From the NCBI RefSeq assembly GCF_026004055.1, contig NZ_BPIJ01000001.1, positions 1,054,001-1,118,000 of the forward strand: DNA of 64,000 bases. Direction: 5' to 3'. The notes under the pieces were generated by a model that worked only from the letters and a program-made list of their open reading frames with translations, made no database searches and was not told where the DNA came from. The position numbers and the translations under genes were made by a program. This stretch comes from Meiothermus sp. GTDB lineage: Bacteria > Deinococcota > Deinococci > Deinococcales > Thermaceae. Positions 1 to 64,000 of the stretch are shown piece after piece (within the stretch, counting starts at the first letter, position 1; each line of letters begins with the position of its first letter).

Positions 1-2
1 TA

Positions 3-263
3 AGCGGAACCGCCATCGAGGTGACCACCCAGGGCAGCAAAACCACCTATCTGGTAAACGCGCAACACCAGCTTGTGGCCGAGCGCTACCACAGCAGCCA
101 GGGACAACTCACCGTGCTTTATACCGACTTTCGGGGGGTCTCAGGCATTCTGATTCCTTTCCAGGGCCGTCTGTATGCCGACGGCGCATTGTTTGCCGAG
201 GTGCGGGTGCAAGAAGCCAGGGTCAACCCGGTGCTGCGGCCCGAGACTTTCAGGATGCCGTAG
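3..263 (+). CDS. C-terminal fragment of an unidentified, probably envelope, protein (5' end outside the window)
   Basis: The frame is open to the left edge and stops with TAG at 261-263. The visible 86 residues alternate short polar and hydrophobic stretches (YLVNAQHQLVAERY, GILIPFQGRLYADG), as in beta-rich lipoprotein-carrier or envelope proteins. No motif is decisive. The first GTG in frame (position 21) is probably internal, because the frame stays open upstream of it. The gene ends about 20 bases before a mobile element. I do not recognise the family from this fragment. Confidence 0.55.
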   Translation, partial: SGTAIEVTTQGSKTTYLVNAQHQLVAERYHSSQGQLTVLYTDFRGVSGILIPFQGRLYADGALFAEVRVQEARVNPVLRPETFRMP

Positions 264-286
264 TAGGCCGAAAGCTGACAGCTAAA

Positions 287-624
287 TGGTCTGGTAACAA
301 AATACGCAGTATGGGGTTTAGCCTTCAGAACGCGCCGTGTCTCGTAAACCTGGGCCTTCGGTGTCTTGCCTGTACGGTCATGCAAAAAGCACCCCACCCC
401 GCTTCGCCCCTTCCCTCCCCTACTGCGTAGGGGAGGCCAGGTGGGGTGGCTGACCTGGCCCTTCACGCAGCGGATTGGGGGCCTTGCCTGATACCCTCCC
501 CCACCCTCCCTACGCGGTAGGGAGGGCGTTTTTAGGCCATCTCGGGGGCCGAAGTGGGATGGAATCTCTACAACGATGTATTCGGTGTGCGGTACAAAAC
601 TTCGGAAATTTAGTTACCAGACCA
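287..624. mobile_element. MITE-like module A, copy 1 (338 bp)
   Basis: The ends form an imperfectly matched 12-bp inverted repeat: TGGTCTGGTAAC at 287-298 and GTTACCAGACCA at 613-624. CTAAA flanks both sides (282-286 and 625-629). The same 338-bp sequence with only a few differences lies at 54787-55124. Inside are two strong hairpins. CTCCCCTAC/GTAGGGGAG (about 414-434) is nested in an outer CACCCC/GGGGTG pair. CCCTCCCTAC/GTAGGGAGGG (about 503-530) is followed by CGTTTTT and would act as a terminator on the plus strand. No transposase is encoded, so this is a non-autonomous element. Confidence 0.8.
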
Positions 625-629
625 CTAAA

Positions 630-835
630 TGATTTGGTAAGCTGATTTTCGCCACTCTATGCAGATACGGTGTTTTCTTGTCGAACGCCTCTTCATTGCG
701 AGGAGGCCTCCGCCGACGAAGCAATCCAGATAGCCTTGTATAGGCTGGCCGGGGCAGAGATACTGGATTGCTTCGCATCCTTCGGATGCTCGCAATGACG
801 GGAAAAGTAGGGTCACATACTTTGTTACCAGACCA
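630..835. mobile_element. MITE-like module B, copy 1 (206 bp)
   Basis: Module B sits directly after module A, separated only by CTAAA (625-629), and CTAAA follows it again at 836-840. Its right end is GTTACCAGACCA (824-835); its left end, TGATTTGGTAA, is a degenerate copy of the same terminal repeat. The core is a long palindromic region with CATTGCGAGGAGGC and GACGAAGCAATCCAG on the left, answered by TGGATTGCTTCG and CGCAATGACGGG on the right. From memory, similar CATTGCGAGG...GAAGCAATCC palindromes occur in many unrelated bacterial genomes. A second full copy is at 54578-54781 and a truncated one at 57673-57748. Confidence 0.75.
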
Positions 836-1000
836 CTAAAAGCCGATGGACAAAAGCCTTGTTCCCTGCAAGATGAGACCTGAAACTCGCGATACTTTTT
901 CGAGTAGAACAGACTTCAAAACACCTTAACGAACCCATATTGCCTGTGCAGTTGTGATTTAGACAACCCATATTTCAGGCTTTGGCGCTAAAACTAAAGC
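836..1000. other. Spacer before the S41 peptidase
   Basis: No gene is visible. A -10-like TAAAAC at 989-994 lies 6 nt before the ATG at 1001. That fits a leaderless mRNA, but no -35 is convincing. Confidence 0.3.
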
Positions 1001-2269
1001 ATGGGCAAACGGCGGTTGTGGGTGGTCGTGGGGGTGCTGTGGGCAGGGCTTGCTTTTGCCAGCCCTGCACTGGATTTGTTCAACGAAGTAAGTCGTTTTC
1101 TAAACGACTACTACGGGGGGTTTTCCCAGGTCAGGCCCCAGGAGCTGCGGCAGAAGTACCAGGGGGAGCTCGAGAAAATCTGCGCCCAGGAGGTCGTTTG
1201 CCCCACCAATAAAGCCTACACAGTGATAGCTTCGCTGGTAGCCGAGTTAGGCGATCGGCACACCCGCTACTTCACCCCAGAAGACTACGCCGAGATCCAG
1301 CGGCGCCTGGCCGGCACCAGCAGCGGTCGCCCCCAACTGGGCGTGCAGCTCCAGGTAGTGCCGGGGCTCGAGGGCTTGCTGGTGGTGGAGGTGAGCCCCG
1401 AGACCCCTGCGGAGGAAGCGGGTCTGCGCCGGGGGGATCGCATCCTGGCAGTGAATGGCGAGGCCTTGCCCCAGGCTGAATCGGAGCGCAACAACTTTTT
1501 GCGAGACCGCATAAGCACCGGAGAGCCGGTCTTTCTCACCATCCAGCGGGTGCAGCAGCGCCTCGAGGTAGAGGTACGCCCCCGGGTTATCTCCCTGCGC
1601 CAGCCCCCCTCGCTCAACCTGCGTTCGGATGGGGTGGCGGTGCTGCGCATCCCCTCGTTTAGCGGCTATCAGCAGGTGGGGCCGCGTATCCACGAACTGG
1701 TGCGCCAGGCCCAGGCGGCGGGGGCCAAAGGCATGGTGATAGACCTGCGCAACAACGGAGGTGGGGTACTGAGCGAATGCCTGGTGGGGGCGGGGGCCTT
1801 TGTCGAGGAGACCTACCGGCGGTTGCAGGACAACCTGCGTGCCAGCGAACAGGGCTTTAAGGACGGCTACTACTATTTCCGTGCCGGAGGCCGCGACCGC
1901 CCGCAGTACGAGGTACAGCCCGCCCGCTGGACGGGCCCGGTGGTGGTGCTGGTGAACGAGCGCACCGCTTCGTGCGCAGAATACTTTACCTTCGATCTGC
2001 AAGAGGGTCGCCAGGCCCCGGTGATTGGGCAGCCCACGGCCGGGGTGGGCAATACCGCCACCCTCTTCTTGCGTCTGAGCGATGGTTCGGGCCTGCAAGT
2101 GACCACCTCGAGGGCCCAGCGTAAGGATGGTAGCTTTTACCCCGACCGCGTGACCCCCAGCGTGAGCTTTGCCGATGACTTTCAAGCCCTGGCCGAAGGC
2201 CGCGATCGGATGCTGGAAAAAGCCCTCGAGGTCTTGCTGGGCAGTAATGCAGGAGTAGAGCAAGACTGA
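1001..2269 (+). CDS. Exported S41-family (C-terminal processing) peptidase with PDZ domain
   Basis: Length is 422 residues. A signal peptide spans about residues 1-20 (basic MGKRR, hydrophobic core, AFA-S cleavage region). A PDZ domain follows at about 105-185 (PQLGVQLQV ... EAGLRRGDRILAVNGE). The S41 catalytic domain is about 195-400. The probable nucleophile is Ser324 in the TASCAEY motif. In tail-specific proteases a catalytic Lys follows in a GKG context; here the matching stretch reads TAGVGN, with no Lys. The enzyme may therefore use a different general base or be inactive. It would act outside the cytoplasmic membrane on unfolded or C-terminally tagged proteins. The ATG lies 6 nt after a -10-like TAAAAC, suggesting a leaderless message. 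It stands alone downstream of a mobile element. Confidence 0.88.
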   Translation: MGKRRLWVVVGVLWAGLAFASPALDLFNEVSRFLNDYYGGFSQVRPQELRQKYQGELEKICAQEVVCPTNKAYTVIASLVAELGDRHTRYFTPEDYAEIQRRLAGTSSGRPQLGVQLQVVPGLEGLLVVEVSPETPAEEAGLRRGDRILAVNGEALPQAESERNNFLRDRISTGEPVFLTIQRVQQRLEVEVRPRVISLRQPPSLNLRSDGVAVLRIPSFSGYQQVGPRIHELVRQAQAAGAKGMVIDLRNNGGGVLSECLVGAGAFVEETYRRLQDNLRASEQGFKDGYYYFRAGGRDRPQYEVQPARWTGPVVVLVNERTASCAEYFTFDLQEGRQAPVIGQPTAGVGNTATLFLRLSDGSGLQVTTSRAQRKDGSFYPDRVTPSVSFADDFQALAEGRDRMLEKALEVLLGSNAGVEQD

Positions 2270-2452
2270 TCCCGCAGTGCAGAAAAACCGTGCCCTTATC
2301 GAATAGCAACAAGAACGGCGCCAGGTATAAGGTTTGTGAGTGTAGGACAACCGTTTTTACTTCACCACTTTAGGACAAAAGCCTCGATTTGAATAGAATT
2401 TGGGCCCTGTTTGCAAGGCAGAGGTTCTGGCAGGCTGGGTGTGGAGGAAGGT

Positions 2453-2776
2453 ATGCCCCTTTTGATCTGCCCTCACTGCGAAACCGGAATGAACGAAATC
2501 CAGCGCAACGGTGTCCTGATCGATGTCTGTCCCAAATGCCGGGGGGTTTGGTTGGACGGCGGGGAGATGGAAAAGCTACTTGGTCAGGTGCGCCAGTACG
2601 AGCAGGAGTACGAGGCCGAGCTCGAGAGCTACCGCCGTCAGTACGCAGAGCCTCGAGGCCCCTCCTCTTCCCCAGCCCATCCACGCAACCCCTACGATAC
2701 CGATGAAGACGATTACCCTAAGCGCTACGGAAAGAAAAAAAGCAAGCTGGCCAAACTCTTCGACCTCTTCGACTAA
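2453..2776 (+). CDS. Zinc-ribbon (TFIIB-type) small protein
   Basis: The start is the ATG at 2453 because GGAGGAAG lies 3-10 nt upstream; an in-frame start at 2411 lacks such a site. The protein is 107 residues. The N-terminal 40 hold a zf-TFIIB ribbon: CPHC, then CPKCRGVWLDGGEMEKL, giving two CxxC zinc ligand pairs. A charged, probably coiled region rich in Glu, Tyr and Arg follows, then a Ser/Pro-rich linker and a basic tail ending SKLAKLFDLFD. Proteins of this layout are common in bacteria but their role is not settled; nucleic-acid or protein binding is a guess. It is monocistronic as far as can be seen. Confidence 0.8.
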   Translation: MPLLICPHCETGMNEIQRNGVLIDVCPKCRGVWLDGGEMEKLLGQVRQYEQEYEAELESYRRQYAEPRGPSSSPAHPRNPYDTDEDDYPKRYGKKKSKLAKLFDLFD

Positions 2777-2892
2777 AACCACCCTTAGAAGAACCCCTGC
2801 CGTTCCCCGGATTCAAACACTGCGCTGAGCGGATAGAAAGGAAAGTGTCGTGGCTACATCCAGGCTGACGCGGGATTGTTCTGTGTAGCGCT

Positions 2893-3540
2893 CTATTTGC
2901 CCACCTGCGACCACAACCAATACGCGGTAAGGGCCAGACTCAACAGCAAGAATCCCACCGGTAGGTAGGCAAAACTGCGCCGCTGAACGGGTATATTCGG
3001 CGAGCGCAGGCGACGATTCTCGAAAGCCCTTTTAATAGCGCTGGCATCGGCATCGCTCAAGAAGAGTTTGCCCCTGCGAGGGCCGGTGTTTCTCCAGTCG
3101 TGGGGATGCGCCGGCGTATCTGGAGTGGTGGGGGTAGGTGTTGGCGGTGTGGTTTGAGGAATTTTGGGTTTCCGATCTTGTCGCAGCTCGAGCGAGTTGG
3201 ACAGGCTTTGCAGCTCGAGGTTTTGCGGCGCCAACTGCAGCGCATGGTTTAGCGCGTACTGGGCCTTATCCAGCTCACCTAGCTCCAGCAGGGCGCGAAT
3301 GCGCAACAAGAGCAAGGGCAGATTGTCCGGGTCATCGGTAAGGCCCTCTTTGGCGCTGCTGGCCGCTTGTTTATAGTCACCCAGCAACAAAAATGCCTCG
3401 GCCCTGACCCGCCAGTAATCGGGCCAGGCCAGATCCATCCAGGAAACCCTGTCCAATACCTGCAAGGCCAGCAGGGCCTCTCCTCTGGTGAGGTGTTGCA
3501 AGGCCCGCTCAATTCCGGTGGAGCCGTCTTGTTGGGTCAT
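2893..3540 (-). CDS. TPR-repeat protein with C-terminal membrane anchor
   Basis: Length is 215 residues. Residues about 5-110 form three tetratricopeptide-like helical repeats (RALQHLTRGEALLALQVL, YWRVRAEAFLLLGDYKQA, RALLELGELDKAQYALNHA). A Pro/Thr-rich linker follows at about 130-150, then a basic region, then one transmembrane segment near the C-terminus (LPVGFLLLSLALTAYWLW). This suggests a cytoplasmic scaffold tethered to the membrane by its tail. GGAGGAGGCC upstream of the ATG supports the start. It shares no operon with its neighbours. Function is not known; the TPR assignment is reasonably sure. Confidence 0.75.
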   Translation of the reverse strand: MTQQDGSTGIERALQHLTRGEALLALQVLDRVSWMDLAWPDYWRVRAEAFLLLGDYKQAASSAKEGLTDDPDNLPLLLLRIRALLELGELDKAQYALNHALQLAPQNLELQSLSNSLELRQDRKPKIPQTTPPTPTPTTPDTPAHPHDWRNTGPRRGKLFLSDADASAIKRAFENRRLRSPNIPVQRRSFAYLPVGFLLLSLALTAYWLWSQVGK

Positions 3541-3715
3541 GAAACGTGGCTAGGCCTCCTCCCTGGCTTCACCGTAACAAAGCCCGGCGCCAACCGGGGT
3601 GATTAATGAACAGAGCGGATAAGTGCTATCTGTAACGGAATTCGGCCACACACGGTGTAGCACAGCCTATCGCCCTCAACGCGCAGGCGATCAGGCGAGA
3701 TGTGTAAAGCCGCTT

Positions 3716-4882
3716 TTAGAGGTGGCTTAGCGCTCGATCCAGATCGGCCTGGAGGTCGGCCAGGTTCTCAATCCCTACCGACATGCGCAAAAAACCATCG
3801 TGCAGCCCCAGCCTTTCGCGCTCCTCCGCGGACAAGAACCGATGGGAGCTGGTGGCCGGGTGCGAGAGGGTGGTATTCACGCCCCCCAGCGAGAGGGCCA
3901 GCTTGATGTGCTCGAGGTTGTGCAACAGGGTGTTGACCGCTGCTCGAGAAGGCTCGAGCTCAAAAGAAAGCATCGCCCCAAAGCCATTTTTCAGAATCCT
4001 TTGCGCTGTCGGGTGATCCGGATGGGAGTATAGGCCGGGGTAGTGAACCCGCTGTACCCTGGGATGGTCTTGTAAAAAACGGGCCAGTTCGGCGGCGTTG
4101 CTGGAGGCCCGCTGCATGCGCAGCTCGAGGGTCTCGGCCCCGCGCACGCCCAGCCAGCATTCGTGCGGGTTGGACACCAGGCCCATGCGAACCGCCACCG
4201 AGCGAATGGGCTCTATCAGGTCGCGCCGCCCGGCCAGTGCCCCCAGCATCACATCGCTATGCCCGTTGACGAACTTGGTCAGGCTTTCCATCACCAGATC
4301 GGCGCCCAGGGTTAGGGGCTGGCAGTGATAGGGGGAGGCAAAGGTATTGTCTACCAGCACCAACGCGCCAGCCTGGTGGGCCAGGGCGCAAAGCCGGGGC
4401 AGATCGGGTATCCGCAGGCGCGGGTTGGAGGAGGTCTCGAGCACCAGCATCCGGGCCCCCTGTAGCGCGGTCTGTATCTGGTCGAGGTCGGTCATGTCCA
4501 GCGTTAGGAGCTCGAGCCCAAAACGTTCCAGATCGCGCAGTACCCCCAGGGTACTGCCGTACAGATCTTGCGAGGCCACCACCTTGCTTCCCTGACCCAA
4601 CAACCCTAAAAATGCGGCGCTCAAAGCACTCATTCCGCTTGCACAGGCCAGCGCAGCTTCGGCTTGGTGCAGCCTGGCAAACAGGTTCTCCAAGGCCCGC
4701 TGATTGGGGGTTCCATTGCGGCCATAGATGGCACCGGGCTTCTTGCCCGAATAAACCGCGTCCACCTCTTCTAGGTCGGCAAATGTCCAGGAAGCCGACT
4801 GGTAAATTGGCATGGATACCGGGGCGTTTGTGGGGCTTTCGGCCTGTGCGCCGTGTACCACCAGGGTCGAGAGTGCGTCCAT
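3716..4882 (-). CDS. Trans-sulfuration family PLP enzyme (cystathionine gamma-synthase/lyase or methionine gamma-lyase type)
   Basis: Length is 388 residues, normal for the Cys/Met metabolism PLP family. The Schiff-base lysine is Lys203 in ESLTKFVNGHSD. Asp178 in LVLVDNTFASPYHCQP binds the pyridine nitrogen, and Tyr53/Arg55 in AIYGRNGTPNQ bind phosphate from the partner subunit. A C-terminal SLGGVNTTLSHPATSSH stretch binds the substrate carboxylate. The family interconverts cysteine, homocysteine and methionine through cystathionine. Sequence alone does not separate synthase from lyase. A -10-like TAGACT (4895-4890) sits 7 nt before the ATG, so the mRNA may be leaderless. The promoter region is shared with the divergent gene at 5031 and contains a 10-bp dyad. 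Confidence 0.85.
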   Translation of the reverse strand: MDALSTLVVHGAQAESPTNAPVSMPIYQSASWTFADLEEVDAVYSGKKPGAIYGRNGTPNQRALENLFARLHQAEAALACASGMSALSAAFLGLLGQGSKVVASQDLYGSTLGVLRDLERFGLELLTLDMTDLDQIQTALQGARMLVLETSSNPRLRIPDLPRLCALAHQAGALVLVDNTFASPYHCQPLTLGADLVMESLTKFVNGHSDVMLGALAGRRDLIEPIRSVAVRMGLVSNPHECWLGVRGAETLELRMQRASSNAAELARFLQDHPRVQRVHYPGLYSHPDHPTAQRILKNGFGAMLSFELEPSRAAVNTLLHNLEHIKLALSLGGVNTTLSHPATSSHRFLSAEERERLGLHDGFLRMSVGIENLADLQADLDRALSHL

Positions 4883-4914
4883 GGGCTACAGTCTATTGCA
4901 CCCCAACCCCGACG

Positions 4915-4953
4915 CCTCGAGCCAAACAATCATGGGCGATGTCTGGCTCGAGG
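4915..4953. promoter_or_regulatory. 10-bp inverted repeat between divergent genes
   Basis: CCTCGAGCCA (4915-4924) and TGGCTCGAGG (4944-4953) are perfect reverse complements separated by 19 bases. They lie just upstream of the putative -10 (4895-4890) of the Cys/Met PLP enzyme. This could be an operator for the divergent pair. Each arm contains the abundant CTCGAG word, so chance contributes. Confidence 0.35.
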
Positions 4954-5030
4954 TTGCGCGTTACGCACCCCCGTTCTGGGCAGGTTGAATATCACCCCCA
5001 TGGGGCCCGCATCCCCCTATACTCCAAGCT

Positions 5031-5402
5031 ATGAACGCTCTGATCGTTCCCTTGCTACTTACCGTTGCGCTGGGTATGGCTGCTTTTTGGGCCCACCGCC
5101 GTATGAACCAGGTTCACCGCCGAATACTCGAGGCCGAGCTTAATGGGCGCGATTACGACTTGCTGAGCGAGCACGACCGTTATTTTCTCAACCAGGCCGT
5201 AAGCCTCAAGTTTCAGCAATCCACCGGCCACAAGCTGGCTTCTTTTGTCTTGTTGTACGCTTATCCCACGCTCTTTATTGGCGAAAAACTATTGGGTCGC
5301 ACGCACTGGAGTGCGCTCGAGGTTTTTGGCGGCTCAACGGCGTTTTATTTCCTGACCCTGGCACTGGTCGGTTTGTTCACGCAGGCCATGGTGTGGGGTT
5401 AG
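5031..5402 (+). CDS. Small membrane protein, function unknown
   Basis: Length is 123 residues. An N-terminal transmembrane segment (about 4-20, LIVPLLLTVALGMAAFWA) is followed by a charged cytoplasmic-looking stretch containing LLSEHDRYFLNQAV, then two hydrophobic segments (about 68-84 and 100-122). TATACT at 5018-5023 is 7 nt upstream of the ATG, consistent with leaderless transcription. It is divergent from the Cys/Met enzyme and convergent with the pyrimidine operon, whose last gene ends 6 bases beyond it. I do not recognise the family. Confidence 0.65.
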   Translation: MNALIVPLLLTVALGMAAFWAHRRMNQVHRRILEAELNGRDYDLLSEHDRYFLNQAVSLKFQQSTGHKLASFVLLYAYPTLFIGEKLLGRTHWSALEVFGGSTAFYFLTLALVGLFTQAMVWG

Positions 5403-5408
5403 TTTGCT

Positions 5409-6116
5409 CTAGCGCTTGAGCAGCTCCAGGGCAATCCACAACCCCAGCCGCCGTTCGGGGCTATCCAGGTCGCCCAACATCCCCTTTAGCTGTTCCAACC
5501 GATAGTACACACTCTGCCGCCGCACCCCCAGCCTACGGGCCGTCTCGGCGATGTTGAACTGCGCCGAAAGCAAAGCCTCGAGGGTCGCCAACAGGGTGCT
5601 TTTGGGGCGGCTGGGCAGGCGTAAAACCGCGCCGAGTTGCTGCTCCACAAAGCGCCTATCCCGACCGGTCTCGACCAGAGCCTCCACCAATGCCTCCAAA
5701 AGCGGCTCTTCCGGGCCGGGGGCCGGCCGCAGGATGCGCTCGTGGGCGGCACGGGTCAGCTCGGCAAAGCGCACCTCGGTGCGAAAGACCAAAATGGGAA
5801 ACTGCAGCATCCGGGCGGTCTGGAGCATCTCGGTGGGTACCTCCTGCAACCACCGCACCAGTTCCAACCCCAGCCCACCCACCCCCGCCTCGGCCAGGGA
5901 GCGCACGTAGGCCACGCGGGCCTCGGGCGAGCTACGGGAGAGCTCCAGACCGGTACACAACACCAACTCGCCGCCGGACAAGAGCCGGGCCACGTCCAGC
6001 ACCTCGGCCACGTGCACCCAGGTGATGTGGCTGTCCAGCTTGGCCTGGCCCGACAAAATTTCCGCGCTCGCAAAGGCGGGGAGCTCCAGAATCTGGCGCA
6101 GGGTGGGCAGGCTCAT
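5409..6116 (-). CDS. Short PucR-family transcriptional regulator
   Basis: Length is 235 residues from the ATG at 6116 (a TTG at 6119 is possible). Residues 1-125 match the PucR N-terminal sensory domain (TLRQILELPAF, ITWVHVAEVLDVARLLSGGELVLCTG). Residues about 170-235 are the C-terminal helix-turn-helix of the PucR/CdaR type (FNIAETARRLGVRRQSVYYRLEQL). The central GGDEF-like region of most PucR proteins is missing, making this about half the usual length. As the last gene of the pyrimidine operon, 34 bases after the amidohydrolase, it is the likely local regulator, answering to uracil or a breakdown product. That role is inferred from position and family. Confidence 0.82.
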   Translation of the reverse strand: MSLPTLRQILELPAFASAEILSGQAKLDSHITWVHVAEVLDVARLLSGGELVLCTGLELSRSSPEARVAYVRSLAEAGVGGLGLELVRWLQEVPTEMLQTARMLQFPILVFRTEVRFAELTRAAHERILRPAPGPEEPLLEALVEALVETGRDRRFVEQQLGAVLRLPSRPKSTLLATLEALLSAQFNIAETARRLGVRRQSVYYRLEQLKGMLGDLDSPERRLGLWIALELLKR

Positions 6117-6150
6117 CAAGAGGTCACAGCACTGAAAACCAAGCCACCTA

Positions 6151-7389
6151 CTAGCGGCTCAAAATCCATCGCATGGTCTTGTCGGCCAGCCGATCCAAGG
6201 CCCTTACCGACAGCTCGAGGTGCTCCTCTTTGGTGTCCTCAATCTTGTTATGGCTGATGCCGTGCAGGCTCTGCACAAACATCATCACGGTGGGAATACC
6301 CGCCCGGGCCACCTCGGCGGCGTCGTGCAAAGGCCCCGAGGGCAGGCGGTGGGAGACCCCGGCCACCTCGCGGATGGCTTCATCACAAAACTCGATTAGC
6401 TCGGGCTGAAAAAGGATGGGCTCGATGCGCCAGATGGTCTGCCACTCGGGCTCGGGCAGGCCCCCCTCGCGGGCAAAGCGCTGGCTGGCCTTTTCGGCCT
6501 CGAACTTGAGCCGGGCCAGGGCCTGGGCGTCCAGGTGGCGCTGGTCTAGGGTGATGGTGCACTCGGCCACCACGCTGGTCACGATGCCGGGCTTGGTCAC
6601 GCAGCTCCCGATGGTGCAAACCCCCCCGTTGCGGTCGGTGATGTGGTAGATTTCCGGGGCCATCTTGGCTGCGGCCAGGAAGGCGTCCTTGCGCTTGTGC
6701 ATAGGGGTCGAACCGGAGTGGGCGGCCTGGCCGTGGAAGGTGATGGCGTGGCGTTCCACGCCAAAGGTGCCGAGCACCACCCCCAGCGGCAGGCCCATGT
6801 CCAAGAGCACCGGGCCCTGCTCGATGTGCAGCTCGAGGTAAGCCGCGGCGTTTTCCTGCTCTCTTTGGGCTTCTAGCATCCGGCCAAGCTCCACCCCGCA
6901 GCGCCTGAGCGCGTCCTCCAGGCGAATCCCGTCCTTGTCGGTGCGGTCTTTTTCAGCTTCGGGCACCAGGGTACCCGAGAAGGCCGAGGAACCCAAAAGG
7001 CTTCGGCCAAAGCGGGCCCCCTCCTCGTCGGCCCAGTCCACCAGCCGTACCGTCACGGGGGGTTTTCCTCGGTACTCCTCGGCAATCCGGCGCAAAACCT
7101 CGAGGCCCGCCAGCACGTTCAGGCACCCGTCTAACCAGCCCCCACCCGGCACCGAGTCCAGGTGACCCCCAATCAGCAGGGCTTTTGGGCTCTCGCCTTT
7201 TAGGGTGACCCAGTTGTTGCCCGCGGCGTCGTAGTGCTGTTCTACCGGTAAGCCCTCCAGCTTCCGGTTGAACCACTCCCGCGCTTTGAGCCAGGTGTCC
7301 GTCCAGGCCACCCGCCAGGCCCCGTTCTCGTCGGCGGTTAGCTCACGCAGTTCCTTGAGTTCGGCGATGGTTCGTTTCGGGTTGAGCAC
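6151..7389 (-). CDS. M20-family N-carbamoyl amino acid amidohydrolase (probable beta-ureidopropionase)
   Basis: Length is about 412 residues. The GTG at 7389 is preferred because GGAGGT lies about 5 nt upstream; the GTG at 7395 abuts it. Motifs are typical of the hydantoinase/carbamoylase branch of the M20 metallopeptidase fold: GGHLDSVPGGGWLDG and DEEGARFGRSLLGS (metal ligands), LHIEQGPVL, and PSGPLHDAA near the C-terminus. Relatives hydrolyse N-carbamoyl-L-amino acids, N-carbamoyl-beta-alanine or allantoate. With dihydropyrimidine dehydrogenase and dihydropyrimidinase in the same operon, N-carbamoyl-beta-alanine to beta-alanine, CO2 and ammonia is the likeliest reaction (third step of reductive uracil breakdown). 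Allantoate is the main alternative, but no other purine gene is here. Confidence 0.88.
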   Translation of the reverse strand: MLNPKRTIAELKELRELTADENGAWRVAWTDTWLKAREWFNRKLEGLPVEQHYDAAGNNWVTLKGESPKALLIGGHLDSVPGGGWLDGCLNVLAGLEVLRRIAEEYRGKPPVTVRLVDWADEEGARFGRSLLGSSAFSGTLVPEAEKDRTDKDGIRLEDALRRCGVELGRMLEAQREQENAAAYLELHIEQGPVLLDMGLPLGVVLGTFGVERHAITFHGQAAHSGSTPMHKRKDAFLAAAKMAPEIYHITDRNGGVCTIGSCVTKPGIVTSVVAECTITLDQRHLDAQALARLKFEAEKASQRFAREGGLPEPEWQTIWRIEPILFQPELIEFCDEAIREVAGVSHRLPSGPLHDAAEVARAGIPTVMMFVQSLHGISHNKIEDTKEEHLELSVRALDRLADKTMRWILSR

Positions 7390-7460
7390 GCACACCTCCG
7401 GGTGAACAGCCTCGAGACCCGGTGAGGGCGGCGGCCCTCACCAGATCCGAACAGGAAAGC

Positions 7461-8546
7461 CTATTTCCAGTCTCTGGCTCGCTTGCCGGTAGCGGCCTCC
7501 CAGGGACCATAGTCCACCGTAGCCGCCGGGGGGTCTTTGGTGAGGATGCCCTGCTCACGCAGCAGTCGCACCGAGGCCTGGTAGTCCGCAGGCACCAGGA
7601 AGCCGGCCCAGCCCTTGGTGGTAGCGCCGGCATTGTAGAGCTTGGCAATCTCGGCCATCTGCCAGGTCTGGTGGCCTTTGGCATCGGCCCGGGTACCCGA
7701 GCCCTTGCAGGTGTTGCCGCAAACCGGCAGCACATACTTCTCGACCGCTTCGGCCTGGTTGGCTACGGCCCAGTTCCAGCCCTGGATGGAGGCCCGGATC
7801 AGGCGGGCAGCCACCTGCCGACCGGTAAGGCCCGAGCCTTTGAAGTTGCGGTCGTTGAGCACCCGCTCGGTGGTAAAAATCAGGTCTTCCAGAAGGTTGA
7901 TGCCTTCATCGGCCAGTTTGAAAATGTCTACCTTGGTCTCGTCGTAGCCCAGCCCGGCGATCTGGTTGACCTCGTTGTAGATCATGGCCGAGACGAGCTG
8001 TACCTTGTCCGGGAAAACCAACGCCGGGTCGAAGGGGTAGCTCACCGCGGTAACATCGGGGTTGGTGGCCCGGGGATCGAGCGAGCTGGTCAGGCCGCAC
8101 TTGCGGAACAGGGCCACCGCCGGATACTCATTGCCGGAGGGCCAGACCCCTACGCTCTTGCCCTTCAGATCCTTGCAGAGGTCTTTGATTCCGGTAGACT
8201 TGAGCGCCACCAGGGTAAAGCCCGAGCGCTGGAAGATCTGCGCCAGGTGCACCACGGGAATGCCCCGTTCGCGGGCAGTGAGTAGGTCGGCAATCCAGGT
8301 AGTACCAAAGTCGGCTGCGCCGGACTGCACGACCTGGATAGGCGACTGGTCGCCCGCCGGTAGCAGGGTTACGTCGAGCCCCTGGGCCCGGAAAAACCCC
8401 CGCTCTTTGGCCACAAAGAACCCGGCAAACTGTGCCTGCGGGAACCACTTAAGCTGCAAGTTGACCTTGACCAGGTTTTGCTGGGCACTCGCCAGCGATA
8501 CCAACACAAAAACCGCCAGTACCCAAAAGACCGACCACTTCTTCAT
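7461..8546 (-). CDS. ABC transporter substrate-binding protein, NMT1/THI5-like
   Basis: Length is 361 residues from the ATG at 8546, with AAAGGAGG 6-7 nt upstream; an extension to 8630 has no such site. A signal peptide spans residues 1-22 (MKKWSVFWVLAVFVLVSLASA). The mature start, KVNLQLKWFPQAQFAGFFVA, is the hallmark of the NMT1/THI5-like family that binds thiamine precursors, pyrimidines, sulfonates and similar small molecules. There is no lipobox Cys at the cleavage site, so the protein may be freely periplasmic or held another way. Given the operon, uracil, thymine or another pyrimidine is the inferred ligand. It is the only transporter gene set apart from the next one by a long (338-base) repeat-filled gap. 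Confidence 0.88.
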   Translation of the reverse strand: MKKWSVFWVLAVFVLVSLASAQQNLVKVNLQLKWFPQAQFAGFFVAKERGFFRAQGLDVTLLPAGDQSPIQVVQSGAADFGTTWIADLLTARERGIPVVHLAQIFQRSGFTLVALKSTGIKDLCKDLKGKSVGVWPSGNEYPAVALFRKCGLTSSLDPRATNPDVTAVSYPFDPALVFPDKVQLVSAMIYNEVNQIAGLGYDETKVDIFKLADEGINLLEDLIFTTERVLNDRNFKGSGLTGRQVAARLIRASIQGWNWAVANQAEAVEKYVLPVCGNTCKGSGTRADAKGHQTWQMAEIAKLYNAGATTKGWAGFLVPADYQASVRLLREQGILTKDPPAATVDYGPWEAATGKRARDWK

Positions 8547-8697
8547 TCCTGCCTCCTTTTGTACCAGAGCGACTTCAGATGGTAGCCTACTGCAACCTAC
8601 AACCCTCTTGTCAAGCGTTTTCCGTTTCACCTCCCCCGACTGATAGCCGATAGCAACCGAAAACTCTTGGCTAAAAGCTATAGGCTATTCCTGAACA

Positions 8698-8875
8698 ATA
8701 CATGCCACCCCGTCAACTTGCGCTCGAGATGCCGGTTTCGCCGCGTAGCGGGGAGACCGAAGGTGCGAGCCTGGCACAATGATCGTTAGCGGTGAGATAC
8801 ATGCCACCCCGTCAACTTGCGCTCGAGATGCCGGTTTCGCCGCGTAGCGGGGAGACCGAAGGTGCGAGCCTGGCA
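8698..8875. repeat. Tandem 79-bp repeat (period 99) resembling the 3' end of the adjacent permease gene
   Basis: Two near-identical 79-bp blocks (8698-8776 and 8797-8875) fill most of the 338-base gap between permease and binding-protein genes. Read on the minus strand, 8827-8786 gives LERKLTGWHVSHR-stop, and the block beginning near 8728 gives LERKLTGWHVLFRNSL-stop. The real permease ends LERRLTGWHVSFR-stop at 8885. The gap thus carries two decayed copies of the permease gene tail, each joined to a 50-base segment with a CCGC-TAC-GCGG hairpin. Next to it, 8641-8692 holds AGCCGATAGC...GCTATAGGCTAT, an imperfect dyad. No gene is visible. Confidence 0.75.
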
Positions 8876-8884
8876 TAAAGAACC

Positions 8885-9853
8885 TTAGCGGAAGGACACG
8901 TGCCATCCGGTTAATCTCCGCTCGAGCCACGCCACCAGGTTGTACCAGGCGATACCAATCAGCGAGGCCACGATAATCGCCGACCACACAATGTCGAAGC
9001 CAAACCGGCCCGCCTCGATCTGGATGCGAAAGCCCAGGCCCTGTCCATTGGCCCCAAAGAACTCCCCCACGATGGCGCCGATCATGGCCAGGGTAGTGCC
9101 TAGTTTGAGCGCATTGAAAATGAACGGCAGCGCGTTGGGCAGCCGAAGCCAACGGTACTGCTGCAGCTCCGCGGCCGCATAAGAGCGCATTAACTCGAGC
9201 GAGAGCGGATGCACCTCGGTCAGCCCCCGAAAGGTGTTGACCACCACCGGGAAAAACACCGTAATCGCCACAATGACCGCCTTGGAGGGCCAGTCAATAC
9301 CGATCATCTTGACCAGCACCGGGGCCAGCGCCACAATCGGAATACTGCTAAAAAGCGTGGCATAGGGCAAAAGGCCCCGCTCTAAAAAGGTATACCGACT
9401 CACCAGCAAGGCTGTTAATACCCCCAAACTGCAACCGATCAAATACCCCACCATCGCTTCCAATACCACCGTCTGGAAGGCATCTTGCAGCAGCACCTCG
9501 CGCACCCCAACCAGGGTCGCAAGCACCCGGCTGGGTGTAGGAATAAGGCCAGCGGGCACCTGATAGGCCCGCAACAGGGCCTCGGCGGTTACCAGCACCA
9601 CCAGCAGGGTCAGGGCGGCTGGGGTAAAGCCCACCAGCGGATTGGCGGTATTGGCAAACTGCCGGGCCACCCCAGCAAGCCCCCAGACGGCCAACACAAA
9701 ACCCAGTCCGATTAGGAGCTTCAAGGTGCTCGAGGCCGGTTCGGTCTGGTTCCACCAGGTCGCAATAAACCATCCCAAAAGTCCAAAGCCCAGGCCCAGC
9801 AAAAGCCAGCCCAGGCCATCCCTCGAGCCCACACGCTTGGAGGGCAGGGTCAT
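8885..9853 (-). CDS. ABC transporter permease (second of two)
   Basis: Length is 322 residues. The start is the ATG at 9853, with GGGGAGGT about 9 nt upstream; longer frames to 10009 overlap the preceding gene. There are two N-terminal hydrophobic segments, then a BPD-type inner-membrane domain of about five helices with the EAA-like loop (VVVNTFRGLTEVHPLSLELMR) that contacts the ATPase. The C-terminal part, GEFFGANGQGLGFRI, is typical of SsuC/TauC/ThiX permeases. The gene starts 2 bases after the stop of the other permease, so the two are probably made together and form a heterodimer. Substrate is inferred from the operon. Confidence 0.88.
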   Translation of the reverse strand: MTLPSKRVGSRDGLGWLLLGLGFGLLGWFIATWWNQTEPASSTLKLLIGLGFVLAVWGLAGVARQFANTANPLVGFTPAALTLLVVLVTAEALLRAYQVPAGLIPTPSRVLATLVGVREVLLQDAFQTVVLEAMVGYLIGCSLGVLTALLVSRYTFLERGLLPYATLFSSIPIVALAPVLVKMIGIDWPSKAVIVAITVFFPVVVNTFRGLTEVHPLSLELMRSYAAAELQQYRWLRLPNALPFIFNALKLGTTLAMIGAIVGEFFGANGQGLGFRIQIEAGRFGFDIVWSAIIVASLIGIAWYNLVAWLERRLTGWHVSFR

Positions 9854-9855
9854 CT

Positions 9856-10770
9856 TCAACCCACCTCCCCTCGAGGAGCCGGCCCGGCCCGCCTGACCAC
9901 CGGCGCAGCCCGCCCCCCCTGTCGCCAGGGTGTCAGCAGGCGCTCGAGCCAGCCCACCAGAGCCACCAGCAAAATGCCCAGCAGGGCCGACGAAAGCATG
10001 ATGACCCACATGGCCACCACATCCGAAGCACGGGAGTTTTCGGCCAGCATCTTTCCAATCCCCTGGAAGCTGATGGTAGAAATTTCGGCCACGATGGCTC
10101 CAATCAAAGCCGCCGTCATGGATACCTTAAAAGCCGTGAAGAGATACGGCACCGAAGCCGGAAAGCGCAGTTTGAGATAGGTTTGCCAATTACCCGCGTT
10201 GTAGGTTTTCATCAGGTCGAGGGCCAGGGGGTCGGGGCTTTTGAGCCCCTTGGCCAACCCGATGGTGATGGGAAAGAACGCAATATAGGCCGCTATAATG
10301 GCCTTGGGAAGCCAGCCCTGTACCCCATACTGCCCCAAAAGCACCACCAGCATGGGGGCAATGGCGATGATGGGCACCGTCTGGGAGGCCACAATCCAGG
10401 GTAAAAGCGCCCGCTCAAAGGCCCTCGAGACCACCATCCCAATGGCAAAGAAGAAGCCCAACAAAGCCGCCAACAGCAGACCTACAATGGTCTCGAGGGC
10501 TGTCACGGCGGCGTTGAGGGGAATGGCATTTGGGGAGTTTAGGGGAAACATCAGGTTACCAAAGCCATTCCACAGCTGCTGCGGCGAGGGCAACACCGGA
10601 CTCCGAAGCTGCGTCGCGCATTCCACCGCGGTCTTGCACGGGAGCGCCGCGCCGGTATCCAGCGCCCGCTGGGCCGCCGGAATGTTGGCCAGATACATAA
10701 GAGGCCAGTACAAAGCCAGCGCCACAAGGGCCACTACCAGCATGGGCCCCAGGTTGGGCGAGAGCCGCAT
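9856..10770 (-). CDS. ABC transporter permease (first of two)
   Basis: Length is 304 residues from the ATG at 10770. That ATG shares its A with the TGA stop of the ATPase gene, a translational-coupling overlap; upstream codons in this frame are antisense-like and Gly/Arg rich, so they are rejected. An N-terminal membrane segment (MLVVALVALALYWPLMYLA) is followed by a periplasmic loop with a pair of Cys residues (ALPCKTAVECATQ). Then comes the permease domain with the EAA-like loop (ITIGLAKGLKSPDPLALDLMK) and the family-typical AEISTISFQGIGKML. It is similar in fold but not identical to the following permease, and is part of the pyrimidine-linked importer. Confidence 0.88.
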   Translation of the reverse strand: MRLSPNLGPMLVVALVALALYWPLMYLANIPAAQRALDTGAALPCKTAVECATQLRSPVLPSPQQLWNGFGNLMFPLNSPNAIPLNAAVTALETIVGLLLAALLGFFFAIGMVVSRAFERALLPWIVASQTVPIIAIAPMLVVLLGQYGVQGWLPKAIIAAYIAFFPITIGLAKGLKSPDPLALDLMKTYNAGNWQTYLKLRFPASVPYLFTAFKVSMTAALIGAIVAEISTISFQGIGKMLAENSRASDVVAMWVIMLSSALLGILLVALVGWLERLLTPWRQGGRAAPVVRRAGPAPRGEVG

Positions 10771-11594
10771 CACTCGGTCACCTCGTAGCCATGCCCTTTG
10801 CGCAAGGCCTCGCGCACCTGAGTGGCGATCTCGAAAAACTGTGGGGTCTCGCGGGTCTCGAAGGTGCGGGGCTGGGGCAGGTCTACCGGAATGACGGTCT
10901 CGATTTTGCCGGGGCGCGGCGTCATGACCACAATACGCGTGGAAAGAAACACCGCCTCGGGGATGGAGTGGGTCACGAAGATGACAGTCTTGCCGGTCTC
11001 GCGCCACAGCCGCAAAAGCTCCAGGTTCAGGTTTTCGCGGGTGATCTCGTCCAAAGCCCCAAATGGCTCGTCCATAAAAAGCAGTTGCGGATCGAAGGCC
11101 AATGCCCGGGCGATGGAGACGCGCTGCTGCATCCCCCCCGAGAGCTGCCAGGGGTAGTGCTTGGCAAACTTTTCCAGCCCCACCAAGGCCAGCATCTTCT
11201 CGGCTCTGGCTTTGCGTTCCCCGGCCGGAAAGTTCATCACCTCCAAGGGCAGGATCACATTGGAGAGCACCGTGCGCCACTCCATCAGGGTGGGAGCCTG
11301 AAACACATACCCATAGACACGTGACTTCCGGGCCTCTTCCGGGGTCTTGCCCCCCACCCGGATGGTGCCCGAGGTCGGCTGAATCAGGTCCGCCAACAGG
11401 CGCAGCAGGGTGGTTTTGCCGCAGCCCGAAGGGCCGATCAGGCTGATGAACTCCCCCTCGGCAATCTCGAGGTTGGCGCCTTGGAGGGCTATGGTGCCGT
11501 TCTGAAAAACCATCGAAACATCCCGCACCGAAACGATGGGGCCTGGGTTGGAACCGCTCACGGATGGCTGGAGAGAGGGATTGGCTTGCATCAT
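10770..11594 (-). CDS. ABC transporter ATP-binding protein (SsuB/TauB/ThiZ type)
   Basis: Length is 274 residues. Walker A is GPSGCGKTT, the Q-loop YVFQAPTLMEW, the signature LSGGMQQR, Walker B LLFMDEPFGALD and the switch His in FVTHSIPEA; all are intact. The N-terminal 18 residues (Ser/Pro/Asn-rich) precede the normal domain start. Two adjacent ATGs occur at 11594 and 11591. The gene is 8 bases downstream of the LysE-like gene and overlaps the first permease by 1 base. It powers import for the two permeases and the NMT1-like binding protein. Confidence 0.92.
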   Translation of the reverse strand: MMQANPSLQPSVSGSNPGPIVSVRDVSMVFQNGTIALQGANLEIAEGEFISLIGPSGCGKTTLLRLLADLIQPTSGTIRVGGKTPEEARKSRVYGYVFQAPTLMEWRTVLSNVILPLEVMNFPAGERKARAEKMLALVGLEKFAKHYPWQLSGGMQQRVSIARALAFDPQLLFMDEPFGALDEITRENLNLELLRLWRETGKTVIFVTHSIPEAVFLSTRIVVMTPRPGKIETVIPVDLPQPRTFETRETPQFFEIATQVREALRKGHGYEVTE

Positions 11595-11602
11595 AGTGTT
11601 TC

Positions 11603-12247
11603 CTACTTGTGTCTATGGCCGGTCAAGGCAGCAGCCACGCCCAGCCCGATGTAGATGCCACCGGTGACCCAGCGCTGCCCCAAGGCAAAGCGCGGCTCCT
11701 GGGTTTTGCGACGAAGCCAGCCTCCCAGCGTGCTTGACAGGAGTGCATAGGCTCCATCGCTAAAGGTGGCCAGGGTGATAAAAACCAGCCCCAGCAGCAA
11801 GAACTGCTGCGAGGCCGCCCCTCTGGCCGGGTCTACGAACTGCGGCAGAAAAGCAAAGAAGAAGAGGGCGGTTTTGGGGTTGAGGGCGTTTACCACAAAG
11901 CCCTGCACAAAAATCTGTCTCAGCGGCTGGCGGCGCCACACGCCGAGCTCGAGCGGCTCCCTCGAGAGCCAGGTTCGCAAGCCCAGGTAGACCAGATAGG
12001 CCGCACCGGCATACTTGACCAGGTTGAAGGCCAGGGCACTGGAGAGCAGAATGGCCGAAAGGCCCAGGGTGGCCATCAGCACATGCACCATACCGCCGCA
12101 CTGAATGCCCAACACGCTGGCCAAACCCGCCGCTGACCCCTGCGAAGCGCTGCGGGTCACAATGTACAGCACCGCTGGCCCCGGAATTAGGAGCAAGGCC
12201 AGACTGGCCAGGGCAAACACCAGCAGTTGATCAGGGGGTATCAGCAT
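11603..12247 (-). CDS. LysE/RhtB-family amino acid exporter
   Basis: Length is 214 residues with about six transmembrane segments. The family-defining N-terminal LLLIPGPAVLYIVTRSASQG and the central VVNALNPKTALFFFAFLPQFVDP are clear. Relatives export amino acids such as lysine, homoserine, threonine or leucine. The gene sits inside the pyrimidine operon between the dihydropyrimidinase part and the importer ATPase. It may release an end product such as beta-alanine or beta-aminoisobutyrate; that is inference only. AAAGAGG upstream of the ATG supports the start. Confidence 0.88.
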   Translation of the reverse strand: MLIPPDQLLVFALASLALLLIPGPAVLYIVTRSASQGSAAGLASVLGIQCGGMVHVLMATLGLSAILLSSALAFNLVKYAGAAYLVYLGLRTWLSREPLELGVWRRQPLRQIFVQGFVVNALNPKTALFFFAFLPQFVDPARGAASQQFLLLGLVFITLATFSDGAYALLSSTLGGWLRRKTQEPRFALGQRWVTGGIYIGLGVAAALTGHRHK

Positions 12248-12287
12248 CGAGGCCTCTTTCTAGTAGGGGATTCTACTGCGCATCCAC

Positions 12288-12440
12288 CTACCATTTCCTG
12301 GAACCACGCCGTGCCCACACCATCAACAACCCCCCCACCCCTGCAAACAACCCCCAAGCAGAGCTACCCACCAGCGCCAGAATCACCCCAATCGCAAGAC
12401 ATACGCCTCCCAGCAAGTGGAGCACCTGCTTCGGCTTCAT
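12288..12440 (-). CDS. 50-residue membrane peptide translationally coupled to dihydropyrimidinase
   Basis: The ATG (12440-12438) overlaps the TGA stop of the dihydropyrimidinase gene by 1 base (TGATG), and the stop is TAG at 12290-12288. The peptide begins MKPKQVLHLLGG, has a hydrophobic segment CLAIGVILALVGS, then GLFAGVGGLLMVWA, and ends with a basic tail ARRGSRKW. This gives one long or two short membrane helices with positive ends. The coupling, the uninterrupted frame and the membrane-like composition support a real gene that automated callers may miss by size. It lies between the enzyme and transporter genes, so a role in anchoring or in the exporter/importer is possible but unproven. 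Confidence 0.6.
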   Translation of the reverse strand: MKPKQVLHLLGGVCLAIGVILALVGSSAWGLFAGVGGLLMVWARRGSRKW

Positions 12441-13819
12441 CAGAAATACATCGGCTCGCGCCGCAGGAGCTGGCCCCTTCCCTTCTCCCCTACAAACTGC
12501 CCCTCTCGCACCGCGACCTTACCCCGCACCGTCACCACGCTGGGCCGGCCATCAATTTCCATGCCCTCGAAGCCGTTGTAATCGTTGTTCACGTGCTGGG
12601 TCTTGACCGAGATAACCCCCCGGTAGCTGGGGTCGTAGACCACCAGGTCGGCATCGCTCCCCACCGCGATGGTGCCCTTGCGGGGGAAGAGCCCGAAGAG
12701 CTTGGCGGCCTTGGTGCTGGCCGCGTCCACAAAGCGGTGGATGTCCAGGTTGCCCCGGCTTACCCCGTAGGTGTAGAGCAGGTTCACCCGATCCTCGATG
12801 GCCGGGATGCCGTTGGGAATGGCGGTAAAGGCGTCTTTGCCTAAGAGCTTCTGCTCGGTGTCGAAGGGGCAGTGGTCGGTGCCCACGGTGTCGATGAGGC
12901 CCTGGGCTAAGGCATCCCAAAGGGCCTTCTGGTTGCGCTTGTCGCGCAGGGGTGGCGACATGATGTACTTCATGGCCTCCACCCCGCCCCGCTCGGCGTA
13001 GGTCTTATCCAGGAGGAAGTGGGGGATCACCGACTCGATGTAGATGGGCACACCGCGCGCCTTGGCGCTCAAAGCCGCGTCCAGGGCAGGTTTGCAGGAG
13101 AGGTGCACCACGTAGCCGGTAGCGCCAGTGTTCTCCAAAAAGGTGGCGAAGCGGGCGGTGCCCTCGGCCTCCACCGACTCGGGGCGGCTGGGCTCGTGCC
13201 ACTCGGGGCCGGTCTTGCCCTCGGACAAGAGTTTTTGCTGCAACCGCCCCACCAGCTCGGCATTCTCGCAGTGGGCGGTCACGATCACCCCCAGCTCCTT
13301 GGCCAGCCGCAGGGTCTCGTACATCTCGCCGTCGTCCACGCCGAAGAAGTTTTTGTAGGAGAGGAAAATCTTGAAGGAGTTGATGCCGTCGGCCACAATC
13401 TCCCGCAGCTCCCCTTCGGTCTTGGAGTCAAACTTGGAGACGGCCATGTGGAAGGTGTAGTCGCAGTAGCTATTCCCTTCGGCCTTGCTCTTCCAAAGCT
13501 GGTAGCCCTCGAGGGCATCATCGTTTCGGCTGGGGCAGCACATCTCGATGTAGGTGGTGGTGCCGCCCATCAGGGCCGCCTTGGAGCCGGTTTCGTGGGT
13601 ATCCTTGGCGAAGGTGGCCATGAAGGGTAAGTAGATGTGCACGTGGGGGTCTATGAAGCCCGGGAAGACGTACTTGCCTGTAGCGTCAATCACCTCCGTT
13701 TCTGGGGGAACCTCGAGGTTCTGCCCGATGCGGGTGATGGTCTCCCCTTCCGCATAGATGTCGGCCTTGTAGCGGCTGTCCGCAGTGATGATCTCGCCGT
13801 TTTTGATCAGCAACCCCAT
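12440..13819 (-). CDS. Dihydropyrimidinase / D-hydantoinase
   Basis: Length is 459 residues, normal for the family. The binuclear metal site is complete: His59 and His61 (DPHVHIYLPF), carbamylated Lys150 (INSFKIFLSYK), His183 (TAHCENA), His239 (YVVHLSCKP) and Asp315 (GTDHCPFD). It hydrolyses dihydrouracil or dihydrothymine to the N-carbamoyl-beta-amino acid in the cytoplasm, the second step of reductive pyrimidine degradation. A good AAGGAGGGCG site precedes the ATG. It lies 91 bases downstream of preA and overlaps the 50-aa ORF. Hydantoinases acting on other rings share these motifs, but the neighbours point to dihydropyrimidines. Confidence 0.92.
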   Translation of the reverse strand: MGLLIKNGEIITADSRYKADIYAEGETITRIGQNLEVPPETEVIDATGKYVFPGFIDPHVHIYLPFMATFAKDTHETGSKAALMGGTTTYIEMCCPSRNDDALEGYQLWKSKAEGNSYCDYTFHMAVSKFDSKTEGELREIVADGINSFKIFLSYKNFFGVDDGEMYETLRLAKELGVIVTAHCENAELVGRLQQKLLSEGKTGPEWHEPSRPESVEAEGTARFATFLENTGATGYVVHLSCKPALDAALSAKARGVPIYIESVIPHFLLDKTYAERGGVEAMKYIMSPPLRDKRNQKALWDALAQGLIDTVGTDHCPFDTEQKLLGKDAFTAIPNGIPAIEDRVNLLYTYGVSRGNLDIHRFVDAASTKAAKLFGLFPRKGTIAVGSDADLVVYDPSYRGVISVKTQHVNNDYNGFEGMEIDGRPSVVTVRGKVAVREGQFVGEKGRGQLLRREPMYF

Positions 13820-13910
13820 CGCGCCCTCCTTCTAGCCGCGCAGCGGCCTTGAAAAGGAATAAATATACACAACCAAACCCTGTGCCAAGGCAGATCCTCC
13901 TCGAGCCGCC

Positions 13911-15296
13911 CTAGTGAATCTCAATGCCCACCTCCTTGCGGTAGCGTTCCATGGCCTCCCAGTCCTCGGTCACCTCGGGCCGGGTCTGCATCAGCTCCCG
14001 CCAGGTCACCGGGGCCCGGCCTGAGGGCACCTCAACCATTTCAATGCAGCCCTCCACCGGGCAGACGTTGTGACAAAGCCGGCAGCCCACGCAGTCTTCC
14101 TCGCGCACCACCGGCTGGGGACGGGTGCTTACGGCCTCGAGCTTGCCGTTGGCGCGGACGTCGTAGCGGAAGGGCGGCACTACCTGGCCCTGGGCGTCCA
14201 CCAGGTCGATGCACTGGTGGGCGGTGTCGTTGCAGGCCACATAGCAAAGGTTGCACTGGATGCACTTCTCGGGGTCGATACGGGCCACCGCACGAAAAGA
14301 AAGGTCGAAGTCGTTGAAGTCGGAGATGCGGTGGAGGCTCTTGCCCACCACCTCGTCGATGGTCTTGAAGCCCTTGGCGTCCATCCAGGCGTTCAGGCCG
14401 TCCACCAGATCCTCGATGATGCGGTAGCCGTAATGCATCACCGCGGTGCAGACCTGAAGGCTGGTAGCGCCCAGCAGCAAAAACTCGGCGGCGTCCCTCC
14501 AGGTGCTAATGCCTCCCATGCCCGATATGGGCACCCCCGATTGGCGCACCGCTTCGTCCACCCCCAGCGAAGAAAGCATGTTCAGGGCGATGGGTTTGAC
14601 CGCAGGCCCGGCATAGCCCCCATGGCCTCCCTTGCCACCGATGTTGGGGGTGATCTCGAGGGTGTCCAGATCCACCCCGATGATGGAGTTGATGGTGTTG
14701 ATGAGGGAGAGCCCATGGGCCCCCGCGGCCAGGGCGGCTCGAGCTGGCGGCACCACCGAGGCCACGTTGGGGGTCAGCTTCACAATGACCGGAATCCGGG
14801 CCACCTCGGTCACCCAGCCCGTAATCTGCTGGCAGTACTCGGGTACCTGGCCCACTGCTGAACCCATGCCCCGCTCGCTCATGCCGTGGGGGCAGCCATA
14901 GTTGAGCTCGATGCCGTCGGCCCCGGTGTCCTCTATCTTGATCACGATGTCCCGCCAGGCCTCGGGCTTGGACTCCACCATGGCCGAAACGATCACCGCC
15001 CGGTCGGGCCAGTGCCGCTTGACATCGCGAATCTCCTTTAGGTTAACCTCCAAAGGCCGATCCGAGATCAGCTCCACGTTGTTGATGGCCAACATCTTCT
15101 GGCCACCGTAGTGCCAGGCCCCGTAGCGGTTGGATACGTTTAAAACCGGCGCCCCAATGGTCTTCCAGACCGCCCCGCCCCAGCCCGCCTCGAAGGCTTT
15201 GTGGATCTGCGCTCCGCTGTTGGTAGGCGGGGCCGAGGCCAGCCAGAAGGGGTTGGGCGACTTGATGCCCGCAAAATTTATGCGAAGATCTGCCAT
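13911..15296 (-). CDS. preA: NAD-dependent dihydropyrimidine dehydrogenase subunit PreA (FMN, 2x[4Fe-4S])
   Basis: Length is 461 residues from the ATG at 15296 (MADLRINFAG); an ATG at 15308 adds four residues but abuts the AAAGG site. The N-terminal FMN-binding TIM barrel of the dihydroorotate-dehydrogenase type spans about 1-320 (GIELNYGCPHG, PVIVKLTPN, SGMGGISTW). The C-terminal ferredoxin domain has two cluster motifs, CIQCNLCYVACND and CVGCRLCHNVCPVEGC. With PreT it reduces uracil and thymine to their dihydro forms using NADH. It is followed by the dihydropyrimidinase and preceded by preT. Confidence 0.93.
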   Translation of the reverse strand: MADLRINFAGIKSPNPFWLASAPPTNSGAQIHKAFEAGWGGAVWKTIGAPVLNVSNRYGAWHYGGQKMLAINNVELISDRPLEVNLKEIRDVKRHWPDRAVIVSAMVESKPEAWRDIVIKIEDTGADGIELNYGCPHGMSERGMGSAVGQVPEYCQQITGWVTEVARIPVIVKLTPNVASVVPPARAALAAGAHGLSLINTINSIIGVDLDTLEITPNIGGKGGHGGYAGPAVKPIALNMLSSLGVDEAVRQSGVPISGMGGISTWRDAAEFLLLGATSLQVCTAVMHYGYRIIEDLVDGLNAWMDAKGFKTIDEVVGKSLHRISDFNDFDLSFRAVARIDPEKCIQCNLCYVACNDTAHQCIDLVDAQGQVVPPFRYDVRANGKLEAVSTRPQPVVREEDCVGCRLCHNVCPVEGCIEMVEVPSGRAPVTWRELMQTRPEVTEDWEAMERYRKEVGIEIH

Positions 15297-15405
15297 TTCA
15301 AACACCATCCTTTCTCATTCACGCATAGCGCAACAAAGCGCTTGGTTTTGCCTGCTCGAGGGATGCTCGTGGAAAGGGCCTCGCCTAAGAGCATCGCTAC
15401 CGCCC

Positions 15406-16731
15406 CTAATCGGCCGCCACCGTGCTGGGCATCAGGCTGCGGTGAATGGCAAAGGCCGCCAGCTTGCCGTCCTGCACCGCCATTACGGTAGAGGCCGAGC
15501 CCCTGGCCCGGATGCAGTCGCCCCCGGCATATACCCCCGGCAGGCTGGTCTCATAGGCTTGGTTCACCTTGATGAAGCCTTTTTCGGTCTCGAGGCCCAG
15601 CGCCTGGGCCAGCCAGGGCTTCTCCTGCCCAATGGCCTTGACCACCTGGTCGCAGGGAAGCACGAACTCCGAGCCCGGCACCGGCTCCGGGGCGGGCCGG
15701 CCCGAGGCGTCGGGAGCGCCTAGGCGCATCCGCACGCACTTGAGGCCCACCACCTGCCCACCTTCAAGCAGCACCTCCACCGGCTGGGTGAGGAAGCGGA
15801 ACTCAATGCCCTCCTTCTTGGCGAACTCGTACTCGTGCGGGTAGGCGGTCATCTCCCGCTCGCTGCGGCGGTAGACCATGGTCACCCGCTCGGCACCCAG
15901 CCGCTTGGCGATGGTCGCGCAGTCCACCGCGGTGTTGCCGGCCCCAATCACCACCACCTGCCGGCCCACCTTTAGCCCGGCCGGGTTCATCTTGGAGGCC
16001 TCGATGTAGCTCAGGCCATCCACCACCTGCTCCTCTCCGGGAATGCCGAGCTTGGGCACCGACCCCAGGCCCACGCCCAGGAAGACCGCATCAAAGCCAG
16101 AGCGCACCTCCTCCCAAGAAAGGTTCCGCCCCAGCTCCATTCCGGTTCTAATCTCCACCCCCAGCCGCTTGATCATCTCCACCTCGGCCAGGGCCACCTC
16201 CACCGGTTCCCGCAACACGATGATGCCGTAGGTGGAAAGCCCACCGGCCAGCTCGCGCTTCTCGAACACGGTCACGCTGTGCCCCAGCTTGGCCAGCTCC
16301 CCCGCGCAGGTCAGGCCCGCGGGCCCAGCCCCAATCACCGCCACCCGCTTACCCGTGGGTGGGCCCGGCTTGAATACATCTATTCCCCGCTCGTAGACAT
16401 AATCGGTGGCGTAACGCTGCAAGCGCCCGATCATGATGGGTTTTTCCTCAGCATTCAGGACACAAGCCCCCTCGCAAAGCTCCTCCACCGGGCAGACCCG
16501 CGCACAGGTAGCCCCCATCAGGTTGGCCTCCAAAATCGTGCGGGCCGAACCCACCACATTTCCACTGGCGATTTTTTTGATGAACTTGGGGATGTCGATA
16601 TGGGTAGGGCAGGCGTGGGTGCAAGGCGCGTCGTAGCAGTAGAGGCAGCGATGGGCCTCTACCAACGCCTCGTGGTCGGTGAGGGGCGGGTGGTATTCGG
16701 ATAAAACTTCCTCTGGCTTGATGATCTGCAC
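15406..16731 (-). CDS. preT: Dihydropyrimidine dehydrogenase subunit PreT (FAD, Fe-S, NAD(P)H)
   Basis: Length is 441 residues from the GTG at 16731, chosen because AAAGGAGG lies 4 nt upstream. The N-terminal Fe-S domain carries CLYCYDAPCTHACPTH and CARVCPVEELCEGAC. The FAD motif GAGPAGL and NAD(P)H motif GAGNTAVDCA follow, as in the glutamate-synthase small-subunit family. A C-terminal GVYAGGDC closes the FAD site. Electrons pass from NAD(P)H through FAD and Fe-S clusters to PreA. It is the first gene of the operon, behind a clear promoter. Other members of this fold (GltD, SudA) are excluded mainly by the adjacent preA. Confidence 0.9.
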   Translation of the reverse strand: MQIIKPEEVLSEYHPPLTDHEALVEAHRCLYCYDAPCTHACPTHIDIPKFIKKIASGNVVGSARTILEANLMGATCARVCPVEELCEGACVLNAEEKPIMIGRLQRYATDYVYERGIDVFKPGPPTGKRVAVIGAGPAGLTCAGELAKLGHSVTVFEKRELAGGLSTYGIIVLREPVEVALAEVEMIKRLGVEIRTGMELGRNLSWEEVRSGFDAVFLGVGLGSVPKLGIPGEEQVVDGLSYIEASKMNPAGLKVGRQVVVIGAGNTAVDCATIAKRLGAERVTMVYRRSEREMTAYPHEYEFAKKEGIEFRFLTQPVEVLLEGGQVVGLKCVRMRLGAPDASGRPAPEPVPGSEFVLPCDQVVKAIGQEKPWLAQALGLETEKGFIKVNQAYETSLPGVYAGGDCIRARGSASTVMAVQDGKLAAFAIHRSLMPSTVAAD

Positions 16732-16867
16732 GCTTCCTCCTTTGTCTGGCTCGAGGCCACTTTGCCATAGCAAAAAAGCAAAAACCCTCTCGGTGATCCT
16801 GTCACTAAGAAGGTTCGTGCCCTCACGGGAGCCGATTTAACCTGAGATAATGATTTTTGCTATCTGG

Positions 16868-16897
16868 AATATACGAGCCGGGTTTGAACGTTGTCAA
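16868..16897 (-). promoter_or_regulatory. Promoter of the pyrimidine-degradation operon
   Basis: On the minus strand TTGACA (16897-16892) and TATATT (16873-16868) are separated by 18 bases. This matches sigma-A consensus at 6/6 and 5/6. The expected start near 16861 gives a leader of about 130 nt before preT. Immediately downstream, CCAGATA...TATCTCAGG forms a weak dyad (about 16840-16867) that could bind PucR. That last point is speculation. Confidence 0.65.
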
Positions 16898-17091
16898 GCA
16901 CCCTTTATGCCCGCTTTGCACGGCAAAAGAGAACCTGTAGCGATCCGTTCGATGCCCTAGCGCAAGAGTCCGCTGGCCAGGCCGCATCGTTCGGCCCCGC
17001 ATAGCCGATTTGGGCAACCATTCCGGTGAAAGCTTTTGGCCCACGCCAATACATTGTGTTTAGGGTGAAACTATATTATTCCTTTATGTTA
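16898..17091. other. Divergent intergenic region, no gene seen
   Basis: This stretch separates the pyrimidine operon promoter from the leaderless gene at 17127. I see no credible reading frame, tRNA or strong hairpin in it. Confidence 0.4.
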
Positions 17092-17120
17092 TTGACTTAA
17101 ACATCGTTATGCTATATACA
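17092..17120 (+). promoter_or_regulatory. Promoter for a leaderless small gene
   Basis: TTGACT (17092-17097) and TATACA (17115-17120) are 17 bases apart. The ATG of the 40-aa ORF begins 6 bases after the -10, where transcription should start. The message would therefore have no 5' leader. Confidence 0.6.
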
Positions 17121-17126
17121 TAGTTT

Positions 17127-17249
17127 ATGGCGCTCAAGCGAAGTGTATCTAACAAAAAAGCCGCCCGCGACTTTCTTGTAGACATTGCCACCGGCGCAAT
17201 TGCTGCCCTCTTGCTGGTCGCTTTTGCCTTCCTTGTACCTCCGATGTAG
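17127..17249 (+). CDS. 40-residue membrane peptide, leaderless
   Basis: ATG at 17127, TAG at 17247. The peptide has a basic N-terminus (MALKRSVSNKKAARDF) and then one hydrophobic helix (ATGAIAALLLVAFAFLV) ending PPM: a typical small single-pass membrane protein oriented N-in. No Shine-Dalgarno site exists, but a sigma-A promoter with its -10 six bases upstream makes a leaderless start reasonable, a common mode in Deinococcota. It is divergent from the pyrimidine operon. Function unknown; it is short enough to be overlooked by gene finders. Confidence 0.55.
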   Translation: MALKRSVSNKKAARDFLVDIATGAIAALLLVAFAFLVPPM

Positions 17250-17308
17250 GGGAGGGGGCTGGAGCCGTAGTTTCTCCACCGACAGTCTCTGTGGGATAGA
17301 ATTTTACC

Positions 17309-17524
17309 GTGTTTGAGACGCTTGAAGGTTTGGTATTGGAAGCCCAGATGGTATCGATTCATGGGGCAGTTTTCTACGATGTGGTGTTGCTAGTGGGCAG
17401 TACGGCCCGTCGGGTGCGTTTTCAGGATACGTTTTTGCACCCGGCCCCCAAACCGGGCGAGTATCTGCGTCTCGAGCTCATTTTGGGAAATGTGAGCGAT
17501 GTGCAACGAATTCTTTCACCCTAG
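17309..17524 (+). CDS. Small conserved-looking protein, function unknown
   Basis: Length is 71 residues from a GTG at 17309. TAGAAT (17297-17302) ends 6 bases before the GTG, suggesting a leaderless mRNA. The sequence is beta-rich (LVLEAQMVSIHGAVFYDVVLLVG, RRVRFQDTFLHPAPKPGEYLRLEL) with no membrane segment or cysteine. The composition matches real local genes. No family recognised. Confidence 0.55.
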   Translation: MFETLEGLVLEAQMVSIHGAVFYDVVLLVGSTARRVRFQDTFLHPAPKPGEYLRLELILGNVSDVQRILSP

Positions 17525-17560
17525 ATCGTTCGCCCAACGCCTGGCCAAACATTAACAAAC

Positions 17561-17581
17561 CTTGAGCAAACCATACTCAAC
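17561..17581. promoter_or_regulatory. HAIR-like inverted repeat (putative HspR operator) upstream of lon
   Basis: CTTGAGC-AAACCAT-ACTCAAC matches the HspR-associated inverted repeat CTTGAGT-N7-ACTCAAG at 12 of 14 arm positions with the exact 7-base spacer. It lies 124 bases before the lon start. HspR repressors with this operator control heat-shock genes in Actinobacteria and in Deinococcus. No hspR gene is in the window. A possible -10 (TATAAA, 17625-17630) lies downstream without a good -35. Confidence 0.55.
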
Positions 17582-17704
17582 TAGCCTAAGTGTAACATCT
17601 GACCCTATCCCGGTATCTTCGCATTATAAAATCAAGACATATATCGCTCCCATCCCGCCGCGAGAGCGACGAACCACAGGCGGATCACAGGAGATAGATA
17701 CCAT

Positions 17705-20086
<2,382 letters not shown>

Positions 20087-20102
20087 GCCCTCTACTCTTC
20101 AG

Positions 20103-20130
20103 AAGAAGCCCCTCTGGGGCTTCTTTTTCT
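20103..20130 (+). terminator. Rho-independent terminator of lon
   Basis: AAGAAGCCCC (20103-20112), loop TCT, GGGGCTTCTT (20116-20125), then TTTCT. A perfect 10-bp stem with a T tract, 17 bases after the lon stop. Confidence 0.88.
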
Positions 20131-20134
20131 AATC

Positions 20135-20221
20135 GCGGTTCCCGCCAATACGACCCACACGGTGGCTCGTATTGTAGTCCCTACAGCAAAAACCGCTGTA
20201 GGGACTATTCGTGGGAACCGC
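20135..20221. repeat. Double-hairpin repeat C, copy 1 (87 bp)
   Basis: The ends form an imperfect inverted repeat, GCGGTTCCCGCCAATA (20135-20150) and TATTCGTGGGAACCGC (20206-20221). Inside are two hairpins: CAATACGA...TCGTATTG, and TAGTCCCTACAGC-AAAAACC-GCTGTAGGGACTA. A copy with a near-identical second hairpin is at 57585-57672, and a diverged, inverted copy at 46661-46755. No coding potential. Confidence 0.75.
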
Positions 20222-20416
20222 TCTAACACCTGCATGCAGCAAGGGCGGTGTTGCTAGCTTCGGTTCATCCATCACAGTTCGGTGACGCCACCTTGCCTTG
20301 GCGGAGCAGTACCGAAGCGATCCGCTCGGCGGAGGGTAGGCCCCTTAGAAGGGGGACACCCCACCTGCTCGACCACAGACTGGCATTTCCCTTTTCGACA
20401 CAGTAGGCTTACGCCT
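20222..20416. other. Upstream region of hom with predicted stem-loops
   Basis: TTCGGT (about 20278) pairs with ACCGAA further on, enclosing the hairpin CGCCA-CCTTGCCT-TGGCG. The hairpins CCGC-TCG-GCGG and CCCC-TTAGAA-GGGG follow. The region could be a structured leader or a leftover repeat. I do not recognise a known riboswitch. TAGGCT at 20404-20409 is a candidate -10 lying 7 nt before the hom ATG. Confidence 0.3.
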
Positions 20417-21433
20417 ATGGAAACCGTGCGAATCGCCCTGATGGGGGGCGGAACTGTAGGCAGTGCTTTTGCCGAGTTGTTGCCTTTGCATCGGATGCGC
20501 TTTGAGGCGCTGGGCCTCGAGGTCGAACTGGCCAAAGTGCTGGTGCGCGACCCGAGCAAGAGCCGGCCCGGTATTCCGAGCCGACTTCTAACCGACAACC
20601 CCGCAGGCTTCCTAGACGATGTAGACGTGCTGGTGGAGGTGGCCGGGGGTACTACCCTGGCCGGCGATGTGGTGTTGCAGGCCCTGGAGCGGGGCCTTCC
20701 GGTGGTCACCGCCAACAAGGCCCTGCTGGCCGAGCGCTGGGACGAGTTGCGCCCCCACGCCGAGGAGGGCAACCTCTACTACGAGGCCAGTGTAATGGCC
20801 GGGACACCCATCCTGGGGGCCCTGCAAAGCCTGTGGGGCAACCAGACCCTGGAAGTGCACGGCATTGTGAACGGTACCTGCAGCTACCTGATTCGGCGTA
20901 TGGAGGAGGGGGCTACCTACGAAGAAGCCTTCCAGGAGGCAAACAAACTCGGCTACTTGGAAGCTGACCCCAACCTGGACGTGGGCGGCATCGACTCGGC
21001 CCACAAAATTACTGTACTGGGGCGGCTTACGGTAGACCCGGGGCTCTCCTGGGAAAAGGTGTTGCGTCGCACTCGAGGCATCCAGCACCTCACCCCCCAA
21101 ATGCTCCGGCAAGCCCGCGCGGAAGGCTACGCCATCAAGTTGGTGGCCAGCCTCTACCCTGAACAGGGCCAGTGGGTGGCGGCGGTGCGCCCGGTGCGCC
21201 TGCCCGAATCGCACCCGCTGGTCACCATGGGCAGCGGACGCAATGCCATGATCTACAAGGGTGACCCCGTGGGGCCGTTGGTGTTCGCCGGGGCCGGGGC
21301 CGGGGGAGGCGTCACCGCCAGCGCCGTCCTAGGCGACCTATACCGGGCTCTGCTGGGCACACCAGGACACCTGCCCATTCCTGCAGCAGTGCCGGTGCCC
21401 GCGCAGGCAATAGAGCGGCTCGAGGAGGTTTGA
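20417..21433 (+). CDS. hom: Homoserine dehydrogenase
   Basis: Length is 338 residues from the ATG at 20417. A longer frame to 20282 is rejected because it runs through a structured intergenic region. The NAD(P)-binding motif is ALMGGGTVGSAFA. Catalytic-domain motifs are VVTANKALLA, EASVMAGTPILGAL, NGTCSYLIRRMEEG and ADPNLDVGGIDSAHK, which holds the lysine and acidic residues for hydride transfer to aspartate semialdehyde. The enzyme stops after the catalytic domain and lacks a C-terminal ACT domain, so threonine feedback would need another route. With thrC downstream it supplies threonine and methionine precursors. A -10-like TAGGCT 7 nt upstream suggests a leaderless mRNA. Confidence 0.94.
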   Translation: METVRIALMGGGTVGSAFAELLPLHRMRFEALGLEVELAKVLVRDPSKSRPGIPSRLLTDNPAGFLDDVDVLVEVAGGTTLAGDVVLQALERGLPVVTANKALLAERWDELRPHAEEGNLYYEASVMAGTPILGALQSLWGNQTLEVHGIVNGTCSYLIRRMEEGATYEEAFQEANKLGYLEADPNLDVGGIDSAHKITVLGRLTVDPGLSWEKVLRRTRGIQHLTPQMLRQARAEGYAIKLVASLYPEQGQWVAAVRPVRLPESHPLVTMGSGRNAMIYKGDPVGPLVFAGAGAGGGVTASAVLGDLYRALLGTPGHLPIPAAVPVPAQAIERLEEV

Positions 21434-21513
21434 AAAGCCAGATAAGGAGAGACGCGCTATAGGGCTGAAAGCACAGGGTCTACCGCCACACCCGTTATGA
21501 TGAGTCACGTTGT

Positions 21514-22821
21514 ATGATTCGCTATTACAGCACCCGCGACCCAAACAAAAAACCGGTGCATTTTGAGGAGGCCCTGCTCAAAGGGCTGGCCCCAGACGGT
21601 GGCCTGTACGTACCCGACCAAATTCCGAGGCTCGACCCAGATTTGTGGCACCAGGCCAACTCCATTGCCGAAGTGGGGGTCGCTGTTTTGGGGGAATGGC
21701 TGAAGGACGAAATATCCCTGGCCGACCTCGAGCCCATCATCCGCGATGCCCTGAACTTTCCCTGCCCGCTGATCCGGCTCTCGGACGATTTGTTGGTGCT
21801 CGAGCTCTTCCATGGGCCCACCCTGTCCTTCAAAGATTTTGGCGCCCGCACCATGGCCCGCCTGATGCAGTATTTCCTGCGCAAACGGGGCGAGCGTCGC
21901 ATTATCTTGGTGGCCACCTCGGGCGATACCGGCAGTGCAGTAGCCGACGGCTTTGCCGGACAGGACAACATCGAGGTAGTGCTACTCTACCCCAAGGGTC
22001 TGGTGAGCGAGGTACAAGAACGCCAGCTCATCACCCTGCGGCCAGGTGTGCGCAGTTTTGCGGTAGAAGGCACCTTCGACGACTGTCAGCGCATGGTCAA
22101 GGAAGCATTTGTAGACCCCGAACTTGCCCACCTGCCCCTGAGCAGCGCCAACTCCATCAACATTGGGCGGCTACTACCGCAGTCGCTGTATTACCTTTGG
22201 GCCGCCCGGCAATACAGCAGTCTCTCTTCAAACAATGCCCCACAAGCGATTAACTTCTGCGTTCCCAGCGGAAACCTGGGCAACCTGATGGGGGGCGTCC
22301 TGGCCGCCTTGATGGGACAGCCTGTTCGCAGGTTTATTGCGGCCCACAACGCCAACCACTTCTTCCCCGATTTTTTGCAGAACAGGGTTGAAGCCTACCA
22401 GTTCCACCCCACCATCGCTACCCTTTCCAACGCTATGGATGTGGGCTCTCCCAGCAACTTTGAGCGGCTCTATCACCTGCTGGGCCGGGAGCGCCTGCGG
22501 GCATGGGTCTGGGCCACCACGGTGAGCGACGAGGCCACCCTGGCGCGGATGCAGGCCACCTACGAGGGATGTGGGTATCTGGCCTGCCCCCACACCGCCG
22601 TGGGCCTCGAGGCCGCCCTGCGCTACCGGGAAGCTACCGGCGACCCCACCCCCATTGTGGCCCTTTCCACCGCCCATCCGGCCAAGTTTCCCGATGCAGT
22701 ACGGGAGGCGTTGGGCCAGGAGCCACCCCAGGAGGAAGCCTTAGAAAGCCTCTTGGGCCGCCCTACCCGCGTTCAGACCATCCATCCAACCCTGGCCGCC
22801 CTCAAAGCACATCTGTTGTAA
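21514..22821 (+). CDS. thrC: Threonine synthase
   Basis: Length is 435 residues, the longer type of threonine synthase. The N-terminal signature is YYSTRDPNKKPVHFEEALLKGLAPDGGLYVP. The PLP lysine is in HGPTLSFKDFGAR, and VATSGDTGSAVADGF and SSANSINIGRLLPQ hold the phosphate and substrate. It converts O-phosphohomoserine to threonine. It lies 80 bases after hom; a -10-like TATGAT (about 21496-21501) sits in the gap, so it may also have its own start. No kinase (thrB) gene follows. Confidence 0.95.
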   Translation: MIRYYSTRDPNKKPVHFEEALLKGLAPDGGLYVPDQIPRLDPDLWHQANSIAEVGVAVLGEWLKDEISLADLEPIIRDALNFPCPLIRLSDDLLVLELFHGPTLSFKDFGARTMARLMQYFLRKRGERRIILVATSGDTGSAVADGFAGQDNIEVVLLYPKGLVSEVQERQLITLRPGVRSFAVEGTFDDCQRMVKEAFVDPELAHLPLSSANSINIGRLLPQSLYYLWAARQYSSLSSNNAPQAINFCVPSGNLGNLMGGVLAALMGQPVRRFIAAHNANHFFPDFLQNRVEAYQFHPTIATLSNAMDVGSPSNFERLYHLLGRERLRAWVWATTVSDEATLARMQATYEGCGYLACPHTAVGLEAALRYREATGDPTPIVALSTAHPAKFPDAVREALGQEPPQEEALESLLGRPTRVQTIHPTLAALKAHLL

Positions 22822-22867
22822 GCACCGGGTCGAGCCAAAAAAGGTAAGCTAAGAGAAGGTAGAAGGC

Positions 22868-23179
22868 ATGGCAGAGAAAGCAAAGGAAAAAGCACACAAA
22901 GAGCCCTTTCCAGGGGCTTACTTCGTTGGACTGGTCATTACGCTGGTTCTCTTGATTGGGGTGGTGGCGGTGGGGGCCGGTTTGCCGCCGGCCCTTTCAG
23001 GCTTTCTGGTAGCGCTGCTATTGGGCTTGACGGTGAACCCCAAGTACGCCATCGGCTTCCTTTGCGCAGGGGTCTTCTCGGCCCTGCTGGGCTTTGCGGG
23101 AAGCGAACCCCAGGTAGCCTGGGGCGGGCTGGGGCTTATTTTGTCCAGCCTGGTGGTCTGGCGTTTCGTAAAGAGCTAA
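22868..23179 (+). CDS. Small membrane protein, function unknown
   Basis: Length is 103 residues. A charged Lys/Glu-rich N-terminus (AEKAKEKAHKEPFP) is followed by three or four hydrophobic helices (YFVGLVITLVLLIGVVAVGAG, LSGFLVALLLGL, AIGFLCAGVFSALLGFAG, GLGLILSSLVVWRF). GAGAAGGTAGAAGG precedes the ATG. It is one base from the next gene and forms a three-gene unit with it and the amidase. Family not recognised. Confidence 0.72.
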   Translation: MAEKAKEKAHKEPFPGAYFVGLVITLVLLIGVVAVGAGLPPALSGFLVALLLGLTVNPKYAIGFLCAGVFSALLGFAGSEPQVAWGGLGLILSSLVVWRFVKS

Positions 23180-23180
23180 G

Positions 23181-23510
23181 ATGCACGCCCGGCTGGCCCC
23201 CGACCGTCTGGCCCGCACTCTCATCTATGCGGGCATCGTGGGCTTTGTCTGGTTTTTTTTCGTCCAACCGAGCCACTTTGGCAGCACCCTGTGCGTGAAC
23301 GCCCTGGTAGGGGCCGGCACCGTGCAGTACACCGGCCCAACGCCTTTTGTGATTCCCCTGTACGTGTTTTTGCTGGCCCTCTTGGTTCTTTCGCAGTTCC
23401 TGCTGGAGCTTTTGAGTCCGGGTGGGGGCCAGCCTGGGGCGGCCCTGCTGGGCGCCGCCATGGGGCTAGGCCTGCCCTACCTCTCCTACCGAGTCCGGGG
23501 TAAACCATGA
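23181..23510 (+). CDS. Small membrane protein, function unknown
   Basis: Length is 109 residues with three hydrophobic segments (TLIYAGIVGFVWFFFV, FVIPLYVFLLALLVLSQFLLELL, GAALLGAAMGLGLPYLSY). It begins one base after the previous stop, and its TGA overlaps the ATG of the amidase gene (ATGA), so the three are probably translated from one mRNA. No motif suggests a function. Confidence 0.7.
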   Translation: MHARLAPDRLARTLIYAGIVGFVWFFFVQPSHFGSTLCVNALVGAGTVQYTGPTPFVIPLYVFLLALLVLSQFLLELLSPGGGQPGAALLGAAMGLGLPYLSYRVRGKP

Positions 23511-24274
23511 GAATCGCCCTGCTGCACCTGGCCACCCGTGAGGCTTTGGAGGAAACCCTCAACAAGGCCCTAGAGCTTCTCCACGAGGCCCATCGGCAAG
23601 GGGCCGCGCTGGCGGTGCTGCCCGAGCTTTTTCCCAGCGTCTACCGCTACGAGCTGGCCCAAAAGACCCCACAGGTACTCGAGGCATTGCAGGGGTTTGC
23701 CCGTCAGACCGGGGTACAGGTGCTGGCGGGGGTGTTGGAACCGGCAGGTGAACGCTACGCCAACCGGGCCAGGCTCCTTGGGCCCGAGGGAATGTTGGCT
23801 ACGTACACCAAGACCCACTTAATTCCCGCTTTCAACGAACCCGCTCACATGACCCCTGGGCAAGACCTGGTGCACCTCGAGCTAGAGGGCTTTCGGGCCG
23901 GTATCGCCATCTGCTACGACCTGCGCTTTCCCGAGCTCTTTCGCAGCTATGCGGTGGAGGGGGTCAACCTCTTCCTGGTGCCCTCGGCCTGGCCCATGAG
24001 CCGCAGCTACGCCTGGGAGCTTTTCTGCAAGGCTCGAGCCGCCGAGAACCAGGCCTACCTTATTGCAGTTAATCACGCCGAAGACCCCTTTGGCGCAGCC
24101 AGCCTGGCGGTAGACCCCCTCGGCATGGAGATGCTACGGCTCGAGGCCGAGGGAGTAGGGGTGGTAGAACTCGACCCCGGCTACCCGGCCCGGCTACGGC
24201 AGGAGTTTCCGGTTTTTTCTCAGCGCCGCCCAGAACTTTATCAGGGCCTCTTGAAAAGCCCGACCAGCAAGTAG
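23507..24274 (+). CDS. Carbon-nitrogen hydrolase (nitrilase superfamily amidase)
   Basis: Length is 255 residues. The Glu-Lys-Cys triad is complete: Glu40 (LAVLPELFPSVYRY), Lys102 (TYTKTHLIPAF) and Cys136 (GIAICYDLRFPELFR). Members cleave C-N bonds of amides such as 2-oxoglutaramate (omega-amidase), deaminated glutathione or carbamoyl compounds. The short length and CYDLRFPELFR motif fit the omega-amidase/NIT2-like group best, but substrate is not certain. An N-carbamoyl-beta-alanine role is possible, since nitrilase-type ureidopropionases exist, but this gene is not in the pyrimidine operon. Its 3' end overlaps the convergent gene by 34 bases. Confidence 0.85.
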   Translation: MRIALLHLATREALEETLNKALELLHEAHRQGAALAVLPELFPSVYRYELAQKTPQVLEALQGFARQTGVQVLAGVLEPAGERYANRARLLGPEGMLATYTKTHLIPAFNEPAHMTPGQDLVHLELEGFRAGIAICYDLRFPELFRSYAVEGVNLFLVPSAWPMSRSYAWELFCKARAAENQAYLIAVNHAEDPFGAASLAVDPLGMEMLRLEAEGVGVVELDPGYPARLRQEFPVFSQRRPELYQGLLKSPTSK

Positions 24275-24591
24275 ACCAAGGCCCCCAGCATCAAGCCCTC
24301 GCCCCAGGCCGGAAAGTAGGGCCAGAGCATCTGCATCTCAAAACGTCCCGCCAGCAGCATGGGCCAGGGCAACAAGGCCCAAGCCAGCCCATACTGCCGG
24401 AAGCCCGCCGCCAGCAGGAAGGCCAGACCCACCCCCCGCAAATAAAAAAGCCACCCCTGCCCCTGCTCGTTCTGATAGATGAACCACAAAAGGTTGAACC
24501 AGACCCCCACGGCTCCCCAAGCCCAGCCAAAGCGGCGTACAACGGTCAATGCCAACAAAAACAAGCCCAAGGCGACGAAAAGATCTAGCAT
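24241..24591 (-). CDS. Small multi-pass membrane protein, function unknown
   Basis: Length is 116 residues, very hydrophobic and Trp-rich, with about four membrane helices (LFVALGLFLLALTVV, WAWGAVGVWFNLLWFIY, YLRGVGLAFLLAAGF, MLGALVYLLVGLF). TAGAAT (24605-24600) lies 8 nt before the ATG, suggesting a leaderless start. The 3' end overlaps the amidase gene tail-to-tail by 34 bases. The frame is maintained to a normal stop and the composition is membrane-like. No family recognised. Confidence 0.65.
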   Translation of the reverse strand: MLDLFVALGLFLLALTVVRRFGWAWGAVGVWFNLLWFIYQNEQGQGWLFYLRGVGLAFLLAAGFRQYGLAWALLPWPMLLAGRFEMQMLWPYFPAWGEGLMLGALVYLLVGLFKRP

Positions 24592-24746
24592 TTCGGCTTA
24601 TTCTAGGGCATTGATTATCTGACCTTAACCACAATCTGCAAACCAATGCACGGTTGACCCATCTTTGCAGGCTGGAGAGAGATAAAACGCTCTTCGCATC
24701 TTTTGAGCCATCCGGCTCTGAGAAAGCTTTGTCCCGGAAAAAACAG

Positions 24747-24902
24747 TGGCCGCCCGAAAACTCAAAGTCCCAAGCACCCGTGGGCCGCCCGGCCCACGCC
24801 CCAGTGCGTAACATGCGTCTGGGCCTAGACGCAACATAGACAAGCGTGTCTCACCGAGGTGAGGCACATCTGCTTGCCCCTTTTTGTTTTCGTGGGCGGC
24901 CA
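24747..24902. other. Strongly self-complementary 156-bp intergenic element (candidate structured RNA or MITE)
   Basis: The two ends pair: TGGCCGCCCGAAAAC (24747-24761) against GTTTTCGTGGGCGGCCA (24886-24902), with a 2-base bulge. Inside are three separate perfect hairpins: CGTGGGCC-GCCC-GGCCCACG, TGCGTCT-GGGCC-AGACGCA (about 24809-24830) and CAAGC...CTCACC-GA-GGTGAG...GCTTG. T tracts lie at both exits: CCCCTTTTTG on the plus strand before the right arm, and TTTTTT just after the stem when read on the minus strand. No protein frame of merit. The 365-base gap 24592-24956 holds nothing else except a terminator at 24916. Confidence 0.5.
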
Positions 24903-24915
24903 CGTCGAACGTGAT

Positions 24916-24939
24916 AAGCCCCGCCATGAAGCGGGGCTT
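24916..24939 (-). terminator. Probable terminator after the V/A-ATPase operon
   Basis: AAGCCCCGC (24916-24924) and GCGGGGCTT (24931-24939) form a 9-bp stem, 18 bases after the subunit D stop. There is no strong T tract on the minus strand, so it may act with the structured element beyond it. Confidence 0.5.
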
Positions 24940-24956
24940 GCAAATAACCTTGCTCG

Positions 24957-25622
24957 CTACAACCCTGCGCCTTTTTCGATGTGGGCCGAGACCTCCCCGG
25001 TCTCTTCGGCCTCGCGGCGCAAAATGGCAGCCTTAATGCGCTTGAGGGTGGTCACTTCCTCCAGCGCCCGCTGGTCAAGGGTATCGGTAACAAACTTGAT
25101 CTGCTCGTTGATCTCGGGAATCGAGATTTGCTCGAGCGCGTTCACCCTGCGGTTGGTCTTCTTGATTTCCTCGCCGATCTTGCGTAGGCGGTTCTCGGTG
25201 TTGGCCACTGCAATGATGGCCTCGGCCAGCGCCCGGAAGGCCGTGGCGGCCTCGAGGGTCTTGGCCCCCACCCCAATCGGGCTAAAGGACAGGCTCCCGC
25301 TCGAGGCCGGGGCGGTAATCCTGGGCACTTTTACCCCGTAGAGGCTCTCAATTTGCATTTGAACCTCGATGGGAGTGCCCGAAAGCGACTCTACCGCCTC
25401 GGGCGTGTCGAAGGCCTTGGCAATCAGCAGGCTGAAATAGGCGTCCTTGGCCGCGTTGTTGAGGGCCTCACGGGCTTTCAGCGAGTCCTGCACCAGGGCA
25501 AAAAACTCGCCGATCAGGGCATCCCGCTTATTTTTCAGCAGTTCCACACCCTGCAAAGCCAGCCGCTTCTGGTCGCGCTTGGCCAGCAGGGTGGAACGGG
25601 TCGGTGAGACTTGTTCAGCCAT
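24957..25622 (-). CDS. atpD: V/A-type ATPase subunit D
   Basis: Length is 221 residues from the ATG at 25622, with GGAGGTG just upstream. The signature start SPTRSTLLAKRDQKRLALQGVELLKNKRD and long N- and C-terminal helices (heptad-like) are typical of the central rotor shaft subunit D. The C-terminal helix contains RRVNALEQISIPEINEQIKFV. It rotates inside the A3B3 head and couples it to the membrane ring with subunits F and C. It is the last gene of the operon, as in Thermus. Confidence 0.95.
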   Translation of the reverse strand: MAEQVSPTRSTLLAKRDQKRLALQGVELLKNKRDALIGEFFALVQDSLKAREALNNAAKDAYFSLLIAKAFDTPEAVESLSGTPIEVQMQIESLYGVKVPRITAPASSGSLSFSPIGVGAKTLEAATAFRALAEAIIAVANTENRLRKIGEEIKKTNRRVNALEQISIPEINEQIKFVTDTLDQRALEEVTTLKRIKAAILRREAEETGEVSAHIEKGAGL

Positions 25623-25714
25623 GTGCACCTCCGGTGCGCTCTAGGCCAAAGGCTAAAGGCTGAGAGCGAAAGATGCATCGACTCCCGGCCTTCGGCCTTG
25701 GACTTCCAGCACCT

Positions 25715-27115
25715 CTACGCCCCCACCAGCTCTTCCAGCTTGCCGGTCTTCTGGTGGTACTGCTCGATGTACTCCCGCCGTATGCGCTTGAGCTCGGAGG
25801 GCGGGAAGTCGGCGAGCAGGGCCCAGCCGATGTTCAGGCTCTCTTCGATGGAGCGCTCCTTCTGGCCTTGGTTGATGAACTTCTTCTCGAAGTTCTCGGC
25901 AAAGCGCAGGTACTTCTTGTCTAACTCGGTCAGGGCGTCTTCACCGGTGATGGCCACCAGGCGGCGCAGGTTCACGCCACGGGCGTAGCTCGAGAAAAGC
26001 TGGTCGGCCAGCTCCTTGTGGTCGGCGCGGGTTTTGCCCTTGCCGATGCCGTTGTTCATGAGGCGCGACAGGCTGGGCTGCACGTTGATGGGCGGGAAGA
26101 TGCCCTGCTGGGCCAGGTCGCGGGCGATGAAAATCTGCCCCTCGGTGATGTAGCCGGTCAGGTCGGGGATGGGGTGGGTGATGTCGTCGCCCGGCATGGA
26201 GAGGATGGGAATTTGCGTGACCGAGCCTTTTTTGCCGTGCACCACCCCGGCGCGCTCGTAAAGCGAGGCCAGGTCGGTGTACATGTAGCCAGGGTAGCCC
26301 CGGCGGCCCGGAATCTCCTCGCGGGCCCCCCCAATCTCACGCAGGGCCTCACAGTAGTTGGTCAGGTCGGTGAGGATCACCAGCACGTGGTAGTCGTGCT
26401 CGAAGGCCAGGTACTCGGCAGCGGTCAGGGCCATGCGGGGGGTCAGAAGGCGCTCTACGGTGGGGTCGTCGGCCTTGTTGAGGAAGAGCACCGAGCGCGA
26501 GAGGGCCCCGGTGCGCTCGAACTCCTGCATGAAGTAGCTCACCTCACGCTGGGTAATGCCCATGGCGGCAAACACCACCGCGAAGCCCTCGCCCTCGCCC
26601 AGCACCTTAGCCTGACGGGCAATCTGAGCGGCCAGCTCGTTGTGCGGCAGACCCGACCCCGAGAAGATGGGCAGCTTCTGACCGCGCACCAGGGTCATGT
26701 TGACGTCAATGGCGCTGACGCCGGTCTGGATGAACTCCTCGGGTTTCTCGCGGGCCACCGGGTTAATGGGCGCACCGTTGATGGGCAGGCGCTTGTCGGC
26801 CACCACGGGCGGCAGGCCGTCTATGGGCTTGCCAATCCCGTTGAAGGCCCGGCCCACCATTTCCTTGGAAACCCCCAGGCGGGCCACATCTTCTACCAGC
26901 GAGACGGTGGTGCGCTCGAGGTTCAGCCCCGAGGTTTCCTCGAAGACCTGCAAAACCGTGTACTGGTCGGAAACCTCAATCACCTGACCGCCACGAATGC
27001 GGCCGGTGCCGTCGTCGATGTTCACAATAGCGCCGTAGGCCAGGTCGGCGGCCCCTTCCAAGAACAAGAGGGGCCCGGAGACGTAGGTTACGGCATTGTA
27101 TTCTTTCTTGAGCAT
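25715..27115 (-). CDS. atpB: V/A-type ATPase subunit B
   Basis: Length is 466 residues, normal for the non-catalytic B subunit. The start, [18 protein letters not shown], and the degenerate nucleotide-binding region [21 protein letters not shown] (no Walker lysine) are diagnostic. [18 protein letters not shown] and [18 protein letters not shown] are also present. Three copies alternate with subunit A in the soluble head. There are 67 bases after subunit A and 92 before subunit D; the spacers hold short GGC/GCC-rich words but no strong terminator. Confidence 0.97.
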
Positions 27116-27182
27116 TCTGTACCTCCGTTGGAGGGCTTGTGGCTCCTGGTTTTCACCACTTGCTACAAGCTACAGGCCATCC

Positions 27183-28919
<1,737 letters not shown>

Positions 28920-28986
28920 ATATCCTCCTTTATCGGATGCAGATGACCAGGGGTGGTTCCTTGGCTACCGGCCATCCGCCATGGGC

Positions 28987-29307
28987 CTACAGCTTGATAT
29001 CAAATCCGATGGTTTCCCGCACCAGCCTGCGCATGTAGGCTTTGGCATCGCTCCCGCCACTGAAGCTCTCCAGCAAGTTGGGCAGCGACAGAAGCACCGG
29101 AGCGCTGCGTCCACGCATGACCCGCTCGGTCGCCTTGTTGGGGTCGGGGATCAGATTCTGGTCAACCGCCACCAGGGCATACTGGTTGGACTGAATCATC
29201 TCAACGAGCTTCCGCACCGCCTCGTCGGCAGTCGCCGCGACAGCCTCGAGACCCGCGATGCGGTAACCCGAGGCCGTCTCGATATCGGTCAGTACCCCGA
29301 TTTTCAT
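28987..29307 (-). CDS. atpF: V/A-type ATPase subunit F
   Basis: Length is 106 residues from the ATG at 29307, which overlaps the TGA of subunit C by 4 bases (ATGA); a longer frame to 29388 is rejected. The Rossmann-like start MKIGVLTDIETASGYRIAGLEA and the C-terminal RRLVRETIGFDIKL are typical of subunit F. This subunit binds subunit D in the rotor and affects ATPase inhibition. Confidence 0.94.
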   Translation of the reverse strand: MKIGVLTDIETASGYRIAGLEAVAATADEAVRKLVEMIQSNQYALVAVDQNLIPDPNKATERVMRGRSAPVLLSLPNLLESFSGGSDAKAYMRRLVRETIGFDIKL

Positions 29308-30281
29308 GCAACCTCCTTGGCTACAGCCTCGGCCGGCAGGTTGAAGTAGGCCCGGCGGGCCAGCAAGCGGATGCGGGCCCCTTCCCACTCCTTCCGGCGG
29401 ATGTAGTCCAGGGCCAGCCCCGCACCCAGGGTATCTTTGCCGCCCTGAGCGGCTTTTTCTAGCAGAATCCGGCGCAAAGCCCGCTCGAGCTCACCCAGGG
29501 TGCGGGCGCTCGAGGCCGCCGCCAGGGGGGTGGCGTTCAGGGCTTCCATGGCCCCAAAGTCGCCTGCCGCTACCCGGCTGAACAAAGCCTGGTTGACGCT
29601 GCTACCGCCCGGCACAAAGTAGCCTTCGGCCCCTCCTGCACCCAGGGTATGCAGCTTAAAGGCAGTGGTCAGGTTGAGGGCGTCCACCTGCAGCGCAAAA
29701 TACGAGGCCAGGGCAGGCTCGCGCAAACGTCGGGCCTTTTCCAGGCTAAAGGCATAGAAATCGCGGTCGAGTGCTACCTCCAAGGCCAGCGGGTCGGGGT
29801 TGCCGGTAGCCGCATTGCGCAGCGCCTTGGCCAGCGGATGGGTGGGCAGCTGAAGCACCTGGGCCATGCTGGCCGCGTCCGGTGCTTGCAACAGCGCATT
29901 CAGCAAAACCTCCGGTAGGGTTCCACTGACTAGCTTGCCCTTGATCTCCTCAGGGGACTGCCCCGCGACCTTACCGCGCAGGATGGTTTTGAGGTTGTTG
30001 AGGTCGGACTGCAACAACAGCAGGTTGATGGCTTCGCGCATGTTGCCGCTCACCAGGCCCGGTAGGTCACCCACCATGCGCTGCATATGGCTGGTCACGG
30101 CCCGGTCTACATCGGCCAGGGCCTCGCCTACCAGGTCGGGCCCGTAAATCGTGTCGGCCAGCGCCCGCACAAAGTCGGGGAAAGACAGACCGATGCTCTG
30201 TTGGAAGAAGGCCTCCGGCACCATCTGGCTGCGCCGGGCCCGCAGGCGTGCATTGAGGTAAGCGAAGCTGCTGCCCGCCAT
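29304..30281 (-). CDS. atpC: V/A-type ATPase subunit C (funnel subunit linking rotor and ring)
   Basis: Length is 325 residues, mostly helical, with the family opening FAYLNARLRARRSQMVPEAFF and internal INLLLLQSDLNNLKTILRGK. In Thermus it is a funnel of three similar helical domains that sits on the proteolipid ring and receives the D-F shaft. It starts 2 bases after subunit E and overlaps F by 4 bases, so E-C-F translation is coupled. Confidence 0.93.
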   Translation of the reverse strand: MAGSSFAYLNARLRARRSQMVPEAFFQQSIGLSFPDFVRALADTIYGPDLVGEALADVDRAVTSHMQRMVGDLPGLVSGNMREAINLLLLQSDLNNLKTILRGKVAGQSPEEIKGKLVSGTLPEVLLNALLQAPDAASMAQVLQLPTHPLAKALRNAATGNPDPLALEVALDRDFYAFSLEKARRLREPALASYFALQVDALNLTTAFKLHTLGAGGAEGYFVPGGSSVNQALFSRVAAGDFGAMEALNATPLAAASSARTLGELERALRRILLEKAAQGGKDTLGAGLALDYIRRKEWEGARIRLLARRAYFNLPAEAVAKEVA

Positions 30282-30283
30282 AG

Positions 30284-30850
30284 CTACCCCCAGATGGCCT
30301 TGGCAGCCTTGGCCGACAAAGCATCCCAGGCCCGCTCGAGGCGCTCTCCCAGGGCATTCTGCACAAAAGACCGGCCCCCCTTGGCCACCAGGCGAACCCC
30401 ATCCTGGATGGTCGCATCGGTTCTGAGCTCCAAACCCTTGCTCTTGGCCCAGTCGGCCAGTAGGGCCGCGTGGTTGGGGTGCAGCACCACCGCTTCGGCC
30501 TGACCCACCGCCGCCAAGGCTTCTTCGGCCAGCTTCTGCAGGGTCTGGCCAAAGCTTGGTTGGTTCGCCAGACTCTTTAGGGCCTGCATAGCCTCGAGCC
30601 GCACTCGGTTGACCACCTCTCCCCGAGCCGCGATGCGGGCCTGATTAACCAGCAGTTCTGCGGCGCTCTCGGCCCGGCGAATGGCGGCCTGGTACTCGGC
30701 CTCGAGCTGGCGCTCTTTGGCAGCTTTGAGCGCCTCGGCTTTCTGTTGGGCCGCTTCCAAAATGCCCTTGGCCTTGGCTTCGGCCTCCGCCGCGATGGCG
30801 CCAATTTCCGTAGCCACCTCGTTTTGAAGGATATCCTCGAGTTTCGACAT
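30284..30850 (-). CDS. atpE: V/A-type ATPase subunit E (peripheral stalk)
   Basis: Length is 188 residues. A long Ala/Glu/Lys-rich N-terminal helix (residues about 5-85, EVATEIGAIAAEAEAKAKGI) forms a right-handed coiled coil with subunit G. A small alpha/beta C-terminal domain (VVLHPNHAALLADWAKSKGLEL, GVRLVAKGGRSFVQNALGER) caps the A3B3 head. It lies 65 bases after the proteolipid gene, with a perfect 12-bp stem-loop between them. Confidence 0.94.
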   Translation of the reverse strand: MSKLEDILQNEVATEIGAIAAEAEAKAKGILEAAQQKAEALKAAKERQLEAEYQAAIRRAESAAELLVNQARIAARGEVVNRVRLEAMQALKSLANQPSFGQTLQKLAEEALAAVGQAEAVVLHPNHAALLADWAKSKGLELRTDATIQDGVRLVAKGGRSFVQNALGERLERAWDALSAKAAKAIWG

Positions 30851-30877
30851 TGGGCTCCTCTAATTGGCTCCTGGCTA

Positions 30878-30910
30878 ATGGCCGATAGCGAGTTGCAGGC
30901 TATCGGCCAT
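30878..30910 (-). promoter_or_regulatory. Intercistronic stem-loop after the proteolipid gene
   Basis: ATGGCCGATAGC (30878-30889) and GCTATCGGCCAT (30899-30910) are perfect 12-bp complements with a 9-base loop, starting 6 bases after the subunit L stop. No T tract follows. It may stabilise or process the mRNA of the proteolipid, which is needed in many copies. Confidence 0.5.
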
Positions 30911-30915
30911 CGGCG

Positions 30916-31212
30916 TTAGTTGATGAGGAACGAGAAAGCCAGACCGAAAATGGCCAGCGTCTCAGGCAGCAGGAAGAACAGGAGGGCCGTACCGAAGTTA
31001 CGGCGGTCTTCCACTACCGCCCCCAGGGCTGCCGCACCGATGGCCGATTGGGCCACACCGGTACCTAGAATCCCCAGCCCGATGGCCAATCCCTTGCCGA
31101 TGGCGGCATAGTTCGCGCCCGCGGCAGCCTCGCCTTCAGCGGCAAAGGCCACCGTGACCAACAGCGCAAAGACGAAAACCGAAACCAACTTGGCAGCTTT
31201 AGCGATCTTCAT
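30916..31212 (-). CDS. atpL: V/A-type ATPase proteolipid subunit (ring subunit L/K)
   Basis: Length is 98 residues from the ATG at 31212, with AAAAGGAGAAC upstream; an extension to 31266 is rejected. A signal-like N-terminus (MKIAKAAKLVSVFVFALLVTVAFAAE, about 1-26) is probably cleaved. The mature protein is two membrane helices: GANYAAIGKGLAIGLGILGTGVAQSAIGAAALGAV and TALLFFLLPETLAIFGLAFSFLI. The ion-carrying glutamate lies in the second (LLPETLAIFG). A ring of these rotates with D, F and C. Stem-loops flank the gene on both sides. Confidence 0.95.
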   Translation of the reverse strand: MKIAKAAKLVSVFVFALLVTVAFAAEGEAAAGANYAAIGKGLAIGLGILGTGVAQSAIGAAALGAVVEDRRNFGTALLFFLLPETLAIFGLAFSFLIN

Positions 31213-31247
31213 GTTTGTTCTCCTTTTCCTTACTTCTGGTTCCAACC

Positions 31248-31312
31248 TGTCGGGCATACCCGACACTTCGTGGACTAAGTCGTGCAGCCTGCTTTGAGTC
31301 TTCTAGCAGGCT
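31248..31312 (-). promoter_or_regulatory. Two stem-loops between subunit I and proteolipid genes
   Basis: TGTCGGG-CATA-CCCGACA (31248-31265) and AGCCTGCT...AGCAGGCT (31286-31293 with 31305-31312) occupy the 104-base gap upstream of the proteolipid ribosome site. With the stem-loop at 30878 they bracket the gene that must be expressed most. RNA processing or differential stability is the natural reading, not tested here. Confidence 0.45.
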
Positions 31313-31316
31313 TGGT

Positions 31317-33314
31317 TTAGCTGCGTTCCTCCCCCCGCACCGATTTGAAGGGACGGTAAGGACGACCACTCTCGTCGTAAAAACCGAAATTGGTACCGAA
31401 CTCGATCCAGAGCAGACGAATCGGTTGCAGCACGTGCCCCAGGGTGGTGATGATGATCACCGCCAGCAAAATCACCAGGCCCACCACAAACCCTAGGATG
31501 CCGCCCACAAAGCCCATCCGCTCGGCCAGGCCAAAACCGACCTGGTTGGCCAGGCTGGCCAGCAAAGCCCCGGCCACCCCCACCGCGTAGATACGGATGT
31601 AGCTCAGGATCTGGCCGCCTTTGGAGGGCAGCTCGGCAATCATCAGGGGCATCTTAGCCAGCAGGGCGCTGATCACAAAGACCAGCAACCCTACCACCAA
31701 AATTGCGGTGAGCAGACCGCTGTTGGCTTGGGTCAGGTAGTTGTAGGCAAAAGCAATCAGGCCCACGCAACCGGCCAGATATCCCAGCCCTTCCCAAAAG
31801 TGGCTCATGTGGCCGTGTTTGAGCCCCAGCTGCATGCGGATGATAAAGGCGTAGAGCACTTGTATCACCCCAAAGGCAATGCTGGCCAGCATCAGCAAGG
31901 TGGCGGTCTGCTCGAAGTCGAGGCGGTTGATGGTCATGGGGATTAGGCCCTGTCCCCCGTGGTTGGGGTCGTAAAAGATGGTACCGCCCCCCGGCAGAAT
32001 TTTGAGCTTCTCCAAGAAGGTACCAAAGGCCTCCCCGTAAATAAAGCCCCAGACCACCGCCCAACCGGTCATCCACCACAGCACCTTGGAGAGGCTACCC
32101 ACCACATCGGGGCCGAAGTTGGCCCCCAAAAAGCCAATGACCAGGTTCTTACGGGCCTTGGCCAACGAACCCAGCCAGTAGGCCAGCAGGCCAAACAGCA
32201 AGGCAATTCCGATATCGCCCACCACCATGCCAAAAAAGAAGGGGAAGAAGGCCGCAATCATGAGGGTGGGGTCGTAGGTGCCGTAGCGGGGGGTGTTGAG
32301 AAAGCCGTGCAGGAGCTCAAAAGGCTTGGCCCAGGCCGGGTTGTCGAGGGTTACAGGTACTTGGTGGCCCTCGTGATGCTCATCTACGGGCTCGAAGGTA
32401 TAGACGATCTGGTCGCGCAGGCGGCTTAAGGCCTCCTCCACCCGGCCCTTGACCTTCTGGGGCACCCAGCCCATCAGGGCCATGCCGTACTGGCCCGCAG
32501 CCAGGTCGGAGGCGGTTTTGTAGCGAGCTACTTCATCCTTGGCCCGGGTCCAAAGCAGCACCAGGGCATCTTTGGACTCCCCCTTGAGCTTGGCGATCTC
32601 CTCGCGGATGCCCACCAGCTCCTCGGGGGCCAGTTTGGATCGCTCCTTCATGCGGGCCGCCGCCCGGGAGAGGGACAGGCTGCCATAGCTACCCGGAAAG
32701 CGCAGCTCGGCCAGACCCAGGCGCGACAAGGTGGAGCGGGCGGTCTCGAGCTCAACCCGCTTGACCACCACCACCGCCGCCACCTGGTTGTCCAGGGGTT
32801 CAGCCTCGAGCACAAAGCGGTCGGGCAGGGCTTCTTGCAGGGCTGTGCGAACCCCCTCGAGTTCTTCTGGCTTGGCCAGCAGGAAGGGGATCACCCCCAG
32901 GCGTGGGCTCTCGTCCAGGCCTTGCGCCAGCGAGGCCAGTTTGTCCGCCGCCCGCCCAAACAACTCGATGGTCTGGATCTCTTCCTCGAGGGCCGCCCGT
33001 TCCTTGCCCAGCACCTCGGCGCGGCTGGCCACCGGCTTTATGGTCGCCTCGGCCTCCTCCAAAGAGCCTCCAAACTGTGCGCTCCCGGCTGCCGCGGCCA
33101 GACCCATCACCGCCAAGGACTGCTCGGCCTGCGAAGCCACCGCTTCCCACCGCTTGAGTTCGGCTTCTTCGGTGGGGGAAAGGCGGTACTCGCCGAGCTC
33201 ATCGGGCCGCAGGGGGTCAATGTGCACCACTCCGGCTTTTTGCAGTTCGCTCAGAAGCGCCCGGGCCAGCCGCTTGGGGCCGGCCACAATCAGCTTTTCC
33301 ATGGGCGCAATCAA
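31317..33314 (-). CDS. atpI: V/A-type ATPase subunit I (membrane stator, a-subunit)
   Basis: Length is 665 residues from a TTG at 33314. AAAGGAGGT lies 6 nt before this TTG, and the TTG overlaps the TGA of subunit G (TTGA); the ATG at 33302 would be too far from the site. The N-terminal half (about 1-330) is soluble and coiled. The C-terminal half has about eight membrane helices (PTLMIAAFFPFFFGMVVGDIGIALL, KGGQILSYIRIYAVGVAGALLA). The essential arginine of the ion path is probably in ILSYIRIYAVG. It forms the two half-channels next to the proteolipid ring. Confidence 0.95.
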   Translation of the reverse strand: MIAPMEKLIVAGPKRLARALLSELQKAGVVHIDPLRPDELGEYRLSPTEEAELKRWEAVASQAEQSLAVMGLAAAAGSAQFGGSLEEAEATIKPVASRAEVLGKERAALEEEIQTIELFGRAADKLASLAQGLDESPRLGVIPFLLAKPEELEGVRTALQEALPDRFVLEAEPLDNQVAAVVVVKRVELETARSTLSRLGLAELRFPGSYGSLSLSRAAARMKERSKLAPEELVGIREEIAKLKGESKDALVLLWTRAKDEVARYKTASDLAAGQYGMALMGWVPQKVKGRVEEALSRLRDQIVYTFEPVDEHHEGHQVPVTLDNPAWAKPFELLHGFLNTPRYGTYDPTLMIAAFFPFFFGMVVGDIGIALLFGLLAYWLGSLAKARKNLVIGFLGANFGPDVVGSLSKVLWWMTGWAVVWGFIYGEAFGTFLEKLKILPGGGTIFYDPNHGGQGLIPMTINRLDFEQTATLLMLASIAFGVIQVLYAFIIRMQLGLKHGHMSHFWEGLGYLAGCVGLIAFAYNYLTQANSGLLTAILVVGLLVFVISALLAKMPLMIAELPSKGGQILSYIRIYAVGVAGALLASLANQVGFGLAERMGFVGGILGFVVGLVILLAVIIITTLGHVLQPIRLLWIEFGTNFGFYDESGRPYRPFKSVRGEERS

Positions 33315-33625
33315 GGCAGTACCTCCTTTAGCACCGCCTGAACCGCCTCGGCTACTTTGGCCGTTGCCGCTTCGCCGATGGCCTTGGCTTCGGCTTCGGC
33401 TTTAGCCTTGGCTTCACGCTCGATTTTGGCCACAGCTTCCGCAGTGCGGGCGCGAAACTGCGCTTCCAAGTCCCGCGCGGCCTGCTCGGCTTCGGCCAGA
33501 ATCTGAGAAGCCTTGGCCTCGGCCTCCTGAACCTTGGCGGCAGCAGCCCTTTTGGCTTCTTCGAGCTGACGCGCCAGGGCTTGCTCACGCTCCGCAAGGC
33601 TCTTGATTAGTCCTGATCCAGCCAC
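33311..33625 (-). CDS. atpG: V/A-type ATPase subunit G (peripheral stalk)
   Basis: Length is 104 residues from a GTG at 33625, with GAAAGGAGGGAAC upstream. Nearly all helix, with 30% Ala and many Glu/Lys/Arg (AEREQALARQLEEAKRAAAAK). It forms the coiled-coil stalk with subunit E. It is the first gene of the nine-gene operon, behind a strong promoter at 33709-33738, and overlaps subunit I by 4 bases. Confidence 0.92.
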   Translation of the reverse strand: MAGSGLIKSLAEREQALARQLEEAKRAAAAKVQEAEAKASQILAEAEQAARDLEAQFRARTAEAVAKIEREAKAKAEAEAKAIGEAATAKVAEAVQAVLKEVLP

Positions 33626-33671
33626 GTTCCCTCCTTTCTCCCATTACACAACGTTTTGTACAGCAGGAAAG

Positions 33672-33693
33672 TGAGCAAGTGAAAACTTGCTCA
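33672..33693. promoter_or_regulatory. Hairpin in the leader of the ATPase operon
   Basis: TGAGCAAGT-GAAA-ACTTGCTCA, a perfect 9-bp dyad lying between the -10 (33714-33709) and the subunit G ribosome site. It is placed to be an operator or an mRNA 5' stabiliser. Confidence 0.45.
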
Positions 33694-33708
33694 AAGTGAA
33701 CCCCGAGA

Positions 33709-33738
33709 ATCATAGCGATTACTTAGGGTTCGTGTCAA
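33709..33738 (-). promoter_or_regulatory. Promoter of the V/A-ATPase operon
   Basis: On the minus strand TTGACA (33738-33733) and TATGAT (33714-33709) with an 18-base spacer, near-consensus sigma-A. It gives a leader of about 80 nt before the GTG at 33625. Confidence 0.75.
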
Positions 33739-33904
33739 CGCGAGATAGCATACAACAGATGCCGCGATCCATTTTTTGTCTGTGCACTGCACCTTTGAGT
33801 GTTTTTTCGAGCATCTGGCGTGCTATGGGCACCATTAGACCATATGACAACCCCCCATTCAAACGGTTGCCGAGTTTGAGCCGGTTCGGTGTTAGACTCA
33901 CGGG

Positions 33905-35059
33905 ATGAAGATTCGTGTCAGCCCTAGGGGCGCGGCCCGCCTACTGGCCCATCACCCTTGGGTCTACAAAAGCGACGTACTCGAGGGGCCCGACAAACCC
34001 GGTCTATACCCGGTTCACTCCGGCAAGGGCGTGCTGGGGCTGGCCCTGTACAATCCGGCCTCCGAGATTACCGTGCGGGTATTTAGCTTCAAGGACGCGG
34101 GCCGCCCTCAGGAGGTTCTGCTCGATAACCTGCGCAAGGCCCTGGCGCGACGCAAACCCGCCATTGCCCAAGAATCCAGCGGGGCGTACCGGCTCGTCCA
34201 CGCCGAGGGCGACCTGCTCCCCGCCTTGGTGCTCGACTACTACGCCGGACACGGGGTCTTGCAGGTGGGGTCGGCGGCCTTAGAACCCCTTACAGAAGCC
34301 TTGGTAGAGGTTATTCAAGCCGAGCTTCCCCTGCAAAGCCTGCTGGCCAAAAACGACCAGAAGTCCCGCAGCCTGGAGGGGCTGCCCCTATACATCAAGC
34401 CTTTGTTGGGACAGGTGCCGGCCTCTGTGATGGTGCGCGAGGGTGCAGTTCAGTACCGCGTAGACCTTATGGAAGGACAGAAAACCGGGGCCTTCATTGA
34501 CCAGCGCGACAACCGTATCCGCCTGGGCGCGTTCCGGGGCCAGACCGCGCTAGACGTGTTTAGCTATCACGGCTCATTCGCCCTGCACTTAGCCCAGGGT
34601 TTTGAACGGGTTTTTGCGGTAGATAGCTCGGCGGCCGCCCTGCAAAGGGCCCTCGAGAACGCCCAGCTCAACGGCCTTGACAACATCACCTGTAAGGAAG
34701 TCAACGCCTTTGAGTTTTTAAGGGAGGAAGAAAAACGCGGCAGCCGCTACGACTTAATTGTGCTGGATCCACCAGCCTTTGCCAAAGGCAAGCGCGATGT
34801 GGAGCGGGCCTACGCAGCTTACAAGGAAATCAATCTGCGGGCCATGAAACTGCTGCCCGGCGGGGGTATTCTGGCCACCGCCTCGTGCAGCCACCACCTG
34901 AGTGAGCCGCTCTTCTACCAGATGCTCGCCGAAGCCGCCGCCGACGCCCACCGCACCGTGCGGGTGTTGGAAAAGCGCGGCCAGGGTTGGGATCACCCGG
35001 TGCTGCTCAATGTGCCCGAGACCCACTATTTGAAATTTGCTTTGCTGGAGGTCATTTAG
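33905..35059 (+). CDS. rlmI: Class I SAM-dependent rRNA cytosine-5 methyltransferase (RlmI type)
   Basis: Length is 384 residues. An N-terminal PUA domain (about 1-70, [20 protein letters not shown]) is followed by a linker beta-barrel and a Rossmann methyltransferase domain (about 180-384). Visible motifs are [24 protein letters not shown] (SAM binding), [11 protein letters not shown] (motif IV) and ATASCSHHL with the catalytic Cys (motif VI). Relatives methylate C1962 of 23S rRNA. TAGACT (33893-33898), preceded by TG, sits 6 nt before the ATG, an extended -10 and leaderless start. It is divergent from the ATPase operon, as remembered for Thermus thermophilus. Confidence 0.9.
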
Positions 35060-35193
35060 GGCCGAAAACTCCATGGCGAAGGCCGAAAGCCAGGCGTATC
35101 TGGACTTGGGGCGTGAGACCAGAGACATGCGACATTGCGCATACCGATCAACCATCAAAGCACCCCGTAAACCAACCTGGGGCCAAAAATAAG

Positions 35194-35216
35194 CGAGGTG
35201 GCGCTAGGCCACCTCG
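35194..35216 (-). terminator. Bidirectional terminator between rlmI and the PEGA gene
   Basis: CGAGGTGGC and GCCACCTCG form a stem with loop GCTAG-like bases. On the minus strand it is followed by CTTATTTTT, serving the PEGA gene; on the plus strand by TCTTGAG, a weaker tail for rlmI. Confidence 0.65.
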
Positions 35217-35240
35217 TCTTGAGTTGGACGGCTCAAAGTT

Positions 35241-36473
35241 TTACCGGGCGCGGTTCAGGTTCAGGCGGATTTGCAGCACCCGCCCTGGCTCGGCCCGCAC
35301 ATCCCGGACTTCAGCCCGGAAACCGGGGGCCAAGGCTACTAGTTGCACGTTGCCCGGTTCTACGTCCTCGAGCCGCAGGAAGCCATCCCGGGTCTGGCCC
35401 ACCTCGCGCCCATCCAGGAAGATGCGGGCCTCTACGTTGGTGAAGACCTCGAGCGCACCCCGCAGGGCTTGCAGGTTGGCGTTCACCGGCACGGTCTGAC
35501 CGTTGCCCACCATCACCGAGGTACGGAAACTCTGATAGCCTCCCAGGCGCAGCTCGATATCGTAGCGGCCCGGCTGTACGGTCAGATTGAGGGGGGTATT
35601 GCCCACCACCCGGCCATTCACCAGCACCTGCGCCCCTTGGGGGTTGGAGCCGATCTGCAGCAAACCATTCTGCACCACCGGGGTCAGGTTGGCGTTAATC
35701 GCCGTGGTCTCGCCGGGCCGAATCTGCGCCGAGGTGCGGAAAGGTTGGTAGCCGCCCAGGCGCAGTTCCACATCTACCCGTCCGGGGCGCAGCACCAGGT
35801 TGAGGGGGGTATTGCCCACCACCCGGCCCTCCACCAACACCTGAGCGCCAGAAGGGTTGGAGTTAACACTCAGGGTTCCTGTTCCAGGCTGTACCGGCTG
35901 TACCGGCTGCACCGGCGTCACCGCGGCCCGCCCCACGATAAAGAAGGCCACATTGCTCACCCAGTCCCGCTCGGGCAAGGGCGTAACCACGATGGAAAGC
36001 GCCCGGGCCAGGTTATCGGCCCCCTGTACGTTGACTTGCCCGGTCTGGATGTTGGCAATCTGCGCCAGCGAAAGCGGCTGGCGACTGGCCACCGCCAGCA
36101 CCCGGTCTTGCCCCTCCGGGCCCCCCACATCCAGGCTGTAGCGAGCCCCGGCGGGTGGGAAGGTACGGGTTTCGCCGGCCCGCAGCAGGTTGTTCTGGTC
36201 GAAGGCGTTGGGCAGAATCAGGCCAATCTCGCCCGTGGACTTGACGCTAAAGATGTAGACGTAGGCATCCTGGTTAACCTGCACCGAAACCTGGATGCGC
36301 TCCCCGATCTGATAGACCGGGTTGCCGGTTTTGGCGGGGTCTTTGTTGACCCAGACCCGCACCTGCAGGTCGGTGGGGATGGGGTTGACGATGATACCCT
36401 GGGGGCTCAGTTCGGGCGCAGCCAGCGCAGCGCCTGCAAGTACTCCTAGTGCCGTTGAGAAGATTCGCTTCAT
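35241..36473 (-). CDS. Exported PEGA-repeat protein with DUF4384-like N-terminal domain
   Basis: Length is 410 residues. A signal peptide spans 1-18 (MKRIFSTALGVLAGAALA). Residues about 30-185 resemble DUF4384 (QVRVWVNKD, YQIGERIQVSVQVNQDAYVYIFSV, GEIGLILPN). A VQPVQPVQP linker is followed by three beta-rich PEGA repeats of about 70 residues at 199-270, 271-338 and 339-410. The first two are very alike (SNPSGAQVLVEGRVVGNTPLNL versus SNPQGAQVLVNGRVVGNTPLNL); the third is diverged. PEGA modules occur in surface-layer-associated proteins, so cell-envelope binding is likely. GGAGGAGG upstream supports the ATG. Confidence 0.85.
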   Translation of the reverse strand: MKRIFSTALGVLAGAALAAPELSPQGIIVNPIPTDLQVRVWVNKDPAKTGNPVYQIGERIQVSVQVNQDAYVYIFSVKSTGEIGLILPNAFDQNNLLRAGETRTFPPAGARYSLDVGGPEGQDRVLAVASRQPLSLAQIANIQTGQVNVQGADNLARALSIVVTPLPERDWVSNVAFFIVGRAAVTPVQPVQPVQPGTGTLSVNSNPSGAQVLVEGRVVGNTPLNLVLRPGRVDVELRLGGYQPFRTSAQIRPGETTAINANLTPVVQNGLLQIGSNPQGAQVLVNGRVVGNTPLNLTVQPGRYDIELRLGGYQSFRTSVMVGNGQTVPVNANLQALRGALEVFTNVEARIFLDGREVGQTRDGFLRLEDVEPGNVQLVALAPGFRAEVRDVRAEPGRVLQIRLNLNRAR

Positions 36474-36595
36474 GTATGGCCTCCTCCACCCCCAGGGTAG
36501 AATACACTGTCTGGCAGGCGTGAGAAGCCGTTCAGCCGGCGTTAACCTTGGCGTTGAGCCAGTCTTTAGCCACGGTTTTGATGATTCTGCCAGAC

Positions 36596-36919
36596 TCAGC
36601 CCTCGAGCCAGGCCCTGGCCTCGTCCAGCGTTCGGACGAAGCGAATTTGGGAGTGTGTTTGGTGCTCATGGGCTAGCTCGCTGAAGCGTTTTCCGTAGGC
36701 GTTGAAATCGGGCAGCACCAGTACCGAGTGAATCTGATAGTTCACCAACTTCTGAAAGAACTCACCCGCAAAACCGGTGCATAGATCGAAAAATGTCTGG
36801 GGCAAGTCCTCGGCCAGCAGGATCAGGCCATCCGCACTCATACCCATGCCAATGACCTTGGGTATGTTCTGCACGCTTTGAAGCTTTAGACCCTCTTGGG
36901 GAACCATCGCGATGTTCAC
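36596..36919 (-). CDS. DUF4180-domain protein coupled to phosphoglucomutase
   Basis: Length is 107 residues from a GTG at 36919 that overlaps the pgm TGA by 4 bases (GTGA); an ATG at 36907 is the alternative. It resembles DUF4180: an early beta-strand region, then [48 protein letters not shown] and a C-terminal [12 protein letters not shown]. The domain has a STAS-like look and unknown biochemical role. Tight coupling to pgm is the only hint of function. Confidence 0.8.
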
Positions 36920-38562
36920 AAGACCCCCGCCGCCCTAAAGGCGGCGTTGACTACTTCCTTGGCTTCGCTTAGCACACGCTCCAGGTGCGCCTCGCCCTTG
37001 AAGCTTTCGGCGTAAATCTTGTACACGTCCTCGGTGCCCGAGGGCCGGGCGGCAAACCAGGCATTCTCGGTCACCACCTTGAGCCCCCCGATGGGCTCGT
37101 TGTTGCCGGGGGCCCGGGTCAGCTTGGCCCGGATGGGCTCGCCGGCCAGTTCGGTAGCCGTCACCAGCTCGGGCGAGAGGTTGGCCAGCACTTTTTTCTG
37201 GGCGCTGTTGGCTTCGGCATCGATGCGGGTGTAGGCCGAGGAACCAAAGCGGGCTTCCAGCTCGCGGTAGTGCTGGCTGGGCGACTTGCCGGTCTTGGCC
37301 AGAATCTCGGCGGCCAGCAAGCCCAGGATGATGCCGTCCTTATCGGTGCTCCAGGCCGAGCCATCCATACACAAGAACGAGGCCCCGGCGCTTTCTTCAC
37401 CGCCAAAGCCAATGGTTCCCTTCAGCAAACCATCCACAAAGTACTTAAAGCCCACCGGCACTTCAAAGAGCCGCCTGCCCAGGCTCTCGGCCACCCGGTC
37501 AATCATGCTGCTGCTGACCAGGGTTTTCCCCACCCCCATATCCGGGCGCCACTGCGGGCGGTGCTGGTAGAGGTAGAAGATGCACACCGCCAGGTAGTGG
37601 TTGGGGTTCATCAGCCCGTCGGGGGTCACGATGCCGTGCCGGTCGGCATCGGGGTCGTTGCCGATGGCCACATCGAACCGATCCTTCAGACCGATCAGCG
37701 AGGCCATGGCGTAGGGCGACGAGCAGTCCATGCGAATCTTGCCGTCCTTATCCACGGTCATGAAGGCAAAACTGGGGTCGATGCGTTCGTTGACGAGGGT
37801 CAGGTTCAGGCCGTAGTGCTGGGCAATTTGCTGCCACACCGCGAGCGAAGAGCCCCCGAGTGGGTCTACCCCGATGCGCACCCCCGCCGCCTTAATAGCC
37901 TCCATGTCCAGGATGCGGCCCAAGCCTTGCACGTAGGGCGTGACGAAGTCGAACTCCTGAACAGTGTTGAGGGCCTGGCTCAGGGGCCAGCGCTTCACCT
38001 CGGTCAGGCCATCCCGCAGAATCTGGTTGGCCCGTTCCTGCACCACCTTGGTCACGCCGGTATCGGCAGGGCCACCACTAGGGGGGTTGTACTTGAAACC
38101 GCCGTCCTGCGGAGGGTTGTGGCTGGGGGTAATCACGATGCCGTCGGCCAGCCCGGTCTCGCGGCCCCGGTTGTACTCGAGGATGGCATGGGAGATGAGG
38201 GGGGTGGGCGTATAGCCCCGCCCTTTTTCCACCCGCACATCCACCCCATTGGCCGCCAGCACCTCCACTGCGGTAATCCAGGCGGGCTCCGAAAGGGCAT
38301 GGGTGTCCATCCCCAAAAACAGCGGCCCGGTAATGCCTTGCTCGGCTCGGTACTCGGCCACCGCTTGCGAGACCGCCAGGATGTGGGCCTCGTTGAAGGT
38401 ACCCTGGAGGGAAGTACCCCGGTGGCCGCTGGTGCCAAAAGCCACCTGCTGGGCCGGGTTCTCGGGGTCGGGCTGTAGGGCGTAGTAGCTGCTCACTAAC
38501 CGGGGGATGTTGACCAGAATGCGGTGCGGGGCAGGTTGGCCGGCCAGGGGGTGTAGGCTCAT
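36916..38562 (-). CDS. pgm: Phosphoglucomutase (alpha-D-glucose-specific)
   Basis: Length is 548 residues, normal for the bacterial alpha-D-glucose phosphate-specific type. [17 protein letters not shown] holds the start of the substrate path. The catalytic phosphoserine is the Ser of [11 protein letters not shown], metal-binding DPDADRHG is present, and [10 protein letters not shown] binds sugar. It interconverts glucose 1-phosphate and glucose 6-phosphate, linking glycogen/trehalose and wall sugars with glycolysis. The upstream spacer (38563-38666) holds an 11-bp dyad ATAGTCCATAG/CTATGGACTAT. It is overlapped by the DUF4180 gene. Confidence 0.94.
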
Positions 38563-38666
38563 AACGGCTCCTTCTGGGAGGAGTCTATTGCAGTAAAAGT
38601 CGATAGTCCATAGACGATGGTCGGTAGACTGACTATGGACTATGGACCGTTGACTATAGACGCCCC

Positions 38667-39887
38667 TTACGCCTTCGCCACCTCTTTACCCTTGTGCAAC
38701 GCCTCAATTTGATCTACCACGTACTCGGCAAAGGGCATGGAGGCAGTCCAGGCTGGCGAGATGGCGTTCAGCACGTGCAGGCTTTCCGGGTTACCCTCGA
38801 GCAAGAAGTCCATCACCAGTTTTTTGTCCTGGTGGTCGTAGAGCTGGGCGCGGATGCCGGGGCGGCCCCAGGTGCGGTAGTTTTCTAGCTTAACCCCCTC
38901 GAGCAGGGCGGAGGCCTGTTTAACCAGATAGGCCTGCGAGTATTTTTTGATTTCCTCGAGGGCAATCCCCCGGAAGTTGAAGTCGTTGCGGAAGAACAAC
39001 ATGGCCTCGTCGCGCAAAATGGAGAGGGCTTCGGCGGCATCGAACCCTTTGAGCCCCTCGTAGTTCTCGCGCCAGAAGGCCGGGATGGCGGTGGGGCCAA
39101 TTTTGGCTTTGCCGTCCACGGTAACGGTAAAGTGAACGCCCAGGAAGGTGTTACGCAGGTCGGGCACCGGGTAGATGTTGGTCTTGAGCGCCCCCACCGG
39201 TTCAGAGCCATACACATACAGGCCCTTGAAGGGCAGAATGCGGTAGCGCAGCCCAAGGCCAAAGTCGTGGGCTACCTTGTCGGCATGAAGTCCCGCCGCA
39301 TTGACCACAAAACCTGCGCTGTAGACCTCCTGGGGTGTTATCACGTCCCGGCCGCGCCGCCCCTGGTAGGGGCTATCCAGGCAAATTTCAATCCCTTGGG
39401 CCTCGCACTCCGCCGCAATGGCCCCCATGCACGCCTTGGGATCCACAGTAGCGGTACTGGGCGACCACAGGGCCAGCTCGGTAGACTTGACCCTGGGCTC
39501 GATTTTTTTGGCCTCCTCGAGCGTAATCAGATAGGTCTCGACCCCGTTCAGGTCGCCCCGGCGTTTCAGTTCGCGCAGCCCCTCCACTTCTTGCTCGTTT
39601 TTGGCCACCACCAGCTTGCCGCAGCGATTGATTTTCAGGCCGCGCTCCTCCACAAACTGTTTCCAGCGAGCGTTGCCCTCGCGGGTAAAGCGGGCTTTGA
39701 GGGAATCGGCGGTGTAGTAAAAACCAGCATGCAGCACCCCGGAGTTGCGCCCGGAGCCGTGAACGGCCAGTTCCGGTTCTTTTTCCAGCACCACAATGCT
39801 CGCGCTTGGATCACGCTTTTTGAGCTCGAGGGCAATCGTCAGGCCCACAATGCCCCCGCCGATCATCAGGTAATCGCAGGTCTTCAT
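38667..39887 (-). CDS. lhgO: L-2-hydroxyglutarate oxidase (FAD-dependent)
   Basis: Length is 406 residues from the ATG at 39887. A longer frame to 40016 overlaps the upstream gene and is rejected. It is a DAO-type flavoprotein: FAD motif [20 protein letters not shown], then [25 protein letters not shown], typical of the LhgO/YgaF group, and C-terminal [13 protein letters not shown]. It oxidises L-2-hydroxyglutarate to 2-oxoglutarate, probably passing electrons to the membrane quinone. TAGAAT (39900-39895) 7 nt before the ATG suggests a leaderless mRNA. Confidence 0.9.
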
Positions 39888-39924
39888 CCCCCCTATTCTA
39901 GGCGGGGGTGGGGCCTGGGCCGGT

Positions 39925-40977
39925 TCAGTTGCTGACAATGCGCCGGGTGGGGTAGGGGATGGCAATGCCTTCGGCATCGAGCCGCAGCTTGATGCGGCGG
40001 CGGAACTCCCGCCCAATGGCCCACTGTTCTTTGGGTTTGGTGGTAAACAATACCCGTATGAGAATGCCAGAATCGGCCAGTTGCTGGATGCCCAGTGTCT
40101 CGGGCGGCTGGTCAGTGAACTTGTCGTGCCACTCGGGGTCGTGGTAGAAGGCCAGGGCCTCCGAGCGTATCACCTCGAGGGCTTTGTCTACCGGCGTTTC
40201 GTAGGCCACCGCCACATCCACCACCGCCCGGGCCCAGTCGCGGCTCATCACCGTGACCTGCTGGATGGTGGAGTTGGGGATGAAGTGCACCCGGCCCTCG
40301 AGGTCGCGCAGCACGGTAATGCGCAGGTTAAAGCGCTCCACCCCGCCGGAAAGCTGGCCTACCGTGATCACATCCCCTACCCCGTACTGGTCTTCCAGCA
40401 GGATGAAGAAGCCGTTGAGCACGTCGCGGATCAGGTTCTGCGCGGCCAACGAGACCCCCAGCCCCACCACCCCGGCCCCGGCCAGCAGGGCGGTTACGTT
40501 CAGGCCCAGGTTAGAGAGGGCCAAAAGCACCCCCAGCACCACGATCAGCACCTGCAAAACCGACTCGAGCACGCTCTTGAGGGTCTGGGCCCGCACCTGT
40601 TCGCGGCTGAACTCGCCCGAGCCCACCGGAACCCGCTGCAACAGGCGGGGCACCAGCCGCAAGGCCAGCGAGGTCGCGCCCAGAATCAGGAGCACCGCCA
40701 GGCCCCGCTCGCCCAGCCAGACATACAAAGTGCGGCCCCAACCGTGCAGGGGCTCGAGCACCACCTGCCATACATGCAGTATCAGCGAGGCCACCATCAG
40801 CCCCGCCACCCCCCACCACAGCCAACCCGCCACCCGCCAGTAGCGGTCGTCGCGCTCATCCGGCGTCAAGCGCCCCAGCCAGCCCAGCAGGCCCGCCCCG
40901 CCGCGTCCCAACCAGAAACCCAGGATCAAAAGGCCGATGCTAACCAGGATTCGTAGCCACAGGCTCGAGGTCTCCAT
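39925..40977 (-). CDS. Small-conductance mechanosensitive channel (MscS family)
   Basis: Length is 350 residues from the ATG at 40977; the frame upstream runs antisense through plsX. There are about four N-terminal membrane segments (WLRILVSIGLLILGFWLGRG, WLWWGVAGLMVASLILHVW, GLAVLLILGATSLAL, VLQVLIVVLGVLLALSN). The MscS pore helix follows: NVTALLAGAGVVGLGVSLAAQNLIRDVLNGFFIL. Then come the beta domain (YGVGDVITVGQLSGGVERFNLRITVLRDLEGR) and C-terminal domain. It opens on membrane tension to release solutes during osmotic downshock. It lies 11 bases after plsX, so possibly co-transcribed. Confidence 0.92.
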   Translation of the reverse strand: METSSLWLRILVSIGLLILGFWLGRGGAGLLGWLGRLTPDERDDRYWRVAGWLWWGVAGLMVASLILHVWQVVLEPLHGWGRTLYVWLGERGLAVLLILGATSLALRLVPRLLQRVPVGSGEFSREQVRAQTLKSVLESVLQVLIVVLGVLLALSNLGLNVTALLAGAGVVGLGVSLAAQNLIRDVLNGFFILLEDQYGVGDVITVGQLSGGVERFNLRITVLRDLEGRVHFIPNSTIQQVTVMSRDWARAVVDVAVAYETPVDKALEVIRSEALAFYHDPEWHDKFTDQPPETLGIQQLADSGILIRVLFTTKPKEQWAIGREFRRRIKLRLDAEGIAIPYPTRRIVSN

Positions 40978-40988
40978 ACTCCCTCCCG

Positions 40989-41975
40989 CTACTGTGCCAG
41001 GCGGGCAATCCCGGCCCGCACCCGCTCTACCAGCCCCGCCTCCACCACGCTTTGGGCCTTGCGCACGGCGCTCAGAACCGCCCGCCCATCGGCGGAGCCA
41101 TGCCCGATAAACACCGGACCCTCCACCCCCAGAAGGGGCATCGCACCGTACTCCGCCGGATCCATCCTGGCCCGCAACCCCTGCAAAGCCGGGCGCACCA
41201 ACAGGGCCCCCAGCCGGGTCAGCAGCGAACCCCCGCTCAGGGCCTCGCGCACCCATTTGAAAAGGGTGCGGGCCTCGCCCTCGGAGAGCTTGAGCACCAC
41301 GTTGCCGGTATAGCCGTCGGTCACCACAATGTCGGTGGTGCCCTTGAAGATATCGCGCCCCTCCACGTTGCCATAAAAGCGGATGCCGGGGGTGGCCTTG
41401 AGCAGGGGAAAGGTTTGCAGGGTCAGGTCGTTGCCTTTTTCCTCTTCCTCGCCAATCGAGAGCAGCCCCACGCTGGGGCTTTCGACCCCCTGGGCCTGGG
41501 CATACGCGGTGGCCATCACGGCAAACTGCACCAACCACTCAGGGCGACAGTCCACGTTGGCTCCGCCATCGGCCAGGTAGGTGCGGCCCTTTTCGCTGGG
41601 AAGCTCGATGAGCAAGGTGGGCCGATCTACCCCCCGGATGCGCCCCAGGTTGAACAAAGCCGAGGCCAGCGTAGCCCCGGTGTGCCCCATGGCCACCACC
41701 GCCGAGGCCTCACCCTGCTTGAGCAACTCCATGCAAACGTTGATGGAAGCCCGGCGCTTCTTGCGCACATCGGTGGCGTGGTCTTGCATGGTGATGTACT
41801 CGGGGGCTTCTACAATGGGTAGGTCGCCACTCTGGTTTTGCAATTCTTGCTTCAGCACATCGGTAGGGCCCACCAACACCACGGGAATCCCCTGTTTTTG
41901 CGCCAGCAGCGCACCTTCGACCGTGACCTTGGGGGCGTGGTCGCCCCCCATGGCATCCAGGGCAATCGGTTTCAT
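40989..41975 (-). CDS. plsX: Phosphate acyltransferase PlsX
   Basis: Length is 328 residues from the ATG at 41975 (MKPIALDAMGGDHAP, the family start). Further signatures are AVVAMGHTGATLASAL, LADGGANVDCRPEWLVQFA, NDLTLQTFPLLKA, FYGNVEGRDIF and DGYTGNVVLKLSEG. It makes acyl-phosphate from acyl-ACP for phospholipid synthesis at the inner membrane surface. The usual fabD/fabH neighbours are absent here. TAGGCT (41988-41983) lies 7 nt upstream of the ATG, suggesting a leaderless message. Confidence 0.95.
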   Translation of the reverse strand: MKPIALDAMGGDHAPKVTVEGALLAQKQGIPVVLVGPTDVLKQELQNQSGDLPIVEAPEYITMQDHATDVRKKRRASINVCMELLKQGEASAVVAMGHTGATLASALFNLGRIRGVDRPTLLIELPSEKGRTYLADGGANVDCRPEWLVQFAVMATAYAQAQGVESPSVGLLSIGEEEEKGNDLTLQTFPLLKATPGIRFYGNVEGRDIFKGTTDIVVTDGYTGNVVLKLSEGEARTLFKWVREALSGGSLLTRLGALLVRPALQGLRARMDPAEYGAMPLLGVEGPVFIGHGSADGRAVLSAVRKAQSVVEAGLVERVRAGIARLAQ

Positions 41976-42020
41976 GGGGTATAGCCTAAAGCCCAAAGCG
42001 CAAAGCCGAAAGCCGAAGCC

Positions 42021-43247
42021 TTACCACGCGACCGGCATAGCCTTGTGCCCGCGGATAACAAAGCCACCGGCATACTCGACCCGGTCGGTAGCCAGGTGAA
42101 TGTTGGGGAGGCGCCTGAGCAGGGTTTGGAAGGAGGTCTGGAGCTCGAGGCGGGCCAATGGCGCTCCAATACAGTAGTGGATGCCGAGCCCAAAGGTCAG
42201 GTGGTGGTTGTCGGGACGGGTCAGGTCTAGTTGGTCGGGGTGGGGAAATTTGCGCGGATCGCGGTTGCCCGAGGCGTACATCAGGGCCACCTCCTGGCCC
42301 CGGCGCAGGGAAATGCCCTTATAGTCGAAATCCTCGAGTACCCAGCGCTCGAACATGGGCAAGGGCGTATCGTAGCGCAAGAGCTCTTCTACCGCCAGCT
42401 TGAAAAACTCGGGCTGATTTTTAGCAGCAGCTTCCTTGGCTCGCTCCATCTGCTCGGGGTTGCGGGCCAGGGCCAGAAAGCCTGCCGTAGTGCCGTTCAC
42501 GGTAGCTTCGTGGCCCGCGTTCAGGAGCAGAATGCAGTTGGCTACTAGCTCGTCGGGGGTGAGTTTGTCGCCCTGTTCTTCGACCTCCACCAGAGCCGAA
42601 ATCAGATCGTCGCCGGGCTTCTTGCGGCGTTCATGGGCCAGTTGTTGGATGTAGCTCGAGAACTCCACCACCGCCTGGTTGGCTTCACGGGCCTGCTCGT
42701 CGGTGAAGCCGAGCTCATACAACTTCACTATTTTGGCCGACCAGGGGCGCAGCAGCGGGCGGTCTGGTTCGGGAACGCCCAACAGTTCGGCAATCACCGT
42801 TACCGGCAGCGGCTCGGCGTAATCGGCTAGCAAATCCATCTGGCCCTGGTCTTCGGCGCGGTCGAGCAGGCCGTTGACGATCTTCTGAATTTTGCCCCTG
42901 AGCCCCTCTACCCGGGCCGGGGTAAAAGCCTTTAGCATCAGACCCTTGAGCCGGGTATGTTTGGGCGGCTCGTTGTCGAGCATGTGGTTTTCCTGAAAGT
43001 GGTCGAAATCCTTGGTCAGGGGGTTGGGGGGAGGCCAGCCCAGCTCGTCGCGCGAGAGGATGTGGGTAATGGAGCGCCCCAGCCGTTTGTCGCGCAATAA
43101 GGTGGCGATGTCTTCGTAGCGCAGAAAAAAGATCTTGTTCCAGACCGGGTCAAAGAAGACCGGCAGGTTCTCCCTGAGCTCGGCCAGCTTCGGGTAGGGG
43201 TCGTAGATGAAGGCCGGGTCGTTGATATTGAGGTGGTAGGTCTGCAT
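42021..43247 (-). CDS. Cytochrome P450
   Basis: Length is 408 residues, a soluble bacterial class. The haem loop is FGLGIHYCIGAPLA with the thiolate Cys359. The I-helix oxygen-activation motif is NAGHEAT (acid-alcohol pair shown as E-A-T), and the K-helix ExxR is EELLR. There is no membrane anchor. The sequence, with HMLDNEPPKHTRLKGLMLKAFTPARV, is of the CYP107-like type rather than the short thermophilic beta-carotene hydroxylase CYP175. Substrate unknown. No ferredoxin or reductase gene is adjacent. It lies between plsX and trxA on the same strand. Confidence 0.93.
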   Translation of the reverse strand: MQTYHLNINDPAFIYDPYPKLAELRENLPVFFDPVWNKIFFLRYEDIATLLRDKRLGRSITHILSRDELGWPPPNPLTKDFDHFQENHMLDNEPPKHTRLKGLMLKAFTPARVEGLRGKIQKIVNGLLDRAEDQGQMDLLADYAEPLPVTVIAELLGVPEPDRPLLRPWSAKIVKLYELGFTDEQAREANQAVVEFSSYIQQLAHERRKKPGDDLISALVEVEEQGDKLTPDELVANCILLLNAGHEATVNGTTAGFLALARNPEQMERAKEAAAKNQPEFFKLAVEELLRYDTPLPMFERWVLEDFDYKGISLRRGQEVALMYASGNRDPRKFPHPDQLDLTRPDNHHLTFGLGIHYCIGAPLARLELQTSFQTLLRRLPNIHLATDRVEYAGGFVIRGHKAMPVAW

Positions 43248-43283
43248 CCATGTCAGGATAATCGGCCCGGCCTTCCTTGATAA

Positions 43284-43313
43284 GAGGGAAAACCCTCCCC
43301 AACGGGGAGGGGT
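43284..43313 (-). terminator. Rho-independent terminator after thioredoxin
   Basis: On the minus strand CCCCTCCCC-GTT-GGGGAGGG is followed by TTTTCCCTCTT, starting 16 bases past the trxA stop. It separates trxA from the P450 gene. Confidence 0.8.
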
Positions 43314-43328
43314 ACGAAGATAAACGCT

Positions 43329-43661
43329 CTAGGCGCTTACGGAAACGTGTTTGTTCAGGCGGGCCACAAAGTTGCTCTTGGGGGCTGCCCCCACCATAAC
43401 CTCCACCGGCTGGCCGTTTTTGAACAGGATGATGGTGGGAATGCTCATGACCCGAAACTTCATGGCGGTCTGAGGGTTGGCGTCCACATCGAGTTTGGCC
43501 ACCGTCACCTTGCCTTCGTACTCCTTGGCCAGCTCTTCCATCACCGGGGCTACCATACGGCAAGGGCCACACCACTCGGCCCAGAAGTCTACCAGCACGT
43601 ACGGGTTTTCCTTCAGAGTGGCGTCAAAGTTGGCGTCGTTCACTTCGATGGGTTTGGACAT
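43329..43661 (-). CDS. trxA: Thioredoxin
   Basis: Length is 110 residues. The redox site is WAEWCGPCRMV with Cys31 and Cys34; the cis-proline is in RVMSIPTIILFKNGQ. It reduces protein disulfides in the cytoplasm with thioredoxin reductase. GAGGT upstream of the ATG gives a normal ribosome site, and a terminator follows, so the gene is monocistronic. Confidence 0.96.
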   Translation of the reverse strand: MSKPIEVNDANFDATLKENPYVLVDFWAEWCGPCRMVAPVMEELAKEYEGKVTVAKLDVDANPQTAMKFRVMSIPTIILFKNGQPVEVMVGAAPKSNFVARLNKHVSVSA

Positions 43662-43719
43662 AGTTGTTTACCTCACAGGGGCCAAGACTCTGGCCTTTCG
43701 GCTTCACACTTTAACACGA

Positions 43720-43749
43720 CTGACAAACCACAGGGAAAGCCGATACACT
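43720..43749 (+). promoter_or_regulatory. Promoter for the leaderless DUF309 gene
   Basis: CTGACA (43720-43725) and TACACT (43744-43749) with an 18-base spacer; the GTG start is 7 nt after the -10. Confidence 0.55.
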
Positions 43750-43756
43750 TTTTATA

Positions 43757-44098
43757 GTGCAAGAGACTGGTTTACTGGGTACTCCAGAATACATCGAAGC
43801 CCTGGCGCGCTGGCAGCAGGGCCGCTTCTGGGAGGTGCACGAGGCTTTGGAGCCGCTGTGGCTGAGGCTCTGTGGGCCAGAGCGCGAGCTGACCCACGGC
43901 ATCATCTTGCTGGCGGCCGCTTTGCACAAAGCTCAAACCAACCCCACCGGCGGCTGGCGCAACTTTGACAAGGCCCTGAAGCACCTGGAAAACCTCCCCC
44001 AGGCCTACCAGGGCATCCGGGTACAAGCGCTGGTGGAAGAGGTGCGCCGGGCCCTGCAAGATAACCTGCAACACCGGCCCGGTTTTCCCTTGCTATGA
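43757..44098 (+). CDS. DUF309-domain protein
   Basis: Length is 113 residues from a GTG at 43757 without a ribosome site but 7 nt from a -10 (TACACT), so probably leaderless. It is all-helical, with the DUF309 signature YIEALARWQQGRFWEVHEALEPLW and later GIILLAAALHKAQTNPTGGWRNFDKALKHL. The domain is common in Deinococcota, cyanobacteria and Firmicutes and its function is not known. The 3' end overlaps the convergent DUF1508 gene by 6 bases. Confidence 0.85.
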   Translation: MQETGLLGTPEYIEALARWQQGRFWEVHEALEPLWLRLCGPERELTHGIILLAAALHKAQTNPTGGWRNFDKALKHLENLPQAYQGIRVQALVEEVRRALQDNLQHRPGFPLL

Positions 44099-44431
44099 GG
44101 CCGTCTGGTCGTCCAGAGGAGCTTCGGGTGCGTTTCGCTTGACCGAGGCGATGCCGTTTTCCATCGCAGCTTGGGAGCTGTACATCTCGCTGCGTCCGAT
44201 TTCCTGGTGGTTGGCAGCCTTGAGCACGAAGTAGAAGGCCCCGTTGCTGGCCGTGCGACGCTCGTAGCGCTCGTCCAGGGCGGCGTTCTTTCGCACCGAA
44301 TCGATGCCGTTCAGGGCTCCATCTTTGCTCTGGTAGCTTTCGCTGGTGAGGATGGTCTCACCGTTGCCGGCCTTCAGGTTGAACATATACTGCCCGTTTG
44401 CGGTAGTGGAGAGCACAAACTTACCTGCCAT
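44093..44431 (-). CDS. YegP/DUF1508-repeat protein
   Basis: Length is 112 residues, two tandem DUF1508 units: residues 1-55 (GKFVLSTTANGQYMFNLKAGNGETILTSESYQSKDGALNGIDSV) and 56-105 (RTASNGAFYFVLKAANHQEIGRSEMYSSQAAMENGIASV). Each is a short beta-beta-alpha fold, and the pair forms a pseudo-dimer. Role unknown; related proteins are small, abundant and cytosolic. CAGGAGGTATGT upstream of the ATG is a strong ribosome site. Confidence 0.9.
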   Translation of the reverse strand: MAGKFVLSTTANGQYMFNLKAGNGETILTSESYQSKDGALNGIDSVRKNAALDERYERRTASNGAFYFVLKAANHQEIGRSEMYSSQAAMENGIASVKRNAPEAPLDDQTAS

Positions 44432-44509
44432 ACATACCTCCTGAATTGGGTTTGCGGGGGTATCTTACCCGATTGATGTCCAGGAGGTATGCAAATGCTG
44501 GGGTTGCCT

Positions 44510-44944
44510 TCAGTCGTTCAACCACCCCACCGCCCAGACCACCCCTTCGCGCAACTCGAGCCGGATGGCCTGCAGGTCGGTAGGCGCAGGCCCTTGCAGC
44601 AGGGTGCCATCGGGCCGAAAGCGGCTTCCATGGCAGCCACACTCTATGAGCCCCCGCTGGTCTGGAAGGGGCACCGTGCAGCCCGCATGAGGACAGGTGC
44701 GGCTGTAAGCCACCAGATAGACCCCGCCCAAGCGCTGCACCCTGGGGCTGGGTGCCTCCGGCGGGGCCACCCGCAGCAAAAAGGCCCGCTCCCCAGCAAA
44801 GCCGAACCCGGCCTCGGCCCCCACCTGGGCAAACTGCTCGAGCTCCACCACCCGCACCGGGTGTGGCTGGGCCCGGGCGGGCGCCCCCACCGCCAGCCCA
44901 ATGGCCCCGGCGAGCAAGGCCTTGTGCGCATCCCTCCGGTTCAT
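44510..44944 (-). CDS. Rieske [2Fe-2S] protein, exported (Tat-like signal)
   Basis: Length is 144 residues. The N-terminus MNRRDAHKALLAGAIGLAVGAPARA has twin arginines and a hydrophobic core, resembling a Tat signal. Box 1 is CPHAGC (Cys84, His86, Cys89) and box 2 CGCHGS (Cys102, Cys104, His105). Cys84, His86, Cys102 and His105 should bind the cluster, with Cys89-Cys104 forming the disulfide seen in high-potential Rieske proteins. It is not next to a cytochrome b gene, so it is probably a stand-alone electron carrier or the partner of an unseen enzyme. It follows the alkaline phosphatase gene by about 100 bases, with a strong hairpin (44963-44985) between. Confidence 0.88.
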   Translation of the reverse strand: MNRRDAHKALLAGAIGLAVGAPARAQPHPVRVVELEQFAQVGAEAGFGFAGERAFLLRVAPPEAPSPRVQRLGGVYLVAYSRTCPHAGCTVPLPDQRGLIECGCHGSRFRPDGTLLQGPAPTDLQAIRLELREGVVWAVGWLND

Positions 44945-44962
44945 TCTGGCCTCTCAACAAGC

Positions 44963-44985
44963 GGGTGGGGGCGCCTCCCCCACCC
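44963..44985. terminator. Strong hairpin between alkaline phosphatase and Rieske genes
   Basis: GGGTGGGGG (44963-44971) pairs with CCCCCACCC (44977-44985) around a 5-base loop. There is no T tract on the minus strand, so termination is uncertain; attenuation or mRNA end protection are alternatives. Confidence 0.4.
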
Positions 44986-45048
44986 AAGTACGCTGGGTTC
45001 TTTTTCGTTACCCCCCGCGAACCCTGCCCCAGATGGGACGGAACCGGC

Positions 45049-46554
45049 TTAGGCCAGCACGTCCTCTGGGTGCAGGATGGGGGCCTCGGCGCGGGACTTG
45101 AGCACCTCCAAGGCCTCCTGCTCGCTCATCACCGGGTTCTGGAAGCGGATGCCCAGGGCCCGGGTCATCAGGGTGAAGTTGTAGGTGTTGTCGATCAGGC
45201 CAATCCGGGCGGCTCCCACCCCGCGCCCATAGACCCCGAAGAGGGTGGGGCTGGCGGTGTGCTGACCGGAGTTCCAGCCGATGTTGGGCAGGTCGGGCTT
45301 GCTGGCGTTGGTCTGGCGCATCACCCAGGAGAGGGTGTTGGCCGGCTGCACTCCATAGCGCACCCCGTCGGGCAGATAGACCCGCTTGGTGATGGCATCC
45401 ACCACCGCCTGGGCCTGCTCGGGCTTGAGGGCCGCGCCCTTTACGCTACGGAAGAGCTCGGTCACCTGCTCGGGGCTGGGGTTGTTACCGAGCCGGCCCA
45501 GCATGAACTCAAAGGTACCCTTCTGGGCCTCGAGCTGAAGCACCCCGGCGCTGCTCTCCCGGTAGGAAGGGCCCGCGCCGTAGAGGGCCGGGGCCCCACA
45601 AACGTGATCCGAGCCGATGACGAGGAGGGTGTCGGGGTTCTGATCCACAAAGTTCATCACCACCTCCAAAGCCTCGTCGGCGGCCAGGATTTCCCACAGG
45701 CTGCCGGCGGGGTCGTTGAGATGGTTGGCGTGGTCGATGCGGGCCGCCTCCACCTGCAGCACAAAGCCCTTGGAATGGGCCGCCAGCCGCGGCAAGGCGG
45801 CGCGGGTCATCTCGGCCAGGCTGGGCACAATCACCCCTTGGAAGCGGCGGTCGGCCTCGTAGGGTACGTGGCTGCTGCTGAAGACACCCAGCAGTTTGGA
45901 GGCATTAGAGGCCTGCAGTTCGGCCGGGGTCTTGACCACCCCGTAGCCCTTGGCAGCGAACTCGGCGTACAAGTCCTTTTTGTCGCGGCGCACCACGGGG
46001 TCGAAGAAGCGCTGGCCACCCCCCAGGTACACCTCGGCTCCGAACTCGAGGTACTGCTGAGCAATCTCCTCTTCGGCGTTGCGGTCGGGGTTGGAGACCA
46101 CGAAGCTGGCCGGGGTAGCGTGGGTGATGGTGGCGGTGGAGACCAGGCCCACCCCCTTGCCCTGTTGCTTGGCGAGGGCGAAGATGGGGCTCAGCTTGCG
46201 CCCATCCACATGAATGGCCAGCCCGCCGTTGACGGTCTTGACCCCGGTACTCCAGGCGTTGCCGGCCGCGCTGGACTCGGTGACAAAGCTGGTCAGGCTG
46301 TTGGTGTTTTGCAGGCCGCTCACCCCGGTGGCCAGGAAGCGCTCTAGGGCCAGCGGCTTGCCCAGCACCCGCCTCGAGTAAAACTGAGCAATGGCGTAGT
46401 CCTCCCAACCCATCCCGTCGTAGGCGAAGAAGATCAGGTTGCGGGCTCGGGTCAGGATGCCCGGCTGGTTGGCTTGGGCGCTTTGGGCCTGAACCGAGAG
46501 GGCTCCCGCCACTCCGGCTACCACACCTGCTTTTAGAATGTCTCTGCGTTTCAT
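45049..46554 (-). CDS. Alkaline phosphatase (PhoA family), Tat-exported
   Basis: Length is 501 residues from the ATG at 46554, with GGAGGT 6 nt upstream. The Tat signal KRRDILKAGVVAGVAGALS implies export of a folded metalloenzyme. Metal and catalytic motifs are FFAYDGMGWED (Asp ligand), VTESSAAGNAWSTG (nucleophilic Ser), VEAARIDHANHLND (Asp/His ligands), GSDHVCGAP (Asp-His ligands) and WNSGQHTASP (His ligand). It releases phosphate from external phosphomonoesters. The upstream gap carries a copy of repeat C and no convincing Pho-box. Confidence 0.93.
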   Translation of the reverse strand: MKRRDILKAGVVAGVAGALSVQAQSAQANQPGILTRARNLIFFAYDGMGWEDYAIAQFYSRRVLGKPLALERFLATGVSGLQNTNSLTSFVTESSAAGNAWSTGVKTVNGGLAIHVDGRKLSPIFALAKQQGKGVGLVSTATITHATPASFVVSNPDRNAEEEIAQQYLEFGAEVYLGGGQRFFDPVVRRDKKDLYAEFAAKGYGVVKTPAELQASNASKLLGVFSSSHVPYEADRRFQGVIVPSLAEMTRAALPRLAAHSKGFVLQVEAARIDHANHLNDPAGSLWEILAADEALEVVMNFVDQNPDTLLVIGSDHVCGAPALYGAGPSYRESSAGVLQLEAQKGTFEFMLGRLGNNPSPEQVTELFRSVKGAALKPEQAQAVVDAITKRVYLPDGVRYGVQPANTLSWVMRQTNASKPDLPNIGWNSGQHTASPTLFGVYGRGVGAARIGLIDNTYNFTLMTRALGIRFQNPVMSEQEALEVLKSRAEAPILHPEDVLA

Positions 46555-46660
46555 GCCTGTACCTCCAAACATAATGATTTCGGAGGGATGTCAGACATAG
46601 GTCAGCGTGATTGCTTACACCGGCTTCAAAAAAATCCTCTTCAAAATCGAAAACCAAAGA

Positions 46661-46755
46661 GCGGTTCCTACGAATACCCCCAACAGCGGTGCGTACTGAT
46701 GGGGGTAAAACACTGGCCGCCGCGAGGGCAGTGTTTGAGTGTTTGTAGGAAACGC
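46661..46755. repeat. Double-hairpin repeat C, copy 2 (diverged, opposite orientation, 95 bp)
   Basis: The ends GCGGTTCCTACGAATA (46661-46676) and GTTTGTAGGAAACGC (46741-46755) match the ends of the other copies. Inside are CCCCC...GGGGG and AACACTG...CAGTGTT hairpins. The apex GCCGCCGCGAGGGC resembles GCCACCGCGAGGGC of copy 3, but stem bases differ and still pair. The rest of the 331-base gap (46555-46885) shows no gene. Confidence 0.6.
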
Positions 46756-46885
46756 GAAACAGGCTATTTTTTCCTAGAGCACACCCCACCCTGACGGTCA
46801 AGGAGCGGTATCGCCCTCCGCCACACGAATAACTTCGGTCGGGTTGACTCGTCAGCAAATGGAGACGAATCAGCCATATCGAGTA

Positions 46886-47305
46886 TCAGACCTGGCTCAA
46901 AACCTGCAAGAGCTCCCGGCCATATTTTTGGGCCTTGACCTTACCAAAACCCTTAATCTCGCTCAGCTCGGCAGGGGTTTGGGGGTTGCTCTTTAGAATG
47001 GCTTCCAGCTCTGCATTGGTAGCAATCACATAAGGGGGAACGCCTTCTTCCTTGGCCTTCTGGCTGCGCCATTTGCGAAGCGCTTCGAAAGCCTTGCTGT
47101 TGGTGGTTGCTGCAGGTTCAGAGGCTTGGGTACTTGTGGACACGTTGGCCTCGCCCTCGTAGAACACCAACACACTCCAGAAGGGCACCTCCCCTGCTAC
47201 CAGGCTGCTTGATACCTGGATGGGCATCACCTGAGCCAAAAACCGATTCAGCCGCTCGAGGTCTTTCGCATGATCGAGCCGCAGCATAAAGGTCTGGCAT
47301 TGCAT
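46886..47305 (-). CDS. HRDC-domain protein
   Basis: Length is 139 residues. Residues about 70-139 form an HRDC domain (AFEALRKWRSQKAKEEGVPPYVIATNAELEAI, TPAELSEIKGFGKVKAQKYG), the helical nucleic-acid-binding module of RecQ and RNase D, here without a helicase or nuclease. The N-terminal 55 residues (FMLRLDHAKDLERLNRFLAQVMPIQV) are of unknown fold. TAAACT (47317-47312) lies 6 nt before the ATG, suggesting a leaderless mRNA. It is divergent from the GH13-HhH gene, sharing 138 bases of control region. Confidence 0.85.
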   Translation of the reverse strand: MQCQTFMLRLDHAKDLERLNRFLAQVMPIQVSSSLVAGEVPFWSVLVFYEGEANVSTSTQASEPAATTNSKAFEALRKWRSQKAKEEGVPPYVIATNAELEAILKSNPQTPAELSEIKGFGKVKAQKYGRELLQVLSQV

Positions 47306-47443
47306 GACCGTAGTTTACCGCCCGCCTTCGGTATAGAACTGCAGAAAAAGCCGGCCTTACAGCAAGGCTGCTGTGTTTAGAGGAGGGCCATAGACAAATA
47401 TCAGCCCGTCGTTGATAGACTTGGGGCAGCGCGGGGGGATTCC

Positions 47444-50400
47444 ATGAGCTATCAGCCAGGTTTGGGTGCCTTTGAATTTCACGTTTCCAAAAGCGCACGG
47501 GACTACTATCAGTTCGACCTTTCGCTGTTTTCCCTCAGCGGCAACGTGGTTTTTGCCAACTTCGAAGCGGCCCGGCGGTTTGCCGCAGCCATGAATGCCA
47601 AGCGCGACCTGTTGCGCCACCCGGAGCAGGCCGTGAGCGCCGGCCAGATTAATGCCATGGGCCTGATTGACGAGATGCTGCACTTGGTGGTGCGACAGTA
47701 TGTGGAGCAGCATCCGGGTGTGATGCAGCAAGCGCTTTCTACCCTGGAACAAAGCCTCGAGCCAGACGAGGTGGAAAAAGCCCTGCGTTCGTTTGCCAGC
47801 GAGTTTCCCCCGATTCGGGTTTACCGGGGCGAGATGAGTCTGGAAGCGTACCTGGCCGATGTCACCGAGGGCCGTTCCAACCGCGAAATTCTGCTGGAAG
47901 AGATGCTGATGCTGTGGATGGCCAATGCCAACCCGGCTTTCGCCCCTTTTAGCGAGTTGTTTGATGATAGCAGCCTGGAGCGCACCACCGCCTATCTACC
48001 CATCATCCAGAGCCTGGAAACCTTCTTTGAAGGCCAACCAGCCTTTGCCGAAACCGGCCTTTCACTCTTCAAGACCCTACGGCTACCGGCGCTGGCGCAC
48101 CCGGACTCCCTCGAGGCCCAGCTTCGGCTCTTGCTCGAGCGCTTTGGGGGCAGCCTGGGTCGCTTCTACCACCGGATGCTCGTCAGCCTGGACGTAATCC
48201 GCGAGGAGGGGCGCTCCTTTGCGGTACCCATCCACTTCGACCAGCCGGGCGGTGGGGGCGGGGAAAGCGAGCTGCTGGATGTGCGGCGACTAACCCTGGA
48301 ACCCGAACCCGAAGCCTTTAGCCCCGACCTGGACTGGATGCCCCGGGTGGTGCTGATAGCCAAAAACACCTACGTCTGGCTGGATCAGCTCTCCAAGAAA
48401 TACCGCCGCGAGATCAGAACCCTCGACCAGATTCCCGAGGAAGAGCTGGCACTCCTGCAAAGCTGGGGTGTGACCGGCCTGTGGCTGATCGGGCTGTGGG
48501 AGCGCAGCAAGGCTTCCCGGCGCATCAAACAGATGATGGGCAACCCCGATGCGGTGGCCTCGGCCTACTCGCTCTACGACTATGTGATTGCCCAGGATTT
48601 AGGCGGCGAAGCAGGGCTCGAGGTGCTCCGGCAAAAAGCCTCCCGGCACGGTATCCGCCTGGCCTCGGATATGGTGCCCAACCACACCGGCATCGACGGG
48701 CGCTGGGTCATGGAACACCCCGACTGGTTCATCAGCCTCCCCTATCCTCCCTACCCGAACTACACCTTTAATGGGCCCGACTTATCGGAGGACGCACGGG
48801 TGGGTATCTTCCTGGAAGACCACTACTACGACAAGTCCGACGCAGCGGTGGTGTTCAAGCGGGTGGATCGCGAGACAGGTGAGACCCGCTACATCTACCA
48901 CGGCAACGACGGCACTGCCATGCCCTGGAACGACACCGCTCAGCTCAACTACCTACTACCCGAGGTACGCGAGGCAGTAATCCAGACCATCCTGCACGTG
49001 GCCCGGCAGTTTCCCATCATCCGCTTCGATGCGGCCATGACCCTGACCAAGCGCCACATCCAGCGGCTGTGGTGGCCCGAGCCGGGCGGCTCGCCCTGGG
49101 GGGCCTCTATTCCCAGCCGGGCCGAGCATGCCATGACCAAAGAACAGTTCGATGCCGCCATGCCGCAGGAGTTCTGGCGCGAGGTGGTAGACCGGGCCGC
49201 TGTAGAAGCCCCCGACACGCTCTTGTTGGCCGAGGCCTTCTGGATGATGGAGGGCTACTTTGTGCGCACCCTGGGGATGCACCGGGTCTACAACTCGGCC
49301 TTCATGAACATGCTGCGCGACGAGAAGAACGCCGAGTACCGGCAGATCATGAAAAACACCCTCGAGTTCGAGCCGGAAATACTGAAGCGTTTTGTCAACT
49401 TTCTCAACAACCCCGACGAAAAAACCGCCGTGGAGCAGTTTGGTAAGGGCGACAAATACTTTGGGGTGATGACCCTATGCGCCACCCTGCCGGGCCTGCC
49501 CATGCTGGGCCACGGGCAGGTGGAGGGCTTCACCGAGCGCTACGGCATGGAGTACCGGAGGGCCTACTACGACGAAACCCCCGACCAGGGCCTGATTGAC
49601 TACCATTACCAGCAAATCTTTCCCCTCCTCAAGAAGCGCTACCTATTTGCCGAAGTGGAGAACTTTGTGCTCTACGACGCGCTGGCTGGAGAAGCCGTTA
49701 ATGAGGATGTGTTTGTCTACTCGAACCGGGCCGGTAGCGAACGGGCGCTGGTGGCCTACCACAACAAAAACGCCCATGCCTCGGTCTGGGTGCGGCGCTC
49801 GGTTGCACAGCCTTTCAAGACCGGCCAGGGGCGCGAAACCCGGCAGGTGGGCCTGGGCGAGGGGCTGCAACTGAGCTTTGACCAGCGTACCTTCAGCATT
49901 TTCCGCGACCAGGTTACGGGCCTCGAGTTCATCCGCAACAACCAGGAACTGCACGAAGAGGGACTGTACCTCGAGCTCGGCCCCTACCAGCGCAAGGTGC
50001 TCCTGGACTGGCGCGAGGTCTACGACCACGACGGCACCTACGCCCGGCTGGCCCAGATGCTGGAGGGAACCGGGGTGCCCAGCCTGGACGAAGCCCGGCA
50101 GGAACTGTGGCTGGAGCCCATCCTGCGGCCCTTCCGCGAACTGGTGAACCCCACCCTATTCCGCAAGCTGTTGCAAGGCGACAGCGTGCTGAACCAAGCC
50201 CTGCGGAAAGAAGTGCAAGGCAAGCTGCTGGCGCTGTACAGGGGCGTTGACCAACATCTGGGTGGCAAACCTGCCCTGTTGCCGGTACAGCAAGTGCTGG
50301 GCCGCCTGGAAGGGGCGCTAAGGGTAGCGGAGCGTGATGACCTGGTCACCAGCGGTGCCCTGCTGGGCTGGGTTTTCATTCATGGGCTGGGCAAGGCCGA

Positions 50401-51322
50401 GGAGAGCCGCGCCCGACTCGACGAATGGCGCCTAGGGCGTGTTCTGGAGCAGACCCTGGGCGAGATGGGCCTAGATGAAGCAGATGCGCGGCGAGCGGTA
50501 AGTCTGACCCGGCTACTCATGGCGCATTCCGAGTTGGCGCAAAATCCGATCCAATTGGTTCAGCAGATGCCAGAGCTGCTCCAGGATCCCGAAGTGCAGG
50601 GTTTTTTGAAGGTCAATCGCTTCGACGGTGTAGTGTACTTTAACCGAGAGGCTCACCAGGTCTGGCTCGAGGGCCTGAGCCGGATGGCTCTGGTCTTGGC
50701 CGCTGCCGAGGGCGAATCCCCCACCCAGCTCGCCAAGAAACGCAAAGCCTGGTCGGCCCTGAGGGCAAAACTAAGCAAGGCTGCCGAATCGTCGGGTTTT
50801 GTAATGGATCAATACCTGGCGCGAATTGCGCGGAAAGCCACCCCGCGCAAGGCCGGGGCTGCGGAGCGCACCAGAGCTCGAGCCTCCGGCAAGTCCGCAG
50901 ATTCTGGGGCCGCGAAAACCAAAGCGCCTCGAAAGGCTTCGGCAAAAAAAGCTTCCTCTGCCCCCACAAAAGCGGCCACATCGAAAACGGAAGCCTCCAA
51001 AGCCGAAAAGCCCAAAACCAAAGGCCCGGCTTCATCGGCCAGCAAAGCCAAGCGTTCCCCAACCAAACCCTATCCCGATGACCTAACCCGCATCAAAGGG
51101 ATTGGGCCGAAAATCTCGGCAGCCTTGCAAGCGGCAGGCATCACCACCTTTGCCCAGCTGGCCAAGGCCAAACCAGAAACCCTGAAGGCCGCCCTGGCCG
51201 CCGCCAATCTGCGTTTTGCCCCCAGCCTCTCCACCTGGGCCGAACAGGCCGCCTACCTGGCCAAAGGTGACGAGAAAGGCTTTGCCGCTTACGCGCAGAC
51301 CCTCACCACCGGGCGGGAGTAG
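47444..51322 (+). CDS. Giant GH13 (alpha-amylase family) protein fused to a Lys/Ala-rich tail and helix-hairpin-helix domain
   Basis: Length is 1292 residues. Residues 1-300 are an uncharacterised helical domain. A GH13 barrel spans about 305-830: region I SDMVPNHTG (His414), region II IIRFDAAMT (nucleophile Asp529), region III LLLAEAFWMME (acid Glu597) and a candidate region IV FLNNPDEKT (Asp658). The triad therefore looks intact. Residues about 830-1120 are helical and unassigned. Residues about 1125-1208 are a histone H1-like low-complexity tail of Ala, Lys, Ser and Pro. Residues about 1210-1262 hold DDLTRIKGIGPKISAALQAAGI, a helix-hairpin-helix of the DNA-binding type. There is no signal peptide, so the protein is cytosolic. 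A glycan enzyme carrying a nucleic-acid-binding tail is unusual; the substrate is unknown. Confidence 0.85.
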   Translation: MSYQPGLGAFEFHVSKSARDYYQFDLSLFSLSGNVVFANFEAARRFAAAMNAKRDLLRHPEQAVSAGQINAMGLIDEMLHLVVRQYVEQHPGVMQQALSTLEQSLEPDEVEKALRSFASEFPPIRVYRGEMSLEAYLADVTEGRSNREILLEEMLMLWMANANPAFAPFSELFDDSSLERTTAYLPIIQSLETFFEGQPAFAETGLSLFKTLRLPALAHPDSLEAQLRLLLERFGGSLGRFYHRMLVSLDVIREEGRSFAVPIHFDQPGGGGGESELLDVRRLTLEPEPEAFSPDLDWMPRVVLIAKNTYVWLDQLSKKYRREIRTLDQIPEEELALLQSWGVTGLWLIGLWERSKASRRIKQMMGNPDAVASAYSLYDYVIAQDLGGEAGLEVLRQKASRHGIRLASDMVPNHTGIDGRWVMEHPDWFISLPYPPYPNYTFNGPDLSEDARVGIFLEDHYYDKSDAAVVFKRVDRETGETRYIYHGNDGTAMPWNDTAQLNYLLPEVREAVIQTILHVARQFPIIRFDAAMTLTKRHIQRLWWPEPGGSPWGASIPSRAEHAMTKEQFDAAMPQEFWREVVDRAAVEAPDTLLLAEAFWMMEGYFVRTLGMHRVYNSAFMNMLRDEKNAEYRQIMKNTLEFEPEILKRFVNFLNNPDEKTAVEQFGKGDKYFGVMTLCATLPGLPMLGHGQVEGFTERYGMEYRRAYYDETPDQGLIDYHYQQIFPLLKKRYLFAEVENFVLYDALAGEAVNEDVFVYSNRAGSERALVAYHNKNAHASVWVRRSVAQPFKTGQGRETRQVGLGEGLQLSFDQRTFSIFRDQVTGLEFIRNNQELHEEGLYLELGPYQRKVLLDWREVYDHDGTYARLAQMLEGTGVPSLDEARQELWLEPILRPFRELVNPTLFRKLLQGDSVLNQALRKEVQGKLLALYRGVDQHLGGKPALLPVQQVLGRLEGALRVAERDDLVTSGALLGWVFIHGLGKAEESRARLDEWRLGRVLEQTLGEMGLDEADARRAVSLTRLLMAHSELAQNPIQLVQQMPELLQDPEVQGFLKVNRFDGVVYFNREAHQVWLEGLSRMALVLAAAEGESPTQLAKKRKAWSALRAKLSKAAESSGFVMDQYLARIARKATPRKAGAAERTRARASGKSADSGAAKTKAPRKASAKKASSAPTKAATSKTEASKAEKPKTKGPASSASKAKRSPTKPYPDDLTRIKGIGPKISAALQAAGITTFAQLAKAKPETLKAALAAANLRFAPSLSTWAEQAAYLAKGDEKGFAAYAQTLTTGRE

Positions 51323-51362
51323 CATTAGGCCCGTCACCTACAGACTTTTTTGCTTTCGGCCT

Positions 51363-52280
51363 TCAGCTTTGGGCCTTTGGCTCTAATTCCGTCACCTCTG
51401 GCTTCAGCTTGAGTTTCTCGATGTACTCGAGGTAATCCGCTTCGCTCAAGGGGTACCTCCCCGCCACTGCCACAATAAAAGCCTCCATCACGTTGGTGCC
51501 GAAACTACGGCCATCCAGGCGAGGGGTGGTGGTGATGAGCTTGGAGATGCCCCGAACCCGCATGAACTCGAGGTCTTCGGGGGTGGTGGTGTTGGTCAGG
51601 ATAATCTTGCCCTGCATGTTCTCGGGCATGAAGCGGCGCATGAAGTGCCAGTCGCCTGCAATTACATCGGCCCATTCAAAGTAGCGCTGCCGCCAGTCCT
51701 TGAGCTGTTTTTCTTGTTTTTCGCCGGTCGGGTAGAGCCACTGGAAGGGCAGTTGGGTGATGATGGGAAGCAGCAGGTAGGCAATTTTTTGCAGCAACGA
51801 CAGGCGGTAGAGGGGAATGGGCAACCCCAGCCCAAAAATCAGGTCGCCATAGAGCACCCGGGCCCCGGCCTCGTCCAAAGCCTCGGCCAGCCCAAAGCGG
51901 TCTACCGCACTCGGCACCAGCACCTTTTTATCTTTCCAGCCAATCTCTTTGTCCAGCAGCCGTATTGCGTGGCGCTCGAGGGTATGCTTCAGCCCCGAAC
52001 CATCCAGCATGGGGGTTTTGCGGGCCGCCTCGGCCATGCGCTGTGCGTCGCGGAAGGTGTAGCGGCGGTTACCCGCATACACATACAGGTCGGCGCCCCC
52101 CAGGCCAAACGCATCTACCTTGCCGTCCAGCTCCTTGACCAGTTCAATGGCCTTTTCCCAGCTTCCATCGGTGCCGATACGCTCGAGGACAAAAGTCTCG
52201 CCCAGGCTCTCCACATAGATTTCGGCCCTGGAGTTGCGCTTGGAAGAACCGATGGAAACGCTCACCACGTGCTTGGGCAT
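51363..52280 (-). CDS. Conserved Deinococcota protein often labelled quinate 5-dehydrogenase
   Basis: Length is 305 residues. From memory the sequence matches a family annotated in Thermus and Meiothermus as quinate 5-dehydrogenase, but no classical GxGxxG dinucleotide motif is obvious and the label may be nominal. Visible stretches are VVSVSIGSSKRNSRAEI (N-terminus), VDAFGLGGADLYVYAGNRRY, VLVPSAVDRFGLAEALDEAGARVLYGDLIFGLG and TPRLDGRSFGTNVMEAFIVA. TAGACT (52293-52288) 7 nt before the ATG points to leaderless transcription. It is convergent with the GH13 gene. Confidence 0.65.
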   Translation of the reverse strand: MPKHVVSVSIGSSKRNSRAEIYVESLGETFVLERIGTDGSWEKAIELVKELDGKVDAFGLGGADLYVYAGNRRYTFRDAQRMAEAARKTPMLDGSGLKHTLERHAIRLLDKEIGWKDKKVLVPSAVDRFGLAEALDEAGARVLYGDLIFGLGLPIPLYRLSLLQKIAYLLLPIITQLPFQWLYPTGEKQEKQLKDWRQRYFEWADVIAGDWHFMRRFMPENMQGKIILTNTTTPEDLEFMRVRGISKLITTTPRLDGRSFGTNVMEAFIVAVAGRYPLSEADYLEYIEKLKLKPEVTELEPKAQS

Positions 52281-52365
52281 GGCTCACAGTCTACTACTGC
52301 ACCCGCTGACGTCCAGAGGCTCGAGCAAACACCCAGCGCATCCAGCCGCCACAAAAAAACGACCC

Positions 52366-52557
52366 CTACGGCCCGGCAAGCGCCCGAACAAAACCAATCA
52401 GCGCCAAGACCACAGCCAGGCCCCACAGGAACTGCGCGGTTCGCTTGCTGGCCGCCCCCTGCAGGGCCAAAACCCAGACCAGCAAGCCCAAGAGGGCCGC
52501 CCCCAGGGCCAGGGTGAAGAGTAGCGCGGGCAGGTTGGCAAAAATGGTCTGAATCAT
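52366..52557 (-). CDS. Small membrane protein coupled to transketolase
   Basis: Length is 63 residues. Two hydrophobic helices (LPALLFTLALGAALLGLLVWVLAL and FLWGLAVVLALIGFVRAL) are joined by a basic loop GAASKRTAQ. The ATG directly follows the transketolase TAG with no gap, so it is co-translated with tkt. Function unknown. Confidence 0.65.
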   Translation of the reverse strand: MIQTIFANLPALLFTLALGAALLGLLVWVLALQGAASKRTAQFLWGLAVVLALIGFVRALAGP

Positions 52558-54519
52558 CTACGTCCCCAGCATGGCTTTGACTTCGGCAGCCACCCGCTCC
52601 TTGGTGAAGCCCAGTTTGCTGTACACATCGGCAAAAGGAGCGCTGGCCCCAAACCGATTCAAGCCCACCACCCGCTGGGCGTAACGCTCCCAGCCCAAAG
52701 GGGTGCCGGCCTCGAGGGCCAGCGTAGGTAGGTTTCGGGGCAAAATCCCCTCGCGGTAGGTATCGGGCTGGGCTTCGAAAGATTCCCAACACGGGAGCGA
52801 GACCACCCGCACCATAATCCCGTCTTCGGCCAAAAGCTTTTGGGCCTCGAGCGCCAGCGAGACCTCCGAGCCGGTGGCCACAATGGCCGCCTGAGCCTCG
52901 GATACGTTGGAGATGATGTAGCCCCCCCGCTCGACCCCCTTGGGCCGCACCCCCTCTAGCACCGGCAGCGCCTGGCGGGTCAAAATCAGGGCGGTGGGGC
53001 CGTCGGTGCGCTCTAAAGCCATCTTCCAGGCCACGGCGGTTTCGTTAGCATCGGCGGGCCGGATCACCCATAGGTTGGGAATCGCCCGCAGACTCATCAC
53101 ATGCTCGATGGGCTGGTGGGTGGGGCCGTCCTCCCCTACCCCAATGGAGTCGTGGGTGAAGACAAACACCGTCGGCACCCCCATAATTGCGGCCATGCGA
53201 ATCGCCGGACGCATGTAGTCCGAAAAGACCAGGAAAGTACCCCCGTAGGGTCGCAGGGCCCGGCTCAGCACGATGCCATTCATAATGGCCCCCATGGCGT
53301 GCTCACGAACCCCGTAGCGGATGTACCGGCCCCCAGGGTTGGCAGGGCTGAAGTCGGTCATGTCCGGGGTGCGGGTGTTGTTGGAAGGGGTCAGGTCGGC
53401 AGAACCCCCCATCAGTTCCGGTAGCAGCGGCACCAGTTTTTCCAGCACCTTACCCGAAGCGGCCCGGGTAGCCAGTTTTTCTCCGGTGGTAAAGCTAGGC
53501 AGGTGCACCTCCCAGCCCTGGGGCAGTTGGCGCTTCAGTCGGCGCCGGAACTCGGCGGCTTTTTCAGGGTGGGACTGGGCCAGGGCTTCCAGCTTTGCTT
53601 CCCATTCAGCCTGGGCCTTTGCGCCCTTCTCCAGCGCACGGCGGTAATCGGCGTAGACTTCCTCGGGAATTACAAAAGGCTCATAGGGCCAGCCCAAAGC
53701 CTGCCGGGTCGCGGCCACTTTTTCGGGCCCCATGGCATCGGAGTGGGCCTTGTGGTTTCCTGCCAGGGGCGACCCAAACCCGATAATCGAGCGCACCGAG
53801 ATCAGGCTGGGGCGGGGGTCGGCCTGGGCCTCACGCAGCGCAGCCCGGATGGCTTCTAAATCCTCCCCATGCACATTAGGTACCACATGCCAGCCGTAGG
53901 CCTCGTAGCGTTTCAGGCGGTCTTCGGTAAAGGCCAACTCGGTACTCCCATCGATCGAGACCTCGTTATCGTCGTAGAGCACAATCAGCTTACCCAGCCG
54001 CAGATGCCCGGCCAGCGAGGAGGCCTCCCCACTCACCCCCTCCATCAGATCGCCGTCGGAGGCAATTACGTAGGTAAAGTGCTCGGCAATTTCGCCAAAC
54101 TCGGCCACCAGCTTGCGCTCGGCAATAGCCATCCCTACCGCTGTTGAGATGCCCTGTCCCAACGGCCCTGTGGTCACCTCTACCCCTGGCGTATGACCAT
54201 ACTCGGGGTGCCCTGGGGTTTTGGAGCCCCATTGCCGGAAACGCTTGATTTCCTCCATAGGCAGGTCGTAGCCCGTCAGGTGCAACAGTGCGTAGAGCAA
54301 CATCGAGCCATGACCTGCTGAAAGCACAAAGCGGTCTCTAGCAGGCCAATGAGGGTCTTTGGGGTTATGCTTGAGAAACTCGGTCCAGAGCACGTAAGCT
54401 GCCGGGGCCATGCCCATAGGCATCCCGGGGTGGCCCGACCTGGCCTGCTCGACGGCATCTAAGGCCAAGATTCGAATAGCGTCAATCGAGGCTTTGGCAA
54501 TGGGGGGGTTCTGGGTCAT
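52558..54519 (-). CDS. tkt: Transketolase
   Basis: Length is 653 residues from the ATG at 54519; a TTG at 54528 is less likely. The thiamine diphosphate motif is [19 protein letters not shown] ... YDDN. Substrate residues are [39 protein letters not shown] and [18 protein letters not shown], which holds the catalytic histidines. It moves two-carbon ketol units in the non-oxidative pentose phosphate pathway. A -10-like TATGAT is 8 nt before the ATG. A 63-aa membrane protein follows directly. Confidence 0.97.
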
Positions 54520-54577
54520 ACCCTGCAATCATAACCCCTTGGCACCCCTGGGATATGCCATACCACAAGCAACTTAA

Positions 54578-54781
54578 TGGTCTGGTAATCTGATTTACGT
54601 CACTTTGCCCTGACAAATCCAGACGTGAGCACCTTGTCATTGCGAGGAGGCCCCCGCCGACGAAGCAATCCAGATAGGGTTGATTGGACTAGCCCGGCCA
54701 GAGATTCTGGATTGCTTCGCATCCTGCGGATGCTCGCAATGACGGGAGAAGGCCGGTGTCATATACTTTGTTACCAGACCA
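54578..54781. mobile_element. MITE-like module B, copy 2 (204 bp)
   Basis: Left end TGGTCTGGTAATCTGATTT (from 54578), right end GTTACCAGACCA (54770-54781). CTTAA precedes it (54573-54577) and TTTAG separates it from module A. The core palindrome CATTGCGAGGAGGC/GACGAAGCAATCCAG with TGGATTGCTTCG/CGCAATGACGGG is shared with copy 1, but the left third differs more. Confidence 0.75.
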
Positions 54782-54786
54782 TTTAG

Positions 54787-55124
54787 TGCTCTGGTAACAA
54801 AATACGCAGTATGGGGTTTAGCCTTCAGAACGCGCCGTGTCTCGTAAACCTGGGCCTTCGGTGCCTTGCCTGTACGGTCATGCAAAAAGCACCCCACCCC
54901 GCTTCGCCCCTTCCCTCCCCTACTGCGTAGGGGAGGCCAGGTGGGGTGGCTGATCTGGCCCTTCACGCAGCGGATTGGGGGCCTTGCCTGATACCCTCCC
55001 CCACCCTCCCTACGCGGTAGGGAGGGCGTTTTTAGGCCATCTCGGGGGCCGAAGTGGGATGGAATCTCTACAACGATGTATTCGGTGTGCGGTACAAAAC
55101 TTCGGAAATTTAGTTACCATACCA
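54787..55124. mobile_element. MITE-like module A, copy 2 (338 bp)
   Basis: Same length as copy 1 and nearly identical. Ends are TGCTCTGGTAAC (54787-54798) and GTTACCATACCA (55113-55124). CTTAA follows at 55125-55129 and matches the CTTAA before module B at 54573, so the pair B-A is flanked by a 5-bp duplication. Module order is B-A here and A-B at 287-835, with each module in the same orientation. The 54520-55229 gap contains no gene. Confidence 0.8.
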
Positions 55125-55175
55125 CTTAAAGCCTTGCCAGGTCTATAGCTGCACCAGCCCGGGACATTCTTCCCT

Positions 55176-55189
55176 AGGACACATGTCCT
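55176..55189. promoter_or_regulatory. Palindrome upstream of the ba3 oxidase operon
   Basis: AGGACA-CA-TGTCCT, overlapping the -35 position of a possible TAGACT -10 at 55203-55208. It could be an oxygen- or redox-responsive operator. No regulator gene is adjacent. Confidence 0.35.
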
Positions 55190-55229
55190 CTAACCAAGTT
55201 CTTAGACTCCCCGAAGGGGGAGACAGTCT

Positions 55230-55343
55230 ATGGAAGAAAAAGAGCAAAAACCGATTGGCGCCATGCTGGTAGTTGGGGTGGTCACGGTTTTCATCCTGGC
55301 CTTCTGGTTTTTCCACTTCTTTATGTACCTGGCGAGGGGTTAG
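55230..55343 (+). CDS. cbaD: ba3-type cytochrome c oxidase subunit IIa
   Basis: Length is 37 residues: MEEKEQKPIG, a single membrane helix (AMLVVGVVTVFILAFWFFHFF) and a short MYLARG end. It closely fits the 34-residue subunit IIa of the Thermus thermophilus ba3 oxidase (same MEEK start and ARG end, from memory). That helix fills the place of a missing subunit II helix. It lies 3 bases before cbaB. The ribosome site GGGGGAG is paired in a CTCCCC-GAAG-GGGGAG hairpin (55207-55222), which may lower or regulate translation. Confidence 0.85.
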   Translation: MEEKEQKPIGAMLVVGVVTVFILAFWFFHFFMYLARG

Positions 55344-55346
55344 CGT

Positions 55347-55829
55347 ATGGAACACCAAGAACACATCATCGAGCGATACGAGCGGGCCTGGATTGTCTTT
55401 GGCTTGGGCATGATTACGGTTTTTATCGTTCTGGTGGCCTATCTCATGCTGACCATGGGCAATACCAACCCGGTTAGCACAGGTCGCATTGACGCCACTA
55501 AGGTACGCACCGAGGGCGACTTTGCCAATCCCCGGGTCGAGCAGGTAGGCAACGAGTATGTGGCCTACGTGCAGGCCTTTTCTTTTGGCTACCTTCCGAT
55601 GGAAATGAAGTTTAAAGCCGGTAAGAAGGTCACTTTTTACATCACCTCGCCCGACGTCCAGCACGGGTTCCAGGTAGCCAACACCACCATCAACGTTCAG
55701 GTAATCCCCGGCGAAATTGCCAAAGTGAGCTACACCTTTGATAGACCCGGCGAATACCGGATTATCTGCAACGAATACTGCGGCATAGGCCACGCCAACA
55801 TGATCACTAAGCTGATCGTAGAACCCTAA
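55347..55829 (+). CDS. cbaB: ba3-type cytochrome c oxidase subunit II (CuA)
   Basis: Length is 160 residues. One N-terminal membrane helix (about 15-38, AWIVFGLGMITVFIVLVAYLML) is followed by a soluble cupredoxin domain. The CuA site is CNEYCGIGHANM plus the earlier His in SPDVQHGFQV. It receives electrons from cytochrome c552 on the outer side. Single-helix subunit II is typical of ba3 (type B) oxidases; the second helix is supplied by cbaD just upstream. cbaA follows after 11 bases. Confidence 0.95.
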   Translation: MEHQEHIIERYERAWIVFGLGMITVFIVLVAYLMLTMGNTNPVSTGRIDATKVRTEGDFANPRVEQVGNEYVAYVQAFSFGYLPMEMKFKAGKKVTFYITSPDVQHGFQVANTTINVQVIPGEIAKVSYTFDRPGEYRIICNEYCGIGHANMITKLIVEP

Positions 55830-55840
55830 AGGAGTGCCGA

Positions 55841-57523
55841 ATGGCTGTTAAGACGCTTTCCAGTTTCGACGCTTACGCCGCTGCCCCGGAAAAAAAGTAC
55901 GCCCTGTTCATGATGATGTTGGGTTTTGCAGCCCTGGCCCTGGGCACTTTTTTCGGGCCTTTTCAATCTCTGAACTACGGCGGGCTGGATCTGTACCCGT
56001 TGCTTAAGCCGGTCTTCCAGAGCTATTACCAGGGCCTGAGCCTGCACGGGGTGCTGAACGCCATTGTCTTCACCCAACTCTTCGCCCAGACCATTATGGT
56101 CTACCTCCCCGCTCGCGAGCTGGGCCTCAGGCCCAACATGACCCTGGCCTGGATCTCGTTCTGGATGGCCCTGGGGGGGCTACTGATTGCCGCCGTTCCC
56201 CTGCTGCTCAACGAGGCCAGCGTTTTGTATACCTTTTATGCCCCGCTCAAAGCCAACTGGGCTTTTTATGTGGGGGCTGCTATCTTTGTGCTCTCGAGCT
56301 ACGTCAGCATCTACCTGGTGCTCGACCTCTGGCTGCGCTGGCGCAAGGCCAATCCGGGTAAAATTACCCCCCTTGCCACCTTCATGTCCGTCACCTTCTG
56401 GCTGATGTGGTTCCTGGCAAGCTTGGGGCTCGTGGTGGAGGCTTTGTTCCTGATTGTCTGGTCTTTGGGGCTGGTACCTGGGGTCGATCCACTGCTGATG
56501 CGCACCCTGTTCTGGTACACCGGCCATCCCATTGTGTACTTCTGGCTTTTGCCGGCCTACACCCTGGCCTACCTGACCCTGCCTAAACTGGCCGGCGGGA
56601 AGCTTGTCTCCGATCCGCTCTCGAGGCTGGTGTTCATCCTTTTCTTGCTGTTTTCGGTACCAGTCGGCTTTCACCATCAGTTCGCCGACCCCGGCATTGC
56701 CCCGTACTGGAAGATGATTCACACCGTCTTGACCATGATGGTCGCGGTACCCAGTCTGATTACCGCCTTTACCATCGCAGCCTCGCTGGAAATTGCCGGG
56801 CGGGCCAAAGGTGGCAAAGGTCTTGTGGGCTGGATTGGCGCGCTGCCCTGGAGCAACCCCACGGTGCTGGCCTTTCTGCTCGGCTTCCTGGCCTTTATTC
56901 CCGGGGGCGCGGGGGGCATGGTCAACGCCAGCTTTAACCTCAACCAAAACATCCACAACACGGTCTGGATTCCCGGCCACTTCCACCTGCAAGTAGGCAC
57001 CCTGGTCACCATGGCCGCCATGGGTACAGCTTTCTGGCTGATTCCACACCTAACCGGCAAGCCATTGGTGGCCCGCGGCCTGGCCCTGGCCTCGCAGTGG
57101 CTGTGGTTCTTGGGCATGTTCATCATGACCTTCGCCCTGCACTGGATGGGCTTCCTCTACGAAATTCCGCGCCGTGCTCACATTTCGGGCAGCCCCATCG
57201 CCATGGAAGCCTACAAAGATAGCTCGGCCTGGATGGTGTTGAACATCGTCTCGGGGATTATTTTGTTTATCGCCGCCGTCCTGTTTTTCTACGTGATCTT
57301 TGCCACTGCCCTGCAAAGCCGACGCGATAGCAGCCAGGTACTGGCCGAGGTTCCCTTTACCGAGGTGCTGTCCAAACCCGAAGGGAGCGGGCTGGCCCAG
57401 CTTACCGAGCGGGTCTGGTTCTGGTTTGGCATCGCGGTGGTGCTGGTGGTGCTGGCCTACGGCCCGGTGCTCTTCCAGATGTTTACCAACATGAACCCGG
57501 TTCCAGGGCAACGCCTCTGGTAA
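55841..57523 (+). CDS. cbaA: ba3-type cytochrome c oxidase subunit I
   Basis: Length is 560 residues, about 13 membrane helices. Haem and copper ligands in order: His69 (SLHGVLNA, low-spin haem), His229 with cross-linked Tyr233 (GHPIVYFWLLPAY, CuB), His278 and His279 (FHHQFADP, CuB), His380 and His382 (GHFHLQVG, high-spin and low-spin haem). The Tyr inside HPIVY and lack of the D-channel Asn cluster are type B features. It reduces oxygen to water and pumps protons, and such enzymes work well at low oxygen. It ends the operon before a terminator at 57541. Confidence 0.96.
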   Translation: MAVKTLSSFDAYAAAPEKKYALFMMMLGFAALALGTFFGPFQSLNYGGLDLYPLLKPVFQSYYQGLSLHGVLNAIVFTQLFAQTIMVYLPARELGLRPNMTLAWISFWMALGGLLIAAVPLLLNEASVLYTFYAPLKANWAFYVGAAIFVLSSYVSIYLVLDLWLRWRKANPGKITPLATFMSVTFWLMWFLASLGLVVEALFLIVWSLGLVPGVDPLLMRTLFWYTGHPIVYFWLLPAYTLAYLTLPKLAGGKLVSDPLSRLVFILFLLFSVPVGFHHQFADPGIAPYWKMIHTVLTMMVAVPSLITAFTIAASLEIAGRAKGGKGLVGWIGALPWSNPTVLAFLLGFLAFIPGGAGGMVNASFNLNQNIHNTVWIPGHFHLQVGTLVTMAAMGTAFWLIPHLTGKPLVARGLALASQWLWFLGMFIMTFALHWMGFLYEIPRRAHISGSPIAMEAYKDSSAWMVLNIVSGIILFIAAVLFFYVIFATALQSRRDSSQVLAEVPFTEVLSKPEGSGLAQLTERVWFWFGIAVVLVVLAYGPVLFQMFTNMNPVPGQRLW

Positions 57524-57540
57524 CCCTCCCCCTCGAGGAG

Positions 57541-57570
57541 CGCCCCTGACGAACCCAGGGGCGTTCTTCG
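57541..57570 (+). terminator. Terminator of the ba3 oxidase operon
   Basis: CGCCCCTG (57541-57548) and CAGGGGCG (57556-57563) form an 8-bp stem with a 7-base loop, followed by TTCTTCG, 18 bases after the cbaA stop. Confidence 0.7.
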
Positions 57571-57584
57571 TTGAAGAAGCACTC

Positions 57585-57672
57585 GCAGTTCCCACCAAAA
57601 GGGCCCTCGCGGTGGCTCATATTGTAGTCCCTACAGCAAAAACCGCTGTAGGGACTATTCGTGGGAGTCCGC
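57585..57672. repeat. Double-hairpin repeat C, copy 3 (88 bp)
   Basis: Ends GCAGTTCCCACC and GTGGGAGTCCGC. The hairpin TAGTCCCTACAGC-AAAAACC-GCTGTAGGGACTA is identical to copy 1. The other hairpin, around GCCCTCGCGGTGGC, has changed. It directly abuts a module B remnant. Confidence 0.75.
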
Positions 57673-57748
57673 TCTGGATTGCTTCGCATCCTGCGGATGC
57701 TCGCAATGACGGGAAAAGGCCGGCGTCACATACTTTGTTACCAACCCA
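57673..57748. mobile_element. Truncated module B remnant
   Basis: This is the right third of module B: TGGATTGCTTCGCATCCTGC, then CTCGCAATGACGGG and TACTTTGTTACCAACCCA. It ends at the last base before the cdd stop codon (57749-57751 on the minus strand). The left end is replaced by repeat C. Confidence 0.65.
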
Positions 57749-58165
57749 TTAGCTTTTGTCGGGCTTGCTCAAATACCGCCCGGTAAAAGCATAGGGTAGC
57801 AGCTCGCCCAAAGTGGTGTGTAGCGCCGGGCCATCGGCGCTCAGACAGTGCACCGGGGTATCTGGCGGGGCAAACTCGCTGAGCACCTGCCGACAGCCAC
57901 CGCAGGGGGTTGCCGGCTCGAGCCCACGACTGAGTACCCAAACCTCGGCTATCTCGCGTTCCCCGGCCGAAACCATCTGCAAAGTTGCCGACTGCTCGGC
58001 GCAACGGGAGAGCGGATAAGCCGCATTTTCCACATTCACACCTCCAAAGAGGCGGCCCGAACCGGATTTAACCACGGCCGCAACTGCAAAACCCGAGTAA
58101 GGGGCATAGGCGCGGTTCAGAAGCGCGTGCAGCGCTTCTAAAACTTCTGGTGGTGTGTGGGACAC
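57749..58165 (-). CDS. cdd: Cytidine deaminase
   Basis: Length is 138 residues, the short homotetrameric type. The zinc site is NAAYPLSRCAEQSA (Cys with catalytic Glu) and PCGGCRQVLSEF (two Cys ligands). N-terminal YAPYSGFAVAAVV and VNVENAAY are typical. It deaminates cytidine and deoxycytidine. The last residues (YLSKPDKS) run right up to a module B remnant, which may have shaped the stop. It starts 4 bases after the CNNM gene. Confidence 0.95.
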   Translation of the reverse strand: MSHTPPEVLEALHALLNRAYAPYSGFAVAAVVKSGSGRLFGGVNVENAAYPLSRCAEQSATLQMVSAGEREIAEVWVLSRGLEPATPCGGCRQVLSEFAPPDTPVHCLSADGPALHTTLGELLPYAFTGRYLSKPDKS

Positions 58166-58169
58166 GTTC

Positions 58170-59546
58170 TCAGGCCTCCTCCGAGGTGACCGACTCGCTT
58201 AGGGTCTCGTCATCGCGGGCCTCCGGGGTTTTCTTCTGGGCCCGCACCCGCTCAATGCCCCGGGGGTCGGCGGTTTCCACGGTAAAGATATACCCGCCGT
58301 ACTCGAGGCTCTCCCCCACCCCCGGGATGCGCCCAAACTCGTTCATCAAGAAGCCCGAAAGGGTTTCGTACTCACCCTCGGGAAGCTCGATACCCAGCAC
58401 CTTCGAGGCATCCTCCAGTGGGATGGAAGCATCCAGTATGTAGACCCCCTCGGCCACCTCTTGCACCGGGGCAGCTTCCTCCTCGTCGGATTCGTCGTAG
58501 ATTTCCCCGATAATCTCTTCGATGATGTCCTCGAGGGTAATCAGGCCGGCGGTGCCCTTGAACTCGTCCACCACAATGGCCATGTGGGTCTTACGGCGGC
58601 GCATCTCGCGCAACAGCTCGCGGGCGCCCATGGTCTCGGGCACAAAATAGGCCGGGTGGCAGATGCTCCCCACCTTGATGGTGTCGAGTTCTGGGCCGCT
58701 GTACTCCAACAAATCCTTTACATAGGCCACCCCAATGATGTTATCTACGGTGTCCTGATAGACCGGAACCCTCGAGTAGCGGTGCTCGCGGGCCATCTGC
58801 CAAAAATCGCGCAGCGTCGCCTCGGCCGAGATCGCAACCATGTCCACTCGGGGTACCATAATCGAGCGCACCGGGGTTTCTTCTAGGTCGAGAATCTGGC
58901 TGATGATCTCGCCCTCACTTTCGTCCAGAACACCTTCCTTGGAGGAAGCCTCCACAATGAGCTTGAGCTCTTCTGCGCTCCCGACCATAGAGTGCGAAGG
59001 GGCTTCCTTAAGGCCCAAAAGCCGCAAAAAAAAGTTGCCGCTGCGATTGAAAAGCCAGACCAGAGGATACGTCAGGCGCTGGAAAAAATTCAGCGGCAGA
59101 ATGGTGAACCCCGCGACCTGCTCGGTGCGTTGCAGGGCGATACCTTTGGGGATCAATTCGCCGAAGAGCACCGTCACAAAGGTGATGATGATGACCGACA
59201 GGACAAAGCTGACGCTGGCAAGGAGGCTGCTCTCTGCGGCAACCGAGGCTTCGGCCTGCCCAAAAAGAGCTGCGATACCCGATACGATGAGCCGGGTCAC
59301 GTAGGGTTCACCAAAGGCACCCAGAATCAGGTTGGTAGCGGTGATGCCTAACTGGGTCGTGGCAATGTAGGTATCGAGCCGGGCGATGGCCTGCTTGAGC
59401 AAGCCCCCCTGCCAGGAGCCACCTTCGGCCATCTGTTCGACCCGGCTGCGCCGAATCGCCACCAAAGAAAACTCGGCGGCCACAAAAAAAGCGTTAATCA
59501 GGATGAGGAGAACGATGATCGCAAAACTGCCAGGGATGCTTTCCAT
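58170..59546 (-). CDS. CNNM/CorC-type hemolysin-family membrane protein with CBS domains
   Basis: Length is 458 residues from the ATG at 59546; a TTG at 59570 is possible. The DUF21 membrane domain is about 1-190 (VLLILINAFFVAAEFSLVAIRRSR, LDTYIATTQLGITATNLILGAF, LFGELIPKGIALQ). A CBS pair is about 205-335 (VRSIMVPRVDMVAISAEATL, HRYSRVPVYQDTVDNIIGV). The CorC/HlyC domain is about 350-430. Relatives export Mg2+ or Co2+, or control magnesium balance. The C-terminal tail is acidic and Ser-rich. Its place between dgkA and cdd fits the common ybeY gene cluster. Confidence 0.92.
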   Translation of the reverse strand: MESIPGSFAIIVLLILINAFFVAAEFSLVAIRRSRVEQMAEGGSWQGGLLKQAIARLDTYIATTQLGITATNLILGAFGEPYVTRLIVSGIAALFGQAEASVAAESSLLASVSFVLSVIIITFVTVLFGELIPKGIALQRTEQVAGFTILPLNFFQRLTYPLVWLFNRSGNFFLRLLGLKEAPSHSMVGSAEELKLIVEASSKEGVLDESEGEIISQILDLEETPVRSIMVPRVDMVAISAEATLRDFWQMAREHRYSRVPVYQDTVDNIIGVAYVKDLLEYSGPELDTIKVGSICHPAYFVPETMGARELLREMRRRKTHMAIVVDEFKGTAGLITLEDIIEEIIGEIYDESDEEEAAPVQEVAEGVYILDASIPLEDASKVLGIELPEGEYETLSGFLMNEFGRIPGVGESLEYGGYIFTVETADPRGIERVRAQKKTPEARDDETLSESVTSEEA

Positions 59547-59651
59547 AAGGTTCGCGTTCGGCCCATCCAAAAACTAACTCGCCCCGGAGCGCTCCAGGGC
59601 AATGCCAGGGCTAGGTTTGGGAGGGGAGTCCATACGCTACTAGGCCGAAGT

Positions 59652-60056
59652 TTACCACAGCCCCAGGCGGCTCACAAGCGGAGGCAAAAATAGTAGAACC
59701 CCGATCAGAGCAGCGATTCCGCTTACGACCAACACCCCCGCTGCCGCTACGTCCTTGGCGGCCTTGGCTAAGGGGTGAAAATTGGGTGAGACCAGATCCA
59801 CCAGAGCCTCGAGGGCGGTATTGAGAAGTTCTAACCCCAGTACTAAAGCCACCAGCAACAAAACCGGCACCAGGCTGACCTGCAACCACACCGCCAAGAC
59901 CAGGGCCGCCGCAGCGATGTAGACCTCGAGGCGGAAGTTGCGCTGGCTTCTCCAAGCAAAGTGCAGGCCGGCCCAGGCATAGGCAAACGAGGCCCGCAGG
60001 CCGCGCAAAGGCAGCGGGTCGGTGCCGGGTTTGGGGGGTGGGGTTCGGCTGGACAT
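59652..60056 (-). CDS. dgkA: Diacylglycerol/undecaprenol kinase family protein
   Basis: Length is 134 residues from the ATG at 60056, 2 bases after the ybeY stop; a longer frame would overlap ybeY. A Pro-rich N-terminus ([13 protein letters not shown]) precedes the DgkA core: [30 protein letters not shown], and [36 protein letters not shown] with the catalytic Glu-Asn-Thr and Lys-Asp residues. There are three membrane helices. In Gram-positive-type members the substrate is undecaprenol, recycling the cell-wall carrier lipid; substrate here is undecided. Confidence 0.9.
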
Positions 60057-60058
60057 GG

Positions 60059-60484
60059 TTAGAGCTCGAGGATGCGCGCTTGCACCTGCCGAAACCCTTC
60101 CCAATCCGCTTCGCTGGGGTGGTCGTACCCCAACAGGTGCCATAGGGCATGGGCCGCCAGTACCTTGACCTCTTGCAACAGACCATGGCCTTGGGCTAGG
60201 GCCTGGCGCTGCGCGGTGTCCAGGCTGATTACGATATCCCCCAGGTGGGGCGGCATGAAGAGGTCGCCCGGCTCGTAGGTCGGGAACGACAGCACATCGG
60301 TGGGGGCGTCCTCGCCCCAGTGCTGCTGTTTGAGCGCCCTTATTTCGAGGTCGTCGGTCAAAATAACGGTTAGGGTCTTGTCGGCGTGGCCTAGCTCGGC
60401 CAGCAAAAGCTCTAAGGCCTTGCGCAGCCGGGGGCGCAAACCCTTAGGAACGTGGGTATGGGCAACCAAATCCACCTGGGCCAT
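60059..60484 (-). CDS. ybeY: Endoribonuclease YbeY (rRNA maturation)
   Basis: Length is 141 residues. The zinc motif [11 protein letters not shown] (HxxxHxxGYDH) and [11 protein letters not shown] are diagnostic. YbeY works in 16S rRNA 3' end processing and ribosome quality control. It lies 9 bases after phoH and 2 before dgkA, the classical order. Confidence 0.95.
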
Positions 60485-60493
60485 TATCAGGGC

Positions 60494-61483
60494 TCAACGC
60501 TCTGCTGCGCGTTCGCTCTCGTGCTCGTGAGACTCGTAGGCTTTGATGATGCGGGCAACCAGAGGGTGGCGTACCACATCGGACTCCAAAAAGCGCTGCT
60601 GGGCAATACCCTGGATGCCCTTAAGAATCCGCATCGCCTCAATCAAACCGCTTTTCTGGGCCTTGGGGAGGTCTATTTGGGTAATGTCGCCGGTAATCAC
60701 CACCCGGCTGTTGAAGCCCATGCGAGTCAGGAACATCTTCATCTGCTCCGGGGTGGTGTTCTGGGCCTCATCCAGAATGATGAAGGCGTCGTTCAGGGTA
60801 CGCCCCCGCATGAAGGCCAGCGGGGCCACCTCGATCACCCCCGACTGTATGTATTGATCAAATCGCTCGGCATCGATCATGTCGAAAAGCGCATCGTAAA
60901 GCGGTCGCAGGTAGGGGTCAATTTTGGCCTGGAGGTCGCCGGGCAAGAACCCCAGGCGCTCCCCCGCCTCCACCGCGGGGCGGGTCAGGATGATGCGCTT
61001 AACCTTCTTGGCTTTTAGGAAAGCCACCGCCATCGCCACCGCCAGGTAGGTTTTGCCGGTTCCGGCGGGCCCGATACCAAAGGTGATATCGTGGCTGCTG
61101 ATGGCTTCTACGTACTGACGCTGCCCAGGGGTTTTGGGCTTGAGCCTGCCGGGCAGGCTAATTTCGCCACCCAAAATGGGCGCCGCGGTTTCGACCGGAA
61201 GCGACTGCCCGTTTTCGGCCACCAGGATGACCTGCTCGAGGGTTCCCGCATCGATCTCGGCCCCCTGGCGCACCAGGGTAACCAGGTCTCGCATCACCCG
61301 CTCGGCCAGCCGTACCTCGTCGGGATCGCCCGAAATTTGGATCTCCTGGCCGCGCACCACGAGCTGAGCCGGCAGGAGTTTGCGCAAGGTTTTGAGGTGT
61401 TTGTCGCCGTGGCCCAGCAAGGCCAGGGCTTCTTGCGGTGAGCGTAGAGGAACTATCGCTTTGGTTTGCGTACTCTTCTCCAA
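60494..61483 (-). CDS. phoH: PhoH-family ATPase
   Basis: Length is about 329 residues from a TTG at 61483, preferred because AGGAG lies 6 nt upstream; GTG at 61564 is an alternative. An N-terminal KH-like region (about 40-90, LRKLLPAQLVVRGQEIQISGDPDEV) is followed by the PhoH domain: Walker A GPAGTGKTYLA, Walker B FIILDEAQNTTPEQMK, and VITGDITQIDLP. Family members bind RNA and hydrolyse ATP and are partners of YbeY. It overlaps the preceding Pro-rich gene by 31 bases. Confidence 0.93.
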   Translation of the reverse strand: MEKSTQTKAIVPLRSPQEALALLGHGDKHLKTLRKLLPAQLVVRGQEIQISGDPDEVRLAERVMRDLVTLVRQGAEIDAGTLEQVILVAENGQSLPVETAAPILGGEISLPGRLKPKTPGQRQYVEAISSHDITFGIGPAGTGKTYLAVAMAVAFLKAKKVKRIILTRPAVEAGERLGFLPGDLQAKIDPYLRPLYDALFDMIDAERFDQYIQSGVIEVAPLAFMRGRTLNDAFIILDEAQNTTPEQMKMFLTRMGFNSRVVITGDITQIDLPKAQKSGLIEAMRILKGIQGIAQQRFLESDVVRHPLVARIIKAYESHEHESERAAER

Positions 61484-62013
61484 TATTGGCTCCTGGGTTC
61501 GGCCAGCACCTGGTGCCAAACCACACCGTTCAGAATAGCACGCGGGCTGGTCGAAAACGTCCACTGCTCGGCGGTTTGGGCCTTGGGTCTGGCCGAGGAG
61601 GGGCTTGTTTGAACAGGGCTAGGCCGGGGTGGCTCTGAGGCCGGGCGCGGCTCCTTGCGGGTCAGGCGCTCACGTTCTATTTCCTCGAGGGTCTTGGGGC
61701 GCCGACCTGCCGGCGCTTTGGGCCTGGGCGACGGAGAAGGCTGGCTGACCAGAGGCCGGGGGGGTGGGGCACTGCTGGTAGGGGGCTGAGCAGGAGCCGC
61801 CGCAGGGGTGGTTGGACGCGCCGGTACACCTGGCTGCTTGGGCGGAGCCTGTCGCGGCTGTGTTGTTGGACGGCGTTCTTCCCCGGGCAGCAGAATTTCA
61901 TCCGGCTCAAAGTCGGGCGGCATCTGCTGCCCTCGCCGCAGTAAGCCTTGCAAAGCCGGCAGCACGATAAAAAAGAACAAGAACAACAAGCCCAGCAGAT
62001 CATCTAAACCCAT
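61453..62013 (-). CDS. Pro-rich single-pass membrane protein, function unknown
   Basis: Length is 186 residues from the ATG at 62013, with GGAGGGCTGC upstream. One membrane helix lies near the N-terminus (LLGLLFLFFFIVLPALQGLL). A long Pro/Ala/Arg/Ser-rich disordered region follows (residues about 45-140), then a short conserved-looking end (AEQWTFSTSPRAILNGVVWHQVL). It lies between floA and phoH and overlaps phoH, so it may be a local scaffold. In Bacillus the matching place holds small unrelated genes. No family recognised. Confidence 0.7.
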   Translation of the reverse strand: MGLDDLLGLLFLFFFIVLPALQGLLRRGQQMPPDFEPDEILLPGEERRPTTQPRQAPPKQPGVPARPTTPAAAPAQPPTSSAPPPRPLVSQPSPSPRPKAPAGRRPKTLEEIERERLTRKEPRPASEPPRPSPVQTSPSSARPKAQTAEQWTFSTSPRAILNGVVWHQVLAEPRSQYWRRVRKPKR

Positions 62014-62151
62014 GCAGCCCTCCGGGTAGCGGCAGAGAAGCAGTGCGCAAGCAGGGGTTGCATACAGGCCCATCCACTGCCCCCATGCCTGACGGCATAC
62101 GGCGCAGTGCCTCTAGGCCTCCCGCTCTGCACGATGACCCCATTCTGGCCC

Positions 62152-63147
62152 TCAGCGGGAACCACCGGGCCCGCCCTCAGGGGCGTTGCCGCCGCTGGCC
62201 TTGCTGATGGACTCGCGCATATCGGTGTCGGCCTCGATGTTTTTGAGCTGGTAGTAGTCCATAACCCCCATCCGACCGCTGCGCAACGCCTCGGCCAGGG
62301 CCATGGGTACGGCAGCCTGGGCCTCTACCAGCTTGGCCCGCATGGCCTCGACCAGGGCTGCGTTTTCTTGCTCCACCGCCACCGCCATAGCCCGGCGCTC
62401 TTCGGCCTTGGCCTGGGCGATTTTCTTGTCGGCTTCGGCCTGGTCGGTGCGAAGCTGGGCCCCGATGTTTTTGCCCACGTCCACCTCGGCAATGTCCACC
62501 GAGAGAATTTCAAACGCGGTACCGGCGTCCAGACCCTTGGCCAGCACGGTTTTGGAGATACGGTCGGGCTGCTCGAGCACCTGCTTGTGGTCTTCCGACT
62601 GACCGATGGAGGCCACAATCCCCTCGCCCACCCGGGCCACAATGGTCTCTTCCCCCGCCCCCCCTACCAGGCGGTCGATGTTGGCCCGCACGGTGATTCG
62701 GGCGGTAGCCAGCAACTGGATACCGTCCTTGGCCATGCCCGCTACCATGGGGCTGGTAATAACCTTGGGGTTGACCGAAAGCCGCACGGCTTCCAGCACG
62801 TCGCGTCCTGCTAGGTCGATGGCTGCTGCACGGTCGAAGTTGAGCTTGATGCCGGCCTTATCGGCGGCGATGAGGGCGTCCACCACACGATCTACATTGC
62901 CCCCGGCCAGGTACTGGGCCTCGAGCTTGGCCGACTCTACCGGAATACCGGCCTTGAAGGCCTTGATCATGGGGTTAACGATCTTGGTGGGAGGAATGCG
63001 GCGAAAACGCATGCCCACCAGGGCTGTAAGGGGCACATTGACCCCGGAGAACAGCGCCGTAATCCACAGCGGAACAGGCACCAGGTAAAAAAACAGAAAA
63101 ACCGCCAGTAAAGCGATGCCCGCAACGATCAAAGCTCCAAACTCCAT
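62152..63147 (-). CDS. floA: Flotillin-like protein FloA
   Basis: Length is 331 residues. An N-terminal hairpin membrane segment ([30 protein letters not shown]) is followed by the long FloA core ([68 protein letters not shown]). A Glu/Ala-rich coiled region follows ([32 protein letters not shown]). It scaffolds membrane microdomains and works with NfeD, encoded just upstream. The C-terminus is Gly/Pro-rich. Confidence 0.95.
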
Positions 63148-63261
63148 CTAGTCCTCCTTCAGACCTTTCCGATGAACACTTCTACGCTTAGCCTAGCCTA
63201 CCTCAAAACCCGGTAGTCAATGGGGTTCCACACGGGTTTTTATGGCCCAGCCGCCATCTTT

Positions 63262-63999
63262 TTAGCTCTCCACCTTGCGCACCACCACCCTGGGCCCTTC
63301 TACCTGAATGACCCGGATGGTCTGGCCACGGTCGATGAACTCGCCCAGGGTGACCACATCTACGCGCCGGTCACCAAACTGGGCCGTGCCCGCCGGGCGA
63401 AGATCGGTAAGGGCGCTTCCAATAGCGCCCAGCAACGACTCGAGCTCGTTTTTGGGAGGGGCCACCTCCTCCACTGCGCTGCTCAGTACGAAGGGCCGGG
63501 CCACCCGTCCTTTGGGCAGGTAGCGGAAGATTAGGAACAACCCCACCGCCAGCCCAATGATGGCAAAAGAGCCCACCTGCAGGGCCTCGTCGCCAAAGGT
63601 GAAATAGATGGATGCGCCAATCAGCCCCAGTCCTAAAAGGCCCGGAATGCCAAAACCGGGGGTGACGAAAAGCTCAAAAGCCACCAACAACAAACCCCCA
63701 AACAGCAGAATGATGGTGAGCGCGCTGGACAAACCGGCCAGATAACCCCCCAGGAAGAACAGGCCCAGCGAGGTCAGGCCGATGATGGCGGGAATAAAAG
63801 TGCCGGGGGTGAAGAACTCCAGAATGAGTCCCAGCACCCCCACTGCCAGCAGAATGGCCGCAATGGTGGGGTCGGTGAGGAAGCGGGCCACCCGCACCTG
63901 CGGGCCGGGCTGCACTTCCTCTGTATCGGTGTTGAAACCGGCTTTCTCGAGGGCCGCCCGCAGACTCGCAACCTCGGCGTCGGCTACCTTCAGCTCCAC
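63262..63999 (-). CDS. NfeD / ClpP-like membrane serine protease, C-terminal part (5' end beyond the window)
   Basis: The frame is open to the right edge; 246 residues are visible. They begin with the end of the ClpP-like domain (VADAEVASLRAALEKAGF). Four or so membrane helices follow (IAAILLAVGVLGLILEFFTPG, IIGLTSLGLFFLGGYLAG, ALTIILLFGGLLLVAFELFVTPGFGIPG), then a C-terminal OB-fold (GTAQFGDRRVDVVTLGEFIDRGQTIRVIQVEGPRVVVRKV). This is the long NfeD form that normally carries an N-terminal Ser protease. It is 114 bases upstream of floA, its usual partner. No internal start needs to be assumed. Confidence 0.9.
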   Translation of the reverse strand: MELKVADAEVASLRAALEKAGFNTDTEEVQPGPQVRVARFLTDPTIAAILLAVGVLGLILEFFTPGTFIPAIIGLTSLGLFFLGGYLAGLSSALTIILLFGGLLLVAFELFVTPGFGIPGLLGLGLIGASIYFTFGDEALQVGSFAIIGLAVGLFLIFRYLPKGRVARPFVLSSAVEEVAPPKNELESLLGAIGSALTDLRPAGTAQFGDRRVDVVTLGEFIDRGQTIRVIQVEGPRVVVRKVES

Positions 64000-64000
64000 T

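Follow-up and report, generated by a model that had tools for sequence, protein, structure and literature searches.

The locus downstream of atpD

The window, which is the whole 64-kb stretch of Meiothermus DNA that was analysed, contains a terminator hairpin at 24916-24939, beyond atpD, and a strongly folded repeat that adjoins it, confirming the location given in the initial annotation. The 156 bases reported there (24747-24902) consist of two closing arms, TGGCCGCCCGAAAAC and GTTTTCGTGGGCGGCCA, which pair with a two-nucleotide TG bulge and enclose three hairpins. The positions of the arms and hairpins were correct, although the arms enclose 124 bases and not 125. All three hairpins had been described as perfect; hairpin 1 (24779-24798) is indeed a perfect 9-bp stem, whereas hairpin 2 pairs at nine of its ten positions and hairpin 3 (24846-24867) contains a single T.G position, and is thus not perfect as DNA. 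T tracts had likewise been noted at the exits of both strands. There is one on the minus strand (TGTTTTTTCC), but the plus-strand exit reads CACGTCGAACG, and the T run of that strand (24881-24891) lies inside the closing arm.

Both strands of the 156-base stretch were folded as RNA and compared with dinucleotide shuffles (n = 200 for each strand). The plus strand gave -82.7, against -54.9 +/- 4.3 in the shuffles (z -6.5), and the minus strand gave -86.8, against -64.2 +/- 4.2 (z -5.3), and on neither strand did any of the 200 shuffles fold as well. Rfam returned no match at the gathering score across the window, and none up to E 1 on 24680-24920, in keeping with the earlier remark that no known RNA family could be recognised; a fixed-rule scan found no terminators within 24600-25000.

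The 156-base stretch forms the inside of a mobile repeat that is scattered over the genome, which we named E1. Copies elsewhere align with the window copy past the reported arms on both sides, and by this alignment the original extent was too short (Table 1).

Table 1. Parts of the window copy of E1, in window coordinates.
Feature	Position	Strand	Basis
Whole E1 element, right end decayed	24685..24914	+	alignment with other copies past the reported arms
TA at left end (putative target dinucleotide)	24683..24684	.	family pattern (left TA in 53/67 minimal copies); window letters
Left terminal inverted repeat AAACGCTCTTCGCA (family form GAGCGCTCTTCACA)	24685..24698	+	letters and alignment
Left closing arm: minimal-E1 inner stem plus first bases of the nested insertion	24747..24761	+	letters; minimal copies
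Nested insertion, 134 bp, in the minimal-E1 loop	24759..24892	+	comparison with L110, L114 and L120; alignment A1
Hairpin 1, degenerate member of the CGCA-xyz-AAGC family	24770..24808	-	model R1, 18.2 bits, E 0.04; better-kept own copies fit the motif
Hairpin 2, TGCGTCTGGGCCTAGACGCA	24814..24833	.	letters; own-copy comparison
Hairpin 3, member of the 45-nt family (H3), first bases decayed	24835..24879	+	row of alignment A2; 57.4 bits with model R1
Right closing arm	24886..24902	+	letters
Right terminal repeat remnant CGTCGAACGTGA (family form CGTCTGTGAAGAGCGCGA)	24903..24914	+	letters; other copies
TA at right end	24915..24916	.	family pattern (right TA in 53/67 minimal copies); window letters

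We read by eye the spacer downstream of atpD, a gene present in all 18 genomes of the genus. The alignment of this region in relatives had been proposed as a check, and the element is not kept there. In G001, G007 and G012 the spacer runs on to a small ORF with no element of the E1 kind; G010 has an E1 that faces the other way; repeats of a different type (E3, described below) occupy the spacer in G003, G014 and G016; G009 contains degenerate pieces that are E1-like in look; and the remaining genomes show other genes there, or no repeat that we recognised. Thus, the window copy was inserted locally, and the operon does not carry it as a conserved component.

Copies, ends and placement of E1

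A full E1 starts with GAGCGCTCTTCACA directly after a TA, and ends with TGTGAAGAGCGC, followed by TG or GA and a second TA. We identified 71 core copies, with unrelated flanks, in the genome to which the window belongs (3.18 Mb, 3 contigs); among the 71 fetched entries one (L030 minus) was the other strand of another (L030 plus), and one copy (L053) was added. With a core pattern there were 40 matches in the forward direction and 41 in the reverse, some of them one palindrome read twice, and none in either control; a query with 24740-24910, for which 40 of 123 candidates were scored, matched at least 53 times. Seventy measured copies, composites included, span 39,839 bases.

Outside this genome, the window element was matched in 9 of the 18 genus genomes. 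A minimal form of E1, 107 bp in length, was matched in 15 of 50 genomes of the family, comprising 12 of 18 in its own genus and 1/2, 2/2, 0/27 and 0/1 in four others. All named matches to the E1 end pattern were from Meiothermus (23 stretches, own-genome records possibly being excluded). E1 provides a mapped, TA-flanked MITE for Meiothermus.

The minimal form has GCCGCC, a six-base loop and GGCGGC in place of the window interior (L110, L114, L120), and such interior-free copies occur both in the own genome and in others. We aligned minimal copies of ten genomes, 64 different sequences in all (alignment A1). The terminal inverted repeats form a 12-bp outer helix that is 92.0% paired over the 64 rows, with TA at the ends, as in TA-type MITEs. 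Across 67 rows, including three repeated sequences that were dropped for the 64-row alignment, TA flanks the left end in 53, the right end in 53 and both ends in 43, and is absent on the left in 14 and on the right in 14. At 107 bp, the minimal form is within the size of short, non-coding dispersed units (below about 200 bp), and copies above this length are composites formed by nesting. According to the initial annotation, numerous scattered copies flanked by target duplications would mark the repeat as a MITE; the dispersal is plain and the flanks are consistent with a TA target, although we found no strict empty site with a single TA for E1, the atpD spacers of relatives being too different.

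The named structure of minimal E1 is 92.3% paired over 64 rows. Its inner stem, which is followed by CGTC, occurs as GTGGCCGCC, GTTGCCGCC, GTGGCCTCC and GTTGCCTCC, each paired with the complementary sequence. RNAalifold, run on the 64 minimal copies, gave three meaningless pairs, and we instead counted changes on the named structure. Double-change cells numbered 27 in the 64 rows, against 7.2 +/- 2.4 in shuffles; double changes occurred at 6 of 21 pairs, a value reached by 112 of 500 shuffles, and the covariation evidence for minimal E1 is therefore moderate. The six-base loop (A1 columns 77-82) is found in both orientations, as GAT/GAG in 33 and as ATC/CTC in 16 of the 64 copies, indicating an arm-to-arm exchange at the level of DNA, which could yield matching changes without selection on an RNA. 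The two orientations are reverse complements of each other, and are found even within one genome (L110, L114).

A crude ORF caller placed none of 70 copies within a gene. Convergent genes surround 31 of them, tandem genes 28 and divergent genes 9, and 2 are unassigned, these being raw counts. Of 134 E1-type ends, left and right, 20 have a coding-like ORF end no more than 12 bases away, and in 16 of these 20 it falls exactly at TA+G, that is TAG. For the companion repeat E2, 10 of 109 ends have a nearby ORF end, 7 of them exactly at the stop. Thus, in many cases a stop codon supplies the TA, the left end of the element lying exactly on it and the first G of the element remaking the stop. This placement may simply be tolerated, with no targeting required; copies would persist where they are harmless, between genes and at stop codons. 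The many copies in stop codons illustrate a route to persistence in a compact genome.

Nested repeats and the 43-45-nt hairpins

Many own-genome copies of E1 contain a second repeat, either E2 (GTGGTCTGG...CCAGACCAC) or E3 (TACCGGATTC...), entered at one fixed point of E1 (GGGGAC-TAA-GAATC), with TAA on both sides of the nested repeat. The resulting composites are mostly no longer than about 900 bp, and two reach 1152 and 1416. The reported interior is a later nested insertion, in the loop of minimal E1, carrying two members of a separate hairpin family of 43-45 nt. The G003 and G014 copies that were read (L044, L045) have hairpins 1 and 2 without hairpin 3, CAGACGCA being directly followed by TTCTCG. 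Hairpin 1 is absent from four or more of the copies in this genome (L007, L008, L030, L035), and most other own copies have a further insertion at the centre of hairpin 2, which the window copy lacks. The nesting record of E1 can be read stepwise, from the 107-bp core, through the two-hairpin form of G003 and G014, to the full form here, and the degree of nesting is unusual. Two composites (L017, L056) adjoin a further repeat at a TTTTCGCCACCTTA junction, as if inserted there, and in L101:500-1300 (reverse complement) an E1 composite contains E3 and, after it, a fragment of the IS630 transposase gene.

Hairpins 1 and 3 are members of one strongly covarying 43-45-nt family (H), with the plan CGCA-xyz-AAGC-stem-TGCTTG. 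In better-kept copies, hairpin 1 follows this plan on the minus strand, in 18 distinct units, with none in a reversed-sequence control. Across 11 H units (alignment A2), CGCA, AAGC and TGCTTG are nearly fixed, 96.3% of cells are paired and double changes are seen at 10 of 15 pairs, a value reached by 0 of 500 shuffles; these units were hand-picked from those found, some are related and the structure was drawn from the same units, so that the controls lean in favour of structure. Model R1, built from these units and with the window H3 itself as a row, matched only the window element in the 64-kb window (E up to 0.5), and Rfam gave no family for five H loci, with three weak matches at chance level. 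Viral contigs, plasmids and phages gave no match to the H pattern, an H unit or E1 in the combinations tried, and, within the open literature searched and the terms used, titles and abstract openings gave no account of E1 or H elements and no paper joined Meiothermus with miniature inverted repeats.

A search for lone H3 units in 19 genomes identified 8 places in three of them (G005, G008, G021). In G008, H3 lies inside an IS630-type transposase gene, two homologues of which are without it (aligned gap of 50 versus 3 nt). In G005, it is carried by four copies of an IS5-family element, and in G021, from another genus, an IS5-type gene has H3 at the same codon position as the G005 IS5; homologues of this IS5 on Deinococcus plasmids read SFAWL, with no insert. 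The other lone places are L248 and L249. The insertions fall between ER(T/S)(F/L) and AW in IS5 and between SPDL and NPIE in IS630, both of which we take to be the DDE glutamate motif. Counting by eye gave an insert of 47 nt for E1, IS630 and the G005 IS5, and of 46 or 47 for G021, and a comparison by eye of the E1, IS630 and IS5 sites found no consistent target duplication. The 45-nt units within the two kinds of transposase gene are located at L245:1507-1551, L246:1502-1546 (minus) and L244:1508-1552 (minus).

Probable movement of E1 and comparison with known repeats

We consider it highly probable that the window copy is a decaying E1, a TA-targeting MITE of Meiothermus that was moved in trans and whose interior was nested later. 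E1 would be a non-autonomous DNA transposon (MITE) with a TA target, for which the transposase is supplied in trans, most likely from an element of the IS630 kind, and its movement by transposition is what the dispersed, TA-flanked copies suggest. The companion repeat E2 offers the closest guide. In G012, an IS630-family transposase ORF lies between E2-type ends (L219:1362-2568), and in G009 an IS630-family ORF is begun by an E2-type end and stops at the contig end (L220:887-2091). E2 is thus very likely, on these sequences, a MITE of an IS630 element. None of 28 IS630 loci, 2 IS5-type loci and 86 E1 end pairs (lengths up to about 850, none above 900 bp) yielded a transposase gene with E1 ends, and the link of E1 to IS630 is therefore one of analogy, based on its TA flanks, the E2 ends common to an IS630 element and the presence of IS630 elements in the genus. 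A further point against the MITE reading is the conserved inner stem of minimal E1, which exceeds the needs of a plain MITE.

Several candidate partners for E1 were rejected. The IS5-type transposase (PF13340) was ruled out, its two loci being without E1 ends, and the IS630 element of the own genome (L098-L100) has TACCAA ends. A match beside an IS630 gene in G008, considered as an autonomous E1, is the lone H3 inside the transposase gene. The own-genome IS630 element is present as three identical copies of about 1.1 kb, flanked by TAA, TAA and TTC, and one copy lies within an E3 repeat.

A structured RNA was the reading favoured in the initial annotation, with a terminal-inverted-repeat element given as the other possibility; it is this second reading that the terminal repeats and dispersed copies bear out. 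Were the sequence a structured non-coding RNA, or one acting in cis on the ATPase operon, with a functional closing stem and branched interior, this would account for the strong fold on both strands and for the paired changes seen in the minimal-E1 inner stem and the H hairpins. However, the sequence is dispersed in high copy number, is not conserved at this locus in relatives, has no Rfam match and exists in minimal copies without the interior, and the loop flips point to an exchange between the arms in DNA that is able to make matching changes. We thus regard a functional RNA as very unlikely. Covariation is no proof of an RNA gene here, because a mobile DNA repeat carries it to unrelated sites, and E1 serves as a caution that a strong fold and covariation alone do not establish one. 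E1 probably has no host function.

A different question is whether the H hairpins move by themselves, recognised by their structure, for example by a single-strand tyrosine (HUH) enzyme as in REP/RAYT or IS200/IS605, with E1 as their carrier. In favour of this are the lone units that G005, G008 and G021 have within transposase genes and elsewhere, the occurrence of E1 with and without H3 across species, the invariant CGCA, AAGC and TGCTTG with stems changing in step, and the lack of a consistent target duplication; nevertheless, the lone sites are few, and the insert of 46 or 47 nt has ambiguous edges. On balance we view independent movement as a possibility, and a rather doubtful one. It is with similar reserve that we suggest hairpins 1 and 3 might represent a new class of tiny, structure-recognised mobile units that insert without duplication into repeats and transposase genes. 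Equally speculative is a further part of the same reading, that insertion at the DDE glutamate motif knocks out transposases and so shapes the mobile-element population, perhaps via an HUH-type recombinase. Should the family prove able to move independently, its members would rank with the smallest mobile units known to us, and they would have hit active-site codons of two unrelated transposase families in two genera.

The same insertions could instead leave the genes functional, if the H units were skipped or removed, as a mini-intron or by ribosome bypass. Inserts of 46-47 nt, found at conserved motifs of two families of transposase and in two genera, would fit this, as would the open frames flanking the insert in L245 and L246 and its presence in four G005 IS5 copies. 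The IS630 host gene, however, has other frameshifts, and internal deletions are apparent in three of the four G005 copies, features that fit dead genes moved in trans; we consider functional bypass very improbable. Under the preferred reading, of a MITE with a later nested interior, E1 is a new TA-type MITE that is ordinary in kind, and the novel part is the hairpin family in transposase genes.

Among known repeats, those closest to the H units are the REP sequences associated with RAYT, described as short hairpins with GTAG or CGTC tags, with subfamilies that have alternative complementary stem bases, and with some members inside genes (PMC3733652); the main text of that paper does not mention Meiothermus, Thermus or Deinococcus. 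The H units share with that description the short hairpins, the complementary stem alternatives and the location of some within genes. They differ in being 43-45 nt long, in having CGCA, AAGC and TGCTTG as invariant parts and in lacking a terminal GTAG; instead of the GTAG or CGTC that marks one end of a 20-40-bp REP hairpin, they start with CGCA and end with TGCTTG(G/T)CC (alignment A2).

For E1 itself, a precedent is RUP of Streptococcus pneumoniae, a 107-bp, non-coding repeat with a TA target and IS630-Spn1 as its likely mover (PMC2229807). In the account given there, RUP resembles E1 in its length, TA, lack of coding capacity and likely IS630 mover, the difference being that no IS630 element with E1 ends was found, only one for the companion E2. 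The same source describes the Correia/NEMIS repeats of Neisseria, of about 107 and about 155 bp, the longer form having an internal insert, with terminal inverted repeats, TA ends and a stem-loop (PMC2229807). These are, as described, like E1 in their minimal size, longer insert form, terminal inverted repeats, TA ends and stable stem-loop, whereas sequence and host differ and E1 has several nested hairpin modules; Correia repeats also have a 50-bp insert and an IHF motif. Within the same phylum, the small noncoding repeats (SNRs) of Deinococcus radiodurans are described as mosaic and of high copy number (PMC1978522), and in this textual description they resemble E1 on both points.

Follow-up and report, generated by a model that had tools for sequence, protein, structure and literature searches.

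Nucleoid tethering is known for PHB granules and has been proposed, by way of AlgP, for polyphosphate granules. According to a review on organelle positioning (PMC13052382), PhaH binds DNA nonspecifically through a helix-hairpin-helix (HhH) domain and positions PHB granules. The C-terminus of Haloferax PhaC is likewise composed of a disordered region and an HhH (PMC12028471). AlgP, whose tail is of the KPAA type, is found with polyphosphate granules and is required for their even spacing, and tethering to the chromosome was proposed by its authors (PMC9239181). Glycogen does not appear in the available text of the organelle-positioning review, and neither the nucleoid nor HhH is mentioned in the available portion of a 2024 review on alpha-glucan enzymes of prokaryotes. 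Literature searches returned nothing on a GH13 enzyme with HhH, nor on HhH in branching enzymes.

The gene described here lies in a 64,000-nucleotide stretch of Meiothermus DNA (the window) and encodes a GH13-family protein whose C-terminal HhH is homologous to that of PhaH, the Caulobacter crescentus HhH phasin grouped with PhaF and PhaM (E=1.5e-10). The two proteins are also alike in that PhaH has a granule-acting N-terminal part. This part is a PHB-binding phasin in PhaH and a GH13 enzyme in the present protein, and no PhaC_N match was obtained in the window's genome. With AlgP, a histone H1-like polyphosphate granule protein, the likeness lies in the basic KPAA-type C-terminal tail and the proposed granule-chromosome tether, but no enzyme domain is reported for AlgP and the polymer is a different one (PMC9239181). 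The features of the gene are as follows.

47444–51322, forward strand: GH13-family protein with a C-terminal linker and HhH tail, 1292 amino acids plus stop
47444–48214, forward strand: N-terminal helical region, residues 1–257, conserved across the family and without a Pfam match
48329–50017, forward strand: GH13 catalytic barrel and beta domain C, residues 296–858 (PF00128; structural alignment to AmyB 4gkl and GlgE 5lgw)
49028–49030, forward strand: catalytic nucleophile Asp529, motif RFDAAM, invariant in 57 homologues
49232–49234, forward strand: catalytic acid/base Glu597, motif LLLAEAFW, invariant in 57 homologues
49415–49417, forward strand: third catalytic residue Asp658, motif NNPDE, invariant in 57 homologues
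50036–50833, forward strand: C-terminal helical region, residues 865–1130, missing in the short forms (~930 amino acids) of Anaerolineales
50819–51076, forward strand: basic linker rich in Ala, Lys, Ser and Pro, approximately residues 1126–1211, differing between relatives in both length and sequence
51077–51319, forward strand: HhH module, residues 1212–1292, beginning DDLTRIKGIGPK, under purifying selection

The reading frame is uninterrupted over 1292 codons from the ATG at 47444, which is immediately preceded by a purine-rich stretch. An earlier note on this DNA had described an enzyme with an intact catalytic triad and no export signal, ending in about 85 residues of Ala, Lys, Ser and Pro followed by an HhH, and this description was borne out. 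Over 19-residue windows the Kyte-Doolittle mean peaks at 1.23 in the whole protein and at 0.94 within the first 60 residues; the protein thus has no hydrophobic export segment and is taken to be cytosolic. The basic stretch measures 86 residues. A domain search found the HhH at residues 1212–1256, and returned no Pfam family for residues 1–257 and 865–1130, both of which are helical in the AlphaFold model.

The Pfam Alpha-amylase family (PF00128) matched residues 334–698 with 32.8 bits (cut-off 22). In an alignment of 57 homologues Arg527, two residues before the nucleophile, is invariant together with Asp529, Glu597 and Asp658, the last of which the note had given as likely. The usual region IV motif of GH13 is N-H-D; in this family it reads N-N-P-D-E, with Pro in place of the usual His throughout. 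The AlphaFold model of the whole protein has a mean pLDDT of 84, and its residues 296–858 align with AmyB 4gkl at Z 24.3 and rmsd 3.2 over 401 residues, the barrel aligning with GlgE 5lgw at Z 22.7. The fold of barrel and domain C, the catalytic triad with its Arg and the PF00128 match above the curated cut-off place the protein in GH13. GlgE, AmyB and TVAII-type enzymes share the same barrel and domain C (Z 22–24 over ~400 residues), but identity to structures of this type is only 16–20%, and the alignments stop short of the N- and C-terminal helical regions and the tail. A search of PDB sequences with the full protein gave zero matches at E≤1e-5.

At least 561 relatives of the protein were confirmed in a genome scan. 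The best 80 of these, on which the locus comparisons are based, come from Chloroflexota, Deinococcota, Spirochaetes, Acidobacteria, Calditrichota, Bacteroidetes and other groups, mostly at ~50–60% identity in the best segment. The protein thus belongs to a large, apparently uncharacterised family that extends across several phyla. Among 92 genes close to members of the family, GH77 (4-alpha-glucanotransferase) was the most frequent Pfam family with nine members; four GH57/DUF3536 genes and two further alpha-amylases were also present. Gene neighbourhoods in other phyla therefore point to alpha-glucan metabolism, and the probable substrate is an alpha-glucan such as glycogen or maltodextrin. 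In the window's own genome the flanking genes are not glycogen genes; glgA (GT5) and a glgC-like gene lie close together on another contig. PhaC_N gave no match in this genome, and storage as PHA was dropped. With glgA and the glgC-like gene present and PhaC_N unmatched, the likely carbon store of the host is glycogen and not PHA. Within Deinococcota the GH13 gene is present in 58 of 111 genomes, and glgA was found in 54 of these 58 as compared to 42 of the 53 that lack it. Because nearly every genome has glgA, its co-occurrence says nothing about the link to glycogen.

Residues 1212–1256 matched HHH_5 (PF14520; 27.6 bits, cut-off 27) and DUF4332 (27.9 bits, cut-off 23.2). The G-I/V-G of the hairpin is invariant or almost so in 25 tails, with helices predicted on either side (model pLDDT 74–86), which is the GhG-between-two-helices arrangement of the HhH motif. 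A structure search with the tail gave weak matches to HhH units of RadA, NusA and DNA polymerase, none at E≤0.001. With the HhH alone, the C-termini of several NCBIfam models were matched: NuoE (E=1.6e-11), phasin PhaH and also ribosomal L21 and S2. The PhaH match (model NF045508) covers profile positions 171–232 of 234, the C-terminal HhH of the model. The full protein scored 39 bits against the 250-bit cut-off of NF045508 and matched it in the tail only; the protein is thus not a phasin and at most an analogue of one.

Other carriers were found as well. In a profile search of PDB sequences with the tail, a reaction-centre O chain and a complex I subunit were seen to bear such a domain. In the window's genome, a transmembrane and coiled-coil protein with two HhH units (L142:2999–5338) has a tail 63% identical to that of the GH13 protein, and in some Deinococcota genomes the module is also attached to ribosomal L4 and S1. 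It was present in 12 of 38 GH13-bearing genomes of other phyla, where membrane proteins and some others carry it; in Chloroflexota the carriers are membrane proteins with a single span and SH3-containing, possibly exported proteins. No additional glycogen enzyme was recognised among the carriers in these 38 genomes. The HhH is thus a mobile module, found on PhaH, NuoE, L4, L21, S1, S2 and membrane coiled-coil proteins. With so wide a range of carriers, DNA need not be its ligand.

Within Thermaceae, no soluble enzymes were found to carry such a tail other than this GH13 protein and glycogen branching enzymes with GH57 and BE_C domains. The latter were seen in two Meiothermus genomes and in both genomes of genus g3, which has no GH13 gene, and account for all four of the branching enzymes found in tail-bearing genera; Thermus branching enzymes have no HhH tail. 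The parallel consists of a glycogen enzyme, a linker and an HhH in the same bacterial family, but the catalytic domains are unrelated and the HhH is ~35–45% identical to that of the GH13 tail. The branching enzyme of Thermococcus kodakarensis also has C-terminal HhH repeats, which are dispensable for activity.

Each of the 18 Meiothermus genomes encodes the tailed GH13 protein. As the same in-frame tail is seen in each of them, and as the tail is under selection, its origin by a local frameshift or an assembly join, considered in the earlier note, is excluded. Loss of the tail in orthologues, which the note would have counted against its proposal, is not seen within the genus, but outside one clade most orthologues are without HhH. 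Only 11 loci among the best 80 of at least 561 relatives end in an HhH, every one of them from Deinococcota. The sister genus g2 has the GH13 protein without the tail, and in the 28 genomes of g4 (presumed to be Thermus) and g5, the other two genera of the family, there was neither a tail match nor a GH13 match. In a tree of the catalytic domain, HhH bearers fall in a single clade of 23 rows with support 99, in which L130 and L134 are counted as HhH bearers from their locus sequences; g2 is nested within. The simplest history is therefore one gain, in Meiothermus plus Deinococcales MAGs, and one loss, in g2. Against six relatives, dN/dS was 0.08–0.13 for the core, 0.22–0.29 for the C-terminal region and 0.12–0.35 for the HhH, and 0.5–0.9 for the linker where it could be estimated. 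The HhH is thus a selected element under purifying selection.

The linker carries a net charge of +21 over 86 residues. Its length varies across Meiothermus from 12 to about 103 residues, being 12–14 in some. As the length differs between such close relatives, the stretch described previously as a histone-like tail is indeed basic but behaves as a tolerant linker and not as a conserved element. Strongly basic C-termini (a 40-residue window with net charge +10 or more within the last 150 residues) were found in 29 of the 89 family members, as against 9 of the 321 neighbouring proteins, counts in which the rows are related and hence not independent, though several lineages are involved. Basic tails without HhH occur on separate lineages of the tree, namely the short forms of Anaerolineales, two Trueperaceae branches, Caldithrix, a Bacteroidetes MAG and Spirochaetales. 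The idea that basic tails of the family always carry an HhH was wrong, the HhH being confined to one clade of the tree. The net charge of the HhH itself is positive in 17 of 18 GH13 tails and in all four branching-enzyme tails, whereas six coiled-coil carriers have a neutral or acidic HhH and ribosomal L4 and S1 an acidic one. The net charge of the GH13 HhH is thus compatible with DNA binding.

The gene at 46886–47305, next to the GH13 gene, is a real, free-standing HRDC gene as noted earlier (Pfam HRDC, E=1e-23), but its use as support for a link to nucleic acid failed when co-occurrence was surveyed. No HRDC homologue was present at any of the 80 homologous GH13 loci (the best 80 of at least 561). 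Where HRDC orthologue and GH13 gene are on the same contig, the distance between them ranges from ~41 kb to 730 kb; in other cases they are on separate contigs. The orthologue was undetected in five of the 18 Meiothermus genomes with the tailed GH13 protein, and both g3 genomes have HRDC in the absence of GH13. As the orthologues lie elsewhere and five tail-bearing genomes lack one, the adjacency is uninformative and coincidental, and the two genes were rejected as one system.

Taken together, sequence supports an intact GH13 core, a cytosolic location, an alpha-glucan neighbourhood in other phyla, glgA and glgC in the host, an HhH under selection that shares homology with the PhaH domain, and similar tails on GH57 branching enzymes. 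From these we infer that glycogen would be the substrate, DNA the ligand and granule positioning the purpose, and a tether of glycogen to the nucleoid through the basic linker and HhH, similar to PhaH and AlgP, is given a probability of about 0.4. An intracellular GH13 enzyme acting on alpha-glucan would have acquired a flexible basic linker and a PhaH-like HhH in the Meiothermus/Deinococcales lineage. The catalytic part most likely holds glycogen, the linker and HhH would bind DNA without sequence specificity, and the enzyme, probably with its glycogen particle, would be tethered to and spread over the nucleoid. Such an arrangement would parallel that of PhaH, PhaF and PhaM for PHB granules and, as proposed, that of AlgP for polyphosphate granules. 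Of the enzyme acting on glycogen at the nucleoid, as first imagined, the glucan neighbourhood, the GH57 tails and the PhaH homology remain and the HRDC argument is lost. Weighing against the tether are the promiscuity of the module, the g2 protein and most of the family without HhH, the failure of glgA to discriminate, the lack of glycogen genes around the gene in the window's genome, and linkers as short as 12–14 residues.

The main rival to the tether is that the HhH tail serves to dock onto proteins, binding other HhH tails or a common partner such as the coiled-coil protein that has a membrane anchor and two HhH units, so that the enzyme would be held at a scaffold or membrane and not on DNA. 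This is on the unlikely side, yet the close tail of that protein in the window's genome speaks for it, as do the tails on many membrane proteins, NuoE and ribosomal proteins, most of these carriers being non-basic. The occurrence of the module on membrane, respiratory and ribosomal proteins is the strongest counter-argument to a tether, as docking fits it too. In contrast, GH13 and branching-enzyme tails are consistently basic with mostly very basic linkers, and in nine of the 18 Meiothermus genomes the single tail match is on the GH13 protein, so that the coiled-coil partner is either missing there or too diverged to detect.

It is improbable that the tail is a general binder of polyanions (RNA, ribosome or polyphosphate) lacking specificity for the nucleoid. 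Basic Lys/Ala/Pro tails do bind many polyanions and the module is attached to ribosomal L4, S1, L21 and S2, but the HhH is acidic on L4 and S1, and binding there is thus not obviously to nucleic acid. The association of AlgP, which has a KPAA tail, with polyphosphate granules also favours this reading (PMC9239181). A stability or solubility extension with no specific ligand, kept as harmless or thermostabilising, would agree with the poor conservation of the linker in length and sequence and with the loss of the tail in g2. It is slightly less probable again, as purifying selection on the HhH is comparable to that on the C-terminal helical region and the tail is kept throughout the genus. A nucleotide-linked or nucleic-acid-attached sugar as substrate, the alternative offered in the earlier note, found no support and is very improbable. 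All that favours it is that a GH13 core occurs together with a tail that may bind nucleic acid, whereas retaining GH13 enzymes act on alpha-glucosides, the neighbouring genes are alpha-glucan enzymes of GH77 and GH57, and most homologues lack the HhH, so that the GH13 chemistry is independent of it.

With the nucleoid tether as the reading adopted here, the module is of a known kind and its carrier is unexpected, and the locus also draws attention to a GH13 family that is large, conserved over several phyla and apparently uncharacterised. It is possible, though tentative, that Thermus-Deinococcus bacteria tether glycogen to the nucleoid by a PhaH-type HhH on glycogen enzymes (the GH13 protein and the GH57 branching enzyme) and in this way use the nucleoid to distribute it, the tails associated with PHA, polyphosphate and glycogen stores being convergent. 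The tail suggests chromosome tethering of the glycogen machinery in this bacterium. If it acts like that of PhaH, glycogen would join the stores tethered to the nucleoid, by the same trick on unrelated enzymes.

A linker and helix-hairpin-helix (HhH) tail was found on GH57 glycogen branching enzymes of g3, a Thermaceae genus without GH13, and of two Meiothermus genomes, and is absent from Thermus branching enzymes. After Ala/Lys or charged linkers, the same tail as that of GH13 is present on ribosomal proteins L4 and S1, in one genome each of families f3 and f5 respectively.

Proteins carrying the HhH tail or HhH units (L, locus; L142 lies in the window's own genome)
L184:757-2883, -, GH57 branching enzyme with linker and HhH tail
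L185:721-2883, -, same
L183:1198-3174, +, same
L112:1-1686, +, same
L167:706-1758, +, ribosomal protein L4 with HhH tail (f3)
L175:1489-3240, -, ribosomal protein S1 with HhH tail (f5)
L142:2999-5338, +, transmembrane protein containing a long coiled coil and a pair of HhH units

The last HhH of the coiled-coil protein is acidic, despite being 63% identical to the GH13 tail. A transmembrane/bacterial Ig-domain protein is encoded downstream of it. In Chloroflexota genomes, the same module forms the C-terminal end of several small single-span membrane proteins (L212-L219, L231; various coordinates).

Short GH13 forms of Anaerolineales (~930-980 aa; L043, L047, L050, L052, L053, L060, L065, L067, L069, L075, L080) are without the C-terminal helical region and are terminated directly by a strongly basic tail. 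In one Meiothermus genome (G007, L127), the GH13 gene, the same gene as L003:5001-8899 (M. hypogaeus record), is present as two ORFs of 363 and 985 aa, split by a frameshift or sequencing error.

In Spirochaetes, GH13 is directly preceded by a GH77 4-alpha-glucanotransferase, at the locus below and its equivalents, and the two genes apparently form an operon.
L049:2939-4912, +, GH77 4-alpha-glucanotransferase
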